From assembly GCF_017309385.1 (NCBI RefSeq), contig NZ_JAFJMJ010000001.1, positions 1 through 64,000 of the forward strand: DNA of 64,000 bases. Reading direction: 5' to 3'. The stretch's first letter is position 1, and each line of letters starts with the position of its first letter. The stretch is from Amycolatopsis sp. 195334CR (GTDB lineage Bacteria; Actinomycetota; Actinomycetes; Mycobacteriales; Pseudonocardiaceae). A program made the position numbers and the translations under genes. Positions 1 through 64,000 of the stretch are shown piece after piece. The notes below the pieces were generated by a model. That model searched no databases and was not told the origin of the DNA. It saw only the letters and a list, made by a program, of their open reading frames with translations.

Positions 1-38
1 GCCGAACAGGCCCTGAAAAGGGGGGTCCCTTAACTGGA

Positions 39-935
39 TCATGCCTGGTAGAAGGCGGTGAGCGCGCGGTTGAGGGGCTCGGCGGGCCAGAGCGGCAGCG
101 AGTGGTGCGTCGCCTCGGGAAGGGTCAGCACCTCCAGCGAACCGACCGCGGCGCGCGCGTTCGCCTCCACCCGCCGCACGTCGTGCGCCCGGCTCTTCCC
201 GGCGAGCACCAGCAACACCGGCATCGACAACGCGACCGACGACGGCCGCCTGCCCGCGACCACCTTCGTCGACGGGAACTCCGCGCCCAGCGACACCAGG
301 TCGAGCCACTCCGGGTCGACCGGCGCCCCGCCCAGCTCCCACTCGAGGAAGGCGCGCTCGCGCTTGGCCGACGGCCGCAGCAGTGACGGCAGCGCGCGCA
401 GCAGGTAGCCCGGCCGGAACCCGGCGAAGCACTGCGTCGGGTCGAGCAGCGCCAGCTTCCCCACGCGCGCGGGTGCCCGCAGCGCGTACGAGAGCGCGAG
501 CCAGCCGCCGTAGGAGTGCCCGCACACCCCCGCGCCGGTGAGCCGGAAGTGGCGGAACAGCGAGTCCAGCCAGTCGAGCAGGTCACCGGGACGGCGGAAC
601 GGTCGTCCATTGTGGATGCTCCGACCAGGGCCGCCGAGCTGGTCGAACGCGTAGACCCGGTGCTCCCGGCTCAGCTCGGCGACGTTCCCCAGCCACGCCG
701 CCGAGGTCGCACCCCCGCCGTGCAGCAACACCAGCGGGGCGCCGTCCGCCGGACCGCACACCTGCACGCGGGTGACCCCGAACTCCGACTCCACGTCCAC
801 CCGGCGGACCGCGACCGGCCAACGCCCCAGAACCGCGTCGTACGCGGCGAGGAATTCCTCCACCCGACCATCATGCCCGCGAACTCGAGCCCTGGTCAGG
901 GCCCACTCGGCGGAGACCTGTTTCACATCCTGCAA
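39..935 (-). CDS. Alpha/beta-fold hydrolase
   Basis: A 298-residue alpha/beta hydrolase, probably a cytoplasmic esterase/lipase-type enzyme of unknown substrate. Visible features are the oxyanion-hole loop LLHGGG near residue 71, the nucleophile elbow GHSYGG with Ser141, and a late histidine in ATHHSLP near residue 277, so the catalytic machinery looks complete. The start at 935 is TTG without a clear Shine-Dalgarno sequence; GTG codons a little downstream (for example at 926) are alternatives. The gene diverges from a TetR regulator, with a perfect inverted repeat between them, so it is probably that regulator's target. The family is certain, the physiological role is not. Confidence 0.85.
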   Translation of the reverse strand: MQDVKQVSAEWALTRARVRGHDGRVEEFLAAYDAVLGRWPVAVRRVDVESEFGVTRVQVCGPADGAPLVLLHGGGATSAAWLGNVAELSREHRVYAFDQLGGPGRSIHNGRPFRRPGDLLDWLDSLFRHFRLTGAGVCGHSYGGWLALSYALRAPARVGKLALLDPTQCFAGFRPGYLLRALPSLLRPSAKRERAFLEWELGGAPVDPEWLDLVSLGAEFPSTKVVAGRRPSSVALSMPVLLVLAGKSRAHDVRRVEANARAAVGSLEVLTLPEATHHSLPLWPAEPLNRALTAFYQA

Positions 936-936
936 C

Positions 937-953
937 TTTGCAGGCTCTGCAAA
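937..953. promoter_or_regulatory. Candidate TetR operator (perfect inverted repeat)
   Basis: TTTGCAG-GCT-CTGCAAA is a perfect 7-bp inverted repeat with a 3-bp spacer. It sits in the 38-bp gap between the divergent hydrolase and TetR genes and touches the hydrolase start. Its position and symmetry fit autoregulation by the adjacent TetR protein; binding is inferred. Confidence 0.6.
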
Positions 954-973
954 ATTCTTGCTACCTTGGTCGC

Positions 974-1591
974 ATGAACCAGCCCACCGGCCTGCGTGAG
1001 CGCAAGAAGCACGCCACGCACCGCACCCTGGCCGCCGCCGCGGTCCGGCTCGCCGCCGCGCACGGGCTCGACCACGTCACCGTCGAGGACATCGCGGGGG
1101 AAGCCGGGGTCTCGCCGCGGACCTTCTTCAACTACTTCGCGTCCAAGGAGGACGCGGTGCTGATGCCCTACCCGGACACCGAGGAGCGCACCCGCCGCTC
1201 GGTGGAGCGGTTCCTGGCCATGCCCGCCCACCTGTCCGCGCTGGCGGCGCTGGTCACGGCGATCCGCCCGGACATCGAGCTGGTCGAGGCCGACCGCGAG
1301 GAGTGGCTGGCGCGGATGTCGGTGATCGAGGCCAACCCGGCGCTGGTCTCGCGGGTGATGGCGTCGCAGGCCGACTCCAACCGGGCGCTGGTCGCCGCGA
1401 TCGCCGAGCGCACCGGGCAGGACGCCGAGAAGGACCTGTTCCCCAGCCTGCTCTTCGGCGCGGTGGCCAACGCCATGCAGGTCTCGGTGCGCCGCTGGCA
1501 CGCCGTCGGCGGCGAGGAGCCGCTCACCGAGTTCATCGACCAGGCCTGCGCGGTGCTCACCGCCGGGCTGCCGGATCCCGGCAAGCACTGA
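974..1591 (+). CDS. TetR/AcrR family transcriptional regulator
   Basis: A 205-residue one-component repressor. The N-terminal helix-turn-helix is visible at about residues 30-55 (TVEDIAGEAGVSPRTFFNYF), followed by an alpha-helical ligand-binding domain. The ATG at 974 is preferred over an in-frame start at 938, because the latter would place a non-conserved dozen residues in front of the TetR domain and overlap the operator. A drug-exporter gene of the MFS family follows 47 bp downstream on the same strand, and a hydrolase is divergent, so the likely role is control of both. The ligand is unknown. Confidence 0.9.
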   Translation: MNQPTGLRERKKHATHRTLAAAAVRLAAAHGLDHVTVEDIAGEAGVSPRTFFNYFASKEDAVLMPYPDTEERTRRSVERFLAMPAHLSALAALVTAIRPDIELVEADREEWLARMSVIEANPALVSRVMASQADSNRALVAAIAERTGQDAEKDLFPSLLFGAVANAMQVSVRRWHAVGGEEPLTEFIDQACAVLTAGLPDPGKH

Positions 1592-1638
1592 TTTCCCGTC
1601 CGCGAGGACGGCCGTAAGCACCGAACCAAGGGGGTTTT

Positions 1639-3210
1639 GTGTCTGTAACCGCTGAGCCGGTGGAGTCGGACTCCATGGGCAGAAAGCAGGTCCTGGAGGC
1701 GTTCTCCGGGCTGCTGATGGGCATGTTCGTCGCCATCCTGGCGTCGACGGTGGTGGCCAACGCGCTGCCGAAGATCGTTTCCGAACTCGGCGGCTCCCAG
1801 TCGTCGTACACCTGGGTGGTCACCACCGAGCTGCTCGCGATGACCGCGACCGTTCCGCTGTGGGGCAAGCTCGCCGACCTGTACAACAAGAAGCTGCTCG
1901 TCCAGCTCTCCCTCGCGCTGTTCGTGCTGGGTTCGCTGGTCGCCGGGTTCTCGCAGAGCATCGAGGTGCTGATCGCGAGCCGGATCGCGCAGGGCATCGG
2001 GGCCGGTGGCCTGACCGCGCTGGCGCCGATCATCCTCGCGCTCATCGTCTCGCCGCGTGAGCTGGGCAAGTACTCGGGCATCTTCGGCGCGGTGTTCGCC
2101 GTGGGCACGGTGGCCGGGCCGCTGATCGGCGGCGTGCTGGTGGACACCTCGTGGCTGGGCTGGCGCTGGTGCTTCTTCCTCGGGGTGCCGCTGGCGATCG
2201 CGGCGATCCTGCTGCTGCAGCGCACGCTGAACCTGCCGACCGTGCGCAAGGAAGTCAAGATCGACTACCTGGGCGCGGCGCTGATCATGTCCGGGGTGTC
2301 CGTGCTGCTGGTGTGGACTTCGCTGGCGGGCAACCAGTTCGACTGGTGGTCGGGCTGGACGGTGGCGATGGTCGGCGGTGGCCTGGCGATCCTGGCGGCG
2401 GCGGTCTTCGTCGAGTCGAAGGTGCCCGAGCCGATCGTGCCGCTGAGCCTGTTCCGCAACCGGACGGTGGCGCTCACCACCACGGCCAGCTTCCTGGTCG
2501 GCATGGCGATGTTCGCCGGCACGGTGTTCCTGTCGCAGTACTTCCAGCTGTCGCTGGGCAAAACGCCGACCGAGGCCGGGCTGATGAGCCTGCCGCTGAT
2601 CTTCGGCCTGCTCATCTCGTCGACCGTGTCCGGTCAGCTGATCAGCCGGACCGGGGTGTGGAAGCGGTACGTGCTCACCGGTGGTGTGCTGATGGTGGCC
2701 GGGCTGCTGCTGCTCGGCACGATCGGCGCGGGCACCTCGGTGCTCCTGCTCAGCGTGTACATGCTGGTGCTCGGCGCCGGGCTCGGCATGTTGATGCAGA
2801 ACCTGGTGCTGGTGGCGCAGAACGACGTGCCCGCGCACGAACTCGGCACGGCCACCTCCACGCTGTCGTTCTTCCGCAGCCTTGGCGGCTCGATCGGGGT
2901 CAGCGCGCTGGGCGCGGTGCTGGCGAACCGGGTGACCACGCTCACCGCGGAGGGCCTCGGCCCGATGGCGGCGGGCGCGGGCTCCGGTGAGGGCGGCGGG
3001 CACGGTTCGGTGCCGGACCTGTCCACCCTGCCCGAGCCGATCGCCGCGGTGATCCGGGACGCGTACGGCGCGGCCACCAGCGAGATCTTCCTGATCGGCG
3101 CGCCGATCGCGGTGCTCGCGGTGCTGGTCACCGTGTTCATCAAGCAGATCCCGCTGAAGACCGAAAGCGGCGCGCAGCGCCTCGCGGCCGAGGACGCGGT
3201 CGCCCATTAA
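1639..3210 (+). CDS. MFS transporter, DHA2 (EmrB/QacA) drug-efflux type
   Basis: A 523-residue inner-membrane proton antiporter of the 14-transmembrane DHA2 family. Supporting features are the length, the long run of hydrophobic helices, a WGKLADLYNKK loop 2-3 motif and a GPLIGGVLVD motif C typical of drug exporters. The GTG start at 1639 follows an AAGGGGG ribosome-binding site at 1628-1634. It lies 47 bp after the TetR gene and only 9 bp before the next hydrolase gene, suggesting one transcript. Export of a toxic compound sensed by the TetR protein is the expected role; the substrate cannot be told. Confidence 0.9.
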   Translation: MSVTAEPVESDSMGRKQVLEAFSGLLMGMFVAILASTVVANALPKIVSELGGSQSSYTWVVTTELLAMTATVPLWGKLADLYNKKLLVQLSLALFVLGSLVAGFSQSIEVLIASRIAQGIGAGGLTALAPIILALIVSPRELGKYSGIFGAVFAVGTVAGPLIGGVLVDTSWLGWRWCFFLGVPLAIAAILLLQRTLNLPTVRKEVKIDYLGAALIMSGVSVLLVWTSLAGNQFDWWSGWTVAMVGGGLAILAAAVFVESKVPEPIVPLSLFRNRTVALTTTASFLVGMAMFAGTVFLSQYFQLSLGKTPTEAGLMSLPLIFGLLISSTVSGQLISRTGVWKRYVLTGGVLMVAGLLLLGTIGAGTSVLLLSVYMLVLGAGLGMLMQNLVLVAQNDVPAHELGTATSTLSFFRSLGGSIGVSALGAVLANRVTTLTAEGLGPMAAGAGSGEGGGHGSVPDLSTLPEPIAAVIRDAYGAATSEIFLIGAPIAVLAVLVTVFIKQIPLKTESGAQRLAAEDAVAH

Positions 3211-3219
3211 GGTGCGGCT

Positions 3220-4053
3220 GTGACCGAACAGTTCAGCATCGAGACCCCGGCCGGATCCTTCGACGCGATCGCGGCCGGGCCGCCCGATGGCCGTCCGGTC
3301 CTGCTGCTGCACGGGTTCCCCGAGGCGTCGCTCACCTGGGAGCACCAGGTGGGCGCGCTCGGGGCGGCCGGTTTCCGCGCGGTGGCGCCGGACCAGCGCG
3401 GCTACTCCCCCGGCGTCCGGCCGGAGCAGGCCAGCGAGTACTCGATCGACGACCTGGTCGGCGACGTGCTGGCGATGGCGGAAGCGCTGGGCTGGCGCCG
3501 GTTCGACCTGGTCGGGCACGACTGGGGTGCGGCCGTCGCGTGGTGGACCGCCGACGCCCATCCGGACCGCCTCCGCACGCTGAGCGCGGTCTCCACCCCG
3601 CATCCCGCCGCGCTGGCGGCCGCCATGAAGACCGATGAGGACCAGCACCTGCGCTCGGCGTACATGACCGAATGGCGGCAGACCCGCGTCACCGAGCGCC
3701 GGATGCTGGACAACAACGCCGAGGCGTTGCGCCGGATGTTCGAGTGGAAGGTGCCGCCGAGCCGGGTCGAGGAGTACGTCCAGCGGCTGTCCGAACCGGG
3801 CGCGCTGACCGCCGCGCTGAACTGGTACCGCGCCGGCCGTCCCGGCGGGAAGATCGGCAAGATCAGCGTTCCGACGCTCTACGTGTGGAGCACCGAGGAC
3901 GTGGCGTTCGGCTCGACGGCCGCGCTGGACACGGAGAACTGGGTCAGCGCGGCCTACCGCTTCGAAATGTTCGAGGACGTTTCGCACTGGGTGCCCGAAG
4001 AGGCGCCGGAGGCGCTCGCCACCGTCCTGCTTGAACACCTTTCCGCGCATTAG
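3220..4053 (+). CDS. Alpha/beta hydrolase, epoxide-hydrolase-like
   Basis: A 277-residue alpha/beta hydrolase of the epoxide hydrolase/haloalkane dehalogenase branch. The HGFPEASLTW oxyanion segment (from residue 31) and the nucleophile elbow GHDWGAAVAW carry Asp101 in the place where serine hydrolases have Ser, which is the signature of this branch. The catalytic His is in the SHWVPEEAP segment near the C-terminus. The GTG start at 3220 lies 9 bp after the transporter stop, so it is probably co-transcribed with the efflux gene. Substrate unknown. Confidence 0.85.
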   Translation: MTEQFSIETPAGSFDAIAAGPPDGRPVLLLHGFPEASLTWEHQVGALGAAGFRAVAPDQRGYSPGVRPEQASEYSIDDLVGDVLAMAEALGWRRFDLVGHDWGAAVAWWTADAHPDRLRTLSAVSTPHPAALAAAMKTDEDQHLRSAYMTEWRQTRVTERRMLDNNAEALRRMFEWKVPPSRVEEYVQRLSEPGALTAALNWYRAGRPGGKIGKISVPTLYVWSTEDVAFGSTAALDTENWVSAAYRFEMFEDVSHWVPEEAPEALATVLLEHLSAH

Positions 4054-4063
4054 GCTCGCGCCC

Positions 4064-4546
4064 ATGCGACTCATCGTGATGCGGCACGCGAAATCCGCTT
4101 GGCCCGACGGGATCGCGGACTTCGACCGCCCGCTGGCCGAACGCGGGCTGCGCGACGCGCCCGCCGCCGGCCGCTGGATCCGGGAGAACGGCCCGGCGCC
4201 CGAGGTGGTGGTGTGCTCCCCGGCCGTCCGGGCCCGCACCACCGCGGACCTGGTCACCACCGAACTCGCCGCGCAGCCGGAGACGCGGCACGACGAACGC
4301 CTCTACGGCGAACCGGTCGAGACCGTGGTCGAGGTGATCCGCGACCTCCCCGCCGTCGAGACGGTGCTGCTCGTCGGCCACAACCCGATCCTCGAGGACC
4401 TGGTGGCGTTGCTCACCGGCGTCACCGTCGAGATGAAGACCTCGACCGTCGCGGTGCTGACCGGCGACCGCCCGTGGGCCGAGGCCGGTTCCGGCTGGGC
4501 GAAGCTGGACACGGTCACCACCCCGCGCGGGGTCAGCCCAGCGTGA
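4064..4546 (+). CDS. SixA-type histidine phosphatase
   Basis: A 160-residue protein of the phosphoglycerate-mutase-like (histidine phosphatase) superfamily, SixA subgroup. The RHAKS motif at residues 8-12 carries the phospho-acceptor histidine, and a second histidine appears in LLVGHNPILEDL. SixA proteins remove phosphate from phosphohistidine; actinobacterial targets are not defined. ATG 4064 is chosen over an in-frame ATG at 4031 because the conserved beta-strand MRLIVMRH begins there and the upstream start would overlap the previous gene. The 3' end overlaps the convergent transporter gene by 14 bp. Confidence 0.85.
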   Translation: MRLIVMRHAKSAWPDGIADFDRPLAERGLRDAPAAGRWIRENGPAPEVVVCSPAVRARTTADLVTTELAAQPETRHDERLYGEPVETVVEVIRDLPAVETVLLVGHNPILEDLVALLTGVTVEMKTSTVAVLTGDRPWAEAGSGWAKLDTVTTPRGVSPA

Positions 4547-5357
4547 TCAGCGCGATCGCGGCGACGGCACCGAGCAGTCCCGCGGTCTGCGTCCGGTTGA
4601 CGCGCTCGCCGAGGAAAACCATCGCCAGCACCACCGGAATGGCCGGGTAGAGCGCGGACAGCACGGTCGCCATCGCGACGAGTTGCTGTTGCGTGGCGTA
4701 CCAGTAGAGCAGGAGTGCGACGCTGCCGAGCACGCCCGCGGCACCGGCGAGCAGCGCCGGCCGGGGCAGCATCCGCAGGGTGTGGCCCGTGCCGAGCAGC
4801 AGGACCGCGATCACCACGACCGAGCTGATCCGGCTGACCGCGATCGGCCACAGCCCGGCGTCCGCCGGTACCCGCGCCATCGCCAGGAACTGCACGGCGA
4901 AGCCGATTCCCGCGATGACCGCGTCGAGGAACCCCGGCGGAATCCCCCGTTCCGCCGGTCCGGTGCGGGAAACCAGCCACACCGCGACGAGCGCGCAGAC
5001 GACGCCCGCCCCGGCCGTCAGCGAGAACCGTTCGCCGAGCAGGACCACGCCCGCGAGCACCGGGATGGCGACCGCGCCGAGGTCGCTGATCGGTACCACC
5101 ACGCTCATCGCGCCGCGTCCGATCGCGCGGTACAGGAAAGCGACGCCGACGCCGGTACCGATCCCGGAGAGCGCGCCCCAGCCGAGCCCGTCGCCGCTCC
5201 CGCCCGCGAAGAAGGCGACCGGGACGGCCACCGCGGTGCCGCCGAGCTGGGCGTGGAGCGAGACGGTCATGCCCGGTTTCGTTCGCGAGAGCAGGCCGTT
5301 CGCGAAATGCGTGATGCCGAAGCAGAGCGCGGAGGTCAGCGCGAGCAGTTCACCCAC
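4533..5357 (-). CDS. EamA-type DMT superfamily transporter
   Basis: A 274-residue polytopic membrane protein with about ten predicted transmembrane helices in two repeated halves, as in the drug/metabolite transporter (EamA) family. Substrates of this family range from amino acids to drugs and are not deducible here. The GTG start overlaps the end of the upstream MarR gene by 8 bp, so the two are translationally coupled and the MarR protein is the likely regulator of the transporter. The 3' end overlaps the sixA-like gene on the other strand. Confidence 0.85.
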   Translation of the reverse strand: MGELLALTSALCFGITHFANGLLSRTKPGMTVSLHAQLGGTAVAVPVAFFAGGSGDGLGWGALSGIGTGVGVAFLYRAIGRGAMSVVVPISDLGAVAIPVLAGVVLLGERFSLTAGAGVVCALVAVWLVSRTGPAERGIPPGFLDAVIAGIGFAVQFLAMARVPADAGLWPIAVSRISSVVVIAVLLLGTGHTLRMLPRPALLAGAAGVLGSVALLLYWYATQQQLVAMATVLSALYPAIPVVLAMVFLGERVNRTQTAGLLGAVAAIALITLG

Positions 5358-5856
5358 GGCGGCGGCACTCCTCCCCCACCGGACACCGCGCGCACACCTG
5401 CCGATCGCACAGGCGGCACAGCACGTACTCGGAGCTGCGGTGTTCGACGAGCCCGGCGAGCAGTACCTCCAGCGCGGGCGCGAACGCTTGCACCTGCTCG
5501 TCGGTCAGCGGTTCGAGCAAGTCCAGCAGGACGCGGCTGCGGGCTTCGAGCAGTTCTTCCGCCCGGGCGCGGCCGGTCGCGGTCAGCGTCAGGCGGACGC
5601 CCCTGCCACCGGGGTGGTGCCGCTCGACCAGCCCGGCGGCGAGCAGCGTGTCGAGCATGCGGGCGGCGGCGGGCTGGCTGAGGCCGATGCGCGCGCCGAG
5701 TTCGGTGACGCCGATGCCGGGTTCGACCAGCAGCGTGGACAACGCGGCCGCGCCGCTCGCGCTCACCCCGGCCGCGCGGGCCGCTTCGCCGCTGACGCGT
5801 TCGGCCACGGCCAGTGCGCCGGCGCCGAGCAGATTGGCCACGCGGGATCTATTCAT
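5350..5856 (-). CDS. MarR family regulator with cysteine-rich C-terminal tail
   Basis: A 168-residue winged-helix MarR repressor: the DNA-binding segment is seen around residues 55-110 ([36 protein letters not shown]). The unusual part is the last 25 residues, where CRLC, CARC and a further Cys form a C-x2-C-x4-C-x2-C-x4-C array. Such a tail could bind a metal or act as a thiol switch, which is inference. It is coupled by an 8-bp overlap to a DMT transporter gene, and a near-perfect inverted repeat overlaps its own ATG. Confidence 0.88.
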   Translation of the reverse strand: MNRSRVANLLGAGALAVAERVSGEAARAAGVSASGAAALSTLLVEPGIGVTELGARIGLSQPAAARMLDTLLAAGLVERHHPGGRGVRLTLTATGRARAEELLEARSRVLLDLLEPLTDEQVQAFAPALEVLLAGLVEHRSSEYVLCRLCDRQVCARCPVGEECRRRG

Positions 5857-5868
5857 AACTCATGCATA
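5850..5868. promoter_or_regulatory. Candidate MarR operator
   Basis: TATTCAT-AACTC-ATGCATA is an inverted repeat with 7-bp arms, a 5-bp spacer and one mismatch. It covers the start codon of the MarR gene, a position that fits autorepression. Binding is inferred. Confidence 0.5.
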
Positions 5869-5901
5869 GGTCATGGTGAGCCGGCTCGCAACCCGGCGGC
5901 G

Positions 5902-5930
5902 TTGACTTAAACCTTCGTTCAACTTTTAGC
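5902..5930 (+). promoter_or_regulatory. Candidate sigma-70-type promoter for the NmrA-like gene
   Basis: TTGACT at 5902-5907, a 17-bp spacer and TTTAGC at 5925-5930 resemble -35 and -10 elements. They lie 35 bp upstream of the ATG at 5965. The -35 is good and the -10 is weak. Confidence 0.4.
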
Positions 5931-5964
5931 GTTGGCGGTAGTTGGCCCGACGAAAGGAAATCCC

Positions 5965-6765
5965 ATGTCGAAGACCGTGCTGGTGACCGGTGCCACCGGA
6001 AACGTCGGCGGTGCACTGCTGCCGCTGCTGCTCGCCGAGGGCGTGCGTGTCCGTGCGCTGGTGCGCAAGCCCGCTTCGCTGCCGGACGGGGTCGAGCAGG
6101 TCATCGGCGACCTGACCGACCCGGCGAGCATCGACACGACCGGCGTCGACGCCGTGTTCCTGGTGTGGCCGAGTTTCGACACCACGCTCGCGCCGGACGT
6201 GGTGTCACGGCTGGCCAAGCGGGTGGTCTACCTGTCGGCGGACGGCGTGCCGTTCCACGCCGAGGTGGAGCGGGCGATCGAGGCGGCGGTGCCGGAGTGG
6301 ACCTTCCTGCGGCCGTCGGGGTTCGCGGCGAACGCCCGGATCTGGACGGACCAGATCCTCGCCGGTGATGTGGTGCGCTGGCCGTTCGCCGAGGCCAGGC
6401 GGTCGCTGATCCACGAGCACGACATCGCCGCGGTGGCCGCCCGCGCCCTGCTCGACGACGGGCACGCGGGGCAGGTGTACTCCTTCACCGGGCCGGAATC
6501 GATCACGCAGGCGGAACAGGTCCGGTTGATCGGGGAGGCGCTGGGCCGCCCGTTGCGCTTCGAAGAACTGCCGGTCGATGCCGCGCGGGAGAAACTGCTG
6601 GCTTCCGGCTGGGACCCGGCCTTCGCCGACGGTGCTTTGGAGGCCTGGGCTGAGATGGTCACCAATCCGGAACCGGTGAACCAGGAAGTCGAACGGATCA
6701 CCGGGAAGGCGCCCTTGTCATTCCGCCAATGGGCCATCGACCGCGCGGACGCCTTCCGCGGATAA
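5965..6765 (+). CDS. NmrA-like NAD(P)-binding protein (atypical SDR)
   Basis: A 266-residue Rossmann-fold protein of the NmrA/atypical short-chain dehydrogenase group. The nucleotide-binding motif GATGNVGG begins at residue 8, and the rest matches the NAD(P)H-binding NmrA-like domain. The classical catalytic Tyr-x3-Lys is not evident, so it may be a redox sensor or an isomerase/reductase of unknown substrate. The ATG at 5965 has a GAAAGGAAA ribosome-binding site, which is why the in-frame start at 5932 is rejected. It is a single-gene transcript divergent from the MarR gene. Confidence 0.85.
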   Translation: MSKTVLVTGATGNVGGALLPLLLAEGVRVRALVRKPASLPDGVEQVIGDLTDPASIDTTGVDAVFLVWPSFDTTLAPDVVSRLAKRVVYLSADGVPFHAEVERAIEAAVPEWTFLRPSGFAANARIWTDQILAGDVVRWPFAEARRSLIHEHDIAAVAARALLDDGHAGQVYSFTGPESITQAEQVRLIGEALGRPLRFEELPVDAAREKLLASGWDPAFADGALEAWAEMVTNPEPVNQEVERITGKAPLSFRQWAIDRADAFRG

Positions 6766-6805
6766 ACGAGGGCACCGGGAGCGTGCCGAAGGCAACCGAA
6801 CAGAG

Positions 6806-6877
6806 TGGGCGCAGCAGGATTCGAACCTGCGACCGCTCGGGTGTAAACCGAGTGCTCTCCCGCTGAGCTATGCGCCC
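6806..6877 (-). tRNA. tRNA-Val (anticodon UAC)
   Basis: A full 72-nt cloverleaf is visible on the minus strand: a 7-bp acceptor stem GGGCGCA/TGCGCCC, a D-arm with GCTC/GAGC, an anticodon stem CTCGG/CCGAG around the loop TTTACAC (anticodon TAC, read as UAC, valine) and a T-arm GCAGG-TTCGAAT-CCTGC, followed by discriminator A. The 3' CCA is not encoded, as is usual in actinobacteria. Confidence 0.97.
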
Positions 6878-6926
6878 GGTCGGCGGCACCCCGCCGCGAA
6901 GCACGGGGTGCCGCCGGAAGCCTGTG

Positions 6927-7388
6927 TCAGGCCAGTTCCGCCACGGCCTTCTTCCACGCGCCCTGGTCGCGCGCCTCGCCGGGCTGGTTGATCTCGGCGA
7001 ACCGCACCACGCCGGTGCTGTCGATCAGGAAGGTACCGCGGTTGGCCAGGCCGGCCGCCTCGTTGAACACGCCATAGGTCTTGGCGACCTCACCGTGCGG
7101 CCAGAAGTCCGACAGCAGCGGGAACTGGTAACCCTGCTGCTCGGCCCAGGCCTTGAGGGAGAACGGGGTGTCCACGGACACGCCGATCACCTGCACGCCC
7201 TTGCCGTCGTACTCGGCGAACTCGTCCCGGATCTGGCACAGCTCACCCTGGCAGATCCCGCTGAACGCGAACGGGTAGAAGACCAGCAGCACCGGCTTCT
7301 CCCCCTGGAACGACGACAGCGTGACCGCCTGCTTGTTGTAGTCGTTGAGCGTGAAGTCCGGGGCCTTCGAACCGACCTCGACCGCCAT
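6927..7388 (-). CDS. AhpE-like peroxiredoxin
   Basis: A 153-residue thioredoxin-fold peroxidase, the same length as mycobacterial AhpE and in the same gene context (next to a DUF3052 gene near aceE). The peroxidatic Cys46 is in the FAFSGICQGEL motif. A second cysteine at residue 51 gives a C-x4-C spacing like that of PrxQ enzymes, whereas M. tuberculosis AhpE has Asp there and works as a one-Cys enzyme. The ATG at 7388 follows a GAGGAAG ribosome-binding site; an in-frame start at 7406 is less well placed. It is cytosolic and reduces peroxides and peroxynitrite in known relatives. Confidence 0.92.
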   Translation of the reverse strand: MAVEVGSKAPDFTLNDYNKQAVTLSSFQGEKPVLLVFYPFAFSGICQGELCQIRDEFAEYDGKGVQVIGVSVDTPFSLKAWAEQQGYQFPLLSDFWPHGEVAKTYGVFNEAAGLANRGTFLIDSTGVVRFAEINQPGEARDQGAWKKAVAELA

Positions 7389-7481
7389 ACCAGCTTCCTC
7401 TCCCACTGCTCGACAAATACCGGCACCTGCCGCCGCAACCCTATCGTGCGAACGGCCGGGCCGGCGGGGGCACCGGCGGGG

Positions 7482-7898
7482 CTACTTGGACCGCGGTACC
7501 AGGCGGGTACCCGACCAGCCGGGGCCGACGCTGATGTTGGAGGTCTGCGACAGCCCCACCGCGGGCACCACCTCGGCGACCTCGCTGGGTTCGACGTGGC
7601 CGGGCTGACCGGTCTTCGGCGTCAGCACCCAGATCACCCCGTCATCGCTCAGCGGCTGCCTGACCTCGATCAACGTGTCGCCGAGGTCACCGTCGTCCTC
7701 GCGCCACCACAGCAGCACCACATCGATGACCTCCTGGGCGTCCTCGTCGAGGATCTCCCCGCCGATCTGCTCCTCGATCGCCGCACGAAGGTCGTCGTCG
7801 ACGTCCTCGTCCCAGCCGATCTCCTGGACCACCATGTCCGGCTTGACCCCAAGCCTCTCGGCGACGCTGTTCTGCCCAGCGTCTCCCGCGGCGACCAC
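7482..7898 (-). CDS. DUF3052 family protein
   Basis: A 138-residue acidic soluble protein of the conserved actinobacterial DUF3052 family, whose function is unknown to me. The sequence has an N-terminal helix-rich part with a long Asp/Glu-rich stretch (DEDVDDDLRAAIEEQ) and a conserved GVIWVLTPKTG strand. The GTG at 7898 has a GGAGGAG ribosome-binding site 7-8 bases upstream. Gene order with the AhpE-like peroxiredoxin and with aceE on the other side matches mycobacteria, so this is an ancestral arrangement. Confidence 0.88.
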   Translation of the reverse strand: MVAAGDAGQNSVAERLGVKPDMVVQEIGWDEDVDDDLRAAIEEQIGGEILDEDAQEVIDVVLLWWREDDGDLGDTLIEVRQPLSDDGVIWVLTPKTGQPGHVEPSEVAEVVPAVGLSQTSNISVGPGWSGTRLVPRSK

Positions 7899-8292
7899 GA
7901 CTCAACTCCTCCAGCTAGCTTCTCGTCCGGCCGGTTCCGGCCGCACGTCCGACATGAATGGGGTTAGCGAACACTGGCGAGGCTGTCCGCGCAACCGTCC
8001 ACACCGGATCTTCGCTCAACTCGTGCCCCAGCGTACGGCCGTCAAGCCCCCGCGCGGGGCCACCGTAGGGCGCCGCGCCCGCACGCGCTCGACCGGGCTG
8101 CCCTAGGGTGGGTAACAGTCGCGCGCGCGATACACCCGCAGGCCGGAGGCGCCGGGAACGGGTCCGCGGACGTTACCGCTCAGTAGCAGTGACGCGAGCA
8201 GCGCGAGCGACGACGATGGCACCAGCGGCGGAACCAAGACGCGCCGGCCATGGACTAGGCAACAGCGGAAACAAGTACGGCGAGGAGAACCC
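7899..8292. other. Intergenic region between DUF3052 and aceE
   Basis: A 394-bp divergent promoter region with no gene. It holds the ribosome-binding site of each flanking gene, an alternating CG run near 8118-8129 and a TAGGGT hexamer at 8104-8109 that could be a -10 for aceE. I find no convincing -35 and no perfect palindrome. Confidence 0.6.
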
Positions 8293-11103
8293 TTGGCCCC
8301 CCCAAGCAACGAGGCCGGGCGCGGCAACGCTTCCGGTCAGGAGGCCCCGGCGCGGGTCCGCGTCATTCGTGACGGTCTGGCCGCGCACCTGCCCGACATC
8401 GACCCGGAGGAGACCGCCGAATGGCTGGACTCCTTCGACGCGGCACTGGCCAGGGGCGGCCAGCAGCGCGCCCGGTACCTGATGCTCCGGGTGCTGGAGC
8501 GCGCTCGTGAGCGCAACATCGGCGTACCCCCGCTGACGGCCACGGACTACGTCAACACCATCCCCACCGAGAACGAGCCGTGGTTCCCCGGCGACGAGGA
8601 GCTCGAGCGGCGCTACCGGGCCTACATCCGGTGGAACGCGGCGATCATGGTGCACCGCGCGCAGCGGCCGGGGGTGGGTGTCGGCGGGCACATCTCCACC
8701 TACGCCTCCTCCGCCGCGCTCTACGAGGTGGGCTTCAACCACTTCTTCCGCGGCAAGGACCACTCCGGTGGCGGCGACCAGATCTTCATCCAGGGCCACG
8801 CCTCCCCCGGCATCTACGCGCGCGCGTTCCTCGAGGGCAGGCTGACCGAGCAGCAGCTCGACGGCTTCCGCCAGGAGTTCTCGCACGCCGGCGAGGGCGG
8901 CGGCCTGCCGTCGTACCCGCACCCGCGGCTGATGCCGGACTTCTGGGAGAACCCGACGGTGTCCATGGGCCTCGGCCCGATGAACGCGATCTACCAGGCC
9001 CGGTTCAACCGGTACCTGCGCGACCGCGGTATCAAGGACACCAGCGACCAGCACGTCTGGGCCTTCCTCGGCGACGGCGAGATGGACGAGCCGGAGTCGC
9101 GCGGGCTGATCCACGTGGCCGCGGGCGAGGGCCTGGACAACCTGACCTTCGTGATCAACTGCAACCTGCAGCGCCTGGACGGGCCGGTGCGCGGGAACGG
9201 CAAGATCATCCAGGAGCTGGAGTCGTACTTCCGCGGTGCCGGCTGGAACGTGATCAAGGTCATCTGGGGCCGCGAGTGGGACGGCCTGCTGCACGGCGAC
9301 CGCGACGGCGCGCTGATCAACCTGATGAACACCACGCCCGACGGTGACTTCCAGACCTACAAGGCCAACGACGGCGCGTTCGTCCGCGAGCACTTCTTCG
9401 GCCGCGACCCGCGGACGAAGGAGCTGGTCAAGGACCTCTCCGACGCCGACATCTGGAACCTCAAGCGCGGTGGGCACGACTACCGCAAGGTCTACGCGGC
9501 GTACAAGGCCTCGCTGGAGCACCACGGCCAGCCGACGGTGATCCTGGCGCACACCATCAAGGGCTACGGCCTCGGCCCGGCGTTCGAGGGCCGCAACGCC
9601 ACGCACCAGATGAAGAAGCTCACCCTGGACGACCTCAAGCTCTTCCGCGACTCGCAGCGCATCCCGATCAGCGACGAGGAGCTCGAGCGCGACCCGAAGC
9701 TGCCGCCGTACTACCACCCCGGCGAGGACTCGCCGGAGATCGAGTACCTGCTCAGCAGGCGGCGCACGCTCGGCGGCTTCCTTCCGGAGCGCCGCGGCGC
9801 CAAGGCGAAGGCGCTGGTGCTGCCCGGCGACAAGGTCTACGAGGGCATCCGCAAGGGCTCGGGCAAGCAGGAGGTGGCCACCACGATGGCCATCGTCCGG
9901 CTGATCCGCGAGCTGGCCAAGGACGGCGAGATCGGCAAGCGGATCGTGCCGATCATCCCGGACGAGGCCCGCACCTTCGGCCTCGACTCGATGTTCCCGA
10001 CGGCCAAGATCTACAACCCGCACGGGCAGACCTACACCTCGGTCGACGCCAAGCTGATGCTGGCGTACAAGGAGTCCGAGCAGGGCCAGCTGCTGCACGA
10101 GGGCATCAACGAGGCGGGCTCGACGGCCTCGTTCACCGCGGTGGGCACCTCGTACGCCACGCACGGCGAGCCGATGATCCCGATCTACATCTTCTACTCG
10201 ATGTTCGGGTTCCAGCGGACCGGCGACGGGCTGTACGCGGCGGCCGACCAGATGACCCGCGGGTTCGTGCTCGGCGCCACCGCCGGTCGCACCACGCTGA
10301 CCGGTGAGGGCCTGCAGCACGCCGACGGGCACTCGCTGCTGCTCGCCTCGACGAACCCCGCCGTGGTCGCCTACGACCCGGCTTACTCGTTCGAGATCGC
10401 CCACATCGTCAAGGACGGGCTCCGCCGGATGTACGGCGAGGCCGGTCCGGACGGCAACGGCGAGAACATCTTCTACTACATCACCATCTACAACGAGCCG
10501 TACCAGCAGCCCGCCGAGCCGGAGAACCTCGATGTGGACGGGCTGCTCAAGGGCCTGTACAAGTACGCCGACGCGCCGTCGGGCGACGGTCCGGAGGCGC
10601 AGATCCTGGTCTCCGGCGTGACCATGCCGGACGCGCTCAAGGCGCAGGCCATGCTCGCCGAGGAGTGGGGCGTGCGGGCCGCGGTGTGGTCGGCCACCTC
10701 GTGGACCGAGCTGCGCCGCGAGGCGGTGGAGGCCGACCGGGACAACCTGCTCCACCCGGCCGACTCGCCGCGCGTGCCGTACGTCACGCGGGCGCTGCAG
10801 GACGCGACGGGCCCGGTGGTCGCGGTGTCCGACTGGATGCGGTCGGTGCCGGACCTGATCCGCCCGTGGGTCCCCGGCGACATGCTGACCCTGGGCACCG
10901 ACGGGTTCGGTTTCTCCGACACCCGGCCCGCCGCCCGGCGCCACTTCCTGGTGGACGCCGAGTCGATCGTGGTCGGTGTGCTGACCGCGCTGGCCAAGCA
11001 GGGCAAGGTGGACAAGGCCAAGGCTGGCGAGGCGGCGCGCAAGTACCGCATCGACGACGTCACCGCGGCCGGTCCGCAGACCTCGGACTCTGGGAACGCC
11101 TGA
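8293..11103 (+). CDS. aceE: Pyruvate dehydrogenase E1 component, homodimeric
   Basis: A 936-residue thiamine-diphosphate-dependent E1 subunit that decarboxylates pyruvate and acetylates the lipoyl domain of E2, feeding acetyl-CoA to the TCA cycle and fatty acid synthesis. Length and sequence match the homodimeric AceE type, not the alpha2beta2 type. The ThDP motif runs from [12 protein letters not shown] near residue 259 to the Asn pair around residue 290. The start is TTG at 8293 behind GAGGAGA, and no better ATG or GTG begins the conserved region. A strong hairpin follows the stop. The neighbours match the mycobacterial aceE locus. Confidence 0.97.
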
Positions 11104-11119
11104 GCGAAGGTGCTACAAA

Positions 11120-11154
11120 GGGCCCCGGCAGACATCTGATGTCTGCCGGGGCCC
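11120..11154 (+). terminator. Hairpin terminator after aceE
   Basis: A perfect 15-bp G+C-rich stem (GGGCCCCGGCAGACA and its complement) with a 5-nt loop begins 16 bp after the aceE stop. It is followed by only a short T stretch (GTTTG), so it is an intrinsic terminator of the weak-U actinobacterial kind. It separates aceE from the lactate dehydrogenase gene. Confidence 0.8.
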
Positions 11155-11180
11155 GTTTGCTCGAAAAGGGAGATGATCGC

Positions 11181-12392
11181 GTGACCAAGCGCCGCCTGCC
11201 CCGGCCCGCGGAACTCGCCGAGATCCTGCGCCCCAAGCCGTTCGTGCTGAACCCGACCGAGCGCAGGCTGGCGAACGCGCACACCATCGCCGACCTGCGG
11301 ACCATCGCGCGCCGGCGGAGCCCGCGGGCGGTGTTCGACTACACCGACGGCGCGGCCGAGCTGGAGGACAGCCTGCTCCGCGCACGGCAGGCGTTCCGGC
11401 GGGTGGAGTTCCAGCCGCACGTGCTGCGTGACGTGTCCGAAGTGGACACTTCGAAGGAGATCCTCGGCCGGCGGTCGGCGATGCCGTTCGCCTTCGCGCC
11501 CACCGGGTTCACGCGGATGATGAACCACGAGGGCGAGCCAGCGGTGGCGCGCGTCGCCGAGCGGGCGGGCATCCCGTACGCGCTCTCGACCATGGGCACC
11601 ACGTCGATCGAGGCGGTCGCCGAAGCGGCGCCGGACGCTCGGAAGTGGTTCCAGCTCTACGTCTGGCGCGACCGCGAGGCGGGCAAGGACCTGGTGCAGC
11701 GCGCCGGGGAGTGCGGGTACGACACGCTGCTGCTGACCGTGGACGTGCCGGTCGGCGGGGCGCGCATGCGCGACGTGCGCAACGGGCTGACCATCCCGCC
11801 CGCGCTCACCCTGAAGACCTTCGCCGACGGCGCCATGCACCCGGCGTGGTGGTTCAACCTGCTCACCACCGAGCCGCTCACCTTCGCCTCGCTGACCTCG
11901 TGGAACGGCACCGTCGCGGAACTGCTGAACACGCTGTTCGACCCGGCGCTGAACTTCGACGACCTGAGCTGGCTGCGCGAGCTGTGGCCGGGGAAGCTGG
12001 TGATCAAGGGCATCCAGAACCCGGCGGACGCGCGCGAGGTGATCAAGCTGGGCGCGGACGCGGTGATCGTGTCGAACCACGGCGGCCGCCAGCTCGACCG
12101 CGCGCCGACGCCGCTCGAGCTGCTGCCGCAGGTGCTGCAGGCGGTCGAGGGCAACGGCGAGGTGTGGCTGGACGGCGGTATCCTCTCCGGCGCGGACATC
12201 ATCGCCGCCATCGCGAACGGCGCCGACGCCTGCCTGGTCGGGCGCGCGTACCTGTACGGGCTGATGGCCGGCGGGGAACGCGGGGTGCAGCGGGCCTACG
12301 AGATCCTGCGGACGGAGATCGTGCGCACCATGCGCCTGCTCGGTGTGCGCTCCCTGGACGAGCTGACCAGCAGCCACGCCCGAATCCGCTGA
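11181..12392 (+). CDS. lldD: FMN-dependent L-lactate dehydrogenase
   Basis: A 403-residue alpha-hydroxy-acid oxidase family protein that oxidises L-lactate to pyruvate, passing electrons to the respiratory chain. It shows the FDYTDGAAE N-terminal motif, the conserved KWFQLYVWRD strand, the LVIKGI lysine and the VSNHGGRQLDRAP segment with the catalytic His and Arg; it resembles mycobacterial LldD2 closely over its whole length. The GTG at 11181 follows AAAGGGAG. A lactate permease gene lies downstream beyond a palindrome, so uptake and oxidation of lactate are neighbours but probably separate transcripts. Confidence 0.93.
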   Translation: MTKRRLPRPAELAEILRPKPFVLNPTERRLANAHTIADLRTIARRRSPRAVFDYTDGAAELEDSLLRARQAFRRVEFQPHVLRDVSEVDTSKEILGRRSAMPFAFAPTGFTRMMNHEGEPAVARVAERAGIPYALSTMGTTSIEAVAEAAPDARKWFQLYVWRDREAGKDLVQRAGECGYDTLLLTVDVPVGGARMRDVRNGLTIPPALTLKTFADGAMHPAWWFNLLTTEPLTFASLTSWNGTVAELLNTLFDPALNFDDLSWLRELWPGKLVIKGIQNPADAREVIKLGADAVIVSNHGGRQLDRAPTPLELLPQVLQAVEGNGEVWLDGGILSGADIIAAIANGADACLVGRAYLYGLMAGGERGVQRAYEILRTEIVRTMRLLGVRSLDELTSSHARIR

Positions 12393-12418
12393 CGCGCACC
12401 CCGCCGCCGCGGCCCGAG

Positions 12419-12473
12419 TGCGGTGAATGTGGCTTTCACAGCCGATTCCGCTGTGAAAGCCACATTCACCGCA
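12419..12473. repeat. Long intergenic palindrome (TGGCTTTC family)
   Basis: Perfect 24-bp arms with a 7-nt loop (CGATTCC). The arms contain the core GTGAATGTGGCTTTCACAGC, which recurs in the palindrome at 14965-15017. It lies just after lldD and may act as a terminator, though it has no T run. Confidence 0.85.
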
Positions 12474-12628
12474 TCCGTCGGCGTGCCCGGGGGGGCTGAT
12501 CGCCGGTCCGTCCGGTGGAACGCGGGGCTTGACGCGGACGGGAAAAGGTGACCAGGATCTCGGCCAGTTGGCGAAAGTCTGCTTTCACGATGCGGAATCC
12601 GTGCTGAACTCGTGGAAAGAGGTCCGAG

Positions 12629-14239
12629 GTGTTCGTCCAGGAACTCGCCCCGCTCGGCTCACTCGGCCTGTCCGCCCTCGTCGCCGCGCTCCCGCTGGCG
12701 ACCGTGCTGGTGCTGCTCGGCGCGGTCCGGCTGAAGGCGCACCTGGCCGGCCTGATCGGGCTCGCGGTCGCCGCGCTGGTCGCGATCATCGTCTTCGGCA
12801 TGCCGGTCGGCCAGACCGTCTCCGGCGCCGTGCAGGGCGCCGCGTTCGGCCTCTTCCCGATCCTCTGGATCGTGGTCAACGCGCTGTGGATCTACCGGCT
12901 GACCGTGCGCACCGGCCACTTCGACGTGCTGCGCCGCTCGTTCGGCCGGATCTCCGACGACCCCCGCATCCAGGCGCTGATCATCGCCTTCTGCTTCGGC
13001 GGGCTGATGGAGGCGCTCGCCGGGTTCGGCGCGCCGGTGGCCATCTCCACGGTGATGCTGGTGGCGCTCGGCTTCGCGCCGGTGAAGGCGGCGATCGTGG
13101 CGCTGGTGGCCAACACCGCCCCGGTCGCGTTCGGCGCGATGGGCACCCCGGTGGTCACCCTCGCCCAGGTCACCGGCCTGCCGCTGGAAAGCGTCTCGTC
13201 CATCGTCGGGCGCCAGACCCCGCTGCTCGCCGTCGTGGTGCCGCTGCTGCTGGTGCTGATCGTGGACGGCAAGCGCGGCCTGCGTGAGACCTGGGCCCCG
13301 GCGCTGACCTGCGGGCTCGCCTTCGGGTTCGTGCAGTTCCTCGCCTCGAACTACGTCTCGGCGCAGCTGGCCGACATCGGCGCCGCGCTCGCCGGGGTGG
13401 CCGCGGTGATGCTGGTGCCGTCGGCGCGCAAGCCCGCGCGGGCCGAGGTGAAGGCGTCCGTGCTCACCGGTTCGGCCACGGAATCCTTCGACGGCCGCGA
13501 CGAACGCGCCGACGTGGTCAAGGCCTACGCGCCCTACCTGCTGATCATCGCGATCTTCTCGATCGGCCAGCTGCCGCCGGTGAAGAAGCTGCTCGACTCG
13601 GCCACCTGGAAGTTCGACTGGCCCTTCCTGGACGTGGCCGCGGCGAACGGCAAACCGGTCTCCGGCAACACCTTCAGCCTGCCGCTGCTGAACACCGGCG
13701 GCACGCTGGTGCTGCTCGCCGGGCTGATCACCGCGGTGGTGCTCAAGGTGAAGTGGCGCGACACCGCCCGCGAATGGGGCGCGACCGTGCACGAACTGCG
13801 GTTCGCCATCCTGACCGTGACCAGCGTGCTCGCACTGGCCTACGTGATGAACCTGTCCGGGCAGACCACCACCATCGGCAACCTGATCGCCGGGGCGGGC
13901 GGCGCGCTGGCCTTCCTCTCCCCCATCCTCGGCTGGTTCGGCGTGGCCGTGTCCGGCTCGGACACCTCGGCGAACGCCCTGTTCGGCGCCCTGCAGGTGA
14001 CCGCGGCGAACCAGGCGGGCTTCTCCCCCGACCTGCTGGCCTCGGCGAACAGCTCCGGCGGCGTGCTGGGCAAGATGATCTCGCCGCAGAACCTGACCAT
14101 CGCCTGCGCCGCGGCCCAGCTCAACGGTCAGGAGGGCAACCTGCTGCGCAAGGTGCTGCCGTGGAGCATCGGGCTGCTGCTGGTGATGTGCCTGATCGTG
14201 GCCGGGCAGGCCAGCTTCCTCAGCTGGATGCTGCCGTGA
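12629..14239 (+). CDS. lctP: L-lactate permease
   Basis: A 536-residue membrane protein of the LctP (lactate permease, TC 2.A.14) family with about 12-14 hydrophobic helices, including the conserved GGLMEALAGFGAPVAI segment and the VSGSDTSANALFGALQ segment. It imports L-lactate with protons and fits the lldD gene just upstream. The GTG at 12629 follows an AGAGG ribosome-binding site. The upstream 150 bp contain a short GAAAG-TCTG-CTTTC inverted repeat that might be a regulator site. The 3' end overlaps the convergent pnuC gene by 20 bp. Confidence 0.92.
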   Translation: MFVQELAPLGSLGLSALVAALPLATVLVLLGAVRLKAHLAGLIGLAVAALVAIIVFGMPVGQTVSGAVQGAAFGLFPILWIVVNALWIYRLTVRTGHFDVLRRSFGRISDDPRIQALIIAFCFGGLMEALAGFGAPVAISTVMLVALGFAPVKAAIVALVANTAPVAFGAMGTPVVTLAQVTGLPLESVSSIVGRQTPLLAVVVPLLLVLIVDGKRGLRETWAPALTCGLAFGFVQFLASNYVSAQLADIGAALAGVAAVMLVPSARKPARAEVKASVLTGSATESFDGRDERADVVKAYAPYLLIIAIFSIGQLPPVKKLLDSATWKFDWPFLDVAAANGKPVSGNTFSLPLLNTGGTLVLLAGLITAVVLKVKWRDTAREWGATVHELRFAILTVTSVLALAYVMNLSGQTTTIGNLIAGAGGALAFLSPILGWFGVAVSGSDTSANALFGALQVTAANQAGFSPDLLASANSSGGVLGKMISPQNLTIACAAAQLNGQEGNLLRKVLPWSIGLLLVMCLIVAGQASFLSWMLP

Positions 14240-14855
14240 CCCGGTCCGCGAGCACCTGCTTGGCGGTCCGGTTCCAGCTCCACCAGCCGTGCACCACCAG
14301 CACCGCGAAGACCAGGTAGACCGCGGCGGAGAACCACAGCCCGGAGGCGATCTGCAGCGGCACGCCGATCGCGTCGACCAGCAGCCAGACCAGCCAGAAC
14401 TCGACCAGGCCGAGGCCCTGCGCGGCGAAGGCGACCAGGGTGCCGATGAAGATGGCGGCGTCCGGCCACGGCGCCCACGAGGCGTCGAGCAGGTCGAGCG
14501 TCAGCGCCATCGCGGCGGTCCCGGCGGCGAACGCGCCGAGCAGCACCAGCCGTTCGACCGGGCTGCCCTTGCGCACCACCACGCCGTAGACCGGATCGCG
14601 GCGCCGGGTCCAGGCCCACCAGCCGTAGACGGAGATCGCCAGGATCGCCACCTGCCTGCTGGCCAGCCCGCCGAGGTGGGCGGACAGGTAGACGGTGAAC
14701 AGCAGCACGGTGGCCCCGACCTGCACCGGCCAGGTCCAGAGCGTGCGGCGCTGGGCGAGGAACACCACCGCGAGCGCGCACAGCTGACCGACCAGTTCGG
14801 CGATGGAGACCCACTGGCCGAAAACGGTCAGCCCGTGGTTCAGCAAGAAGTCCAC
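14220..14855 (-). CDS. pnuC: PnuC-type nicotinamide mononucleotide/riboside transporter
   Basis: A 211-residue integral membrane protein of the PnuC family, which takes up nicotinamide riboside by facilitated diffusion for NAD synthesis. Six to seven hydrophobic helices are visible, with the family's tryptophan-rich segments (TLWTWPVQVGATV, SVYGWWAW, GWWSWNR). The GTG at 14855 has a strong GGAAGGAG ribosome-binding site. I see no NadR kinase gene and no recognisable NAD riboswitch beside it, so the substrate within the vitamin-B3 group is inferred from the family. Confidence 0.87.
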   Translation of the reverse strand: MDFLLNHGLTVFGQWVSIAELVGQLCALAVVFLAQRRTLWTWPVQVGATVLLFTVYLSAHLGGLASRQVAILAISVYGWWAWTRRRDPVYGVVVRKGSPVERLVLLGAFAAGTAAMALTLDLLDASWAPWPDAAIFIGTLVAFAAQGLGLVEFWLVWLLVDAIGVPLQIASGLWFSAAVYLVFAVLVVHGWWSWNRTAKQVLADRVTAASS

Positions 14856-14964
14856 CCCGTGCTCCTTCCCGTCACCGCACCCAACATGCTCCCTCCGCCC
14901 GGCATTCCCCAGTGAACTGTGAGCGGACAGACACCTTCCCGCACGCTGGGAGAACCCCTGAACG

Positions 14965-15017
14965 CAGTGAATGTGGCTTTCACAGCGTCAGACGCTGTGA
15001 AAGCCACATTCACTGCA
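14965..15017. repeat. Long intergenic palindrome (TGGCTTTC family)
   Basis: Perfect 26-bp arms around a single central A. It shares the core GTGAATGTGGCTTTCACAGC with the palindrome at 12419-12473. It sits between the start of pnuC and the stop of the next minus-strand gene. Confidence 0.85.
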
Positions 15018-15038
15018 GCCGGGACGGAGCCGGGCGGG

Positions 15039-15836
15039 TCAGCGCTCCGGGCGGGCGATGCCGGCCGGCGGTGTCGGAGCGTCGGTCGCGGTGGTCCGCG
15101 AACCGACGCGGCCGGTCCGCGAGTGCAGGCCGTTGGTGCCTTCGGCGGTCGCGGTGCCGCCGCCACTCCCGCTGCCGAGCTGGCCCTGCAGGCTGGTCAG
15201 CCAGCCCTCCCAGCGCTGCTGCGACGGCTTGATCAGGCCGCCGCCGATGCCCACCACGATCACGCCGCCGATGGTGGCCAGCACGGTCACCAGCACCGGC
15301 GTGGTCACCGTGGTGGCGATGTTGATCTGGTTCAGCGCCGCGATCACGCCGAAGGCCAGGATCAGGTAGTAGGCGATGTTGCCGATCAGCCCGCCGGCCG
15401 GGCGGCCGGACAGCGCGCCGGTGATCAGGTCGCGCACCACCTTGCCGATCGCCGCGGCCACGATCAGCAGCACGATCGCCACCGCGATCCGCGGCAGGAA
15501 CGCGATCACGTCGTTGAGCAGCTGGCTCACCGGGTTGGACTCACCGAATACGCCGAACGCCAGCTGCAGCGCGATGAGCAGAATGAAGTAGTACACCAGC
15601 TTCGCGATGATGCCGATGGCGTCGACATTGGATTGTTTGAGCATCCCGGAAAGTCCGGTTTTCTCGACGAGTTTGGCGAAACCGAGCTTGCTCAGCACCA
15701 GGCTGAGCCCTTTCGACACGGCTTTGGCGATCAGCCAGCCGATCAGCAGGATGATCAGGAAACCGACCAATTTCGGGACGAACGTGGCCACCAGGTTCCA
15801 CGCCTGCCCCAGCCCGTCTTTGAGCTGATCGCCCAT
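15039..15836 (-). CDS. Mechanosensitive-channel-like conserved TM helix protein
   Basis: A 265-residue membrane protein with five hydrophobic segments. It carries two copies of the TM-helix repeat seen in small-conductance mechanosensitive-channel relatives (a VGFLIILLIGWLIAKAV-type segment near residue 25, repeated near residues 105-135). The C-terminal 60 residues are hydrophilic, Gly/Ser/Thr-rich and probably cytoplasmic. Start 15836 (ATG) has a GAGGAGG ribosome-binding site, so an in-frame upstream start at 15905 is rejected. The MscS beta-domain is absent, so gating by tension is uncertain. Confidence 0.8.
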   Translation of the reverse strand: MGDQLKDGLGQAWNLVATFVPKLVGFLIILLIGWLIAKAVSKGLSLVLSKLGFAKLVEKTGLSGMLKQSNVDAIGIIAKLVYYFILLIALQLAFGVFGESNPVSQLLNDVIAFLPRIAVAIVLLIVAAAIGKVVRDLITGALSGRPAGGLIGNIAYYLILAFGVIAALNQINIATTVTTPVLVTVLATIGGVIVVGIGGGLIKPSQQRWEGWLTSLQGQLGSGSGGGTATAEGTNGLHSRTGRVGSRTTATDAPTPPAGIARPER

Positions 15837-16099
15837 AGTGTCCTCCTCGCTCGTACGCGAAACTTCGCTTTCGGCAAGCCTTGAACACCGGCCAGGCCGC
15901 GGCAACTCGGCAGGCGCACGATCGGGTGAGACAGGTGGCGCGAGCAGAAATCTCAGGCCATAGTTGAACTACCGGTGGGGACCGGGGAGACGAGGCCGCT
16001 CGGCGCAGCGAAAAACGCAAGCGCCGGGCGGCCTCGAGTATTTTTCACCTTTTTCTTTCGCAGGTCGCCAACCGGCCACCCAGCGTCATTCGCCGTCGC

Positions 16100-16258
16100 T
16101 CAGCGCGGTGCCGCGGTCAGTGCCAGTTCGGTCACCACGCGCAACACCAGCCCCGGCCCACCCGGCTCGGCCAGCGCCAGTTTCACCACCGTCACCGCGC
16201 AGAGGGCCAGCACGACCAGCACCGCGTTGCCCACCACGGCCCACCGCGTCGTCGCCAT
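16100..16258 (-). CDS. Small single-pass membrane protein
   Basis: A 52-residue open frame from ATG 16258 to TGA 16100. Residues 6-30 form one hydrophobic helix beginning WAVVGNAVLVVLALCAV, and a second mildly hydrophobic stretch ends at ALTAAPR. It is divergent from the SPFH gene, with a perfect 12-bp palindrome between them. I do not recognise a family. Codon use, with G or C in nearly all third positions, supports a real gene, but the short length keeps confidence moderate. A link to the SPFH membrane scaffold is inference from position. Confidence 0.55.
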   Translation of the reverse strand: MATTRWAVVGNAVLVVLALCAVTVVKLALAEPGGPGLVLRVVTELALTAAPR

Positions 16259-16286
16259 GCCCTCACCCCTGCCGGTCAGCTATTAA

Positions 16287-16298
16287 AGTGATATCACT
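16287..16298. promoter_or_regulatory. Candidate operator of the SPFH/Arc-like module
   Basis: AGTGATATCACT is a perfect 12-bp palindrome in the 93-bp divergent gap between the small membrane protein gene and the SPFH gene. A TATGCT hexamer, a possible -10 for the SPFH gene, follows immediately. Binding by the Arc-like protein encoded two genes on is inferred. Confidence 0.55.
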
Positions 16299-16351
16299 AT
16301 GCTAGGCTACGGCCGAGGGCACAAGCCCCCGAGGGTGGTGGGAGGACGACG

Positions 16352-17284
16352 ATGACCAGCGAAGTACTGGAGCAGGTGGAGATGCCGGTCCCGCAGACGC
16401 GGGAGCGCGTGGTGCGCGCGGTGAACGGTTACACGATGTTCGCGGTGTCCGCGGCGGGCGTGCTGGGCGGACTCGCGCTGATCAGCTTCGGCCTGCCGCA
16501 GGCGATCGAGGGCAGCACCGGCGCCGGGGTGGCCATGCTGGTGCTGGGCGGGGTGCTGGTGCTGACCTGCGGGGTGCTCGGCCTCGGCCTGACCCCGGTC
16601 GCGCCCGGTGAGGCGCGGGTGATCCAGTTCCTCGGCCGCTACACCGGCACCCTGCGCACCGACGGCCTGCAGTGGGTCAACCCGTTCACCGAACGGCACC
16701 GCGTGTCCACCCGGATCCGCAACCACGAGACCGCGGTGGCCAAGGTCAACGACGCCGACGGCAACCCGATCGAGATCGCCGCGGTGGTGGTGTGGCAGGT
16801 GGCCGACACCGCGCAGGCGATGTTCGAGGTGGACGACTTCGTCGAGTTCGTCGCGATCCAGACCGAGACCGCGATCCGGCACATCGCCAACAACTACCCG
16901 TACGACACGCACGGCGAGGACACCCTGTCGCTGCGGGACAACGCCGACGAGATCACCGAGAAGCTCTCGGCCGAGATCGGCGCCAGGGTGGCCTCGGCCG
17001 GGGTGACCGTGATCGAATCGCGGATCACGCACCTGGCCTACGCCCCGGAGATCGCGCAGGCCATGCTGCGGCGGCAGCAGGCGGGCGCGGTGGTGGCGGC
17101 CAGGCAGCGCATCGTGGAGGGCGCGGTCGGCATGGTCGAGATGGCGCTCGACCGGCTCGCCGCGCACGACGTGGTGGAACTGGACGAGGAGCGCAAGGCG
17201 GCGATGGTGAGCAATCTGCTGGTGGTGCTGGTCGGCGACCGCGACACCCAGCCGGTGGTCAACGCCGGGACCCTCTACCAGTAG
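16352..17284 (+). CDS. SPFH/Band 7 domain membrane protein
   Basis: A 310-residue stomatin/flotillin-like protein. Two hydrophobic helices at about residues 25-46 and 52-76 anchor it, and the SPFH domain follows (from [26 protein letters not shown], with the [30 protein letters not shown] core). The C-terminal part is helical with an Ala/Arg/Gln-rich segment typical of oligomerising slipins. Such proteins form membrane microdomain scaffolds. ATG 16352 follows GGGAGGACG. An Arc-like DNA-binding gene follows 6 bp downstream, so the two form an operon. Confidence 0.9.
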
Positions 17285-17290
17285 GCCACC

Positions 17291-17509
17291 GTGACCGAGC
17301 GCAAGAAGGTCCTGCTCCGGCTCGACCCCGCCGTGCACGACGCCATCGCCCGCTGGGCGGGGGACGAGCTGCGCAGCACCAACGCGCAGATCGAGTTCCT
17401 GCTCCGGCAGGCCCTGGCCGACGCCGGTCGCCTGCCGGGCAACGCGGGCCGGATGCGCAAGCGGGGCCGTCCGCCGAAGTCCACTTCGGACGATGGAGAC
17501 GACTCCTGA
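17291..17509 (+). CDS. Arc-like ribbon-helix-helix DNA-binding protein with AT-hook-like tail
   Basis: A 72-residue protein. Residues 1-45 (KKVLLRLDPAVHDAIARWAGDELRSTNAQIEFLLRQAL) match the Arc-type ribbon-helix-helix fold: a beta-strand followed by two helices, working as a dimer on palindromic DNA. The C-terminal RKRGRPPKS is an AT-hook-like GRP motif that could add minor-groove contacts. Start 17291 lies 6 bp after the SPFH stop, so the genes are coupled. It is the natural candidate to bind the AGTGATATCACT palindrome upstream of the SPFH gene. Confidence 0.85.
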   Translation: MTERKKVLLRLDPAVHDAIARWAGDELRSTNAQIEFLLRQALADAGRLPGNAGRMRKRGRPPKSTSDDGDDS

Positions 17510-17526
17510 ACTACGATCTGGGCACC

Positions 17527-18750
17527 ATGACCGCGCCAAGTCCACCGCCGCCCCGCCGCCAGGTCGAGAAGCGGCACGGCCTGTCCGCCAAGACGCTGCG
17601 CCGGCTCGAGCGCGCGTCGGGCAGGCTGGCCGCGGCCAGCGTCGCCGCGATGGAGGAGCGCCTGCCGTGGTTCGGCCGGATGTCGGCCGACCAGCGGGCC
17701 AGTGTGCTGCTGATCACCCAGTCCGGGGTGGCCGGGTTCGTCGGCTGGCTGCGGGATTCGCAGGAGGCGCTGAAGTTCACCACCGACGCCTTCCGCGGTG
17801 CCCCGGCCGAGCTGTCGCGCTGGCTGAGCCTGCGGCAGGCGGTCGGGCTGGTGCGGCTGGCGATCGAGGTGTTCGAGGAGCAGCTGCCCGAGTTCGCCGC
17901 CGACGACCGCGAGCGCGCGGCGCTGACCGAGGCGATCCTCCGCTACGGCAGGGAGATCGCCTTCGCCGCGGCCAACTCCTACGCCGCCGCGGCCGAGGCT
18001 CGCGGCGCGTGGGACGCCCGGCTGGAAGCGCTGGTGGTCGACGGCATCGTCCGTGGGGACGCCGAGGAATCGGTGCTCTCGCGGGCCTCGGCGCTGGGCT
18101 GGGAGCAGACCGCCGAGGCGACCGTGCTGGTCGGCACCCCGGCCTCGGACGACCCGCCCGCGGTGGTGTTCGACGTGCGCAGCCGCGCCGCCCGGATCGG
18201 CCGCCCGGTGCTGCTGAGCGTGCAGGGGTCCCGGCTGGTCGTGGTGGTGGCCGGGGCGACCGAGGGCGGCACCAAGGAACGCGAGGTGCTGACCAAGCTG
18301 GCCACCGCCTTCGCCGAGGGCCCGGTGGTCGCCGGGCCGACCGTGCCGAGCCTGGCCGAGGCGCACACCAGCGCCGCCGAAGCGCTGTCCGGCCTGCGCG
18401 CGGTGGTCGGCTGGCCGGGCGCGCCACGTCCGGTCCGGGCCTGGGAGCTGCTGCCCGAACGCGCGCTGGCCGGGGATCCTGAGGCCGAGCGGCAGCTGAT
18501 CGAGGAAATCGCGCGACCGCTGGAGGAAGCGGGCACCTCCCTGCTCCAGACGGTGGAGACCTACCTGGAAAGCGGCGGCGTGCTGGAGATCTGCGCGCGG
18601 ACGCTGTTCGTGCACCCCAACACCGTCCGGTACCGCCTGCGCCGGGCCGCCGAGCTGACCGGCCGCCACGCCGCCGACCCGAGGGACGCGCTGGTGCTGC
18701 GGATCGCGCTGACCGTCGGCAGGCTGGCGAGGGCCCGCGGGCTGTGGTGA
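17527..18750 (+). CDS. PucR-type helix-turn-helix regulator, FasR-like
   Basis: A 407-residue regulator immediately upstream of fabD, equivalent in place and type to mycobacterial Rv2242 and, to my knowledge, to the Streptomyces coelicolor activator FasR. The C-terminal PucR helix-turn-helix is visible at about residues 345-400 (ARTLFVHPNTVRYRLRRAAELTGR). The N-terminal half is alpha-helical, with no GAF signature that I can name. ATG 17527 begins the conserved region; 17 bp separate it from the Arc-like gene. A perfect palindrome between this gene and fabD is its likely target. Activation of the fab operon is inferred from the Streptomyces precedent. Confidence 0.85.
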   Translation: MTAPSPPPPRRQVEKRHGLSAKTLRRLERASGRLAAASVAAMEERLPWFGRMSADQRASVLLITQSGVAGFVGWLRDSQEALKFTTDAFRGAPAELSRWLSLRQAVGLVRLAIEVFEEQLPEFAADDRERAALTEAILRYGREIAFAAANSYAAAAEARGAWDARLEALVVDGIVRGDAEESVLSRASALGWEQTAEATVLVGTPASDDPPAVVFDVRSRAARIGRPVLLSVQGSRLVVVVAGATEGGTKEREVLTKLATAFAEGPVVAGPTVPSLAEAHTSAAEALSGLRAVVGWPGAPRPVRAWELLPERALAGDPEAERQLIEEIARPLEEAGTSLLQTVETYLESGGVLEICARTLFVHPNTVRYRLRRAAELTGRHAADPRDALVLRIALTVGRLARARGLW

Positions 18751-18839
18751 GAAAGCTCGTCCGCCCGTGACCCAGCTCACCAAAATTCTGCCCAAACCCG
18801 ACAAGACATTTGGGTACGAAGGGTTCATGGCCCCGTCAC

Positions 18840-18860
18840 ATTTGTAGGGTCCCTACAAAT
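18840..18860. promoter_or_regulatory. Candidate operator of the fabD operon
   Basis: ATTTGTAGGG-T-CCCTACAAAT is a perfect inverted repeat with 10-bp arms and a 1-bp centre. It is placed 69 bp before the fabD ATG and 90 bp after the regulator gene's stop. Its symmetry and position fit a binding site for the FasR-like regulator. Confidence 0.65.
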
Positions 18861-18928
18861 CCGGCGAGACGACTTGGTGAGCGGCGGCATGATAGGGAAC
18901 CGGGCCTAGCGTGTTCCCTAGAGAGGTG

Positions 18929-19852
18929 ATGACCGCCCTCCTCGCCCCCGGACAGGGCTCCCAGGCCCCCGGCATGTTCACGCCATGGCTCGAGTTCGAC
19001 GGTGCGCGCGAGCGCCTCGTGTCCTGGTCCGACCGCACCGGGCTGGACCTGGTCCGGCTCGGCACCGAGGCGGACGCGGACGAGATCCAGGACACCGCCA
19101 TCGCGCAGCCGCTGATCGTCGCGCTGGCGCTGCTGGCGCACGAGCAGCTCGAAGCACGCGGCCTGGTACCCGCGGACGCGCCGGTCGCCGGGCACTCGGT
19201 CGGGGAACTGGCCGCCGCCGCCATCGCCGGGGTGTTCCCGGCCGAGGAAGCGGTCGCACTGGCCGCCGTGCGCGGCGCCGAGATGGCGAAGGCCTGCGAG
19301 GCCGAGCCCACCAGCATGGCCGCGGTCATGCTGGGCGAGCCCGAGGCCGTGGTGGCCTGGCTCACCGAGCACGGACTGACTCCAGCCAACCGGAACGGGG
19401 CCGGCCAGATCGTGGCCTCCGGCGCCGCGGACGCGATCCAGAAGATCGTCGCCGAACCACTGGCTGGCACGAAGGTGCGCGCGCTCAAGGTCGCGGGCGC
19501 CTTCCACACCAAGTACATGGCCACGGCCGAGGCCGCGGTGCGCGAGCACGCCGGCGAGATCACCACCGCCGACCCGGTCCGCCCGCTGCTGTCCAACGCG
19601 GACGGCACCGTGGTGACCAGCGGTGCGGAGTACCTGGAGCGGCTGGTCACCCAGGTCACCAGCCCGGTGCGCTGGGACCTGACCATGGACGGCCTGGTCG
19701 CCCTCGGGGTGACCCGCACCGTGGAGCTCCCGCCGGCCGGCACGCTGACCGGTCTGGTCAAGCGCCAGCTCAAGGGCATCGTGACCAGCCCCATCGCGCT
19801 CAAGACGCCTGCTGACGTGGCGAAGTTGAGCGAGCAGGAGGACACCGAATGA
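18929..19852 (+). CDS. fabD: Malonyl-CoA:ACP transacylase
   Basis: A 307-residue enzyme that moves malonyl groups from CoA to acyl carrier protein, supplying the extender unit for type II fatty acid synthesis. Motifs are GQGSQ near residue 9, the nucleophile GHSVGE with Ser90, and GAFHTKYM with catalytic His193. The ATG at 18929 starts directly at the conserved MTALLAPGQG; GTG codons at 18926 and 18911 are in frame, and AGAGAGG lies just before the first, so the exact start could be one of these. The stop overlaps the fabH start by 4 bp. Confidence 0.95.
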   Translation: MTALLAPGQGSQAPGMFTPWLEFDGARERLVSWSDRTGLDLVRLGTEADADEIQDTAIAQPLIVALALLAHEQLEARGLVPADAPVAGHSVGELAAAAIAGVFPAEEAVALAAVRGAEMAKACEAEPTSMAAVMLGEPEAVVAWLTEHGLTPANRNGAGQIVASGAADAIQKIVAEPLAGTKVRALKVAGAFHTKYMATAEAAVREHAGEITTADPVRPLLSNADGTVVTSGAEYLERLVTQVTSPVRWDLTMDGLVALGVTRTVELPPAGTLTGLVKRQLKGIVTSPIALKTPADVAKLSEQEDTE

Positions 19853-20832
19853 GCCAGCGCCCCGCGCTGCGTCAATCGCAAGGCCCCAGCGCCACCCGCA
19901 TCCTCGGGGTGGGCAGCTTCCAGCCGGAGAAGATCGTCACCAACGACGACCTCTCCCAGCTGATGGACACCAGCGACCAGTGGATCCGCGACCGCGTCGG
20001 CATCATCGAGCGCCGGTTCGCCGAGAAGGACGAACTGCTGGTGGACATGGCGGTGACCGCGGGCTCCCGCGCCGTCGCCGACGCCGGCCTCGAACCGTCC
20101 CAAGTGGACACACTGATCCTGCCGAACTGCACCATGCCGACGCTGATCCCGAACGCGGCCGCCCAGGTGGCCGAGCGGATCGGCGCCTCGCAGGCCGGTG
20201 CCTTCGACCTGAACGCGGCCTGCGCCGGGTTCTGCTACGGCCTCGGCGTCGCCTCCGACCTGGTCCGCTCCGGCTCGTCGAAGTACGCGCTGGTGATCGG
20301 TGCGGAGAAGCTGACCGACTCGGTCGACCCGACCGACCGCGCCAACGCGATCATCTTCGCCGACGGGGCCGGTGCCGCCGTGGTCGGCGCGGCCGACGAG
20401 CCGGGCATCGGGCCGGTGGCCTGGGGCAGCGCCGGCGACCTGGTCGACACGATCTACATGCGCGAGGGCAAGTACATCTACCAGGAGGGCCAGTCGGTCT
20501 TCCGCTGGGCGACCACCCAGATCGCGCCGATCGCACTGCGCGCGCTGGAGCTGGCCGGGGTCGAACCGTCCGATGTGGACGTGCTCATCCCGCACCAGGC
20601 CAACCTGCGCATCGTCGAGGCGATCGCGAAGAAGCTCCGGGCCAAGGGCGCCCGCGAGGACATGGTGGTCGCCGACGACATCCGCTACAGCGGCAACACC
20701 TCGTCCGCCTCCATCCCGCTCGCGCTGGACCACATGCGCACCGCGGGCACGGTGAAGAGCGGTGACGTGGTACTCATGGTCGGGTTCGGGGCCGGGCTCT
20801 CGTACGCCGGCCAGGTTGTCATCTGCCCGTAA
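19849..20832 (+). CDS. fabH: Beta-ketoacyl-ACP synthase III
   Basis: A 327-residue KAS III that condenses an acyl-CoA primer with malonyl-ACP to begin fatty acid synthesis. The catalytic triad is visible: Cys125 in NAACAGFCYG, His249 in IPHQANLRI and Asn283 in YSGNTSSAS. About 14 extra N-terminal residues precede the core fold. The ATG overlaps the fabD stop by 4 bp, so translation is coupled. Primer preference, branched or straight chain, cannot be read from the sequence. Confidence 0.96.
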   Translation: MSQRPALRQSQGPSATRILGVGSFQPEKIVTNDDLSQLMDTSDQWIRDRVGIIERRFAEKDELLVDMAVTAGSRAVADAGLEPSQVDTLILPNCTMPTLIPNAAAQVAERIGASQAGAFDLNAACAGFCYGLGVASDLVRSGSSKYALVIGAEKLTDSVDPTDRANAIIFADGAGAAVVGAADEPGIGPVAWGSAGDLVDTIYMREGKYIYQEGQSVFRWATTQIAPIALRALELAGVEPSDVDVLIPHQANLRIVEAIAKKLRAKGAREDMVVADDIRYSGNTSSASIPLALDHMRTAGTVKSGDVVLMVGFGAGLSYAGQVVICP

Positions 20833-20897
20833 CCCCCAGCATTCCGGTCGTCATCCGGCCGGAAAGAAACCTCAGGTAAACAGGAAAGGGACAAGCA

Positions 20898-21143
20898 GTG
20901 GCTGACAAAGAAGAGATCCTGTCCGGGCTCGCCGAGATCGTCGAAGAGGTGGCCGGTGTGGCCCAGGACGACGTGAGCGCCGAGAAGTCCTTTGTGGACG
21001 ACCTGGACATCGACTCGCTGTCCATGGTGGAGATCGCCGTGCAGGCCGAGGACAAGTTCGGCGTCAAGATCCCGGACGACGAGCTGGCGAACCTCAAGAC
21101 CGTCGGCGACGCCGTGAACTACGTCGCCTCGAACTCGAAGTAA
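20898..21143 (+). CDS. acpP: Acyl carrier protein
   Basis: An 81-residue acidic four-helix protein. The phosphopantetheine attachment site is Ser40 in DIDSLSMVEI, the standard DSL motif. It carries growing acyl chains between the fatty acid synthase enzymes encoded on either side. The GTG at 20898 is preceded by GGAAAGGGA. It sits 65 bp after fabH and 32 bp before fabF, the canonical fabD-fabH-acpP-fabF order. Confidence 0.97.
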   Translation: MADKEEILSGLAEIVEEVAGVAQDDVSAEKSFVDDLDIDSLSMVEIAVQAEDKFGVKIPDDELANLKTVGDAVNYVASNSK

Positions 21144-21175
21144 CACCTGCCGGTGCCGACCTCGGGGAGTAACCG

Positions 21176-22408
21176 ATGAGCAACAACGACGTCGTGATCA
21201 CCGGGCTGGGCGCGACCACGCCCCTCGGCGGGGACGTCGCGTCCACCTGGGACGGTCTGCTGACCGGCCGCAGTGGGGTGTCCACCCTGCACGCCGAATG
21301 GGTCGAGAAGTTCGGCCTGCCGGTGAAGATCGCCGCCCGGCTCGCGGTCGATCCCACCGAGGTGCTGCCCAGGGTGCAGGCCCGCCGGCTGGACCGCAGC
21401 GAGCAGGTCGCGGTGATCGCGGCCCGCCAGGCGTGGGCGGATGCCGGGCACAACGAGGACACCGTCGAACCCGAACGGCTCGCCGTCGTGGTCGGCACCG
21501 GTATCGGTGGCGCGAACACCCTGCTCGACCAGGACGACCTGCTGGAGACCACCGGTCTGCGCAAGGTGTCCCCGCTGACCGTGCCGATGCTGATGCCGAA
21601 CGGGCCCGCCGCCCACGTCGGGCTCGAGCTGAAGGCGCGGGCCGGGGTGCACGCGCCGGTGTCGGCCTGCGCTTCCGGGGCCGAGGGGCTCGCCTGGGGC
21701 TGGCGCATGCTGAAGACCGGTGAGGCCGACGTGGTGGTGGCCGGTGGCGCCGAGGCGTGCATCGCGGCGATCACCATGGCCGGGTTCGCCCAGGCCCGCA
21801 CGATGAGCACGCGGAACGACGACCCGGAACGCGCTTCGCGGCCGTGGGACGTCAACCGCGACGGGTTCGTGCTCGGCGAGGGCGCGGGCATCATGGTGCT
21901 GGAGCGCGAGGAGTTCGCGAAGGCGCGCGGGGCGAAGATCTACGGCAGGCTGTCGGGGATCGGCACCAGCGCCGACTCGTACCACATCACCGGGCCGGAT
22001 CCGGAGGGCACGGGCCAGGCGCGGGCGATCACCGCCGCGCTGCGCTCGGCGGGGCTGGACCCGAAGGACGTCGACCACGTCAACGCGCACGCCACCTCCA
22101 CCCCGGCGGGTGACGTCGGGGAGACCGTGGCGGTGCGCAAGGCGATCGGTGAGCACCCGGTGCTGACCGCGCCGAAGGGCGCGCTGGGGCACCTGCTGGG
22201 TGCGGCGGGCGCGGTCGAGGCGATCGCCACCGTGCTGTCCATCCGGGACGGTGTCATCCCGGCCACGCTGAACCTGGAGAACCAGGACCCGGGCGTGGTG
22301 CAGGAGATCGTCGCGGGTGAGCCGCGCAAGATGGACATCCGGGCCGCGATCAGCGACTCGTTCGGCTTCGGCGGGCACAACGTCGCGCTGGCCTTCACCC
22401 CGGCCTGA
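21176..22408 (+). CDS. fabF: Beta-ketoacyl-ACP synthase II
   Basis: A 410-residue KAS II that elongates acyl-ACP with malonyl-ACP. The Cys-His-His triad is visible: Cys165 in VSACASGAEG, His305 in NAHATSTPAGD and His339 in GALGHLLGAAG. The ATG at 21176 follows GGGGAGTAACC. It is the last gene of the fab operon, as a terminator hairpin follows the stop. The mycobacterial counterparts kasA and kasB act on meromycolate; which chain lengths are handled here is not deducible. Confidence 0.96.
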   Translation: MSNNDVVITGLGATTPLGGDVASTWDGLLTGRSGVSTLHAEWVEKFGLPVKIAARLAVDPTEVLPRVQARRLDRSEQVAVIAARQAWADAGHNEDTVEPERLAVVVGTGIGGANTLLDQDDLLETTGLRKVSPLTVPMLMPNGPAAHVGLELKARAGVHAPVSACASGAEGLAWGWRMLKTGEADVVVAGGAEACIAAITMAGFAQARTMSTRNDDPERASRPWDVNRDGFVLGEGAGIMVLEREEFAKARGAKIYGRLSGIGTSADSYHITGPDPEGTGQARAITAALRSAGLDPKDVDHVNAHATSTPAGDVGETVAVRKAIGEHPVLTAPKGALGHLLGAAGAVEAIATVLSIRDGVIPATLNLENQDPGVVQEIVAGEPRKMDIRAAISDSFGFGGHNVALAFTPA

Positions 22409-22423
22409 CCAGCTTTTCCCGGA

Positions 22424-22464
22424 AACGGGGCCGCCACCGGACTGCTCCGGCGGCGGCCCGTTTT
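22424..22464 (+). terminator. Intrinsic terminator of the fab operon
   Basis: A G+C-rich stem of about 15 bp (ACGGGGCCGCCACCGG against CCGGCGGCGGCCCGT, imperfect) with the loop ACTGCT, followed by TTTT at 22461-22464. It lies 16 bp after the fabF stop. Confidence 0.85.
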
Positions 22465-22481
22465 CGTCTCCAGGGGCCGGG

Positions 22482-22506
22482 TGCGGTGAATGTGGCTTTC
22501 ACCGCA
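22482..22506. repeat. Short member of the TGGCTTTC palindrome family
   Basis: TGCGGTGAA-TGTGGCT-TTCACCGCA: 9-bp perfect arms and a 7-nt loop. It looks like the left arm of the 12419 palindrome folded on itself, and lies between the fab terminator and the stop of the convergent gene. Confidence 0.75.
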
Positions 22507-22521
22507 TCGGGCCACGCCGGT

Positions 22522-23124
22522 TCAGTTGCAGCGCTCGTGCATGGGGGTGGTGCCGGTGGGCACGGTGTCCAGCTTCCACACGCCGCTCTCCAGCACCATG
22601 GGCAGGGCCAGGTGCCAGCGGATGCACCCCTCCTGCAGGTCCACCGGGCCGTCCTTGGGGTCCTGCGTGCTGGTGAAGCCGAGCAGCGACTGCAGCAGCC
22701 CGTCCCCGGTCGCCTCGATGCGGTAGACCAGGATGCTGCCGTCCCGGGTGGAGCTGTAGTCGGCCTCCCACTCCACCTTGGACTTCGACTGGGCGCGATC
22801 CTTGGTCACCGTGGTCTTCCACAGCTCGTAGTTGCGCGCGTTGATCGCGTCGAAGTAGTTCTGCAGCAGGGCGCGCACCCCTTCGGCGTGCGGGTGCGCC
22901 GCCGCGTCGGGGGTCATCTCGACGGCGGGTGAGCCCGGCTGCTGCTCGGGCGCCAGCGAGGTCGAGGTGGGCGTGGCGATCACGCCGGTGTCCCCCGCGG
23001 TGGCGTCCGGTTTGCGGTAGACCTCCCTGGCCAGCAGCCCGCCGCCGACGGTCAGCGACACGACCACGATCAGCGCGGGCAGCAGCCAGCGGCCGCGGGC
23101 GGGAGCGAAGGGCGAAGCTGGCAC
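22522..23124 (-). CDS. Single-pass membrane protein with extracytoplasmic domain
   Basis: A 200-residue protein with an N-terminal anchor (about residues 13-32, LLPALIVVVSLTVGGGLL), a Thr/Pro/Ser-rich linker to about residue 75, and a soluble outer domain beginning GVRALLQNYFDAINARNYELWK. That domain resembles NTF2/SnoaL-like folds by its helix followed by strands, which is a guess from pattern. Two cysteines near the C-terminus (GCIRWHLA and HERCN) could form a disulfide. The GTG start at 23124 is used. It lies downstream of DUF3145 on the same strand. Function unknown. Confidence 0.75.
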   Translation of the reverse strand: MPASPFAPARGRWLLPALIVVVSLTVGGGLLAREVYRKPDATAGDTGVIATPTSTSLAPEQQPGSPAVEMTPDAAAHPHAEGVRALLQNYFDAINARNYELWKTTVTKDRAQSKSKVEWEADYSSTRDGSILVYRIEATGDGLLQSLLGFTSTQDPKDGPVDLQEGCIRWHLALPMVLESGVWKLDTVPTGTTPMHERCN

Positions 23125-23146
23125 ACCCGGAAGAGTAGTAAACCCG

Positions 23147-23650
23147 CTACCCCACCTGGTGCAGCCAGGTCACCGGAGCGCCGTCACCGGCGTGCCTGAA
23201 GGGTTCGAGCGCCTCGTCCCAGGCCGCGCCGAGCAGCTCGTCGAGCTTGTGCGCCAGCTGCTCACCGGCCCGGCTGCGGGCCACCAGCGAGCGCAGCTGG
23301 TCCTCGCCGACGACGATGTCGCCGTTGGCGCTGGTGCGGCCGTGCCACAGGCCGATCACCGGCGCGTAGCAGAACCGCTCGCCGTCGACGCCCGGGCTGG
23401 GCTCCTCGACGACCTCGAAGCGCAGCATCGGCCACGCCTTCAGCGCGGACGCCAGCCTCGCGGCCGTGCCCGCCGGTGCGCGCCAGGAGACCTCGGTGCG
23501 CAACTGTCCCGCGGCGGCCGGCTGGGCCGTCCACCGCAGGTCTGCTCGGCCACCCAGGGTGCCCGAAATGGCCCACTCGACGTGCGGGCACACCGCAGAC
23601 GGCGACGAGTGGACGTACACCACGCCACGGGTGTTTCCACGGGTGCTCAC
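23147..23650 (-). CDS. DUF3145 family protein
   Basis: A 167-residue soluble protein of the actinobacterial DUF3145 family, which commonly sits just downstream of the fab operon, as here and in Streptomyces. Conserved stretches are GVVYVHSSPSAVCPHVEWA at the N-terminus and the central RFCYAPVIGLWHGRTSANGDIVVGEDQLR. Function is unknown to me; the stable linkage suggests a role connected with fatty acid or envelope metabolism (inference). The start is GTG at 23650, preceded on the minus strand by GGAGGTCACCA. Confidence 0.87.
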   Translation of the reverse strand: MSTRGNTRGVVYVHSSPSAVCPHVEWAISGTLGGRADLRWTAQPAAAGQLRTEVSWRAPAGTAARLASALKAWPMLRFEVVEEPSPGVDGERFCYAPVIGLWHGRTSANGDIVVGEDQLRSLVARSRAGEQLAHKLDELLGAAWDEALEPFRHAGDGAPVTWLHQVG

Positions 23651-23876
23651 TGGTGACCTCCGCTGCTCGACGAGATGCGTCTTCCCCTACGACCTCTCGA
23701 ACCACGGCGGCCCACTCGTGACGCGCTGCGCACATTGTGCACCTCATCCATGCCTTTTGGCCACATGAACCACAGAAGTCGCAGCGAGATCACCGCACAG
23801 GGGTGCCCCGGCCGCCGCCGGAGACCCGCTACCGTGTGCGGCACAGCAGCACCGCGGACACTGGGGAGGGACCGGT

Positions 23877-25664
23877 ATGCGGCTCGTCCGCCTGGCACAG
23901 CAGCCCTCCCGGGTGGCCGACGACATCCGGGCCGCGCTGGCCTCGCTCGGCCGCGGCAACACCGTGGTCGGCGGGGTGGCGCTGATCGGGGTGTCCCCGC
24001 CCGGGTTCACCCAGCCGGTGGACGCGGTCGTCGTGCTCCCGCGTGGTGTGCTCATCGTAGTGGGTGTCGACCTGCCCGACCCGGCGATACGGCTGGACGC
24101 GCCGCTCACCGGCCAGTGGAAGGCCGACGGCTGGCCGCTGGTGGGTACCGACGACGCGGTCAACCCGGCCACCGACGCGCTCGCCACGTCCGAGAAGATC
24201 GCGCGGCACCTGCGCGAGACCGAGCCGTCGACCACCGCGATCGGCACGATCGTGGCCGTCGGGCCGTACGTCGAGCAGGTGGACCAGCCGCCGGCGGACC
24301 TGGCCGGTTCGGTCCGGGTGCTGCACCCGACGCCGACCTCGATGCTGGCCGCGTCCGTCTCGCTGGCGTCGGCCTCGCAGCCGAGCACGGTGGTGCAGGC
24401 GCGGGCGATGCTGGCTGCCCTGGCCGAGAACGCGCCAACGCTGAGCGACGAGGTGCTGGCCGCCGAAGGCTTCGCGGCGGCGGTCCTGGCCGAGCCGGAG
24501 CGAACCGAGCCGGTGGAGAACCCGCTCGCCGCCATTCCGCCGACGGTGCCCGCCGACCACCCGCCGGCGAAGGCGAAGGTGGTGCGCTCGGCGCCGCGGA
24601 CTCCGCCGGTGGTGGTGGCGAACGTGCGGCAGGCGCCGGCGCAGCAGCGGCCGCAGGCACCTTCCGCACAGCCGCCCGCCGGTCAGTCACCCGCTCAGCA
24701 GTCGCCCGCCGGGCAGTCACCCGCGCAATCGCCCGCTGGTCGGTCGCCCGCGCAGCAGCCACCCGCTGGGCAGTCACCGGCCGGGCAGTCACCTGCGCAA
24801 CAGGCCGCCGCCCAGCGGGCTGGTGCGCAGCCACCCGCGCAGCAGGTTGGTACGCAGCAGAGGCCGCAGGCGGGCACCCCGCCGCGGCAGGCGCCACCGC
24901 AGCAGGCGGGCAGGCAGCAGGCAGGCCCACCACCCCAGCAACTCCCGCAGGCCGCGCCTCAGCAACTGCAGCCATCCCCACCGGCGGGCGGTCACCAGCG
25001 GGCGGGCGCCTCCCAGCAACCACCGAAAGCCCGCCCCCAGTTCAAGCTGCCGAAGCTGGTCAAGGACGGCAAACCCGTCCGCTGGCTGCCCTACGCCGCC
25101 GCGGGGTTGTTGCTGGTGTTGCTCGTCTCCGCCATCACGGTGGCGACCAGCCAGGACGGCGGCGAGGCCGCCGCGCCCGAGCAGGGGCCGACGCAGACCA
25201 CCGCCGCCGCGCCGAGTGGGCAGAACGTCGACGGCATGGCCTTCAACGAACTGGCCGCCGAAGCGGGCACCCAGTGCACCCCGCACGCCTTCGGCGACAC
25301 GAAGACCGTGCTGGAGACCACGCCGTGCTCGCGCCTGCGCCGCGCCAGTTTCGAGGTGGCGGTGGACGGGCGCCGCGCGGCGGTGACGCTGGCGGCGCTC
25401 GACTTCCCGAGCCAGCAACAGGCCGAAACCTTCAAGCAGTTCGTCGACTTCCCCGGCAACGGCGGCATCACCGACCTCGCCGTGGAAACCGCCAAGTGGA
25501 CCGGGCCACCACCCACCTTCAGCGGCGCGGCCTACGCCAGCACCGGCGCGCAGACCTCGGTGCTCATCGCACAGGCCTGCTGGCTGGAGGGTACGTCCAC
25601 TTCGGACGACCCCGGCCTCGGCCGGGCGGCCAAGGCCGGGCTCACCATGCCGCTCCCCGGCTGA
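23877..25664 (+). CDS. Membrane-anchored protein with Pro/Gln-rich repeat linker
   Basis: A 595-residue protein with three parts. Residues 1-225 form a folded cytoplasmic domain whose pattern DAVVVLPRGVLIVVGVD is faintly like a NERD core, but I would not assign it. Residues about 256-388 are low-complexity Pro, Gln, Ala and Gly with repeated QSPAG/QSPAQ units. One transmembrane helix spans about residues 404-424, and a 170-residue outer domain with several cysteines (TQCTPHAF, TTPCSRL, AQACWLE) follows. ATG 23877 has a GGGGAGGG ribosome-binding site. The layout suggests a cytoplasm-to-exterior structural or sensory role; function unknown. Confidence 0.8.
   Translation: MRLVRLAQQPSRVADDIRAALASLGRGNTVVGGVALIGVSPPGFTQPVDAVVVLPRGVLIVVGVDLPDPAIRLDAPLTGQWKADGWPLVGTDDAVNPATDALATSEKIARHLRETEPSTTAIGTIVAVGPYVEQVDQPPADLAGSVRVLHPTPTSMLAASVSLASASQPSTVVQARAMLAALAENAPTLSDEVLAAEGFAAAVLAEPERTEPVENPLAAIPPTVPADHPPAKAKVVRSAPRTPPVVVANVRQAPAQQRPQAPSAQPPAGQSPAQQSPAGQSPAQSPAGRSPAQQPPAGQSPAGQSPAQQAAAQRAGAQPPAQQVGTQQRPQAGTPPRQAPPQQAGRQQAGPPPQQLPQAAPQQLQPSPPAGGHQRAGASQQPPKARPQFKLPKLVKDGKPVRWLPYAAAGLLLVLLVSAITVATSQDGGEAAAPEQGPTQTTAAAPSGQNVDGMAFNELAAEAGTQCTPHAFGDTKTVLETTPCSRLRRASFEVAVDGRRAAVTLAALDFPSQQQAETFKQFVDFPGNGGITDLAVETAKWTGPPPTFSGAAYASTGAQTSVLIAQACWLEGTSTSDDPGLGRAAKAGLTMPLPG
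24670..24803 (+). repeat. Imperfect tandem repeat encoding QSPA(G/Q) units
   Basis: Runs of CAGTCACCCGC-like and CAGTCGCCCGC-like units alternate in phase with the reading frame and encode the Pro/Gln repeat of the membrane protein gene. The unit number is likely to vary between strains (inference). Confidence 0.7.
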
Positions 25665-25670
25665 GCCGCC

Positions 25671-27062
25671 CTACAGCCCGTACTCCTCCAGCAACCGCAG
25701 CCAGACCTCGCTGATCGTCGGATACGCCGGCACGGCGTGCCACAGCCGCCGCAACGGCACCTCCCCCACCACCGCCACGGTCCCCGCGTGCAGCAGTTCG
25801 GCGACGTCCGGCCCGGCGAAGGTCACCCCGACGATCACCTCGCGCTCGGTGTCGACGACCATCCGCACCTTGCCCTCGTACCCGTCCGCGTGCAGCGACG
25901 AACCGGCCACCGCGATGTCGATGTCGATCTCGCGGTGCGGCTTGCCGTCCTCGGCGGCGGTGAGGCCGACCGAGGCGACCTCGGGATCGGTGAAGACCAC
26001 CTGCGGGACCGCGGTGTGGTCGGCGGTGCTGGCGTAGGCGCTCCACGGCCCGGGGTCGATCCGCTCCCCCTTCGCCCGCGCGGCGATCACGTCGCCGACC
26101 GCCCTGGCCTGGTACTTGCCCTGGTGGGTCAGCGGCGCGCGGCCGGTCACGTCGCCCGCGGCGTACAGCCAGCCACCGTCCACACCGGACACCAGCCCGG
26201 AGTCGTCCACGGCCAGCGTGTCCCCGTCGGTGAGCCCGGCCACGGCCAGGCCGAGCCCGTCGGTGGCCGGCCGCCTGCCGGTCGCGACCAGGAACTCGTC
26301 CGCGAGCACCTCCCCGCCGCCGGTCAGCTCGATCCGGATCACACCATCCTTTTCGGACACCTGCGTGGCGCCGGAGTTCGCGTGCACCCGGACGCCGTCC
26401 TCGCGCAGCCCGGCGGCCACCAGGTCACCGGCGAACTCCGGGTACCGCGGCAGCGGGCGCTCGCCGGTGATGATCAGGTCCACCTGCGAGCCGAGCTTCG
26501 CGAAGGCCTGGGCCATCTCCACCCCGACCACGCCCCCGCCGAGCACGGCCAGCCTGCCCGGCACCTCGCTCGCCGAGGTCGCCTCGCGCGAACCCCAGGT
26601 CCGGACGCCGTCCAGGCCGGGGATGCGCGGGGTGCGCGGCACGCTGCCGGTGCACACGACCACCGCGTGCCGCGCGCGCAGCACCTGGTCGCCGACGGTG
26701 ACCTCGCGCTCGCCGGTGATCCGCCCGGCGCCGCGCACCGGCACGATGCCCGCGCCCTCGGCCCAGCTCACCTGGCCCGCATCGTCCCAATGGGACGTGA
26801 AGGAGTCGCGGCGGGCGAAGACGGCGGCCGGGTCGACCCGGTCGCCGACCGGCACGCCCGGCAGCCGCGCCGCCGCGGCGAGCGCGATTCCCGGCCGCAG
26901 CAACGCCTTGCTGGGCATGCAGGCCCAGTACGAGCACTCCCCGCCGTACCGCTCCGATTCCACCAGCGCGGCGGTCAGCCCGCCCCGGACCGCACGGGCC
27001 GCGACGTTCTCCCCGACCGGGCCGGCGCCGATCACCACGACGTCATAACCGTTGTCTGCCAT
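25671..27062 (-). CDS. Pyridine nucleotide-disulfide oxidoreductase, class I flavoprotein
   Basis: A 463-residue FAD enzyme of the lipoamide dehydrogenase/mercuric reductase family. It has the FAD motif VVVIGAGPVGENVA at residues 8-21, the redox-active pair Cys43 and Cys48 in GGECSYWACMPSK (canonical relatives have [13 protein letters not shown]), a second Rossmann motif GGGVVGVEMA and the ATGRRPATDG segment. The usual C-terminal His-x4-Glu is replaced around HAVPAYPTISEVWL. The substrate is uncertain; it is not the lipoamide enzyme by sequence. ATG 27062 is used because upstream residues are not family-like. A perfect inverted repeat overlaps the start. Confidence 0.87.
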   Translation of the reverse strand: MADNGYDVVVIGAGPVGENVAARAVRGGLTAALVESERYGGECSYWACMPSKALLRPGIALAAAARLPGVPVGDRVDPAAVFARRDSFTSHWDDAGQVSWAEGAGIVPVRGAGRITGEREVTVGDQVLRARHAVVVCTGSVPRTPRIPGLDGVRTWGSREATSASEVPGRLAVLGGGVVGVEMAQAFAKLGSQVDLIITGERPLPRYPEFAGDLVAAGLREDGVRVHANSGATQVSEKDGVIRIELTGGGEVLADEFLVATGRRPATDGLGLAVAGLTDGDTLAVDDSGLVSGVDGGWLYAAGDVTGRAPLTHQGKYQARAVGDVIAARAKGERIDPGPWSAYASTADHTAVPQVVFTDPEVASVGLTAAEDGKPHREIDIDIAVAGSSLHADGYEGKVRMVVDTEREVIVGVTFAGPDVAELLHAGTVAVVGEVPLRRLWHAVPAYPTISEVWLRLLEEYGL

Positions 27063-27080
27063 GGTGTGCAGCGCACACCA
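27062..27080. promoter_or_regulatory. Perfect inverted repeat at a divergent start
   Basis: TGGTGTGC-AGC-GCACACCA has perfect 8-bp arms and abuts the ATG of the flavoprotein gene. It lies in the 102-bp divergent gap with the Lsr2-like gene. It could be an operator for one or both genes; no adjacent regulator gene is obvious. Confidence 0.55.
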
Positions 27081-27164
27081 GGCGGGGCCGTGGCGCAAGT
27101 AGGACACTCCATCGTTCCGGGTATCCTCGCTGGCGAGTTCGACAACGAGCACTGGGAGCACTTC

Positions 27165-27824
27165 GTGGCCAGGAACACCGCGGTCCAACTGCTGGACGAC
27201 ATCACGGGCGAGCCCGCCGAGGAAACGGTGCGGTTCGAGCTGGACGGGGTGACCTACGACATCGACCTGTCCGGGGAGAACGCCGACCGGCTCAGGGAAA
27301 TCCTCGACCCGTTCGTGAGCAACGGGCGGCGCACCGGCGGCCGGAAGAAGGTCGTCCGGCGGCGGGCGGTCAAGAAGGCTCCTTCGAAGAAGACGGCGAC
27401 GGCGAAGGCCGAGCCGAAGAAGGCGGCGGCAGCGAAGGCTGCCGCTCCGAAGGCGGCGGCCTCGAAGGCCACGGCTTCGAAAGCAACGGCTTCGAAAGCC
27501 AAGGCTCCCGCCGCAAAGGCCACCGCGGAAAAGGTCGCCGCCGACACGGCCGCTCCGGCGAAGAAGGCTCCTGCCAAGCGAGCTCCCGCCAAGAAGAAGA
27601 CCACCCCCGCCGCGAAGACGGCCGCGGCCAAGGCCACCCCGGCGGCCAAGGCACCGGCCGCGAAGACAGCACGGGCCACCAAGGCCGCGTCGACCGCCAA
27701 GACCGCCGAGGCAAAGGCGCCAGCCACCAAGGCCGCCGAGGCGAAGGCGCCCGCCGCCAAGGCCGCGCCGGTGAAGAAGGTGGCTCGCAAGGCTCCGGCC
27801 GTCACCTTCTCCTCGGCCGAATAG
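27165..27824 (+). CDS. Lsr2 N-terminal domain fused to histone-H1-like Lys/Ala tail
   Basis: A 219-residue predicted nucleoid protein. Residues 1-58 match the N-terminal dimerisation domain of Lsr2 (LLDDITGEPAEETVRFELDG, then YDIDLSGENADRLREIL, then the GRRTGGRKK hinge). The C-terminal Lsr2 DNA-binding domain with its RGR AT-hook-like motif is missing. Instead about 155 residues of Lys, Ala, Pro and Thr follow, like the tails of mycobacterial HupB and eukaryotic histone H1. The GTG at 27165 follows GGGAG; a TATCCT hexamer at 27122-27127 may be its -10. Roles in compaction or bridging of DNA are inferred. Confidence 0.88.
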   Translation: MARNTAVQLLDDITGEPAEETVRFELDGVTYDIDLSGENADRLREILDPFVSNGRRTGGRKKVVRRRAVKKAPSKKTATAKAEPKKAAAAKAAAPKAAASKATASKATASKAKAPAAKATAEKVAADTAAPAKKAPAKRAPAKKKTTPAAKTAAAKATPAAKAPAAKTARATKAASTAKTAEAKAPATKAAEAKAPAAKAAPVKKVARKAPAVTFSSAE

Positions 27825-27829
27825 CCGCC

Positions 27830-27875
27830 TGAAGGGTGGCTTTCCTCGCGCCCAGCACCAGGAAAGCCACCTTCA
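27830..27875. terminator. Bidirectional hairpin between Lsr2-like gene and pntB
   Basis: Arms TGAAGGGTGGCTTTCCT and AGGAAAGCCACCTTCA are complementary apart from one bulged G, with a 13-nt loop. The hairpin begins 5 bp after the Lsr2-like stop and includes the pntB stop codon on the other strand. It carries the same TGGCTTTC core as the other intergenic palindromes. Confidence 0.75.
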
Positions 27876-29255
27876 CAGCGCCTTGAGCTCCTCCACGATC
27901 GAACCGACCGAACTCTTCGCGTCACCGAAGAGCATGCTCGTCCGGGTGTCGTAGAACAGGTCGTTGTCCACCCCGGCGAAGCCCGAGCTCATCGACCGCT
28001 TGAGCACGATCACCGACCGGCTGGTGTTCACCTTCAGGATCGGCATCCCGTAGATCGGCGACGCCGGATCGGTTTCCGCCGCCGGGTTGACCACGTCGTT
28101 CGCGCCGATCACCAGCGCCACGTCGGTCTGCGGGAAGTCCGAGTTGATCTCGTCCATCTCCTTGAGCCGCTCGTACGGCACGTCCGCCTCGGCGAGCAGC
28201 ACGTTCATGTGCCCGGGCATCCGGCCGGCCACCGGGTGGATCGCGTAGGAGACCTCGATCCCCTTGCCCTCCAACAGGTCCGCCATCTCCCGCACGGCGT
28301 GCTGCGCCTGCGCCACGGCCATGCCGTACCCCGGCACGACCACCACCCGCCCGGCGTAGGCCATCTGGATCGCGGTGTCCGCCGCGCTGGTCGCGCGCAC
28401 CGGCCGCTCCGGCCCCGACCGGCCCGCGGCCACCGGCGCCCCGCCGAACCCACCGGCCACGATCGCCGGGATGGACCGGTTCATCGCCTTGGCCATCAGG
28501 TTCGTCAGGATCGACCCCGACGCCCCGACGATCATGCCCGCCACGATCAGCGCGGTGTTGTCCAGCGCCAGCCCCATCGCCGCGGCCGACAACCCGGTGA
28601 GCGCGTTCAGCAGCGAGATCACCACCGGCATGTCCGCGCCACCGATCGGCAGCACCACCATCACCCCGAGCAGCGCGGACGCCACCAGCAGCCCGGCGAT
28701 CAGCCAGCCCGACCCGGCCCCCGCCGCGATCGCCACCCCGCACCCCAGCGCGACCAGCAGCAGCGCCAGGTTCAGCGGCTGCTGCAGCTTGCCCACCGAG
28801 ACCGGCCGCCCGGTGATCAGTTCCTGGAGCTTGCCGAAGGCGATGTTCGAGCCCCAGAACGAGATCGAGCCGACCAGCGCGGAGAAGAGCGAGGCGATCG
28901 CCACGTACGCGGGTTCGTGCGCGTAACCGTCGGTCGCGTTGAACTCGACCCACGCGATCAGCGCCACCGCCCCGCCGCCGACGCCGTTGAACAGCGCCAC
29001 CATCTGCGGCATCGCGGTCATCTTCACCTTGCGCGCGGCGGGCACGCCGACCAGCACGCCCAGCACCACGCCGAGCACGATCAGGCCCCAGTTCCCCATG
29101 CCCGGGGTGAGCAGCGTGGCGACCACCGCGAGCACCATGCCCGCGGCGGCGATCCAGTTGCCGCGCACCGCCGTGCGCGGGCCGGTCAGCCCCATCAGGC
29201 CGTAGACAAAAAGGGCGAACGCGACGATGTAGAAAACCGCGATGAGCTCGGTCAC
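27873..29255 (-). CDS. pntB: Proton-translocating NAD(P) transhydrogenase subunit beta
   Basis: A 460-residue inner-membrane subunit. The N-terminal half has about eight or nine transmembrane helices of the proton channel; the C-terminal third is the NADP(H)-binding domain III, with VVVPGYGMAVAQAQHAVREM and the RMPGHMNVLLAEADVPYE segment. With PntA and PntAb it couples proton movement to hydride transfer from NADH to NADP+. The start overlaps the pntAb stop by 4 bp. Last gene of the pnt operon; its stop lies inside a hairpin. Confidence 0.95.
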   Translation of the reverse strand: MTELIAVFYIVAFALFVYGLMGLTGPRTAVRGNWIAAAGMVLAVVATLLTPGMGNWGLIVLGVVLGVLVGVPAARKVKMTAMPQMVALFNGVGGGAVALIAWVEFNATDGYAHEPAYVAIASLFSALVGSISFWGSNIAFGKLQELITGRPVSVGKLQQPLNLALLLVALGCGVAIAAGAGSGWLIAGLLVASALLGVMVVLPIGGADMPVVISLLNALTGLSAAAMGLALDNTALIVAGMIVGASGSILTNLMAKAMNRSIPAIVAGGFGGAPVAAGRSGPERPVRATSAADTAIQMAYAGRVVVVPGYGMAVAQAQHAVREMADLLEGKGIEVSYAIHPVAGRMPGHMNVLLAEADVPYERLKEMDEINSDFPQTDVALVIGANDVVNPAAETDPASPIYGMPILKVNTSRSVIVLKRSMSSGFAGVDNDLFYDTRTSMLFGDAKSSVGSIVEELKAL

Positions 29256-29557
29256 GCGTCCTCCTTCTCGGTAGCACCGGGTTCCCGCTTGCCCTTGAAC
29301 ATCGAGAGCATGCGGTCGGTCACCAGGAAACCGCCGACCACGTTGATCGTGCCGAAGGCGATCGCGACCACCAGCAGGATCTTGTTCAGCACCCCGTCCA
29401 CGCCGAGGCCGAGCACGATCAGCCCGCCCAGCAGCACGATGCCGTGGATGGCGTTCGTCCCCGACATCAGCGGTGTGTGCAGCGTGTTCGGCACCTTGGA
29501 GATCACCGCGAAGCCGAGGAAGCCCGCGAGCACCAGGATCGCCAGGTTCTGCAGCAT
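29252..29557 (-). CDS. pntAb: NAD(P) transhydrogenase subunit alpha, membrane part
   Basis: A 101-residue membrane subunit with three to four transmembrane helices (from LAILVLAGFLGFAVISKVPNTLHTPLMSG). It corresponds to the C-terminal membrane region of E. coli PntA, which is a separate polypeptide in actinobacteria (M. tuberculosis pntAb). The ATG at 29557 shares one base with the pntA stop codon, and its end overlaps pntB by 4 bp, so translation of all three is coupled. An in-frame start at 29584 would overlap pntA further and is not needed. Confidence 0.93.
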   Translation of the reverse strand: MLQNLAILVLAGFLGFAVISKVPNTLHTPLMSGTNAIHGIVLLGGLIVLGLGVDGVLNKILLVVAIAFGTINVVGGFLVTDRMLSMFKGKREPGATEKEDA

Positions 29558-30654
29558 CAGTCCCGTCCCTCCCCCGTGACGCACGCTCCGGCGACCACCT
29601 CGTCGGAGAAGTCCAGCGCCAGCGCGCCTTCGTCGTTCACCAGCAGGCCGAGCAGTTCGGTGAGGTTGCGCGAGTACAGCTCGCTCGCGTGCGCGGGCAT
29701 GCCCGCCGGCAGGTTCAGCGGTGAGCTGATCGTCACGCCGTGGCGGACCACGTCCTGCCCGGCTTCGGTCAGCTCGCAGTTGCCGCCGGACTCACCGGCC
29801 AGGTCGACGACCACCCCGCCGGACGGCATGCCTTCGACGGCCTCCGCGGTGACCAGCACCGGCGCCCGCCGCCCCGGCACCAGCGCGGTGGTGATCACCA
29901 CGTCGAACCGGGTGATCGCCTCGGTCAGCCTCCGTTGCTGCTCGGCGCGTTCCTCCGCGGTCAGCTCGCGGGCGTACCCGCCGTCGCCGACCGCCTCGAT
30001 GCCGAGGTCGAGCCACTGCGCGCCGACCGAGCGCACCTGGTCGGCCACCTCGGGCCGCACGTCGTAGCCGGTGGTCTGCGCGCCGAGCCGCCGCGCGGTG
30101 GCCAGCGCCTGCAACCCGGCCACCCCGGCGCCGAGCACCAGCACCTTGGCCGGGGCCACGGTGCCGGCGGCGGTGGTGAGCATCGGGAAGAACCGCGTCA
30201 GCCGTTCGGCGGCGAGCAGCACCGCGCGGTACCCGGCCACGCTGCTCTGCGACGAGAGCGCGTCCATCGCCTGCGCGCGGGTGATCCGCGGGATGGACTC
30301 CACCGCGAAGGCGGTCACCCCGCCCTCGGCCAGCTCCTTGATTCTTTCCACATTGGACAGTGGGGCGAGGAAGCCGATCAGCACGGTGCCCGGCGCCAGC
30401 CGGGTGGCCTCCACCGCGGTCGGTGGCGCGACCTTGAGCACCACCCCGGCCGCCCACGCGTCGCCGATACCGGCGCCGTTCGCTTCGTAGTCACTGTCGG
30501 TGAACAGGGCCGCGTCGCCTGCCCCGCTCTCCACGACCACCTTCAGCCCGCGGGCGACCAGCCGCCCGACCGCCTTCGGCACCAGCGCGACCCGGCGTTC
30601 ACCAGGTAGCGACTCCTTCACCACGCCGACCGTCACCGGCCCGGAATCGGTCAC
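29557..30654 (-). CDS. pntA: NAD(P) transhydrogenase subunit alpha, NAD-binding part
   Basis: A 365-residue soluble domain I subunit that binds NAD(H), of the alanine dehydrogenase/PNT family. Visible are the N-terminal VGVVKESLPGERRVALVPKAV motif, the glycine-rich VLVLGAGVAGLQALATA Rossmann motif and the STALVPGRRAPVLV-type loop. GTG 30654 is chosen for its GAGGAGG ribosome-binding site; an in-frame start at 30696 adds residues outside the family. It is first in the pntA-pntAb-pntB operon, whose job is NADPH supply at the membrane. A short inverted repeat lies 37-53 bp upstream. Confidence 0.95.
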   Translation of the reverse strand: MTDSGPVTVGVVKESLPGERRVALVPKAVGRLVARGLKVVVESGAGDAALFTDSDYEANGAGIGDAWAAGVVLKVAPPTAVEATRLAPGTVLIGFLAPLSNVERIKELAEGGVTAFAVESIPRITRAQAMDALSSQSSVAGYRAVLLAAERLTRFFPMLTTAAGTVAPAKVLVLGAGVAGLQALATARRLGAQTTGYDVRPEVADQVRSVGAQWLDLGIEAVGDGGYARELTAEERAEQQRRLTEAITRFDVVITTALVPGRRAPVLVTAEAVEGMPSGGVVVDLAGESGGNCELTEAGQDVVRHGVTISSPLNLPAGMPAHASELYSRNLTELLGLLVNDEGALALDFSDEVVAGACVTGEGRD

Positions 30655-30690
30655 CACGCGACCTCCTCGACCTTGAGGACGAGCACACAC

Positions 30691-30707
30691 GAACACGCAC
30701 TGTGTTC
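30691..30707. promoter_or_regulatory. Candidate operator upstream of pntA
   Basis: GAACAC-GCACT-GTGTTC, 6-bp perfect arms with a 5-bp spacer, sits in the 102-bp gap between the TetR gene and pntA. It may be a binding site of that TetR protein; evidence is positional only. Confidence 0.4.
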
Positions 30708-30756
30708 TGGATCACCACAAGGTGTATCACGATCCGTGGCCTTCGCGCTCCCGCCG

Positions 30757-31383
30757 TCAGGAGGTCCTTTGCCAATTCGGTACCCCGAGCACGATCAGCC
30801 GGAGCCGCTTCTCCGCCGTTCGCACCACCCGGGCCCGCGCCTCGGGCCCGTTCGCCTCGATCAGCTCCAGCACGGTCGCCTGCATCGCGGTGACGATCAG
30901 CTCCGCCATCATGTGCAGGTCCTCGGTGTCCCATTCGCGCAGGTACTCGAAGCGCGCCAGGTCGACGGCCAGTTCGCTGGAGAACAACCGCAGCTCCAGG
31001 CCGATCGCCGCGGGCACCGCGCCGGTGCCGGCGTAGCGCTCGCGCAGCAGGAACCGGAAGTGGTCCGGCTGTTCGCGGACGTGCTCGTCGAGCAGCTGGA
31101 CCGAGGCGCGGATGACGTCCTGGAAGGCCCGCTTGTCCCGGCGCGCCGAGCGCAGCATGCCGCGCAGCGTCTGCATCGATTCCTCGACCAGCACCACGCC
31201 GAGCTCCTCCATCGAGGCGAAGTGCCGGTAGAAGGCCGTCGGCACGATGCCCGCCGACTTCGTGACCTCGCGCAGGCTGAGCGTGGCGAACACGCGGTCC
31301 GCCAGCAGGGCCAGCGCGCCGTCGAGCAGCGCGCGGCGCGTGCGCTGCTTGCGCTCGGATCGGCTGACGGGTTCCGCGGTCAC
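30757..31383 (-). CDS. TetR family regulator
   Basis: A 208-residue TetR repressor. The helix-turn-helix is around residues 33-55 (LSLREVTKSAGIVPTAFYRHF), followed by a helical effector domain. The GTG at 31383 follows a possible TAGGCT -10 at leaderless spacing. It lies between the transhydrogenase operon on the same strand and the divergent desaturase operon; in M. tuberculosis a TetR gene (Rv0158) also adjoins pntAa-pntAb-pntB. The operator-like repeat at 31477-31494 points to control of the desaturase operon, in the manner of Pseudomonas DesT. Which operon it controls is inference. Confidence 0.88.
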   Translation of the reverse strand: MTAEPVSRSERKQRTRRALLDGALALLADRVFATLSLREVTKSAGIVPTAFYRHFASMEELGVVLVEESMQTLRGMLRSARRDKRAFQDVIRASVQLLDEHVREQPDHFRFLLRERYAGTGAVPAAIGLELRLFSSELAVDLARFEYLREWDTEDLHMMAELIVTAMQATVLELIEANGPEARARVVRTAEKRLRLIVLGVPNWQRTS

Positions 31384-31476
31384 GAGCCTGAGCCTATCCG
31401 CCGGCTCCGGACTATCGCCCACGTCACATCGGGGCGCGCTCACGTTGACATCCCTGCTGACTGCTCCACACTGTTG

Positions 31477-31494
31477 AGTGTACAGATGTTCACT
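31477..31494. promoter_or_regulatory. Candidate DesT-like operator of the desaturase operon
   Basis: AGTGTACA-GA-TGTTCACT has 8-bp arms with one mismatch and a 2-bp spacer, 15 bp before the reductase ATG. A TTGACA hexamer at 31445-31450 could be the -35 of the operon, though the -10 is weak. Half-sites of the form AGTGAACA recall those described for the TetR protein DesT. Confidence 0.5.
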
Positions 31495-31509
31495 GAATGG
31501 GGAGGTCCC

Positions 31510-32583
31510 ATGGGAAAGCTCGCTTCGGTCGCCGAGGCCCTGCTCACCCCCCACGGCGTGGACCGCTACCTCGAACTCATCGACCCGATGCTGGTGCGGC
31601 GGGAGATCCGGGGCCGGATCACCGCGGTGCGGCGGCAGACGCCGACGACGCTGACCATGACCATCCAGCCGAGCCGGGCCTGGCGCGGTTTCCGCGCCGG
31701 TCAGTACGTGCGCGTGACGGTCACCATCGACGGGGTCCGACGCACCCGCTGCTACTCCCCCGCGTGCTCCCAGTACCGCGCGGACGGGCAGCTCGAACTG
31801 ACCGTCAAGGCCCTCGAAGACGGCCTGGTCTCGGGTTACCTGCACCGCACCGCCGAGCCGGGCATGGTGCTCGGACTGTCCGAGCCGGACGGCACCTTCG
31901 GCCTGCCGGACCCGCGCCCGGAGCACGTGCTGCTGATCAGCGGCGGCAGCGGGATCACCCCGGTGCTGGCCATGCTGCGCACGCTGGCCGACGAGAACCA
32001 CCCCGGCGAGGTCGCGCTGCTGCACTACGAGAACGAGCCCGCGGACCTGCCCTACCGCGCCGAACTGGCCGAACTGGTGCGGGACAGGCCCAACTTCCGG
32101 GTCCGCTTCGCCTGCACCATGACCGAGCACGGCGGCGACCTCCACGGTTTCTTCTCGCGCTCGCACCTGGACCAGGTGGCGCCGTGGTTCGGCGCCGCGG
32201 AGACCTTTCTCTGCGGTCCGGTGCCGCTGATGGACTCCGTGCGCAAGGAGTACGCGAACGAAGGATTGGGTGAACGCCTGCACACCGAGGAGTTCACCCC
32301 GCCCGCGTTCGCCGCCGAGGCCGGTGAGGTGACCGGGCAGGTGCGGTTCACCCGCAGCGGCAAGGAGTTCGCCAACTCCGGCAAACCGCTGCTGGAGCAG
32401 GCCGAGGACGCCGGGCTGCGGCCGGAGCACGGCTGCCGGATGGGCATCTGCTTCTCCTGCACGCAGCTCAAGACCAGCGGCCCGGTGCGGAACCTGCGCA
32501 CCGGCGAGGTCTCGGCCGAGGACAACGAGGAAATCCAGCTGTGCATCTCCGCCCCCTGCGGGGACGTCGAGATCAACGCCTGA
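31510..32583 (+). CDS. Ferredoxin reductase-type oxidoreductase with C-terminal 2Fe-2S domain
   Basis: A 357-residue electron-transfer protein, equivalent to mycobacterial Rv3230c, which passes NADPH electrons to the DesA3 acyl desaturase. Order: an FAD-binding barrel (RAGQYVRVTVTI then TRCYSPACS, residues about 60-85), an NAD(P)-binding domain (LLISGGSGITPVLAMLRTL), and a plant-type ferredoxin domain with Cys309, Cys314 and Cys317 in GCRMGICFSC plus one later Cys in LCISAPCG. ATG 31510 follows GGGGAGG. The desaturase gene is 17 bp downstream. Confidence 0.93.
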   Translation: MGKLASVAEALLTPHGVDRYLELIDPMLVRREIRGRITAVRRQTPTTLTMTIQPSRAWRGFRAGQYVRVTVTIDGVRRTRCYSPACSQYRADGQLELTVKALEDGLVSGYLHRTAEPGMVLGLSEPDGTFGLPDPRPEHVLLISGGSGITPVLAMLRTLADENHPGEVALLHYENEPADLPYRAELAELVRDRPNFRVRFACTMTEHGGDLHGFFSRSHLDQVAPWFGAAETFLCGPVPLMDSVRKEYANEGLGERLHTEEFTPPAFAAEAGEVTGQVRFTRSGKEFANSGKPLLEQAEDAGLRPEHGCRMGICFSCTQLKTSGPVRNLRTGEVSAEDNEEIQLCISAPCGDVEINA

Positions 32584-32600
32584 ACGAAGGGATCCCAACG

Positions 32601-33719
32601 ATGACTGGGCTGCAGGACCGGCTCACCCCCGAACAGGTCGAGGAGTTCGGCCGCGAACTGGACGCGCTGCGCCAGCGGATCGTGGCCGACCTCGGCCAGG
32701 AGGACGTGGACTACATCCACAAGCTGATCAAGACCCAGCGCGGCCTGGAGGTGGCCGGGCGCGGACTGCTGTTCGCCGGCTTCTTCCCGCCCGCGTGGCT
32801 GGCCGGGGTCGGCGCGCTGTCGCTGGCGAAGATCCTGGACAACATGGAGATCGGGCACAACGTCATGCACGGCCAGTACGACTGGACCCGCGACCCGGCG
32901 CTGAGCTCGCAGAACTTCGAGTGGGACACGGTGGCGCCCTCGGACAACTGGCGCCACTCGCACAACTACATCCACCACACCTACACCAACATCCTGGACA
33001 AGGACCGCGACATCGGTTACGGGATCCTGCGGATGGACCCCGCGCAGAAGTGGCACCCGTACTACCTGGGCAACCCGGTCTACGCCACGCTGCTCGCGCT
33101 GCTGTTCCAGTGGGGCGTGATGCTGCACGACCTCGAGGTGGACCGGCAGCTCAAGGGCGAGACCAAGTGGTCGGACTACAAGGAGGTCCGGGCCAAGATC
33201 GCGCGCAAGGCGGCGCGGCAGTTCGGCAAGGACTACGTGCTCTTCCCGCTGCTGACCGGGCCGATGGCGCCGCTGACCCTGCTCGGCAACGCCAGCGCGA
33301 ACCTGGTGCGCAACCTGTGGGCGTTCTCGATCATCTTCTGCGGGCACTTCCCGGCCGACGTGGAGAGCTTCACCGAGGCCGAGACCGAGGAGGAGAACCG
33401 CGGCCAGTGGTACCTGCGGCAGATCCTGGGTTCGGCGAACATCAGCGGCGGCAAGCTGTTCCACATCCTCTCGGGCAACCTGTCGCACCAGATCGAGCAC
33501 CACCTGTTCCCGGACATCCCGGCCCGCCGCTACCCGCAGATCGCGCCGGAGGTCCGCGCCATCTGCGAGAAGTACGGCCTGCCGTACCACACCGGCCCGC
33601 TGCGCAAGCAGTTGTTCTCGGTGGCGCGCAAGATCGTCAAACTGGCACTGCCCGGCAAGGAGCAGCCGGGGCCCGCGCCCCGTACCGTGGTCGGTGACCG
33701 GCAACCGGCTGCGGCTTGA
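32601..33719 (+). CDS. Membrane fatty acid (acyl-CoA) desaturase, DesA3-like
   Basis: A 372-residue di-iron membrane desaturase of the type that makes oleate from stearoyl-CoA in mycobacteria (DesA3). The three histidine boxes are seen: HNVMH at residues 86-90, HSHNYIHH at 119-126 and HQIEHH near 296-301. Hydrophobic segments lie around residues 55-80 and 155-240. The ATG at 32601 begins the conserved region and has GAAGGGATC upstream; an in-frame start at 32541 lies inside the reductase gene. It works with the reductase encoded just upstream. Confidence 0.93.
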   Translation: MTGLQDRLTPEQVEEFGRELDALRQRIVADLGQEDVDYIHKLIKTQRGLEVAGRGLLFAGFFPPAWLAGVGALSLAKILDNMEIGHNVMHGQYDWTRDPALSSQNFEWDTVAPSDNWRHSHNYIHHTYTNILDKDRDIGYGILRMDPAQKWHPYYLGNPVYATLLALLFQWGVMLHDLEVDRQLKGETKWSDYKEVRAKIARKAARQFGKDYVLFPLLTGPMAPLTLLGNASANLVRNLWAFSIIFCGHFPADVESFTEAETEEENRGQWYLRQILGSANISGGKLFHILSGNLSHQIEHHLFPDIPARRYPQIAPEVRAICEKYGLPYHTGPLRKQLFSVARKIVKLALPGKEQPGPAPRTVVGDRQPAAA

Positions 33720-33733
33720 GGCAGGACGACAAC

Positions 33734-33985
33734 ATGGTGGGTCAGTTCGAAAGCGGCAAGGACACCGTGCAGGAGCTCACGGAGTCGGCCGCCACCCATA
33801 TCGGCAACATCGCGACCATCATCACCGGCGCGGTACGAGACATCGCCAGGGAGACCGGCGACTGGCTCACGGACGTGATCGAGATGCGCGAGGCGTCGCT
33901 GCGCGCGCGCGAGGACGAAGAGCAGCAGCACGGCGTCGTCCCTCGCGTCAACAGCACCGACAGCACGGACGCCGCGGAGAAGTAG
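33734..33985 (+). CDS. Small conserved-looking helical protein
   Basis: An 83-residue soluble protein, mostly amphipathic helix (residues 10-70, including HIGNIATIITGAVRDIARETGDWLTDVIEMREASLRAREDEE) with a polar C-terminal tail. I do not recognise a family. ATG 33734 has AGGACG upstream and starts 14 bp after the desaturase stop, so it is likely part of that operon. The pattern of Ile/Val every three to four residues suggests a coiled coil or peripheral membrane helix. Confidence 0.7.
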   Translation: MVGQFESGKDTVQELTESAATHIGNIATIITGAVRDIARETGDWLTDVIEMREASLRAREDEEQQHGVVPRVNSTDSTDAAEK

Positions 33986-34032
33986 GGATAACCCGGTAGG
34001 CGGCCCGGCGCCGGAAGAGGCAGGCTGTTCCC

Positions 34033-35280
34033 GTGCAGAACGCGGGTGTGGCCCTCTTCCGGCGCTGGGCCGTCGAGCCGGTGCGGGGTCCGTTCTGGGC
34101 CGAGCTCGGCTGGATCCTGCTCGGCCTGCCGCTGGCCCTGCTCAGCCTCATCGGCATCGTGCTGGTGCTGGTGCCGGGCATCGCGCTGAGCCCGTTGCTG
34201 ATCGGGCTGCCGATGGTGGCCGGGGCGCTGCTCGGCGCGCGGGCCGTGGGCTCGCTGCACCGGAAGCTGGCCGGTTCGCTGCTGGGCACCTCGGTACCGG
34301 GGCCGACCGGCAAGCCCGCCTCGTTCCGGGCCTACCTCACCGACGGACCCGGCTGGCGCGCGGTCGCCTACCTGGTGCTGCGGGTGCCGCTGGCCGCGGC
34401 CAACCTGCTGGTGGCCGCGTTCCTGCTGGTGTACGGGCTGGGCACGCTGACCTACCCGTTCTGGTGGCTGGTGCTCGACGGGCAGGTGCTGCCGGTGTTC
34501 GACATCGGCTCGTCGGGGCCGGTGGTGGCGATCCCGCTCGCGTTGATCGCGGCCGCGCTGCTGGTGGCCACCCCGGCGCTGGTCCACCTCCTGCTGGGGC
34601 TCGACCGGGTGCTGGTGCGCGCGTTGCTGGGGCCGACCACGCTCGCCGAACGCGTGCGGGACCTGGAGGAGAGCCGGGCCGTCGCGGTCGAAACGGCCGA
34701 CGTGAAGCTGCGGCGCATCGAGCGGGACCTGCACGACGGCGCGCAGGCGCAGCTGGTCGCGCTGGCGATGAAGCTCGGCGTGGCCAAGGACGAGCTGGAC
34801 GCCGCCGAGATCGACCTGGACCGGTTGCGCGCGTTGATCGCCGCCGCGCACACCGGCGCGAAGGACGCGCTCACCGAACTGCGTGACCTGGCCCGCGGCA
34901 TCCACCCCGCCGCGCTGGACGCCGGCCTGGAGGTGGCACTGTCCACTTTGGCCGCCCGCAGCGAGGCCGAGGTGAAGGTGCTGGTGTCCCTGCCGGAACG
35001 CCCGCCCGCCGCGATCGAGACCATCCTGTACTTCAGCGCGGCGGAACTGCTGACCAACGCGATCAAGCACGGCGGGGTGAGCCGCGCCGAACTCCAGCTG
35101 TTCGAACTGGACTCGATGGTGCGGCTCTACGTCTCCGACCGGGGCCGCGGCGGGGCGCGGATGCACCCGGCGGGCGGGCTGGCCGGCCTGGCCGACCGGC
35201 TGCGCGCGGTGGACGGGTACCTGTCCATCGACAGCCCACCGGGCGGGCCTACCGTGGTCGCGGTGGAGATTCCGGTTTAG
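34033..35280 (+). CDS. Two-component sensor histidine kinase (HisKA_3 type)
   Basis: A 415-residue membrane sensor kinase. The N-terminal half has about four to six transmembrane segments in a putative-sensor domain (to about residue 195). The dimerisation/phospho-acceptor motif IERDLHDGAQAQLVAL carries the histidine, and the ATPase part has ELLTNAIKHGG and a final G-rich lid. This is the NarL/LuxR-partner type. The start is GTG at 34033. The response regulator gene follows 10 bp downstream. The signal is unknown. Confidence 0.92.
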   Translation: MQNAGVALFRRWAVEPVRGPFWAELGWILLGLPLALLSLIGIVLVLVPGIALSPLLIGLPMVAGALLGARAVGSLHRKLAGSLLGTSVPGPTGKPASFRAYLTDGPGWRAVAYLVLRVPLAAANLLVAAFLLVYGLGTLTYPFWWLVLDGQVLPVFDIGSSGPVVAIPLALIAAALLVATPALVHLLLGLDRVLVRALLGPTTLAERVRDLEESRAVAVETADVKLRRIERDLHDGAQAQLVALAMKLGVAKDELDAAEIDLDRLRALIAAAHTGAKDALTELRDLARGIHPAALDAGLEVALSTLAARSEAEVKVLVSLPERPPAAIETILYFSAAELLTNAIKHGGVSRAELQLFELDSMVRLYVSDRGRGGARMHPAGGLAGLADRLRAVDGYLSIDSPPGGPTVVAVEIPV

Positions 35281-35290
35281 GGGGACGGCT

Positions 35291-35935
35291 GTGCGGGTGG
35301 TGATCGCGGAGGATTCGACCATTCTGCGCGCGGGGCTGGTCGAACTGCTCACCCTGCGCGGGCACGAGGTCGCCGCCGCGGTGAAGGACGGCGAGGCGTT
35401 GCGGGCGGCGGTGGCCGAGCACCGGCCGGACGTGTCCATTGTGGACATCAGGATGCCGCCCTCCTGCACCGACGAGGGCCTGCGCGCGGCGATCGCGTTG
35501 CGCGCGGCGAACCCCGGCGAGCCGGTCCTGCTGTTCTCCCAGTACATCGAGACCCGGTACGCGGCCGAGTTGCTGGCCGATCGCGCGGGCGGGGTCGGTT
35601 ACCTGCTCAAGGACCGGGTCGCCGAGGTGTCCGACTTCCTGGCCGCGTTGAGCCGGGTGGCCGCCGGGGAGACCGTGCTCGATCCCGAGGTGGTCACCCA
35701 GTTGCTGGGCGCCACCAGGAAAACCGGCGCGCTGGCCGCACTGACCCCGCGGGAGCGCGAGGTGCTGGAGCTGATGGCGCAGGGCCGGTCGAACGCGGCC
35801 ATCGCGAGCACGCTGTTCCTCTCCCCGGGTTCGGTGGAGAAGTACGTGACGAGCCTGTTCGGCAAGCTGGGGCTGGCGCCGTCGGACGGGGACAACCGCC
35901 GTGTGCTCGCCGTGCTGCGCTACCTGCAGGCGTGA
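35291..35935 (+). CDS. LuxR/NarL family response regulator
   Basis: A 214-residue DNA-binding response regulator. The receiver domain runs to about residue 120, with the acidic pair at VVIAEDS and the phospho-acceptor Asp in VSIVDIRMPP. A LuxR-type helix-turn-helix occupies residues about 150-205 (LTPREREVLELMAQGRSNAAIA, then LSPGSVEKYVTSLF). GTG 35291 starts 10 bp after the kinase stop, so the pair forms one two-component operon. Target genes are unknown; the neighbouring yjbQ gene is 7 bp downstream. Confidence 0.93.
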   Translation: MRVVIAEDSTILRAGLVELLTLRGHEVAAAVKDGEALRAAVAEHRPDVSIVDIRMPPSCTDEGLRAAIALRAANPGEPVLLFSQYIETRYAAELLADRAGGVGYLLKDRVAEVSDFLAALSRVAAGETVLDPEVVTQLLGATRKTGALAALTPREREVLELMAQGRSNAAIASTLFLSPGSVEKYVTSLFGKLGLAPSDGDNRRVLAVLRYLQA

Positions 35936-35942
35936 GGTTACC

Positions 35943-36362
35943 GTGGAATCCATGCATTCCACCGAGATCGAGGTCCGCACCGGCAACACCGCGGTGGTGC
36001 ACGACCTGACCAAGGAGGCCGAGTCGTTCCTCGGCGCGCACGGCGCGGAGGACGGCCTGCTGCACGTGTGGGTGCCGCACGCCACCTCCGGGCTGGCGAT
36101 ACTGGAGACCGGCGCCGGCAGCGACGACGACCTGCTCGCCGCACTCGACGACCTGCTCCCCCGCGACAACCGCTGGCGGCACCAGCACGGCACCCGTGGT
36201 CACGGCCGCGACCACGTGCTGCCCGCACTGCTGCCGCCCTACGCGACGGTGCCGGTGCTCGGCGGGGTGATGGCGCTGGGCACCTGGCAGTCGGTCTGCC
36301 TAGTGGACACCAACGTGGACAACCCGGTCCGGCGCGTCCGCTTCAGCTTCCTGGCCGGCTGA
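35943..36362 (+). CDS. YjbQ (UPF0047) family protein
   Basis: A 139-residue protein of the YjbQ/UPF0047 family, small homotrimeric beta proteins with a conserved metal/ligand site. The signature stretches HATSGLAILETG and RWRHQHGTRGHGRDHVLPALLPP are present with their histidines. Weak thiamine-phosphate-synthase activity has been ascribed to family members; the true role is unclear. GTG 35943 fits the GAGG ribosome-binding site better than the ATG at 35952. The last 63 bp overlap the convergent membrane-protein gene. Confidence 0.88.
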   Translation: MESMHSTEIEVRTGNTAVVHDLTKEAESFLGAHGAEDGLLHVWVPHATSGLAILETGAGSDDDLLAALDDLLPRDNRWRHQHGTRGHGRDHVLPALLPPYATVPVLGGVMALGTWQSVCLVDTNVDNPVRRVRFSFLAG

Positions 36363-37289
36363 CCGGCCCGGCCACAGCAGCACCACCAGCCCGGCCGCCA
36401 GCAGCCCGCCGAGCACCCACACCCCGGTCGCCACGTCCGGCGCGCCCGGGGTGCCCTGCAGCAGGCTGCGCAGGCCCTCGGTGGAGAACCGGAACGGCGT
36501 CCACGACCAGAGCAGCCAGCGGTAACCGTCGTGCAGCAGCTCCGGGACCTGCCCGGCGACCGCGGGCGCGAGCAGGTACAGCGGGCCGAGGATGGCCATC
36601 GCCCGCACGCCGAGCAGCCGCAGCAACCCCGTCTGCAGCGCGGCGAAGCCCGCCGTGGTGAGCAGCAGGAAACCGAGCACGTCCCAGCCCATCGGCAGCG
36701 ACGAGTCCCAGAGCTTCGTGAACCCGGCCAGCACCGCGGTGACCAGCACGCTGGTGACCCCGACCTGCGCCAGCCGCGCGCCCGTGCCCGGCTGGTGGTT
36801 CCGCCGCGCCGAGGCCAGCACCAGCACCGCACCACCGGCGAGGCAGCCGATCCAGGCGAGCGCGCTGAGCGCCAGTGGCGCGGTCCGCCCGGCCACGCCT
36901 GCCGGGTGCACGGTCTGGACTTGGGCGGGCCCCATCGCTTGAGCGATCGTGGTGAGCACCTGCTGCACCACCTGCGTCCCGCTCGGGTTGACCGCGCCCG
37001 AGACCACCACGATCGGCGGCTGCCCCAGTTCGAGCACGCCGTAGACCGCCTTGTCGTCGAGCAGGCGCCGCGCCTCCTCCGGCGTGGTGACCCGCCAGTC
37101 CAGTTGCCCGCCGCCCTGCGCGGCGATCCGCTCGGCGGCCGCGCGCGGCGGCCCGTCCGGCGCGGCCACCGCCACCGGCAGCCGGTCCGGCGCGAGGCTC
37201 GCCTGCACGCCGAAGGTCAGGAACCCGAGCACCACGGCAACCACCGCGCCGGCCAGCGCCGCGGCCACCGGCCACATCCGGTTGGCCAT
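36300..37289 (-). CDS. ABC-2-like multi-pass membrane protein
   Basis: A 329-residue protein with an N-terminal transmembrane helix (residues 8-28), an outer loop of about 110 residues (to GVAGRTA) and five further helices. This is the layout of ABC-2-type permeases and of YhgE/Pip-like proteins. No ATPase gene is next to it. The ATG at 37289 is preceded by GGAGAG. Two palindromes upstream suggest tight transcriptional control. The last 20 residues are encoded opposite yjbQ, and the polar tail may be incidental. Confidence 0.75.
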   Translation of the reverse strand: MANRMWPVAAALAGAVVAVVLGFLTFGVQASLAPDRLPVAVAAPDGPPRAAAERIAAQGGGQLDWRVTTPEEARRLLDDKAVYGVLELGQPPIVVVSGAVNPSGTQVVQQVLTTIAQAMGPAQVQTVHPAGVAGRTAPLALSALAWIGCLAGGAVLVLASARRNHQPGTGARLAQVGVTSVLVTAVLAGFTKLWDSSLPMGWDVLGFLLLTTAGFAALQTGLLRLLGVRAMAILGPLYLLAPAVAGQVPELLHDGYRWLLWSWTPFRFSTEGLRSLLQGTPGAPDVATGVWVLGGLLAAGLVVLLWPGRSAGQEAEADAPDRVVHVGVH

Positions 37290-37313
37290 CTCTCCTCCAG
37301 TTTTTCATCGCGT

Positions 37314-37369
37314 GTTGAATTCAACGAGCACGGTAGTACCGGGCGGTCGTGGAAGTCAACGCGCGTTGA
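37314..37369. promoter_or_regulatory. Pair of palindromic operators
   Basis: GTTGAATTCAAC (37314-37325) and TCAACGCGCGTTGA (37356-37369) are perfect palindromes sharing TCAAC/GTTGA half-sites. Their centres are 43 bp apart, about four helical turns. They lie between the ABC-2-like gene and the divergent HAD gene and look like a TetR-type double operator. Confidence 0.6.
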
Positions 37370-37395
37370 AAAGTCACCCCGGTACCGTCGGCCGG

Positions 37396-38097
37396 GTGAA
37401 CCCCACTCCTCCCCGGCTGGTGCTCTGGGACATCGATCTGACCCTGGTCGACCTGCGCGGGCTCGGCGGCCGCTGGTACACCGACGCGCTGCTCGCGGTG
37501 ACCGGGACCCGGTTGCGCGAGCTGCCCTCGTTCCCCGGCCGCACCGAGCGTGCGATCACCGCGGACATCCTGACCAGGCACGACGTCGAACCGACCGACG
37601 AGCTGATCCAGCGCATGTGGCGGGAGCTGGTGCGGTTGTCCGAACGCGGCCGGGCCACGCTCACCGAGTTCGGCCACGCACTGCCGGGCGCCGCCCTCGC
37701 ACTGTCCACTTTGGCCGGTCAGGGGGTGGTGCAGTCACTGGTCACCGGGAACCTGCCGGAGATCGCACTGCACAAGCTGGCCGCGTTCGACCTGCACGGG
37801 CACCTCGACCTGGAGATCGGTGGTTACGGCACGCTGTCCGCGCACCGGCCGGACCTGGTCGCGCACGCCATCGCCCAGGCGTCGGAGAAGCACGGGCTGG
37901 CGTTCGCGCCGGAGGCGGTGGCCGTCATCGGCGACACCCCGGACGACGTCACCGCGGCGCTGGAGCACGGCACGGTCGCGGTCGGTGTCGCCACCGGGAA
38001 GCACTCGGCCGACGAACTGGCGGAGGCGGGCGCGCACCACGTGCTCACGGACCTCTCCGACACCGACGCGGTGGTCCTCGCCCTCACCGGCCGCTAA
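37396..38097 (+). CDS. HAD family hydrolase
   Basis: A 233-residue haloacid-dehalogenase-like phosphatase. Motif I is LVLWDIDLTLVD, with the nucleophilic Asp and the second Asp; motif II is SLVTGN, and motif IV appears in AVIGDTPDDV, with a cap domain of helices between. Substrates of this family are mostly small phosphate esters; pyrophosphatase- or phosphoglycolate-type activity is possible. The GTG at 37396 is the first codon before the conserved strand. A perfect 23-bp hairpin follows 5 bp after the stop. Confidence 0.88.
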   Translation: MNPTPPRLVLWDIDLTLVDLRGLGGRWYTDALLAVTGTRLRELPSFPGRTERAITADILTRHDVEPTDELIQRMWRELVRLSERGRATLTEFGHALPGAALALSTLAGQGVVQSLVTGNLPEIALHKLAAFDLHGHLDLEIGGYGTLSAHRPDLVAHAIAQASEKHGLAFAPEAVAVIGDTPDDVTAALEHGTVAVGVATGKHSADELAEAGAHHVLTDLSDTDAVVLALTGR

Positions 38098-38102
38098 CGA
38101 TT

Positions 38103-38155
38103 GCTATGAGTGGGGCATTACTTGCGTTGAATGCAAGTAATGCCCCACTCATAGC
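38103..38155. terminator. Long perfect hairpin between convergent genes
   Basis: Perfect 23-bp arms (beginning GCTATGAGTGGGGCATTAC) with a 7-nt loop GTTGAAT. It lies between the HAD stop (38097) and the stop of the convergent gene (38158), and can end transcription from both sides. The sequence differs from the TGGCTTTC family. Confidence 0.85.
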
Positions 38156-38157
38156 AT

Positions 38158-38916
38158 TCAGGGGGTCGAGGGGATGGTGGTGCGCTGGGCTGCCGGGACG
38201 CCTCGGTAGCTGCGCAGGATCTTCTCGATCTCGTCTCTCGTGGTGAAGTCAGGGGCGGTCTGGTCGGCGTAGACGGCCAGCATCACGCTGCCCGGCTTCG
38301 CCTCGTCCAGCGACCGGGTGGCGATCACCCCGACCACCGCCTTCTTCGCCAGGCAGCCGTGCCCGCCGGTGGTGGTCACCTCGACCAGCCGCAGCGTGGC
38401 CGGGCGCGTTTCGCCGTCCCCGAAGGACATTTCCGCGTCCTGCGGCGCGCCGACGCTCAGCTGCGGCGGCGGGCCGTCCCAGGTGAACGCGCGGTTCGCC
38501 ACCTGGGTCGCGAACTGCTCACCGGCCACCGCCGGATCGGCCTGCTGGTCCGATCGGACCCCGGCGCCGGCCAGCCGCGCGTTGTCGTCGGCCGGGCAGA
38601 AGCCGTCCCCGTAGAAGGCACTTGTCGACATGACGACCTTGGGCTGGCCTTCGCCCTCCCAGCCGTGCACCGTGCCCGGCTTCGGCGTCCAGCGCGCGGG
38701 CACGTCGTAGGCGTAGGTGCCCTCACCACCGGCGACCGACTGCCAGCCGTCGACCACCGCGGGCACGACCACCTTCGGCGGTGGCGGCGCGGGGGTCCAG
38801 GTGCTCGGCGGTGGCGTGTACTCCGCTTCCTCCGAGCCCTGGCTCAGGTACACCCCCGCGCCGACCAGGATCACCGCGAAGAAGCCGTACATCGCCCCGC
38901 GCGAGCCACCGCTCAC
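38158..38916 (-). CDS. Single-pass membrane protein coupled to proS
   Basis: A 252-residue protein with a short cytoplasmic start, one transmembrane helix at about residues 11-24 ([15 protein letters not shown]), a Pro/Thr-rich linker and an outer domain of about 200 residues. The latter holds two cysteines (GFCPADDN and GHGCLAKK) that may pair. The GTG at 38916 overlaps the proS stop (GTGA), so its translation is coupled to prolyl-tRNA synthetase, an unusual pairing. I do not recognise a functional family. Confidence 0.8.
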
Positions 38917-40661
38917 TTGGTGACGAGCTGCTTCAGGTGCTCGACCACGGCGTCCACGGCCACCTCGGCGCGCTCGCCGGAGAGCCGGTCCTTCACCTCG
39001 ACGACCCCGTTGGCCAGCCCGCGCCCGACCACCAGGATGGTCGGCACGCCGACCAGCTCGGCGTCGGCGAACTTCACGCCGGGCGTGGCCTTGCGGTCGT
39101 CGAGCAGCACCCGCAGCCCGGCCGCGTCCAGTTCGGCCGACAGCTTCTCGGCCCCGGCGGCGACCGCCTCGTCCTTGCCCGCGATGACCACGTGCACGTC
39201 CGCGGGCGCGACCGCGCGCGGCCACACCAGGCCCAGCTCGTCGTGGTGCTGCTCGGCGATCACCGCGACCAGCCGCGAGACACCGACGCCGTAGGAACCC
39301 ATGGTGATCCGCACCGGCTTCGAGTCGGCGCCCAGCGCGTCCAGCTCGAAGGTGTCCGCGTACTTGCGGCCGAGCTGGAAGATGTGGCCGATCTCGATGC
39401 CGCGGGCGGCGACCAGCGTGCCGTGGCCGTCGGGCGACGCGTCGCCCTCGCGGACCTCGGCTGCCTCGATCGTGCCGTCGGGCGTGAAGTCGCGGCCGGC
39501 GACCAGGTCCACCACGTGGTGGTCGGCTTGGTCCGCGCCGGTCACCCAGGCGGTGCCGGTGACCACGCGGGGGTCGACCAGGTAGCGGACCCCGTTGTCC
39601 TGCAGCGCCTTCGGGCCGATGTAGCCCTTGACCAGGAAGGCGTTCTTGGCGAAGTCGGCCTCTTCGAGCAGGGCGACCTCGGCGGGTTCGACGGAGGCCT
39701 CCAGGCGCTTCATGTCGACCTCGCGGTCACCCGGGATGCCGACGCCCAGCAGCTGCCACTCCTTTGCGCCGGGCTCGCGGGTCTTGACCAGCACGTTCTT
39801 CAGCGTGTCGGCGGCGGTGAACTGCCTGCCGAGCTCCGCCTGGTTGAGGAAGTCGACCAGGGTCTCGATGGTCGGCGTGTTCGGCGTGTGGTGCACCTGC
39901 GCGGCGGGCTTGTCCTCGATCGGCTGCGCGGGGGGCGCGGGCGTGGTGACCGCCTCGACGTTGGCCGCGTAACCGGACTCGGTGCTGCGGACGTAGGTGT
40001 CCTCACCGGTCGACGCGACGGCGAGGAACTCCTCGGACGCCGAGCCGCCCATCGCCCCGGACGTGGCGGCGACGATGACGTACTCGAGGCCGAGCCGGTC
40101 GAAGATCTTCTGGTACGCCGCGCGGTGCGCCTGGTACGAGCGCTCCAGGCCCTCGTCGTCCAGGTCGAAGGAGTAGGAGTCCTTCATCACGAACTCGCGG
40201 CCGCGCAGGATGCCCGCACGGGGACGCGCTTCGTCGCGGTACTTGGTCTGGATCTGGTAGAGCGTGACCGGGTAGTCCTTGTACGAGCTGTACTCGCCCT
40301 TCACGGTGAGCGTGAACAGCTCCTCGTGGGTGGGGCCGAGCAGGTAGTCGGCACCGCGGCGGTCCTTGAGGCGGAAGAGGCTGTCGCCGTACTCGGTCCA
40401 GCGGTTGGTCGCCTCGTAGGGCTCCTTGGGCAGCAGCGCGGGGAACTGGATCTCCTGGCCGCCGATGGCGGCCATCTCCTCGCGGACGATGTCCTCGATG
40501 CGCCGCAGCACCTTGATGCCGAGCGGGAGCCAGGAGTAACCACCCGGGGCGACCCGGCGGACGTAGCCGGCGCGCAGCAGCAAGCGGTGGCTGGGCACTT
40601 CGGCGTCCGCCGGATCCTCGCGCAGGGTGCGGAGGAACAACGACGACATCCTGGTGATCAC
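38913..40661 (-). CDS. proS: Prolyl-tRNA synthetase, bacterial type
   Basis: A 582-residue class II aminoacyl-tRNA synthetase that charges tRNA-Pro. Motif 1 is in the [16 protein letters not shown] region, motif 2 is around [26 protein letters not shown], and motif 3 is in [12 protein letters not shown]. The editing insertion domain between motifs 2 and 3 is present, as in bacterial-type enzymes, and a HGTP anticodon-binding domain ends the protein. The GTG at 40661 has an AAGGAG ribosome-binding site; ATG 40649 is an alternative. Confidence 0.97.
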
Positions 40662-40772
40662 TTCGGCTCCTTGGAGGGCTCGGGCGTGTCAGCGAAGGAT
40701 AGTCAACGGGCTCCGAACAGCTCCAACGGGTTAAGAGGGCGCCCAAGCGGGGGAGGTGGATGCCCGTCGTGA

Positions 40773-40860
40773 TCGAGGTGGTTCCTGGCGGTGCCGCGCC
40801 GGCATCGCCGTACTGGACCGTACTTCGATGTCGGCGCGGTGCCGCCAGGGACCGCCTCGG
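40773..40860 (+). repeat. 35-bp imperfect inverted repeat with G-U-only mismatches
   Basis: Arms 40773-40807 and 40826-40860 pair over all 35 positions if read as plus-strand RNA: 29 Watson-Crick pairs and six G-U pairs. The 18-nt loop contains CCGTACT twice. It lies between the starts of proS and the divergent VOC gene. No T run follows. It is either a structured RNA element or an old inverted repeat. Confidence 0.8.
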
Positions 40861-40900
40861 CGCGGCGGGCGCCGCCATGCCCTGCTTGCGCGCCCTCAAA

Positions 40901-40923
40901 TTGTCGGTGGTGCGGCCTAGCTT
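40901..40923 (+). promoter_or_regulatory. RecA-NDp (PafBC-type) DNA-damage promoter
   Basis: TTGTCGGTG (40901-40909), 8 nt, then TAGCTT (40918-40923) fits the published RecA-NDp consensus TTGTCRGTG-N8-TAN3T, recognised with the activator PafBC in mycobacteria. The -10 ends 6 nt before the ATG of the VOC gene, so the transcript would be leaderless. Confidence 0.75.
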
Positions 40924-40929
40924 GGGGCC

Positions 40930-41286
40930 ATGACAGTTCAGCTGGGCGCGGTGACCATCGACTGCGCGGATCCGCGGAAGCTCGCCGAGTTCTGGACCGA
41001 GGCGCTGGGCGTCGAGGTCGTGGTCGACCACGGCGGGGAGTTCCTGATGCTCGCCCCGGTTTCGCCGGACGGGGTGATGATCGGGTTGCAGCGCGCCGAG
41101 GAGCGCCAGCCCGGCAAGAACCGCCTGCACCTGGACCTGCGCACCGAACACCGTGCGGAGGAGGTGAAGCGGCTGGTCGGGTTGGGCGCGGAGGAGATCG
41201 AGGAGCACAAGGTGCCCGGCATCGCGTGGACGGTGCTCGCCGATCCGGAGGGGAACCGGTTCTGCGTGGGCACCGCGGAGCAGTAG
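40930..41286 (+). CDS. VOC (glyoxalase-like) domain protein
   Basis: A 118-residue protein of the vicinal oxygen chelate superfamily: two beta-alpha-beta-beta-beta modules (LGAVTIDCADPRKLAEFWTEALG and NRLHLDLRTEHRAEEVKRLVGLGA) ending in the conserved DPEGNRFCV. Members include glyoxalases, dioxygenases and antibiotic-binding proteins, often as dimers. The ATG lies 7 nt downstream of a RecA-NDp-type promoter and is probably leaderless, which suggests induction by DNA damage, perhaps as a resistance or binding protein. Substrate unknown. Confidence 0.9.
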   Translation: MTVQLGAVTIDCADPRKLAEFWTEALGVEVVVDHGGEFLMLAPVSPDGVMIGLQRAEERQPGKNRLHLDLRTEHRAEEVKRLVGLGAEEIEEHKVPGIAWTVLADPEGNRFCVGTAEQ

Positions 41287-41301
41287 GTCAGAATCGGGGG
41301 C

Positions 41302-42198
41302 ATGACCTCACGTGTGCTGGTGCCCTGGGCTGATCTGGGCGAACTGCCCGCCGGACTGCGCGTGGAGGTCTACGACGGGGTGTCGGCGCCGCCCGCCGAC
41401 CTGTCCGACGTGGACTTCTACGTGCTGCCGTACGACCAGGGCGTGGAGCCGGTCCGGTTGATGGCGCGCATGCCCGCACTGCGGGCGGTGCAGACGCTGT
41501 CGGCCGGGGTGGACACGATCCTGCCGTTCCTGCCGGAGGGGGTGCTGCTGGCCAACGGTGCCGGGCTGCACGACCTGAGCGTGGCCGAGCACGCGCTGGC
41601 ACTGGTGCTCGCCGCGCAGCGGGACCTGCCGCGCTGGTTCCGCCAGCAGGGCGAGGGTTCCTGGGCGCGCGAGCACACGCGGTCGCTGGCGGACAGCCGG
41701 GTGCTGCTGCTGGGGTACGGCTCGATCGGCAAGGCGATCGAGCGGTTCCTGCACGCCGCGGAGGCGACCGTGGTGCCGGTGGCCAGCCGCGCGCGGGCGG
41801 GGGTGCACGGGGTGGACGAGCTGGCTTCGCTGTTGCCGGGTACGGACATCCTGATCTCCGTGCTGCCCGGTTCGCCCAGCACGCAGGGCCTGATCGGCGC
41901 GCGGGAACTGGCCCTGCTCCCGGACGACGCCCTGGTGGTCAACGTCGGCCGGGGCTCCACCATGGACACCGCGGCACTGACCACGGAAACCACCACGGGC
42001 CGCCTCCGGGCGGCGCTGGATGTGCTGGACCCGGAACCGCTGCCCAGTGACCATCCACTGTGGACCACTCCCGGCGTGATCATCACCCCGCACGTGGCGG
42101 GCGGCTCGGCTTCGTTCTACCCACGGGCGAAGGCCCTGATCTCCGCGCAACTGCACCGCTACGCCGCCGGGGAACCGCTGGCGCACCAAGTGACCTGA
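41302..42198 (+). CDS. D-isomer-specific 2-hydroxyacid dehydrogenase
   Basis: A 298-residue NAD(P)-dependent dehydrogenase of the D-2-hydroxyacid family. The nucleotide-binding motif is LLLGYGSIGKAIERF at about residues 134-148; the catalytic Arg is in VNVGRGSTMD, the Glu in LDPEPLPSDHPLW and the His in ITPHVAGG. Likely substrates are glyoxylate, hydroxypyruvate or similar 2-oxoacids. The ATG at 41302 is 15 bp after the VOC stop, so the gene may share the DNA-damage-type promoter. Confidence 0.9.
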   Translation: MTSRVLVPWADLGELPAGLRVEVYDGVSAPPADLSDVDFYVLPYDQGVEPVRLMARMPALRAVQTLSAGVDTILPFLPEGVLLANGAGLHDLSVAEHALALVLAAQRDLPRWFRQQGEGSWAREHTRSLADSRVLLLGYGSIGKAIERFLHAAEATVVPVASRARAGVHGVDELASLLPGTDILISVLPGSPSTQGLIGARELALLPDDALVVNVGRGSTMDTAALTTETTTGRLRAALDVLDPEPLPSDHPLWTTPGVIITPHVAGGSASFYPRAKALISAQLHRYAAGEPLAHQVT

Positions 42199-42340
42199 GC
42201 CCCGCCGCCTTCCCAACCCCTGCACAAGCCGAGCCCAGGACCGCCCCGGGGCCTGCCGAGCACAGGCAAAGCCGAACCCGGGAAACACACCGAACACCCC
42301 ACCCACACTCCCCCTTCCCACCCCGTCCCCAGCCAAAAAC

Positions 42341-42399
42341 ACGGCGGGGATGTTGTTGTCAAGGCATCTTTCCCGCCTTGACAACAACATCCCCGCCGT
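42341..42399. terminator. Long perfect hairpin between convergent genes
   Basis: Perfect 25-bp arms (starting ACGGCGGGGATGTTGTTG) with a 9-nt loop ATCTTTCCC, in the 237-bp gap between the dehydrogenase and the convergent GNAT gene. The rest of the gap is C-rich and has no coding signal. It probably acts as a bidirectional terminator. Confidence 0.85.
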
Positions 42400-42435
42400 C
42401 GTCACACTAAAAAACGGGGTGGGACCCCCCGAGAA

Positions 42436-43401
42436 TCACGCCGCTAGCACATACCCGTACCAGCTTTCCGTAGTCCGGAACCCGCACCGCTCATAGATCC
42501 CCACCGCCGAGTTCACGTTCTCCACGTCGACCCCCAGCGCCGCCCGTTCGTACCCCGCCGCCCGGGCTTCCACCAGCGTGTGCCCCAGCAGAGCCGTGGC
42601 CACGCCCTTGCCCCGCACCTCCGGCAAAGTGGCGACGTGCGAAACGTACAGCTCCCGCACCCCCGTCGCCTTGGCGTCGCTTTCGAAGAAATCGCTGAGC
42701 ACCATCGAGACCACGTCATCCCCGCGCAGCAACAGGAACGACAGCTCCGGCCGGAACGCCGCGCTCCCCGTGCACAGGTGCCGCCACGCTTCCGGGCTCT
42801 GCACCGAGCTGCCCCAGTGCTCGGCGAACGTGATGTTCCGCGTCTTCAGCACCGCGTCGAAGTACTCCTCCGCGTACGTGACCAGGCGGAACTCCGCAGG
42901 CAAAGCGAGCACCGGCGGCAGGGCGCCGAGATCCACCTTCATCTCGAGGAACGTGCGCGCGCGGTGGTAACCCGCCTTCTCCAGCTGGGCCGTGTACCAG
43001 AGCTGGTTCTGGTGCGCGTGCCCGTGGAACTCCAGCGGCGCCTCCGGGAACACCTTCAGGTGACGTTCCCGGCTCACCCGGTCGACCCACGCCAGGACGT
43101 ACGACCCGATGGCATCCGTGCGGAACTCCGGGTGCACGGTCGCCTCGAAGCGCATCTGGTGCACCGGATCGGCCCCGTCACGCACCCGGACCACGGCGTA
43201 GGCGACCAGCCGCTCGCCCACCCAGCCCGCCAGCGAACCGTGCTCCAGATCGACGTTCGGGCTGGTCAGGCTCTCGGTCACGTCCTGGGTGCTCTCGAAC
43301 TCGCCGGTCGGCTCGAGCTCGTTCGCCGCGCCGAGCAGGTCGGCGACCGCGGCCATGTCGGACAGGGTCAGCGGCCGCCAGGCCGGCTCGGTGCGCTCCA
43401 T
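42436..43401 (-). CDS. Tandem GNAT-domain acetyltransferase
   Basis: A 321-residue protein with two GNAT-like halves. The C-terminal half has the complete acetyl-CoA motif (VSHVATLPEVRGKGVATALLGHTL near residues 245-270) and the following NSAVGIYERCGF motif; the N-terminal half keeps a weaker copy around VHPEFRTDAIGSYVL. Mycothiol synthase (MshD) also has tandem GNAT domains, but I see no clear reason to prefer that assignment. Substrate unknown. The ATG at 43401 is the first start of the conserved region. Confidence 0.85.
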   Translation of the reverse strand: MERTEPAWRPLTLSDMAAVADLLGAANELEPTGEFESTQDVTESLTSPNVDLEHGSLAGWVGERLVAYAVVRVRDGADPVHQMRFEATVHPEFRTDAIGSYVLAWVDRVSRERHLKVFPEAPLEFHGHAHQNQLWYTAQLEKAGYHRARTFLEMKVDLGALPPVLALPAEFRLVTYAEEYFDAVLKTRNITFAEHWGSSVQSPEAWRHLCTGSAAFRPELSFLLLRGDDVVSMVLSDFFESDAKATGVRELYVSHVATLPEVRGKGVATALLGHTLVEARAAGYERAALGVDVENVNSAVGIYERCGFRTTESWYGYVLAA

Positions 43402-43468
43402 GTGACGCAGCCTAAGTCCGCCCAGGTCACCCGGCCCACCGATTTTCCGCGGCGGCTACCCTGCTGAC

Positions 43469-44212
43469 GTGCTGGTACTGCTCCCTCCCTCCGAGACCAA
43501 GGCGACCGGCGGGGACGGACCGCCGCTGGACCTGGACTCGCTGTCCTCCCCCGAGCTGAACCCGGTGCGCGCCAAGATCGCCGACGCGCTGGCCGAACTC
43601 GCCAAGGACGTTCCCGCCAGCCTCGCCGCGCTCGGCATCTCCGAGCGCCAGGCCGAGGAGGTCGAGCGCAACGCGGAGCTGTGGACCTCCCCCACCCTGC
43701 CCGCGCTCCGGCGCTACACCGGCGTGCTCTACGACGCCCTCGACATCACCAGCTTCAAGAAGGCCGAGCTGGCCAGGGCGAACGAGCGGCTGGCGGTGGC
43801 GTCGGCGCTGTTCGGCATCGCCCGCGCCACCGACCGCATCCCCGCCTACCGCCTCTCCGCCGGGAGCACGCTGCCCGCGCTGGGCGGCCTCCGGCCGTTG
43901 TGGCGCCCGGCGCTGGAGCCGGTGTTCGCCGGGATCGACGGCCTGGTCGTCGACCTGCGTTCCGGCGGTTACGCCGCACTCGCGCGGATCCCCGGTTCGG
44001 TGACCGTGCGCGTGGTGACCGAGGACGCCCGAGGGCAGCGCAAGACGGTCAGCCACTTCAACAAGGCCTACAAGGGAAAGCTCGCCGCGGTACTGGCCGC
44101 CACCGGCCGCGCTCCCTCCACAGTGGACGGATTGGTCAAGGTGGCCGCCAAGGCCGGGCTCACCGTGGAACGCACCGGCGAGCACGAGCTGGAGATGCTC
44201 ACCGGCGAATGA
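43469..44212 (+). CDS. yaaA: Peroxide stress protein YaaA (DUF328)
   Basis: A 247-residue DUF328 protein. The N-terminal LVLLPPSETKATGG motif and the ADRIPAYRLSAG-type centre are typical, as are the HFNKAYKGKLAAVLA and VDGLVKVAAKAGLTVERT segments. In E. coli YaaA is induced by OxyR and limits free iron and oxidative damage to DNA. The GTG at 43469 lies 7 nt behind a TACCCT hexamer, so the mRNA may be leaderless. The 3' end overlaps the convergent flavoprotein gene by 14 bp. Confidence 0.9.
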   Translation: MLVLLPPSETKATGGDGPPLDLDSLSSPELNPVRAKIADALAELAKDVPASLAALGISERQAEEVERNAELWTSPTLPALRRYTGVLYDALDITSFKKAELARANERLAVASALFGIARATDRIPAYRLSAGSTLPALGGLRPLWRPALEPVFAGIDGLVVDLRSGGYAALARIPGSVTVRVVTEDARGQRKTVSHFNKAYKGKLAAVLAATGRAPSTVDGLVKVAAKAGLTVERTGEHELEMLTGE

Positions 44213-45308
44213 GCCGGTCCGGGTGGTAGGCCGCCAGGTCGTCGACCGGTGAACCGAGCAGCCGCGCGGCGATCACGTGCCCCGAGTACGGCGCCAGGGT
44301 CAGCCCCGCCGGACCGTAACCGGTGACGATCATCAGCTCGGGGTGGCCCTCCGGGCTGCCGAGCACGGGCAGGCCGTCCGGTGCCGCCGGGCGGAAGCCG
44401 ATCCGGGTCTCCAGCAGCGTCGCGTCGGCGAGCCCCGGCGCGACGGCCAGCGCGTTGTCCAGCACCTCCCGCTGTCCCGCCGCGGTGACCCGGTAGTCGA
44501 ACCCGGAACCGGTCTCCCTGGTCGCACCGACCACCACACGGGAACCGGGGAACGCCAGCAGGTAGTGGCTCGAGATCGGCAGCACCACCGGCCACGCGTC
44601 GGTCGGCGTGCCCGGCAGTTCGAGGTGGCTGATCTGGCCGCGCTGCGGTTCGATGCCGAGCCGGAGGTTCACCGGCGCCAGCAGTTCGTCGGTCCACGCG
44701 CCGGCGGCGACCACCACGGCGTCGGCGGAAACCACCTCGTCGCCGATGCGCGCGCCGGTCACCTTGCCCCCGTCGACGAGCAGCTCCGCGTTCCCGGAAA
44801 TTGACCGCACGCCTCGCGTCCCCGCCGCGCCGAGCAGTGCCGCACGCAGGTGCCGTCCGTCGACGCGACCGCCGCCGGAGATGTGCACCGCGCCGAGTTC
44901 CGGTGCCAGCGCGGGGAAGTACGCCCTGGCGTCGACGGGATCGAGGCGCTGCACCTCACCGACACCCGGTGCCGTGGCCGCGCGCTCGGTGAGGCGCTTC
45001 TCCGCGGCGTCCAGCTCACCGGTGTCCTCGGAGACCACCATCGAACCGACGATCTCGAACGACGAATCCTCGCGGCCGTCCTCGGCGAGCTGCTCGACGA
45101 GGGTCGGGTAGAACGCCGCCGCCCGCGCGGCCAGGTGGTACTCCGCGTCGCTGCGGCGGGAAGTCCACGGCGAAACGATGCCCGCGCCCGCCGAGGTGGC
45201 GACCCCTTCGTGGTCGTGGCCCGCGAGCACCACTTCGGCACCGCGGCGGGCGAGCTGATAGGCCGTCGAAGCCCCGGCGATGCCGGAGCCGATCACGAGG
45301 ACACGCAT
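44199..45308 (-). CDS. FAD-dependent oxidoreductase, DAO (D-amino acid/glycine oxidase) family
   Basis: A 369-residue flavoprotein. The FAD motif VLVIGSGIAGASTAYQLARRGAEV is at the N-terminus, and the AGIVSPW, GIEPQRGQISHL and VVVGATRETGSGFDYR segments plus the C-terminal VTGYGPAGLTLAPYSG are characteristic of the DAO family. Substrates include D-amino acids, glycine and sarcosine; the exact one is open. The ATG at 45308 begins the FAD strand; GTG 45317 is in frame just upstream. It is followed across a 40-bp gap by a phytoene-desaturase-like gene on the same strand. Confidence 0.88.
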   Translation of the reverse strand: MRVLVIGSGIAGASTAYQLARRGAEVVLAGHDHEGVATSAGAGIVSPWTSRRSDAEYHLAARAAAFYPTLVEQLAEDGREDSSFEIVGSMVVSEDTGELDAAEKRLTERAATAPGVGEVQRLDPVDARAYFPALAPELGAVHISGGGRVDGRHLRAALLGAAGTRGVRSISGNAELLVDGGKVTGARIGDEVVSADAVVVAAGAWTDELLAPVNLRLGIEPQRGQISHLELPGTPTDAWPVVLPISSHYLLAFPGSRVVVGATRETGSGFDYRVTAAGQREVLDNALAVAPGLADATLLETRIGFRPAAPDGLPVLGSPEGHPELMIVTGYGPAGLTLAPYSGHVIAARLLGSPVDDLAAYHPDRLIRR

Positions 45309-45348
45309 GATCCCCACCCTGGGGCACGGCCTCGGCGCGAAACAACCC

Positions 45349-46872
45349 TTACCGGCCGAGCACCGCCATAGCCGCGTTGTGGCCGGGAATTCCGCTCACC
45401 CCGCCACCGCGCACGGCACCGGCCCCGCACACCAGGATCCGCTCGTGGTGCGTCTCCACGCCCCAGCGCCCGGTGCCCTCGGTCGCGTACGGCCACGACA
45501 GGTCGCGGTGGAAGATGTGCCCGCCGGGCAGGCCCAGCTCGGCCTCCAGGTCGAGCGGCGTCTTCGCCTCGACGCACGGGTTGCCGTGCGAGTCCCGCCA
45601 GAGGCAGTCCTCGATCGGTTCGGCGAGCACGCTGTTCAGCGACGCGAGCGTCGCCGTCAACGCCGCTTCCCGCGCCTTGTCGTTGTCCTCGCGGAACAAT
45701 CGCGCGGGCATGTGCAGGCCGAACAGCGTGAGCGTCTGCGCACCGGCCGCGCGTTCGGCCGGGCCGAGGATCGACGGATCGGTCAGCGAATGGCAGTAGA
45801 TCTCGCACGGCGGCAGCGACGGGATGCGGCCCGCGTCGGCCTCGGCGTGCGCGGTCGCGAGCTGCCGGTAGTCCTCGTTGACGTGGAACGTGCCGCCGAA
45901 CGCCTCGTGCGCGGCGACCCCGTCGTCCCGCAGGCGCGGCAGCCTGGTCAGCACCATGTTGACCTTGAGCTGCGCGCCTTCCGGTGCCTCGGGCGGCTCC
46001 TCGCCGAGCAGCCGTGCCAGCGTGGGCGCGGCGAGGTTCGCCAGCACGTGACCGCCGTGCACGACGTGCTCGGCATCGCCGTGGCAGTAGCGGACCTCCC
46101 CGTCGGGCTGGATGGCGAGCACCTCGGCGTCGGCCAGCAGCTCGGCCCCGGCCGCGCGGGCGGTGTCCGCGAGCGCGCCGGTCACCGCGCCCATGCCGCC
46201 GACCGGCACGTCCCAGTCGCCCGTGCCGTTGCCGATCACGTGGTAGAGCAGGCAGCGGTTCTGCCGCAGCAACGGGTCCTCGGCGGCGGCGAACGTGCCG
46301 ATCAGCGCGTCGGTCAGCACCACCCCGCGCACGGTGTCGTCGGTGAACGCGGTTTCCAGCGTTTCCGCCAGCGGCCGCTCGAACAACGCGCGCCACGCCT
46401 CGTCGTCGGCCACCCGCGCGCGTAGTTCGTCCTTTGTGGGCAGTGGCTCGGTGAGCGTGTCGAAGGTGCGCTCGGCGACGCGCCCGGTCATCGCGTAGAA
46501 CCGCTGCCACGCCTCGAAATCCGCCGAACCACCGGTGATCGCGGCGAAGGAGGCGGCGGTGCGCGCGGTGTCCCCGGTGTCCACCAGCAGGCCGCCGGAA
46601 CCGGCCGGGGTGTAGGAGGACATCCGGCGGCGGCGCAGGTCCACCGGCAGTCCGAGATCGGCGATGACGCGCCGCGGCAACAGGCTGACCAGGTACGAAT
46701 ACCGCGACAACCGCACGTCCACCCCGTCGAACGCGCGGAACGAGACCGCCGCCCCGCCCAGTTCGGCCCGGCGCTCCAGCAGCAGCACCGACCGGCCCGC
46801 CCCGGCCAGGTAGGCGGCCGCGACCAGCCCGTTGTGCCCGCCGCCGGCGATCACCACGTCGTAGGTCGTCAC
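45349..46872 (-). CDS. Phytoene desaturase-like FAD/NAD(P) oxidoreductase
   Basis: A 507-residue flavoprotein of the phytoene dehydrogenase/PYROXD2-like group. It has the dinucleotide motif VVIAGGGHNGLVAAAYLAGAGRSVLLLE at the N-terminus and the C-terminal GAGAVRGGGVSGIPGHNAAMA motif. Carotenoid genes are absent nearby, so a carotenoid role is not supported; the PYROXD2-like branch acts on unknown substrates. The GTG at 46872 overlaps the upstream cupin gene stop (GTGA), so both are translated together. Confidence 0.87.
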   Translation of the reverse strand: MTTYDVVIAGGGHNGLVAAAYLAGAGRSVLLLERRAELGGAAVSFRAFDGVDVRLSRYSYLVSLLPRRVIADLGLPVDLRRRRMSSYTPAGSGGLLVDTGDTARTAASFAAITGGSADFEAWQRFYAMTGRVAERTFDTLTEPLPTKDELRARVADDEAWRALFERPLAETLETAFTDDTVRGVVLTDALIGTFAAAEDPLLRQNRCLLYHVIGNGTGDWDVPVGGMGAVTGALADTARAAGAELLADAEVLAIQPDGEVRYCHGDAEHVVHGGHVLANLAAPTLARLLGEEPPEAPEGAQLKVNMVLTRLPRLRDDGVAAHEAFGGTFHVNEDYRQLATAHAEADAGRIPSLPPCEIYCHSLTDPSILGPAERAAGAQTLTLFGLHMPARLFREDNDKAREAALTATLASLNSVLAEPIEDCLWRDSHGNPCVEAKTPLDLEAELGLPGGHIFHRDLSWPYATEGTGRWGVETHHERILVCGAGAVRGGGVSGIPGHNAAMAVLGR

Positions 46873-47273
46873 GCGCGTTCCTCCACTTCCCACGGGCCTT
46901 CGGCGACCCGTGCCTCGTCCTCGCTCGCCAGCGGCCACGGCGGCGCGGTCACCGCCACCGCCCGCAACCCGGCCCCGGTGGCCCGGAACTGGAACACCGT
47001 GCCGAGCGGGATGCTCAGGCAGGTGCCCTCGCGCAGGTGCACGATCTCCTCGCGCTCGCCCTGCCGCCGCCACATCCGCCCCTCCCCCGCGACGACGTAC
47101 CAGATCTCCTGCACCGTCGCGTGCGAGACGGCGTGCGAAACCTGGTTCGGCGCGAGTTCGAAGTGCGCGAAGCTGCCGACGCCGGGCAATCGGAGCAACG
47201 GGCGCACGGCGGAACCGTCCGGCGCGACGACTTCCTCCGCGTCGGCCAGGTCGAACGTGGCGAAATCGGCCAT
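46869..47273 (-). CDS. Cupin-domain protein
   Basis: A 134-residue single-domain cupin. The two conserved motifs are seen: HFELAPNQVSHAVSHATVQEIWYVVAGEG with metal-binding His and Glu, and IPLGTVFQFRATG. It is a soluble beta-barrel protein that probably binds a metal ion. The ATG at 47273 starts the conserved sequence MADFATFDL. Its stop overlaps the next flavoprotein start by 4 bp, so the cupin may act on the same metabolite or stabilise it (inference). Confidence 0.85.
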   Translation of the reverse strand: MADFATFDLADAEEVVAPDGSAVRPLLRLPGVGSFAHFELAPNQVSHAVSHATVQEIWYVVAGEGRMWRRQGEREEIVHLREGTCLSIPLGTVFQFRATGAGLRAVAVTAPPWPLASEDEARVAEGPWEVEERA

Positions 47274-47492
47274 GCGACCACTCTGGCAGTTAATTCGGTT
47301 GCGCGGATCCGGCGAAAGCCGCGAAGATCGTGCCCGTCGACTGACGAGCCGGTTTCCGGCGGACCGCGAGGAGGTGCCCTGTGGCGAGGACTGTCCTGGG
47401 CTTGCCCTGCGCCCATTCCGCCGCCCTGACCGGCTGACGCACGCGCGTCCACCAGCGCCGGCGGGGCACCTTCCCTCTTCAGGAGCCCACGA

Positions 47493-47738
47493 GTGCGCGA
47501 GCACGACATCGATTTCGACCAGCTCGAGAACACCCCGGCACGCCGCAAGAGCCGCCGTGCCCGCTTCGACGACGAACCCGAACCGAGCCGCCGCGGGCGG
47601 CTCACCGAGGAAGAGCGCGTCCGGCTCGCCCACCAGCGTGCCGACGCGTACACCGAAACCGCGATCCCCGGCGGCGGCGACCGCTGGTCCACCTGGGGTG
47701 ACGGTGAGCAGGGCCCGCACCCGCGGCCAGCTGGGTGA
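47493..47738 (+). CDS. RIO kinase, N-terminal fragment before a frameshift
   Basis: An 81-residue open frame from GTG 47493 with an AGGAG ribosome-binding site 7 nt upstream. Its sequence (MREHDIDFDQLENTPARRKSR, then RRGRLTEEERVRLAHQRAD and GDRWSTWGD) is the N-terminal extension usually joined to actinobacterial RIO kinases. It ends at TGA 47736-47738, while the kinase domain continues in another frame. The junction falls inside a perfect 36-bp palindrome. Together the two frames make one complete-length kinase. Either the gene is truly split or the base sequence there has an error. Confidence 0.8.
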   Translation: MREHDIDFDQLENTPARRKSRRARFDDEPEPSRRGRLTEEERVRLAHQRADAYTETAIPGGGDRWSTWGDGEQGPHPRPAG

Positions 47739-47756
47739 TCACCCAGCTGGCCGCGG
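47721..47756. repeat. Perfect 36-bp palindrome at the frameshift
   Basis: Two 18-bp arms (CCGCGGCCAGCTGGGTGA and its complement) meet without any spacer; the axis is between 47738 and 47739. The palindrome covers the last codons of the first frame and the first codons of the second. Confidence 0.9.
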
Positions 47757-48445
47757 TGGACACCGAACTGGGCGTGCTCAAGACCGGCAAGGAGGCCGAT
47801 GTCCACCTAGTACGGCGAGGCCTGCCCGACGGACCGCAGTCCCTGCTGGCCGCCAAGCGCTACCGCAGCAACGAACACCGGATGTTCCACCGCGACGCCG
47901 GGTACCTCGAAGGCCGCCGGATGCGGCGTTCGCGGGAGATGCGGGCGATCGAGACCCGCACCGCCTTCGGCCGCAACCTGATCGCCGAGCAGTGGGCGGT
48001 GGCCGAGTTCGCCGCGCTGTCCCGGCTCTGGGGCGCCGGCGTGCCGGTGCCGTACCCGGTTCAGCGCAGCGGGACCGAGTTGCTGCTGGAGTTCATCGGC
48101 GACGAGGACGGCACGGCCGCACCCCGGCTGGCGCAGGTGCGCACGGACGAGGACGGCCTGCGCGACCTCTGGTACCAGCTGGTGTCCGCACTGGAGACGA
48201 TGGCGACGCACGGCCTCGCGCACGGCGACCTCTCCGCGTACAACCTGATGGTCGACGACGGCCGGCTGGTGCTGATCGACCTGCCGCAGGTGGTGGACAT
48301 CGTGGCCAATCCGCGCGGCCTGGAGTTCCTGGCCAGGGACGTGCGCAACGTGGCGAACTGGTTCGCCGGGCAAGGCCTGCCGCCGGACGTGCTCGACCCG
48401 GAGTCGCTGGTGGACGAACTGCGCCAGGCGGCCGGGCTGCCCTGA
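47735..48445 (+). CDS. RIO-type serine/threonine protein kinase, catalytic part
   Basis: A 236-residue frame from GTG 47735, which overlaps the preceding TGA (GTGA). It has the RIO1-like ATP-binding segment LGVLKTGKEADVHLV, the Lys in LLAAKRYR, the catalytic loop HGDLSAYNLMV and the metal-binding LIDLPQVVD. RIO proteins are atypical kinases with an ATPase role in ribosome assembly in eukaryotes; the bacterial role is unclear. The N-terminal part is in another frame upstream. A hairpin begins 11 bp after the stop. Confidence 0.85.
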   Translation: MITQLAAVDTELGVLKTGKEADVHLVRRGLPDGPQSLLAAKRYRSNEHRMFHRDAGYLEGRRMRRSREMRAIETRTAFGRNLIAEQWAVAEFAALSRLWGAGVPVPYPVQRSGTELLLEFIGDEDGTAAPRLAQVRTDEDGLRDLWYQLVSALETMATHGLAHGDLSAYNLMVDDGRLVLIDLPQVVDIVANPRGLEFLARDVRNVANWFAGQGLPPDVLDPESLVDELRQAAGLP

Positions 48446-48455
48446 TCGGGGGGAG

Positions 48456-48485
48456 GCGGGAAGGTGAGTCCGCTCACCTTCCCGC
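48456..48485. terminator. Hairpin after the RIO kinase gene
   Basis: GCGGGAAGGTGAG-TCCG-CTCACCTTCCCGC: 13-bp perfect arms and a 4-nt loop. No T run follows (GTTAC). It probably ends the RIO kinase transcript. Confidence 0.75.
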
Positions 48486-48773
48486 GTTACCCCGATGGGG
48501 CGTTGCCCACAGTTCCCGCCTCGGCTTCGCAGGCGGAAAGGCTCTCCGGTATTCTGTAACGAGACCGCAACCGGCGGCGTGGATGAGTGGTGTCCGTCGC
48601 CTCCAAGGGCCAAAAACCGTACGGCCCCGCGGTATCCATCAAGCGGCGCGCGGTGTTGCAGAACACGGCGTGCCGGGTATGTCCCTGAGAAAGCCCACCG
48701 CAACACCACCTTGTCCTGCCTGCGTGCGGACAACCGGGCCTCCCTTGCGACGTGCCACGTCCGAGAGGCATTT
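48486..48773 (+). promoter_or_regulatory. Long untranslated leader of the DEAD-box helicase gene
   Basis: No gene in this stretch. TTCGCA at 48526 and TATTCT at 48550-48555, with an 18-bp spacer, form a plausible promoter, which would leave a leader of about 210 nt. A CCGCCT/AGGCGG stem lies within the promoter region. Long structured leaders are common in cold-induced DEAD-box helicase genes. Confidence 0.45.
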
Positions 48774-50237
48774 GTGACAGTCACGCTCGATTCCGGCAAC
48801 ACCTCCGCGCGCCACGGCAACCGCAAGCCGCGGAATCGGAACCACGACGGTGCCCCCGCCGTCACCGCCACCCAGGCGCCCCTGAAGTCCTTCGCCGAGC
48901 TGAACCTGCCCGAGCCGCTGCAGCGCGCGCTCCGGGACGCCGGCATCAACTCCCCGTTCCCCATCCAGCAGGCCACCCTGCCCGACGCGCTCGCCGGGCG
49001 CGACGTGCTGGGCCGCGCGCAGACCGGTTCCGGCAAGACCCTGGCCTTCGGCCTGGCCCTGCTGACCCGGCTCGACGGCGGCAAGGCCCGCGCCAAGCGC
49101 CCCCGCGCGCTGGTACTGGTGCCGACCCGCGAGCTGGCCATGCAGGTGGCCGACTCGCTGACCCCGCTGGCCAAGGCGCTCGGCCTGTGGTGCCGCACCG
49201 CCGTCGGCGGCATGGCCTTCAACCGGCAGGCGGACGCGCTGCAGCGCGGCGTCGACCTGCTGATCGCCACCCCCGGCCGGCTGTCGGACCACGTCCGGCA
49301 GGGCACCTGCGTGCTCGGCGACGTGAACTTCGTCGCGCTGGACGAGGCCGACCAGATGGCCGACATGGGCTTCCTGCCGCAGGTGCGGGAGATCCTCGAC
49401 CTCACCCCGGCCCGCGGGCAGCGGCTGCTGTTCTCGGCCACCCTCGACGGTGACGTCAAGAAGCTGGTCGACCGCTACCTGACCGACCCGGTCGAGCACT
49501 CGGTCGCGCCGGTCACCGCCAGCGTCACCACCATGGACCACCACGTGCTCCAGGTGTCCTACCCGGACAAGCAGGCCATCGTCACCGAGATCGGGGCGCG
49601 GGAGGGCCGCACGATCATGTTCGTGCGGACCAAGCACCACGTGGACCGGCTGGCCGAGCGCCTGCGCGCGTCCGGGGTGCACGCCGCGGCGCTGCACGGC
49701 GGCAAGACCCAGGGGCAGCGCAACCGCGTGCTGTCCGACTTCAAGGCCGGGCACACCCCGGTGCTGGTCGCCACCGACGTGGCCGCCCGCGGCATCCACG
49801 TCGACGGCATCAGCCTGGTGCTGCACGTGGACCCGCCCGCCGACCACAAGGACTACCTGCACCGCGCCGGGCGCACCGCGCGGGCCGGGGCGTCGGGCAC
49901 CGTGGTCACGCTGATCACGCACGACCAGCGCCGCACCATGAAGCGGCTGACCGATCGCGCCGGGGTGCGCGCCGAGACCGCCAGCGTGCGGCCCGGCGAC
50001 GCCGAACTGGCCCGGATCACCGGGGCGCGCCAGCCCAGCGGTGAGCCGGTGCCCGAGCGCGAGCACCGCCGGGACACCCCGCGCCGGGGTGGCCCGCGTG
50101 CCCACGGCGAAGGCCGTGAGGGCCGCGGTGGCCGTCCGGGCTTCGGTGGCCGTGGCCGCCAGCCGCGCGGCAACGGTTCGGGTCGTCCGCAGCGCTCGGG
50201 CCGTGGCCCGTCGCGTCGCGGCTGGTCCAACGACTGA
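48774..50237 (+). CDS. DEAD-box RNA helicase
   Basis: A 487-residue ATP-dependent RNA helicase. The Q motif precedes motif I (GRAQTGSGKT), followed by PTRELA, TPGRL, DEADQMADMG, the SAT motif in LLFSATLDG, ARGIHVDGI and HRAGRTAR. Both RecA-like domains are therefore complete. The last 60 residues are Arg/Gly-rich (RGGRPGFGGRGRQPRG), an RNA-binding tail. It probably works in RNA unwinding and ribosome assembly at low temperature. The GTG at 48774 follows GAGAGG. A strong terminator closes the gene. Confidence 0.95.
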   Translation: MTVTLDSGNTSARHGNRKPRNRNHDGAPAVTATQAPLKSFAELNLPEPLQRALRDAGINSPFPIQQATLPDALAGRDVLGRAQTGSGKTLAFGLALLTRLDGGKARAKRPRALVLVPTRELAMQVADSLTPLAKALGLWCRTAVGGMAFNRQADALQRGVDLLIATPGRLSDHVRQGTCVLGDVNFVALDEADQMADMGFLPQVREILDLTPARGQRLLFSATLDGDVKKLVDRYLTDPVEHSVAPVTASVTTMDHHVLQVSYPDKQAIVTEIGAREGRTIMFVRTKHHVDRLAERLRASGVHAAALHGGKTQGQRNRVLSDFKAGHTPVLVATDVAARGIHVDGISLVLHVDPPADHKDYLHRAGRTARAGASGTVVTLITHDQRRTMKRLTDRAGVRAETASVRPGDAELARITGARQPSGEPVPEREHRRDTPRRGGPRAHGEGREGRGGRPGFGGRGRQPRGNGSGRPQRSGRGPSRRGWSND

Positions 50238-50248
50238 CGCGTTCCGGT

Positions 50249-50293
50249 AAAAGGGGCTCCATCACCGTCCGCGGTGGTGGAGCCCCTTTTTTT
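50249..50293 (+). terminator. Intrinsic terminator after the helicase gene
   Basis: GGGGCTCCATCACC pairs with GGTGGTGGAGCCCC (one U-G pair), loop GTCCGC, flanked by AAAA and a TTTTTTT run. It works for the plus strand; with the A run on the other side it may also serve the convergent PIG-L gene. Confidence 0.92.
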
Positions 50294-50297
50294 ACGG

Positions 50298-51017
50298 CTA
50301 CATCGGGAAGAGTTCGAAGTCGGTGGCCAGGCAGTCGCCGAAGCGTTTGCCGGTTTCCTCGGCGGCGGTCCGCAGGAAGGTGTCCGGTTCCCCCATCCCG
50401 CCGTCGAGCGCGGCCAGGTACGCCTTGTGCTCCTTCAGCGACGCGACCGCGCGGTCCATCGTCGCGGTGATGTCGACGGCGTGCGTCGAGCGCGGCGACG
50501 ACGCGCCCGCCACCCAGCGCACGCCCTGCCACGGTTCCAGGCCGAGATCGCGGAAGACCCAGCGGTTCGCGGCGTCGCGCACGGCGTCCAGGGTGGCCTC
50601 GCCGACCACCCGGTGGTCGGCCATGTTCAGGTACCCGCCCGGCCAGGTCTCCCGGTGGTTGCTCATGATCACCAGCTCCGGCCGGTACCGCCGGATCGCC
50701 GCCGCGATGTCCCGCCGCAGCGGCAGGCCGTACTCGATCATCCCGTCGGCGTGGTCGAGGAACTCCACGTCGTGCACACCGACCACGGCCGCACTGGCGA
50801 TCTGCTCGGCGGTCCGCAGCGGACCCGCCTCCTCCGGCGGCAGCGTGTCGATCCCCGCCTCCCCGCGGGTCACCAGCAGGTAGGCCACCGACTTCCCGGC
50901 GTCCGTCCACTTCGCCACCGCACCGCAGCCGCCGTACTCCAGGTCGTCCGGGTGCGCGACCACGGCGAGCGCGCGCTCCCAGTCCTCCGGCATCGGCTGC
51001 AACTGGTCCCCGGTCAC
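50298..51017 (-). CDS. PIG-L family deacetylase
   Basis: A 239-residue zinc-dependent deacetylase of the PIG-L/LmbE family (MshB and mycothiol S-conjugate amidase are relatives). The zinc motif AHPDDLEYG is near residue 21 and the third ligand His is in NMADHRVVGE. It removes N-acetyl groups from amino sugars or related compounds; the substrate is unclear. The GTG at 51017 has GAGGAGG upstream. It is divergent from a bioF-like gene with a 42-bp gap. Confidence 0.87.
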   Translation of the reverse strand: MTGDQLQPMPEDWERALAVVAHPDDLEYGGCGAVAKWTDAGKSVAYLLVTRGEAGIDTLPPEEAGPLRTAEQIASAAVVGVHDVEFLDHADGMIEYGLPLRRDIAAAIRRYRPELVIMSNHRETWPGGYLNMADHRVVGEATLDAVRDAANRWVFRDLGLEPWQGVRWVAGASSPRSTHAVDITATMDRAVASLKEHKAYLAALDGGMGEPDTFLRTAAEETGKRFGDCLATDFELFPM

Positions 51018-51059
51018 CGTGCGTCCTCCTCGAATCGACCGCATGCGAGACTGCCAGGC

Positions 51060-52226
51060 GTGAACGCACCCGGTCCAGTCCCCGAGCCCGACCACGTTTT
51101 CGACTGGCTCGACGCCGAAGCGGACAAGCGCGCCGCCGCCGGGCTGGTCCGCCGGTTGCGGCCACGGCCGTCGAACTCCGGCGAGGTCGACCTGGCCGGC
51201 AACGACTACCTCGGCCTGGCCCGCGACAAGCGCGTCGCCGGGGCCACCGCCGCCGCCGCGCTGCGCTGGGGGGCGGGCTCGACCGGTTCGCGGCTGGTCA
51301 CCGGGTCGACCGAACTGCACGCCGAACTGGAACACGAACTCGCCCGGTTCTGCGGCACGCAGGCGGCGCTGGTGTTCTCCTCCGGTTTCGCCGCGAACCT
51401 CGGCGCGGTCACCGCGTTGTCCGGCGCGGAATCCGCCATCGTCACCGACAAGTACATCCACGCCTCGCTGATCGAGGGCTGCCGCCTCTCGCGCGCGGAC
51501 GTGGCCGCGATCGCGCACAGCGACGTCGCCGCGATCAAGCACGCGCTGTCCACCCGCCGCAAACCACGCGCGCTGGTGGTCACCGACTCGGTGTTCTCCG
51601 TCGACGGCGACCTGGCCAAGCTCGGTGAACTCACCGAAGCCTGCCGCGCGCACGGCGCGGCCCTGCTGGTCGACGACGCGCACGGCTTCGGTGTGCTCGG
51701 CGAAGGCGGACGCGGCGCGGTGCACCAGGCGGGCCTGGCCGGCGCGCCCGACGTGGTCACCACGATCACCCTGTCGAAGTCGCTCGGCGCCCAGGGCGGC
51801 GCGGTGCTCGGCCCGCGACGCGTGATCAAGCACCTGGTCGACACCGCGCGCAGCTTCATCTTCGACACCGCGCTCGCGCCGGGCAGCGCCGCCGCCGCGT
51901 TGGCCGCGCTGAACGTGCTGCGGTCCGAACCCGAGCTGCCCGGCAAGGTGCTCGCCGTGGCGAGCCGCCTGTCCGAGCAGCTCGCCGACGCCGGGTTCAC
52001 CGTGAGCACCCCGGACGCGGCGGTGGTCTCGGTGCGGGCGCCGAGCCCGGAAAAGGCCGTCGCCTGGGCGGAAAGCTGCGCGGAACAGGGTGTTCGCGTC
52101 GGCTGCTTCCGCCCGCCGTCGGTCCCGGACGGCATCTCCCGGCTGCGGCTCACCGCCCGCGCCGACCTCACCGAGTCCGATGTGGACGCCGCGGTGAAGG
52201 TGATCGTGGACTGCGCGCCCCGTTAG
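51060..52226 (+). CDS. bioF: 8-amino-7-oxononanoate synthase-like PLP enzyme
   Basis: A 388-residue alpha-oxoamine synthase. The PLP lysine is about Lys240 in TLSKSLGAQGG, with VDDAHGFGVLGEGGRG before it and the GSTGSRLVTGS nucleotide/substrate segment near residues 72-84. In biotin synthesis it joins pimeloyl-ACP or -CoA with alanine. No bioA, bioD or bioB is beside it, so biotin synthesis is likely but another acyl-amino acid condensation is possible. GTG 51060 is the first codon before the conserved region. Confidence 0.85.
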   Translation: MNAPGPVPEPDHVFDWLDAEADKRAAAGLVRRLRPRPSNSGEVDLAGNDYLGLARDKRVAGATAAAALRWGAGSTGSRLVTGSTELHAELEHELARFCGTQAALVFSSGFAANLGAVTALSGAESAIVTDKYIHASLIEGCRLSRADVAAIAHSDVAAIKHALSTRRKPRALVVTDSVFSVDGDLAKLGELTEACRAHGAALLVDDAHGFGVLGEGGRGAVHQAGLAGAPDVVTTITLSKSLGAQGGAVLGPRRVIKHLVDTARSFIFDTALAPGSAAAALAALNVLRSEPELPGKVLAVASRLSEQLADAGFTVSTPDAAVVSVRAPSPEKAVAWAESCAEQGVRVGCFRPPSVPDGISRLRLTARADLTESDVDAAVKVIVDCAPR

Positions 52227-52660
52227 TTCCGGCGCATGGTGACGTGCGGGATGCCGTCCTCGAGGAACTCGTCACCGGTGGGCTCGAAGCCGAACTTGGC
52301 GTAGAAGCCCTTGGCGTAGGTCTGCGCGTCCAGCACCGCCGGTTCGTCCGGAATGGACTCCAGTGCGGCGGTCATCAGCTGGGCCGCCAGGCCGCGCCCG
52401 CGTGCCGAACCCGCGGTGACCACGCGCCCGATGCGGTACCCGCCACCCGGCTCCTCCAGCACGCGCAGGTACGAGTCCACGCCGGACTCGCCGGTCAGCC
52501 AGAGGTGCCTGGTGCCCGGCAGCAGGTCTCTGCCATCCAGTTCGGGGTAGGGACATTCCTGCTCGACGACAAAAACATCCACGCGCAGTTTGAGAATCGA
52601 ATAGAGATCGCCGGCGGACACCTGGTCCCCGGTCGCCGCCCGAACCATGCTTTCAACCAC
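52223..52660 (-). CDS. ElaA-like GNAT acetyltransferase
   Basis: A 145-residue GNAT protein of the ElaA type: the LYSILKLRVDVFVVEQECPYPELDGRD N-terminus is diagnostic, and IGRVVTAGSARGRGLAAQLMTAAL is the acetyl-CoA loop. The substrate is unknown. The start at GTG 52660 lies close behind a TAGGTAT sequence at possibly leaderless spacing; ATG 52648 is another option. The end overlaps the convergent bioF-like gene by 4 bp. Confidence 0.87.
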   Translation of the reverse strand: MVESMVRAATGDQVSAGDLYSILKLRVDVFVVEQECPYPELDGRDLLPGTRHLWLTGESGVDSYLRVLEEPGGGYRIGRVVTAGSARGRGLAAQLMTAALESIPDEPAVLDAQTYAKGFYAKFGFEPTGDEFLEDGIPHVTMRRN

Positions 52661-52707
52661 GGCGTATACCTAGCACACGCCGTGGTCGGGAAGCGGAGCA
52701 GAGTCGT

Positions 52708-53487
52708 TCAGGCCTGCGCGCGGACCTCCGTGGTAAACGCGGCCACGCGCGCGTACACCCCGGGCCGGTCCGGCCGGGCACAGCCCTCGCCCCAGGAGAC
52801 GATGCCGATCACCGTGTCGCCGACCAGCAGCGGGCCGCCGGAGTCGCCCTGGCAGGCGTCCACCCCGCCGTCGGGATAACCGGCGCAGAGCATGGTCGTC
52901 TTGTCGTAGCTGCTGAAGCTGGTCTTGCAGCTCTCGTCGGAAACCACCGGCACGAGCGCGCCGCGCAGGTAGTCCGAGCGCGGTCCGCCATCGGCGGTGC
53001 GGCCCCAGCCGAGCACCCTGGCCTTGGTGCCCTCGCGGTAGAGGTCGGCGTCACCGGCGCCCGGCAGCTTCGCCGCGCGGTAGGGCATCTCCTCGTCGAG
53101 GGTGAGCACGGCGACGTCGTTGCCGGTGGTCGGGTCCTTGAACTGCGGGTTGATCCAGACCTTGTCCACCTCGGTCACCACGCCCGCGCTGGTGCGCTGG
53201 TCCTGCCGCCCGGCGACCACGCGCAACTCCGTGCGCTTCATCGCCTTCGCGCAGTGCGCCGCGGTCAGCACGCTCCGGCCCGAGATCAGCACCCCGCCGC
53301 AGAACTGGTTGCCGTCGCCGTCGGTCAGGTAGACCGCGTACGGGTGGTCCGCGATGGAGGCCTCGGTCCCGCCGACGATGTACGGCTGGGTGTTGGTTGC
53401 CTCCGCGGCGGGCACCAGGGCGATGGCCCCGGCCGCGACCGCGGTGGCCGCCGTCAGCACCCCGCGGCGGCGGGACTTGTTCGGCAT
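52708..53487 (-). CDS. Secreted trypsin-like serine protease (S1 family)
   Basis: A 259-residue preproprotein. A signal peptide with an RRR start ends around residue 30 (AAEA), followed by a short propeptide and the activation site IVGG at residues 37-40. The catalytic triad is His78 (TAAHC), Asp124 (NDVAVL) and Ser216 (GDSGGP). Asp210 in DACQGDSGG corresponds to chymotrypsin Asp189 and predicts trypsin-like cleavage after Arg/Lys. Six cysteines can make disulfides. The twin-arginine-like start (RRRG) may suggest Tat export, though RR alone is weak evidence. Start ATG 53487. Confidence 0.93.
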   Translation of the reverse strand: MPNKSRRRGVLTAATAVAAGAIALVPAAEATNTQPYIVGGTEASIADHPYAVYLTDGDGNQFCGGVLISGRSVLTAAHCAKAMKRTELRVVAGRQDQRTSAGVVTEVDKVWINPQFKDPTTGNDVAVLTLDEEMPYRAAKLPGAGDADLYREGTKARVLGWGRTADGGPRSDYLRGALVPVVSDESCKTSFSSYDKTTMLCAGYPDGGVDACQGDSGGPLLVGDTVIGIVSWGEGCARPDRPGVYARVAAFTTEVRAQA

Positions 53488-53608
53488 GGGGACGTTCCTC
53501 TCGAAGGTCGGGGAGGCGGTCCGATTACCCTAAATGGCCCAGCCGCGCAGCGGTGTCCCTGAACCGGGTGGACTGCCGGTCACGCTGCGGCTCTGTCACA
53601 GTGGACTC

Positions 53609-54469
53609 GTGCGACCAACGGCCCCGGCAGCGGTTCTCCCCGTGCTGCTGCTCCTGCTCACCGCCTGCGGTGCGACGCCCCTACCTGCGCCTTCGCCCGC
53701 GACGACCGCGGCAACGGCACCCCAGGCACCGGTTACCCGATCGAGTGAGCCACCGGCGCCCCAGCCGGCAGCGCCAGTCTGGCAGGTGGGTGCCCGCCCG
53801 CTGCCCCTGCGCGCCGACGGCTTCGGCGAGGTCCTCCCGACCCCGCCCGAACTGGCCGACCGCCACCTCCCGACCGCGGACCTCCTGCCCCCGCCCGCCA
53901 CCGGCGACTACGCCTCGACGATCGAGGCGGTCCCCGGCGAGGTGCTGGCGCGGAGCACCTGGCAGCCCGGCTGCCCGGTCGGCGCCGCGCAGCTGCGGTA
54001 CCTGACCATGTCCTTCTGGGGCTTCGACGGCCGGGTGCACACCGGCGAGATGCTGGTGAACGCCTCCGCCGCGCAACCGGTCACCGAGGCGTTCGGCGCG
54101 TTGTTCACGGCGAAGTTCCCGATCGAGGAGATGCGGGTGACCAGGGCCGACGAACTGGACGCACCGCCGACCGGCGACGGCAACAACACCACCGCCTTCG
54201 TCTGCCGCCCGGTGCGGGGGCAGAGCAGCTGGTCCGCGCACGCGTCGGGGCTGGCGGTGGACGTGAACCCGTTCTGCAACCCCTACCTCAAGGGCGATCT
54301 GGTGCTGCCCGAACTGGCTTCGGCCTACACCGACCGCGGCCGCGAACGACCGGGCATGATCGTGCCCGGCGGGGTGGCCGAGCGTGCCTTCCGGGCCGTC
54401 GGCTGGACCTGGGGCGGCACCTGGACCTCGCCGAAGGACCTGATGCACTTCTCCGCCACCGGCGGCTGA
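53609..54469 (+). CDS. M15-type peptidase-like lipoprotein
   Basis: A 286-residue lipoprotein. The signal peptide ends with lipobox LTAC-G around residue 20, followed by a Pro/Ala/Thr linker. The C-terminal domain has the M15 (D-Ala-D-Ala carboxypeptidase/endolysin-like) motifs: SAHASGLAVDVNP with zinc His and Asp, and DLMHFS with the last His. It probably cuts peptidoglycan peptides outside the cell. The GTG at 53609 is chosen because it places the signal sequence at the N-terminus; an upstream start at 53534 does not. Confidence 0.85.
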   Translation: MRPTAPAAVLPVLLLLLTACGATPLPAPSPATTAATAPQAPVTRSSEPPAPQPAAPVWQVGARPLPLRADGFGEVLPTPPELADRHLPTADLLPPPATGDYASTIEAVPGEVLARSTWQPGCPVGAAQLRYLTMSFWGFDGRVHTGEMLVNASAAQPVTEAFGALFTAKFPIEEMRVTRADELDAPPTGDGNNTTAFVCRPVRGQSSWSAHASGLAVDVNPFCNPYLKGDLVLPELASAYTDRGRERPGMIVPGGVAERAFRAVGWTWGGTWTSPKDLMHFSATGG

Positions 54470-54540
54470 CGGGAACAAACCAGCCCCTCGCCGGGGTTTG
54501 ACCGACCGGAAGACGACCCTTCGACCGACAGGATGGCAGC

Positions 54541-55935
54541 GTGCCCCACTACGACCTGGTGATCATCGGCACCGGTTCCGGCAACTCCGTGCTCGACCCG
54601 CGGTTCGCCGGCTGGAAGACCGCGATCGTGGAGAAGGGCACCTTCGGCGGCACCTGCCTGAACGTGGGTTGCATCCCGACCAAGATGTTCGTCTACCCGG
54701 CCGATCTGGCCGCGGCGGTGCCCGCCGGCGCGAAGCTGGGCGTGGACCTGGAGCTGGCCGGGGTGCGCTGGCGGGAGATCCGCGACCGGATCTTCGGCCG
54801 GATCGACCCGATCGCCGAGGGCGGCAAGCAGTACCGCGTGGAGCACGAGGACAACGCCAACGTCGACGTCTACCTCGGCGAGGGCCGGTTCACCGGGATG
54901 AAGCAGCTCCAGGTGAGCCTGCCCGACGGCGGCACGGAGACGCTGACCGCGGACCGGTTCGTGCTGGCCGCCGGTGGCCGCCCCGTCATCCCGGACATCC
55001 CCGGCCTGGCCGACAGCGGCTACTACACCTCCGACACGGTGATGCGGATCGACGAGCTACCCGAGCGGCTGGTCATCCTCGGCAGCGGGTTCATCGCCGC
55101 CGAGTTCGCGCACGTCTTCTCCTCCTTCGGCGTCGACGTGACGGTGATCGCCCGCTCCGGTGCGCTGCTGCGCGCGGAGGACGAGGCGGTCAGCGAGCGG
55201 TTCACCGAACTGGCGGCGGAGAAGTACGACGTCCGGCTGAACCGGCGGACCACCAAGGTGCGCCGCACCGACACCGGCGTTTCGCTGGACCTCGAAGGCC
55301 CCGACGGCACCGAGACGGTCGACGCCGGCCTGCTGCTGGTGGCCACCGGGCGCAGGCCGAACTCGGACCTGCTCGACGTGGCCGCCACCGGGGTGTCCAC
55401 AATGGACAGCGGGCACGTGGTGGTGGACGAGTACCAGCGCACCGGGGTCGACGGCATCTACGCGCTCGGGGACATTTCGTCGCCCTACGAGCTGAAGCAC
55501 GTGGCGAACCACGAACAGCGCGTGGTGCAGCACAACCTGCTCAACCCCGACTCCCCGGTCGCGGCGGACCACCGGTTCGTGCCGCACGCGGTGTTCAGTG
55601 CCCCGCAGATCGCCGGGGTCGGGCTGACCGAGGCGCAGGCCAAGGCGCGGGGCGTGAACTACGTGACCTACACCCAGGACTACGCCGGGATCGCCTACGG
55701 CTGGGCGATGGAGGACACCACCGGCTTCGCGAAGCTGCTCGCCGACCCGGCCACCGGGCAGTTGCTCGGCGCGCACATCATCGGCCCGCAGGCGGGCAGC
55801 CTGATCCAGCCGGTGATCCAGGCGATGAGCTTCGGGCTGGACGCGCGGCAGATGGCGCGCGGGCAGTACTGGATCCACCCGGCGATGCCGGAGCTGATCG
55901 AGAACGCGCTGCTGAACCTGCCGCTGGACGACTGA
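54541..55935 (+). CDS. mtr: Mycothione reductase
   Basis: A 464-residue FAD/NADPH enzyme that reduces mycothiol disulfide, matching the length and sequence of the mycobacterial Mtr family. FAD motif [13 protein letters not shown] at residues 5-17; redox pair Cys39 and Cys44 in [13 protein letters not shown]; catalytic His in the C-terminal [12 protein letters not shown]. The atypical TGSGNS motif and the HPAMPEL ending separate it from lipoamide dehydrogenase. It shows that the organism uses mycothiol. The start is GTG at 54541. Its stop is 10 bp from the convergent MFS gene. Confidence 0.95.
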
Positions 55936-55945
55936 GGAAGGTGGC

Positions 55946-57190
55946 TCAGACGAGCTTGTCGCGGCCGGCCAGGCCGCCGAAGATCGTCTGGGCCACCACC
56001 ACGCCGAACACCATGGCCAGCGGGACCGTCCAGCCCGCGGTGGCGTCGTGCAGGAAGCCGAAGAGGAACGGGCCGACCGCGGCGAGCAGGTAACCGAGGC
56101 CCTGCACCATGCCGGACAGCCGCGCGGTCTCGTCCCCGGCCCGCGCCCGCAGCGCGATCACCATCACCGCCATGGAGAACACGCTCATGCCGATGCCGGT
56201 GAGGATGGCCCACAGCAGCGGTGCCGCGGTGGGCGCGAGGATCAGCCCGCCGAGACCGGCCATGGAGAACACGCCGAGCCCGACGATCCACCAGGTCTGG
56301 TTGCGCTGCCGCGCGGCGAGCGCGGGCACGGTCAGGCTGATCGGCACCGCCAGCAGCGACATCAGCCCGACCACCAGTCCGGCGTCGCCGCGGGTCAGCC
56401 CGGCGTCCATCAGCACCTGCGGGAACCAGCCCATCACCACGTAGGCCAGGAACGACTGCAGGCCGAAGAACAGCGTCACGATCCAGGCGAGCGGGCTGCG
56501 CAGCAGCGACCGCCGCGGTTCACCGCAGGTTTCCGACTGCTCACCGGAGGCGCGGGCACCGCCGCGGATGGCGATCCGCCACACCACGAGCGCCAGGAAG
56601 GCCAGCAGCGCCCAGGCGGCCAGCGCCGGGCGCCAGCCGTTGAGCAACTCGTCGAGCTTCGGCGAAAGCGCGGATCCCGAGGCCCCGCCCAGGTTCAGCG
56701 CGGCGGTGTAGATCCCGGTCATCAGGCCGACCCTGGCCGGGAACGAATCCTTGACCACCACCGGCACGAGCACGTTGGCCAGCGCGATCCCGGCGCTGGA
56801 GACGAGCGTGCCGCCGAGCACCACCAGCGGGCCGTCGAGCACGCGCACGATCAGCCCGACGCCGAGAATGCCCAGTGCCAGTGCCACCGCGCTGCCCATG
56901 CCGACCTTGCGCGCCAGGCGCGGTGCGGCGAGTCCGGCGACAGCGAAGCACAAGCCTGGCAAAGTGGTGAGCAATCCGGCCCAGGTGCCGGAGGCGCCGA
57001 GGGAAGTCCTCGCCTCGTCGAGCAGGGGACCCACGCTGGTGATGGCGGGTCGCAGGTTCAGCGCGGCGAGCACCACGGCCAGTGCGATCAGCGTGCCACC
57101 GGCGACGGCGAGATTCCGTGACCGGCGGACGGGTTCGATCGCGCCGGCCAGGGCACGTTGCTTGATCGAGACCTCGGATTCGACGGACAC
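55946..57190 (-). CDS. CynX/NimT-type MFS transporter
   Basis: A 414-residue, 12-transmembrane MFS protein. The N-terminal LAALNLRPAITSVGPLLDE motif and the FVGLQSFLAYVVMGWFPQVL-type seventh helix are typical of the CynX/NimT (cyanate or nitroimidazole transport) group. The GTG at 57190 is 6 nt after a CATACT hexamer, so the mRNA is probably leaderless; TTCAAC 18 bp further up may be the -35. It is divergent from a GntR regulator, its probable repressor. Substrate unknown. Confidence 0.88.
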   Translation of the reverse strand: MSVESEVSIKQRALAGAIEPVRRSRNLAVAGGTLIALAVVLAALNLRPAITSVGPLLDEARTSLGASGTWAGLLTTLPGLCFAVAGLAAPRLARKVGMGSAVALALGILGVGLIVRVLDGPLVVLGGTLVSSAGIALANVLVPVVVKDSFPARVGLMTGIYTAALNLGGASGSALSPKLDELLNGWRPALAAWALLAFLALVVWRIAIRGGARASGEQSETCGEPRRSLLRSPLAWIVTLFFGLQSFLAYVVMGWFPQVLMDAGLTRGDAGLVVGLMSLLAVPISLTVPALAARQRNQTWWIVGLGVFSMAGLGGLILAPTAAPLLWAILTGIGMSVFSMAVMVIALRARAGDETARLSGMVQGLGYLLAAVGPFLFGFLHDATAGWTVPLAMVFGVVVAQTIFGGLAGRDKLV

Positions 57191-57219
57191 GGGGCTAGTA
57201 TGACAGACGTAGGATGATT

Positions 57220-57228
57220 GGTTGAACC
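57220..57228. promoter_or_regulatory. Candidate GntR/FadR operator
   Basis: GGTT-G-AACC is a short perfect inverted repeat, and it overlaps the likely -35 of the MFS gene in the 74-bp divergent gap. FadR-type GntR proteins often bind short repeats of this kind; the evidence is positional. Confidence 0.4.
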
Positions 57229-57264
57229 CCGAAACTGGCCCGAACACGCGAAAGGAATGTCACA

Positions 57265-57921
57265 GTGCCGTTGGCCACCACCCGCCGGACCGGGCTAGTC
57301 GACCAGGTGATCGGGCAGTTGCGCGAGGCCGTGACCGCGGGCGAATGGCCGGTCGGCGAACGGATTCCGCCGGAGAGCGAACTGGTGACCGCACTGGGTG
57401 TCGGTCGGAACACGGTGCGTGAGGCCGTGCGGGCGTTGTCCCACAGCGGTTTGCTCGAAGTGCGCCAGGGTGACGGCACCTACGTCCGCGCCACCAGCGA
57501 GGTTTCCGGCGCGGTGCGCCGCCTGTGCGGTTCCGAACTCCGCGAAGTGCTGCAGGTGCGGCGAACGCTCGAAGTCGAGGGCGCGCGGATGGCCGCCACC
57601 GAACGCAGCGAGGCCGAACTGGCCAACCTCACCGAACTGCTCCGCATCCGCGACGCGGCACTGGCGGAGAAGCACTTCGACGAGTTCGTCCAGGCGGACG
57701 CCAGCTTCCACCTCGCCGTTGTCCAATGTGGACACAACAACCTGCTGACCGAGCTGTACCGGGGGCTGAGCGAGGTGGTCACCGCGTCGGTCGAGGCGAC
57801 CAAGCACGCGGACAACGTCTCGCACACCGGGCTGCTCGAAGCGATCGCCGCCGGTGACCCGGACCGCGCGGTCGCCGAAGCGAGCGGGTTCCTCGACGAA
57901 CTGCTCAAGGGGATCGAGTAA
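57265..57921 (+). CDS. GntR family regulator, FadR subfamily
   Basis: A 218-residue regulator. The winged helix is at residues 8-72 (IGQLREAVTAGEWPVGERIPPESELVTALGVGRNTVREAVRALSHSGLLE in parts), and the C-terminal FCD domain has the His/Asp metal ligands (for example DASFHLAVVQ and NVSHTGLLEAI). The GTG at 57265 follows GAAAGGAA. It is divergent from the CynX-type transporter, its likely target. The 3' end overlaps the convergent PucR-type gene by 17 bp. The ligand, probably a small organic acid, is unknown. Confidence 0.9.
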   Translation: MPLATTRRTGLVDQVIGQLREAVTAGEWPVGERIPPESELVTALGVGRNTVREAVRALSHSGLLEVRQGDGTYVRATSEVSGAVRRLCGSELREVLQVRRTLEVEGARMAATERSEAELANLTELLRIRDAALAEKHFDEFVQADASFHLAVVQCGHNNLLTELYRGLSEVVTASVEATKHADNVSHTGLLEAIAAGDPDRAVAEASGFLDELLKGIE

Positions 57922-59671
57922 GCCGGTGCAGCCGTAGCGCCAGCTGGAGTTCCAGCGCGCCCGCCGGGGAGGACCAGTCCGGCCCGAGCAGCGCGGCGAT
58001 CCGTTCCAGCCGCTGCGCCACCGTGTTCACGTGCACGTGCAGCGAATCCTTTGCCCGCGCGAGGTTTCCGCCCGCGGCGAAGTAGCAGTTGAGCGTTTTC
58101 ACCAGTTCCGTGCCGCGGCGCTCGTCGTAGTCCAGCACCGGCCCGAGCACCGACCGCACGAATCCGGCGGTGTCCGCCCGATCGCCCAGCAGCACCCCGA
58201 CGAACCCGAGTTCGGCGGCGGTGGCGCCGTCGCCCTCGCGGCCGAGCGCGAGCATCGCCCGCAGGCAGCGCGCGGCTTCGGCGTGCGCGTCGGCCAGTCC
58301 GGCGGGACCGGCCGCGGGTCCGGCGGCGGCGACCGTCACCGGGCCACCGGCGGGACCGGCCAGCATCGACGCCAGCTTGCCGGGGTCGGCCGCGGCTTCC
58401 CCCGGTGGCACCAGCGCGACCACCTGTTCGGCGTGCAGTCCGGCCAGCGCCGCGTGCCCGGCGACCGCGGCCGCGAGCCGACCGCGTGAGCACGCTTCGG
58501 AGTGCAGCACCAGCACCACGTGCCCGGCCCCGAGATCGACGCCGACGCGGCGCGCCCGGTCGATCAGCGCCTCCGGGTCGCGCTGCGGTGCGGTGAGCAG
58601 ATCGGCGACCAGCTCACCCCGCACGCGGTCCTCGGCTTCGGCGGTGGATCGGCGCAGCAGCAGCAAAAGCGCGGTCACCACGCCGGCGCGCTCGAACAGC
58701 CGCCGGTCGGCGTCGAGGAGGTCCGCGCGGCCGGTGAGGGTGATGCTGCCGAGCAGTTCGGGTCCGGCGAGCACGGCGCAGGTCCAGTCACCGCCGTCGG
58801 CCACCGCGCGCCCGCTCGACTGCGACGCGGCCACGGTTTCCGGCGACGGCTGCGGTGCCGCGACGCCGGACCGGCCGAGTTCGGTGCCGGTCGCGTCGTG
58901 CACGGTGATCGCACCGCCGAGCACCCCGGCCACGGCCTCGGCGACCTCGCGCACCCCGCTGCCGCCGAGCACCAGCGCGGTCAGCCGGTCGTGTGCCTCC
59001 TGCGCCCGCGCGATCGTCGCGTGGTGCTCCTGGATGGTCTCGATCAGCCGCGCGTTGTCGATCGCGATGGCGGCGTGGTCGGCCAGCGAGGACAACAGCG
59101 CGACCTCGGCCGGGGAGAACCGCCGCGGACGGCGGTCGGAGGCGTAGAGCACCCCGATCACCTCGTCCCCGAGCGCCAGCGGGACGCCGATGATCGCGAT
59201 GAGCCCCTCGTCGCGCACGGCCTCGTCGATCGGGCCGGTGTGCCGGAACCGCGGGTCGGTCGGGTAGTCGGCGGTGGCGTAGGGGCGGGCCGTCTGCGCG
59301 ACCAGCCCGCCGAGGCCCTCCCCCATGCCCAGCCGCAGCGCCTTGAACAACGCCGAGGTGCAGCCGTCGGTGACCCGCATGTACGTGCCGTCGGTACCGG
59401 GGCGGTTCATGCTCAGGTACGACACGTCCACCCGCAGCAGCATCCGCGCCCGGTGCACGATCGACTGGAGCACCGCGTCGGTGTCGCGCAGGCGGGCGAG
59501 GTCGCTGGCGGTGTCGAACAACGCCGCCAGCTCGGCCTCGCGGCGGGTGTGCCCGGCGAGCGTGGCGTGGATCCGCAGGGCCGCCTCGGTGGCCCGCGGA
59601 TCCGCGCCCGCCGCCGCCAGTTCCTGCGCGCTCGCCCCGGCGGCGATCAGGTCCAGCAGCTCCGCGCTCAT
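57905..59671 (-). CDS. GAF-domain PucR-type regulator of the hydroxybutyrate operon
   Basis: A 588-residue regulator. A GAF sensor domain occupies about residues 55-210 (DTDAVLQSIVHRARMLLRVDVSYLSM to HAAIAIDNARLIETI); a linker follows, and a PucR C-terminal helix-turn-helix ends it (HVHVNTVAQRLERIAALLG near residue 560). The gene is third in an operon with a transporter and 3-hydroxybutyrate dehydrogenase (4-bp gap to the transporter), so it is the probable local activator, perhaps sensing the substrate. ATG 59671. Confidence 0.88.
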   Translation of the reverse strand: MSAELLDLIAAGASAQELAAAGADPRATEAALRIHATLAGHTRREAELAALFDTASDLARLRDTDAVLQSIVHRARMLLRVDVSYLSMNRPGTDGTYMRVTDGCTSALFKALRLGMGEGLGGLVAQTARPYATADYPTDPRFRHTGPIDEAVRDEGLIAIIGVPLALGDEVIGVLYASDRRPRRFSPAEVALLSSLADHAAIAIDNARLIETIQEHHATIARAQEAHDRLTALVLGGSGVREVAEAVAGVLGGAITVHDATGTELGRSGVAAPQPSPETVAASQSSGRAVADGGDWTCAVLAGPELLGSITLTGRADLLDADRRLFERAGVVTALLLLLRRSTAEAEDRVRGELVADLLTAPQRDPEALIDRARRVGVDLGAGHVVLVLHSEACSRGRLAAAVAGHAALAGLHAEQVVALVPPGEAAADPGKLASMLAGPAGGPVTVAAAGPAAGPAGLADAHAEAARCLRAMLALGREGDGATAAELGFVGVLLGDRADTAGFVRSVLGPVLDYDERRGTELVKTLNCYFAAGGNLARAKDSLHVHVNTVAQRLERIAALLGPDWSSPAGALELQLALRLHRLTRSP

Positions 59672-59675
59672 CCGG

Positions 59676-61022
59676 TCATCGTGTCACCGGCGCGCGCTCT
59701 TCGCGCACTTCCGCCGGTTCGTCCTCCAGCGAGGTCCCCTTGGTCTCCTTGGCCAGGTAGACCGCGACGATGGTGAGCACGCAGGTGGCCGCGACGTAGA
59801 TCGACACCGGCAGGCTGCTGCCGAAGTCGCGCAGCATCGCGGTGGCGATCAGCGGGGCCAGCCCGCCGGCCAGGATCGAGGCCAGCTGGTAACCGATCGA
59901 CGCGCCCGAGTACCGCACCCTGGTGCCGAACAGCTCGGAGAAGAACGCCGCCTGCGGCCCGTACATCGCGCCGTGGAGGACCAGGCCGATCGTGGTGGCC
60001 AGCACCATCACGCCGAACGACTTGGTGTCCAGCATGGCGAAGAAGACGAACGACCAGATCAGCATGGCGCCGGCGCCGAACAGGTACACCGCGCGACGGC
60101 CGAAGCGGTCGGACAGCGCGCCCCACACCGGGATGGTGACGAAGTGCACGGCCGAGCCGATCAGCACCGCGTTCAGCCCGACGCCCTTCGGCATCTCCAG
60201 CCCGACGGTGATGTAGACCAGGATGAACGCGGTCAGGATGTAGTAGGACACGTTCTCCGCGAAGCGCGCGCCCATCGCGATCAGCACCTCGCGCCAGCTG
60301 TGCTTGAGCACGGTGACGATCGGCGCCTTCTCCACCTTGCCGCCCGCCTTCTTGGCGGCCTCGACGAACACCGGCGACTCCTCGACCGAGAGCCGGATCC
60401 ACAGGCCGATCGCCACCAGCAGGCCGGAGAGCAGGAACGGGATGCGCCAGCCCCACGACTCGAACGCGGCGTCGGACTGCACGCCGGCGAGAATGGCCAG
60501 CACCGCGGTGGCGAGCAGGTTGCCGCCGGGTGCGCCGGCCTGCGGCCACGACGCCCAGAAGCCGCGTTTGGCCGGGTCACCGTGCTCGGAGACGATCAGC
60601 ACCGCGCCACCCCATTCGCCGCCGAGGGCGAAGCCCTGCACCAGCCGCAGCACGGTGAGCAGGATCGGCGCGGCCACGCCGATCGCGGCGTAGGTGGGCA
60701 ACAGGCCCATCGCGAAGGTCGCGCCACCCATCAGCAGCAGGCTCAGCACCAGCAGCTTCTTGCGGCCGATCTTGTCGCCGTAGTGGCCGAAGACCAGTCC
60801 GCCCAGCGGCCGCGCGACAAAACCGATGGCGTAGCTGCCCAGTGCCAGCAGGGTGCCGGTGAGCGCGTCGGTGCCGGGGAAGAACAGCTTGTTGAACACC
60901 AGGGTCGCGGCCGAGGCGAAGAGGAAGAAGTCGTACCACTCGATGGTCGTCCCGACCAGGCTGGCGCCGACGATCTTGACGATCTTCCGGCGCGGCGGGG
61001 ACGCGGTTTCAGCCATGTACAT
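59676..61022 (-). CDS. MHS-family MFS transporter (metabolite:H+ symporter)
   Basis: A 448-residue, 12-transmembrane transporter of the metabolite:proton symporter family: GTTIEWYDFFLFA at helix 1, the GHYGDKIGRKK motif A and the GGEWGGAVL motif. Relatives carry organic acids such as shikimate, citrate or alpha-ketoglutarate; the neighbouring dehydrogenase suggests 3-hydroxybutyrate here (inference). Starts at 61028, 61022 and 61016 are all in frame; 61022 has the best GAAG spacing. A 24-bp gap separates it from the upstream dehydrogenase. Confidence 0.9.
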   Translation of the reverse strand: MYMAETASPPRRKIVKIVGASLVGTTIEWYDFFLFASAATLVFNKLFFPGTDALTGTLLALGSYAIGFVARPLGGLVFGHYGDKIGRKKLLVLSLLLMGGATFAMGLLPTYAAIGVAAPILLTVLRLVQGFALGGEWGGAVLIVSEHGDPAKRGFWASWPQAGAPGGNLLATAVLAILAGVQSDAAFESWGWRIPFLLSGLLVAIGLWIRLSVEESPVFVEAAKKAGGKVEKAPIVTVLKHSWREVLIAMGARFAENVSYYILTAFILVYITVGLEMPKGVGLNAVLIGSAVHFVTIPVWGALSDRFGRRAVYLFGAGAMLIWSFVFFAMLDTKSFGVMVLATTIGLVLHGAMYGPQAAFFSELFGTRVRYSGASIGYQLASILAGGLAPLIATAMLRDFGSSLPVSIYVAATCVLTIVAVYLAKETKGTSLEDEPAEVREERAPVTR

Positions 61023-61046
61023 CACCACTTCGTTGTGTGATTGGGG

Positions 61047-61799
61047 TTAGCCGGCGGTCCAGCCGCCGTCGAGCGGGACGGAGGCACCGGTGAGGTACCC
61101 GGCCGCGTCACCGCAGAGCCAGGTGACCACCGCGGCGACCTCCTCGGGTTCGATCAGCCGCTTGATCGCGGTCCGGCGGAGGAAGACCTCGTCGAGGACC
61201 TCGTCCTCCCCGATGCCGTGCCGCTCGGCCTGCGCGCGCACCTGGCCCTCGACCAGTGCGGTGCGCACATAACCCGGGTTGACGCAGTTGCTGGTCACGC
61301 CGTGTTCCGCGCCTTCGAGCGCGGCGGCCTTGCTGAGCCCTTCGAGCGCGTGCTTGGCCGCCACGTAGGCGGATTTGCCGGGACTCGCGCGGAGGCCGTG
61401 CACGCTGGACACGGCGACCAGGCGCCCCCAGCCGCGGCGGTACATCGCGGGCAGGGTGTGGCGCATCAGCCGGAAGGGCACCTGCACCATCAACTCGTGC
61501 ATCGCGGCGAACCGCTCCGGCGGGAACTCGTGGATCGGCGCCACGTGCTGCACCCCGGCGTTGTTGACCAGGATGTCGACGTCGTCGGGCAGCGCCTCGA
61601 CCGCCCCGGGGGCGGTGAGGTCACCGACGTGCGGGATGGCCCCGGTCTCGGCGGCCACCTCGGCGGCCTGACCGCGGTTCAGGTCGGCGAAGTGCACCTT
61701 GGCCCCGGCCGCGGTCAGCGCGGTCACGCAGGCTCTGCCGATCCCCGCCGCACCCCCGGTGACCAGCGCGGTGCGGCCGCGCAACGCAGGCTCGTTCAT
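61047..61799 (-). CDS. bdhA: 3-hydroxybutyrate dehydrogenase
   Basis: A 250-residue short-chain dehydrogenase. The TGGAAGIG cofactor loop (from residue 15), NNAG at about 78-81, Ser in VAVSSVHGL, and Tyr/Lys in SAYVAAKHAL make the classical catalytic set, and NNAGVQHVAPIHEFP is typical of D-3-hydroxybutyrate dehydrogenases. It oxidises 3-hydroxybutyrate to acetoacetate with NAD+. It is the first gene of the operon bdhA-transporter-regulator. ATG 61799. Confidence 0.9.
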   Translation of the reverse strand: MNEPALRGRTALVTGGAAGIGRACVTALTAAGAKVHFADLNRGQAAEVAAETGAIPHVGDLTAPGAVEALPDDVDILVNNAGVQHVAPIHEFPPERFAAMHELMVQVPFRLMRHTLPAMYRRGWGRLVAVSSVHGLRASPGKSAYVAAKHALEGLSKAAALEGAEHGVTSNCVNPGYVRTALVEGQVRAQAERHGIGEDEVLDEVFLRRTAIKRLIEPEEVAAVVTWLCGDAAGYLTGASVPLDGGWTAG

Positions 61800-61884
61800 G
61801 GGCGTGAACGCTACGAGCCGGGCTCCCCGGTGACCATGTGCTCACCGGCCACAGCGGGCCGGGGTTTCATGTCGGCCGCCCACA

Positions 61885-62742
61885 CTACGGCAGGGTGAGG
61901 ATCTCCGAGCCGGTTTCGGTGACCACGATGGTGTGCTCGAACTGGGCGGTCCACTTCTTGTCCTTCGTGGTGACCGTCCAGTCGTCGGACCAGATGTCGT
62001 AGTCGATGGTGCCCAGCGTGATCATCGGCTCGATGGTGAAGGTCATGCCCTGCAGGATCTCGGTGGTGACCGAGGGCTCCTCGTAGTGCAGCACGGTCGG
62101 CGCGGTGTGGAAGGCCGGGCCGACGCCGTGGCCGGTGAAGTCCCGCACCACGCCGTAGCCGAACCGCTTCGCGTAGGCCTCGATCACCCGGCCGATCACG
62201 TTGAGCTGCCGCCCCGGCCGGACCGCCTTGATCGCCCGCATGGTCGCCTCGTGCGTGCGCTCGACCAGCAGCCGCGCCTCCTCCGAGACGTCACCGGCGA
62301 GGAAGGTCGCGTTGGTGTCGCCGTGCACGTCGCCGATGTAGGCGGTGACGTCGATGTTGCAGATGTCCCCGTCCTCGATCACCGTCGAGTCGGGGATGCC
62401 GTGGCAGATGACCTCATTCAGCGAGGTGCAGCACGACTTCGGGAAGTTCCGGTAGCCCAGCGTCGACGGGTAGGCGTGGTGGTCGAGCAGGAACTCGTGC
62501 ACCACCTTGTCCACGTCGTCGGTGGTGGCGCCCGGCTTCACCGCCTTGCCGCCCTCCTGCAGGGCCTGCGCGGCGATCCGGCTGGCCACGCGCATGGCCT
62601 CGATCTGCTCGGGGGTGCGCACCCCGTTCCCGGTGTCGCGCTTCGGCGCCGGCCGGTCCACGTACTCGGGACGCTTGATGGACGCGGGAACGGCTCGGCG
62701 CGGCGACTGCACACCGGGCTTCAGAGGGGCACGCTGGGACAT
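61885..62742 (-). CDS. map: Methionine aminopeptidase type I
   Basis: A 285-residue metallopeptidase that removes the initiator methionine. The metal ligands are visible as the two Asp in [19 protein letters not shown], the His in [11 protein letters not shown], and Glu in FTIEPM and FEHTIVV. An N-terminal extension of about 40 residues with Pro-rich elements is shared with mycobacterial MapB-type enzymes. The ATG at 62742 begins it. The flanking penicillin-binding protein gene gives the same linkage as in M. tuberculosis (Rv2861c near Rv2864c). Confidence 0.95.
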
Positions 62743-62759
62743 GCCCCCAGCCTACGACT

Positions 62760-64000
62760 TCAGCCGAGACCGGTGAGGAACCGGTGCGCCGCCTCGACCG
62801 CGAGCCCCGACGAACCGGCCCCGGTGAGCAGCACGGCGAAGGCGAGATCACCGGAATAGCCGACGAACCAGCCGTGCGCGGTGCTGCCGTCGCCGTACTG
62901 CGCGGTGCCGGTCTTGCCGCGGACCTCGGGAAGGTCGCGCAACGCGGTTCCGGTGACCACCTCGCGCATCATGCCGCGCAGCGCGTCGAGCACGTCGGGG
63001 CGCACCGGCGCGCCCAGGTTCTTCGCCTCGGTCGCCGCGCCCCGCAGCAGCGAGGGCACCGGGATCCGGCCACTCGCGACGGTCCCGGCCACCACCGCCA
63101 TGCCGAACGGGCTGGCCAGCACGGTGCCCTGGCCGAAGCCGTTCTCGGCCTGCTGCACGATGCTGCCCGCCGGGGGCACCGACCCGGTGATCGTGGTCAG
63201 CCCCTGGATCACGAAGTCGGCGCCGAGGCCGAGGTCGCGGGCGGAGTCGGTGAGCGCCATCGCGGGCAGGTCGGTGGACAGCCTGGCGAAGGTGGTGTTG
63301 CAGGACTGCGCGAACGCCTGGCTCAGCGGCACCGTGCCGAGCGCGAAGCGGTCGTTGTTCGGGATGAGCCTGCCGTCGACCACGGTGGTGGCCGGGCAGT
63401 CGACCGGGGTGTCCGCCTTCACCTTGCCCGCGCCCAGCCCGGCGGCCGCGGTGACGATCTTGAACGTGGAGCCCGGCGGGTAGCGGCCGGTCAGCGCGAT
63501 CGCGCCCTGCTGGTCGGCCGGTGCGTTCTGGGCCACCGCGAGCAGTTCACCGGTCGACGGCTGCAGCGCCACGATCATCGCCGCGCCCGGGACCGGTTCG
63601 AGCGCCTTCTCCCCCGCCGCCTGCACGCGGCGGCTGAGCGTGCTGGTGACCGCGTCGGCCGGTTTGGCCTCCTGCGCGTGCAGTTCGGCGACCTCACCGC
63701 CACCGGAGTCCGTGGTGACCACGCGCCAGCCCGCGTTCCCGGCCACCTGCTCCTCCACAGTGGACCGGATGGCCGGGAGAACCTGCTCGCCCAGCGAGGC
63801 GTCCACCGGCAGCAGGCGGCGCTGCTCGCTGAACCGCAGCCCGGGCAGTTCGTAGATGGCCGGTTTCACCTTCAGGTAGTCGGACTGGCGCAGGGTGACC
63901 ACCGAATACGCCTTCGGCTGCACCGACTTCGCGCCCTCCACAATGGACTGCTCGGTGATGCTCGCGTCGATCGGGGTCAGCGCGGCGGCCAGCGGACCGG
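62760..64000 (-). CDS. Penicillin-binding transpeptidase, partial (runs off right edge)
   Basis: The visible 413 residues are the C-terminal part of a class B penicillin-binding protein; the open frame continues past base 64000, so the N-terminus and signal are missing. The penicillin-binding motifs are complete: STFK in PPGSTFKIVTAA, SCN in QSCNTTFARL, and KTG in RGKTGTAQYG. The upstream part (TLRQSDYLKVKPAIYELPGLRFSEQR) belongs to the MecA-type N-terminal/dimerisation region, as in the mycobacterial lipoprotein Rv2864c. It cross-links peptidoglycan on the outer side of the membrane. Confidence 0.93.
   Translation of the reverse strand, partial: GPLAAALTPIDASITEQSIVEGAKSVQPKAYSVVTLRQSDYLKVKPAIYELPGLRFSEQRRLLPVDASLGEQVLPAIRSTVEEQVAGNAGWRVVTTDSGGGEVAELHAQEAKPADAVTSTLSRRVQAAGEKALEPVPGAAMIVALQPSTGELLAVAQNAPADQQGAIALTGRYPPGSTFKIVTAAAGLGAGKVKADTPVDCPATTVVDGRLIPNNDRFALGTVPLSQAFAQSCNTTFARLSTDLPAMALTDSARDLGLGADFVIQGLTTITGSVPPAGSIVQQAENGFGQGTVLASPFGMAVVAGTVASGRIPVPSLLRGAATEAKNLGAPVRPDVLDALRGMMREVVTGTALRDLPEVRGKTGTAQYGDGSTAHGWFVGYSGDLAFAVLLTGAGSSGLAVEAAHRFLTGLG

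Follow-up and report, generated by a model that had tools for sequence, protein, structure and literature searches.

The window, that is, the whole 64,000-nucleotide stretch of DNA analyzed here, has a GC content of 71% and carries at 27165..27824 (+) an open reading frame of 219 aa, with a GTG start and the sequence GGGAG six bases 5' of it. We read this frame as a gene for an Lsr2-domain protein that lacks the Lsr2 DNA-binding domain (DBD) and has a basic tail and a C-terminal tip. From its 5' end, the gene encodes an Lsr2 dimerization domain (residues 1-58; 27165..27344, +; PF11774; PDB 4e1p), a basic junction GGRKKVVRR (27336..27362, +), a basic Lys/Ala/Pro-rich arm of species-dependent length and composition (27363..27785, +; no predicted secondary structure), and the tip RKAPAVTFSSAE (27786..27821, +), which contains the motif P-x-[V/I]-x-F-S. 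Two genes of the opposite strand flank it and served as synteny markers. The divergent neighbor (25671..27062, -) encodes an lpdA-like FAD pyridine nucleotide-disulphide oxidoreductase (Pyr_redox_2, E 4.2e-49) and starts at about 27062, without overlapping the 219-aa frame; the convergent neighbor (27873..29255, -) encodes PntB, the NAD(P) transhydrogenase beta subunit (PNTB, E 3.9e-177). A chance or frame artefact was considered for the 219-aa frame and rejected, since both synteny and codon-level constraint hold.

The first part of the protein is that of Lsr2. PF11774 matched residues 1-58 of the whole protein over its full profile (84.4 bits, cut-off 29.6, E 4.1e-24), as the earlier note had claimed for the first 58 residues, and residues 1-60 searched alone gave an E value of 2.1e-25. 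The profile was also found in 59/59 scanned relatives, and residues 1-58 matched the N-domain structures of M. tuberculosis Lsr2 (4e1p, E 6.4e-14; 4e1r, E 1.9e-13). In the crystal, that domain is an intimate dimer with an Asp-28/Arg-45 salt bridge between the chains, and dimers join into chains via their N-terminal strands once three residues are removed (PMC3374832). D27 and R44 of the 219-aa protein correspond to Lsr2 D28 and R45. Across 97 DBD-less genome loci, the R45 equivalent was kept in all 97 and the D28 equivalent in 95, with Y or E at that position in the other 2. Judged by these residues, the DBD-less protein is likely to form an Lsr2-type dimer. The core of the dimer may differ from that of Lsr2, because the conserved Trp-51 is replaced (Tyr in 87, Phe in 8, and His in 2 of the 97 loci) and because D28 has given way to Y or E in those 2. 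Two AlphaFold models, both of low confidence (mean pLDDT 56.5 and 59.2; pTM 0.20 and 0.22), placed the N-domain elements in beta-beta-alpha order, with strands at 21-26 and 29-34 and a helix from 37. The arm had no secondary structure in the models, and neither did the tip, though confidence was ∼61-71 there versus ∼50. For the second model, Foldseek put 4e1p first, but the E value of 0.67 carries no weight by itself.

We observed no match to the Lsr2 DBD (PF23359, Lsr2_DNA-bd, which holds the RGR motif) when the 219-aa protein was scanned with Pfam profiles, nor in any of the 59 scanned relatives at E ≤ 0.01. The same profile library recovered this domain in 4/4 DBD-bearing controls, three of them from the own genome. 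Because the defining DBD was looked for and is absent, the protein is not a canonical Lsr2. The HU fold (PF00216) did not match the 219-aa protein either, and the histone H1-like profile HC2 (PF07382) gave no match to it up to E 1; HC2 matched 5/59 relatives at E ≤ 0.01, which we read as composition. What follows the N-domain is a tail, residues 63-219, of 22% Lys, 42% Ala, and 9% Pro with a net charge of +34. The two further claims of the earlier note, that the RGR domain is absent and that ∼155 Lys/Ala/Pro-rich residues of HupB/H1 type stand in its place, were thus borne out.

We then compared the tails of 60 distinct DBD-less proteins. The Arg four places past GGR[KR] in the junction was invariant (60/60). 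Beyond it, the inner arm spanned 47-330 residues and ranged from K/A-rich to R/T-rich, always with a net positive charge (+0.14 to +0.32 per residue) and with few hydrophobic residues (median 4%). Two members from genus g24 (the letter-number labels are our own handles; L137:1495-2019 and L140:1492-1959) had more Arg/Ser/Thr than Lys/Ala in the arm, with N-domain and tip kept. The arm is probably disordered. The Lys-Pro-Ala tail of HbhA is both necessary and sufficient for DNA binding and has no sequence preference, and the HupB tail, of similar type, also binds DNA (PMC10665949). In the tailed HU protein HupS, whose lysine-rich tail comprises residues 90-234, acetylation reduces the affinity for DNA (PMC11229371). 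By analogy with HbhA, the arm may bind DNA without sequence specificity and, by analogy with HupS, acetylation could control it.

The earlier note had called the tail basic and sequence-unspecific, but this does not fully describe it, as its end carries a conserved tip. All 97 DBD-less genome loci, which encode 87 distinct proteins, have P-x-[V/I]-x-F-S, as do 48/49 DBD-less database proteins (6 of all 50 database proteins being identical to locus proteins). The sole tip-less database protein, P0020, has the arm with a different end and derives from a 1,490-base contig. In the 60 distinct proteins, P-x-[V/I]-x-F-[S/T] lay near the end in every case and always with S. The [V/I] position was V in 59 proteins and I in the remaining one, and the residue after the motif was Ala in 55. 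Because these positions had been located by the pattern itself, an independent check was needed; in a MAFFT alignment of 59 proteins, P, F, and S were invariant and V was present in at least 90%. Furthermore, 36 additional regions were fetched as a test: 31 were DBD-less and all had the tip, and 5 had a DBD and none had the tip. Of these 31 loci, 27 had sequences absent from the first set of loci read, and two of the 27 (from genomes G182 and G197) also came up in the pntB-neighborhood survey described below. A pattern restricted to the last 25 residues caught 96/97 loci; the 97th, L098, has 113 residues beyond the tip Phe, and another locus, L135, has 15. Because the motif is kept in both with residues following it, the tip need not be a free terminus, and a free C-terminal degron is unlikely for the same two cases. 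The extension in L098 (L098:1501-2385) is atypical of the family and is either an assembly error or real.

The tip is not an effect of composition, because Phe is almost absent from the inner arms (3 of 9,094 residues in the 60 distinct proteins). Over 262 near-relative pairs, which are non-independent and whose arm alignments are uncertain, dN/dS was ∼0.14 in the N-domain and ∼0.19 over the last 13 residues, against ∼0.43 in the arm. Near-universal presence, together with a protein-level constraint stronger than that on the arm, makes it likely that the tip makes a specific contact. We also rejected a phospho-Thr reading, because some members have V, L, K, S, R, or M in place of the Thr of VTF.

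One of 74 DBD-bearing loci also had a similar end: the protein of L066, an uncultured-actinomycete locus, terminates in IPQVTFKAVANP, and its two database relatives P0053 and P0054 have this in common with it. These three proteins (L066:1681-2073, P0053, and P0054) are full-length Lsr2 with a DBD, which the PF23359 profile confirmed in P0053, and are normal apart from the ending IPQVTF[KR]AVANP. They carry RGRIP and a separate tip-like end, which makes it unlikely that the tip is left over from the RGRIP region of Lsr2. In the own genome, K[AV]PxVxFS searched as a DNA pattern had no site other than the 27165-27824 gene, PxVxFSA with TTC TCN codons had 7 other sites, and a looser tip pattern had 213. 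One of the 7 is the exact C terminus, PPVRFSA, of a LuxR-type regulator (L203:1497-2303). This regulator was matched in 4/40 genus genomes including the own one, and the two distant relatives end otherwise (FPAPVLFPRP...); because only the closest relative, in G004, shares the end, it is probably a coincidence.

The protein is not alone in its genome. Five PF11774 loci, 27165-27824 included, lie in the assembly (7 contigs with 9.9 Mb in all), so that separate full-length lsr2 genes, which the earlier note had considered, do exist: the other four are all DBD-bearing by sequence, three of them confirmed by profile. The fourth, L003, matches L002 at 99% identity over 405 bases. In this pair (L002:1270-1674 and L003:1501-1905, contigs C1/C2), the matching stretch covers roughly the coding region and no flank similarity was reported, which indicates a recent duplication or conversion confined to that gene. 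A single PF00216 locus was found, away from 27165-27824, and encodes a HupB with a Lys/Ala/Thr-rich basic tail in which the tip is absent. Because the genome keeps four DBD-bearing Lsr2 genes and a tailed HupB, the DBD-less protein is an added component and not a replacement.

Next, we surveyed the distribution of the gene. A whole-genome search of the genus (alignment A1), with each protein read, found it in 57/60 genomes, the exceptions being G001, G034, and G036. Within the family, 34/150 genomes and 9/46 sampled genera had it, again with proteins read; G087 passed the E value as a 35th genome and was rejected, as its locus L198 has a DBD. At order level, 25/298 sampled genomes were positive (E ≤ 1e-30, at most 11 candidates per genome scored), all of the same family, and at phylum level the window's own genome was the only one among 396 (E ≤ 1e-28, at most 8 candidates per genome scored). 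Neither sample thus yielded the gene outside the family. When residues 1-62 served as a protein query, 50 proteins came up, 49 of them DBD-less with a basic arm and one, P0051, with a DBD; the named sources were Amycolatopsis, Prauserella muralis, or an actinomycete MAG. This search took only lengths of 0.55-1.75 times the query, because of which short Lsr2 proteins were mostly left out. Among the best 80 of 550 loci in a scan of named genomes, 11 were DBD-less, all from Amycolatopsis. Of viral copies, 103 stretches fit a pattern and 0 were confirmed.

The neighborhood is kept as well. At least one of the window neighbors flanks all 66 DBD-less loci with flanks, a set that includes two copies of the window locus and in which the fetched flanks were often only ∼1.5 kb. 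Both the lpdA-like gene and pntB were present in 53 of the 66, 7 were without a pntB match, and 6 without an lpdA match. The DBD-less proteins thus look like one orthologous gene beside the lpdA-like gene and/or pntB. We also read the pntB neighborhood in 30 genomes, mostly without a family match; 23 had a pntB match, at 24 loci, and the gene was held only by L149 and L150, both of genus g24. In G001 (L143), both neighbors are kept, and a lipoate-ligase-like gene is all that separates them; at L146 of G082 (genus g24), the lpdA and pntB matches lie ∼95 bases apart. The DBD-less gene is absent from both loci. Loss is the simplest explanation of these two absences. The gene is thus dispensable. 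The lipoate-ligase-like gene adjoins pntB in L143 (L143:770-1501, Pfam-checked) and in L142, both from genus members in which the DBD-less gene was not found.

We propose that the gene encodes a nucleoid protein in which an Lsr2 dimerization domain is followed by a basic arm that is probably disordered. On the strength of the conserved key residues, the N-domain would form an Lsr2-type dimer, and it probably also mixes with full-length Lsr2 of the same cell. Each dimer would carry two long H1-like arms that, as the HbhA and HupB tails suggest, bind DNA by charge and without minor-groove reading. Such a dimer could coat, bridge, or tether DNA irrespective of base composition, a property that would fit a GC-rich genome. 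The tip would be a putative docking motif that anchors each arm to one specific partner; its P-x-V-x-F alternation would fit a short extended strand that presents Val and Phe on the same side. As no more than an analogy, the HP1 chromoshadow dimer reads a PxVxL pentapeptide of comparable pattern. A candidate receptor is the beta-sheet of the Lsr2 N-domain or, alternatively, another nucleoid or replication protein. The Lsr2 N-domain dimer may be the receptor because one full-length Lsr2 lineage carries a similar tip. Taken together, we consider an Lsr2-type dimer with H1-like arms, charge-based DNA binding, mixing with Lsr2, and tip docking a reasonably probable account of this protein.

According to a review, thick filaments arise when the (P)AKKA tail of HU is bound by the N-domain of M. 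tuberculosis Lsr2 (PMC6936261). A single chain that, like this one, has elements resembling both partners of the Lsr2-HU complex could therefore bind DNA by charge, self-associate through arm and N-domain, and enter assemblies of Lsr2 or HupB. The earlier note expected the protein to lack AT selectivity; mixed oligomers with canonical Lsr2 could restore it. We found no experimental study of the DBD-less tailed Lsr2 family. A bolder version, which we put forward tentatively and with more doubt than belief, is that of a bacterial linker whose two charge-only arms, their tips held in a dedicated partner, would fasten the GC-rich chromosome, either to itself or to some other cellular machine, independently of AT-rich silencing.

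Alternatively, the protein might be a modulator or antagonist that enters Lsr2 filaments through its N-domain and weakens or re-targets AT-rich silencing, in the way that H-NST acts on H-NS. Its N-domain is indeed common to the four DBD-bearing Lsr2 loci of the same genome, and truncated H-NS derivatives perturb bridging (review PMC6936261). However, a basic arm of 47-330 residues with a conserved tip exceeds what truncation needs, and the chromosomal neighborhood kept across genera means that the gene does not look mobile, so we regard this role as unlikely. A plain HupB/H1-like compaction factor, in which the tip would be a stability or solubility element without a partner, seems quite unlikely to us. 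The tail composition does resemble that of HupB, HbhA, and histone H1, 5/59 relatives reach E ≤ 0.01 with HC2, and the own-genome HupB has a Lys/Ala/Thr-rich tail; however, a fixed motif beside a drifting arm in 97/97 loci is unlike a generic cap, the motif persists in L098 and L135 despite the trailing residues, and the own-genome HupB tail does without it. That the arm targets RNA, polyphosphate, or ribosomes instead of DNA is very improbable: lysine-rich tails are generally not DNA-selective, but the Lsr2 domain is known from nucleoid proteins. The AKKA-bearing proteins named in the HbhA paper include the ribosomal protein RplV, but the comparable HupB and HbhA tails bind DNA (PMC10665949).

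The dimer with charged arms and a docking tip remains our preferred reading. An Lsr2 oligomerization module combined with a lysine-rich tail occurs in some members of a family to which antibiotic producers belong, and within the genus the gene is retained in most sampled genomes. In actinobacteria, Lsr2 is a silencer of foreign AT-rich DNA, and this natural domain swap raises the question of whether the DBD or the filament determines Lsr2 selectivity. With a 12-residue peptide of the tip, a possible contact between proteins of the actinobacterial nucleoid could be tested directly. In the titles and abstract openings of the open-licence papers that our searches brought up, we found no description of a DBD-less tailed Lsr2, nor of the combination of N-domain and tail, its conservation at one locus, or the tip; we also found no open-licence paper on Lsr2 in Pseudonocardiaceae.

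Among known systems, the Lsr2 proteins (M. tuberculosis Lsr2, Streptomyces Lsr2/LsrL, and MSMEG_1060) share with the DBD-less protein the PF11774 N-domain and the D28-R45 pair; unlike them, the latter is without the PF23359/RGR minor-groove domain and has a basic arm and a conserved tip instead. The nearest studied Lsr2 relative with another DNA preference is MSMEG_1060, an M. smegmatis paralogue that occupies the whole nucleoid (PMC8125055). A long Lys-rich tail is found in HupB and HupS as well, but the N-domain here is that of Lsr2 and not HU, and the own-genome HupB is without the tip. Similarly, HbhA of M. tuberculosis bears its Lys-Pro-Ala tail on an unrelated N-terminal part, a coiled coil, whereas the DBD-less protein has the Lsr2 fold. 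In the Lsr2-HU complex, the contact between N-domain and (P)AKKA tail is made by two proteins; here, similar elements lie in one chain (PMC6936261). H-NST and other DBD-less H-NS derivatives resemble the protein in having the oligomerization domain of a silencer without its DBD, but differ from it in fold. To our knowledge, derivatives of the H-NST type have no basic arm and no tip. Overall, the parts, an Lsr2 N-domain and an H1-like tail, are known already, and the DBD-less protein probably works like a tailed nucleoid protein built on an Lsr2 base.
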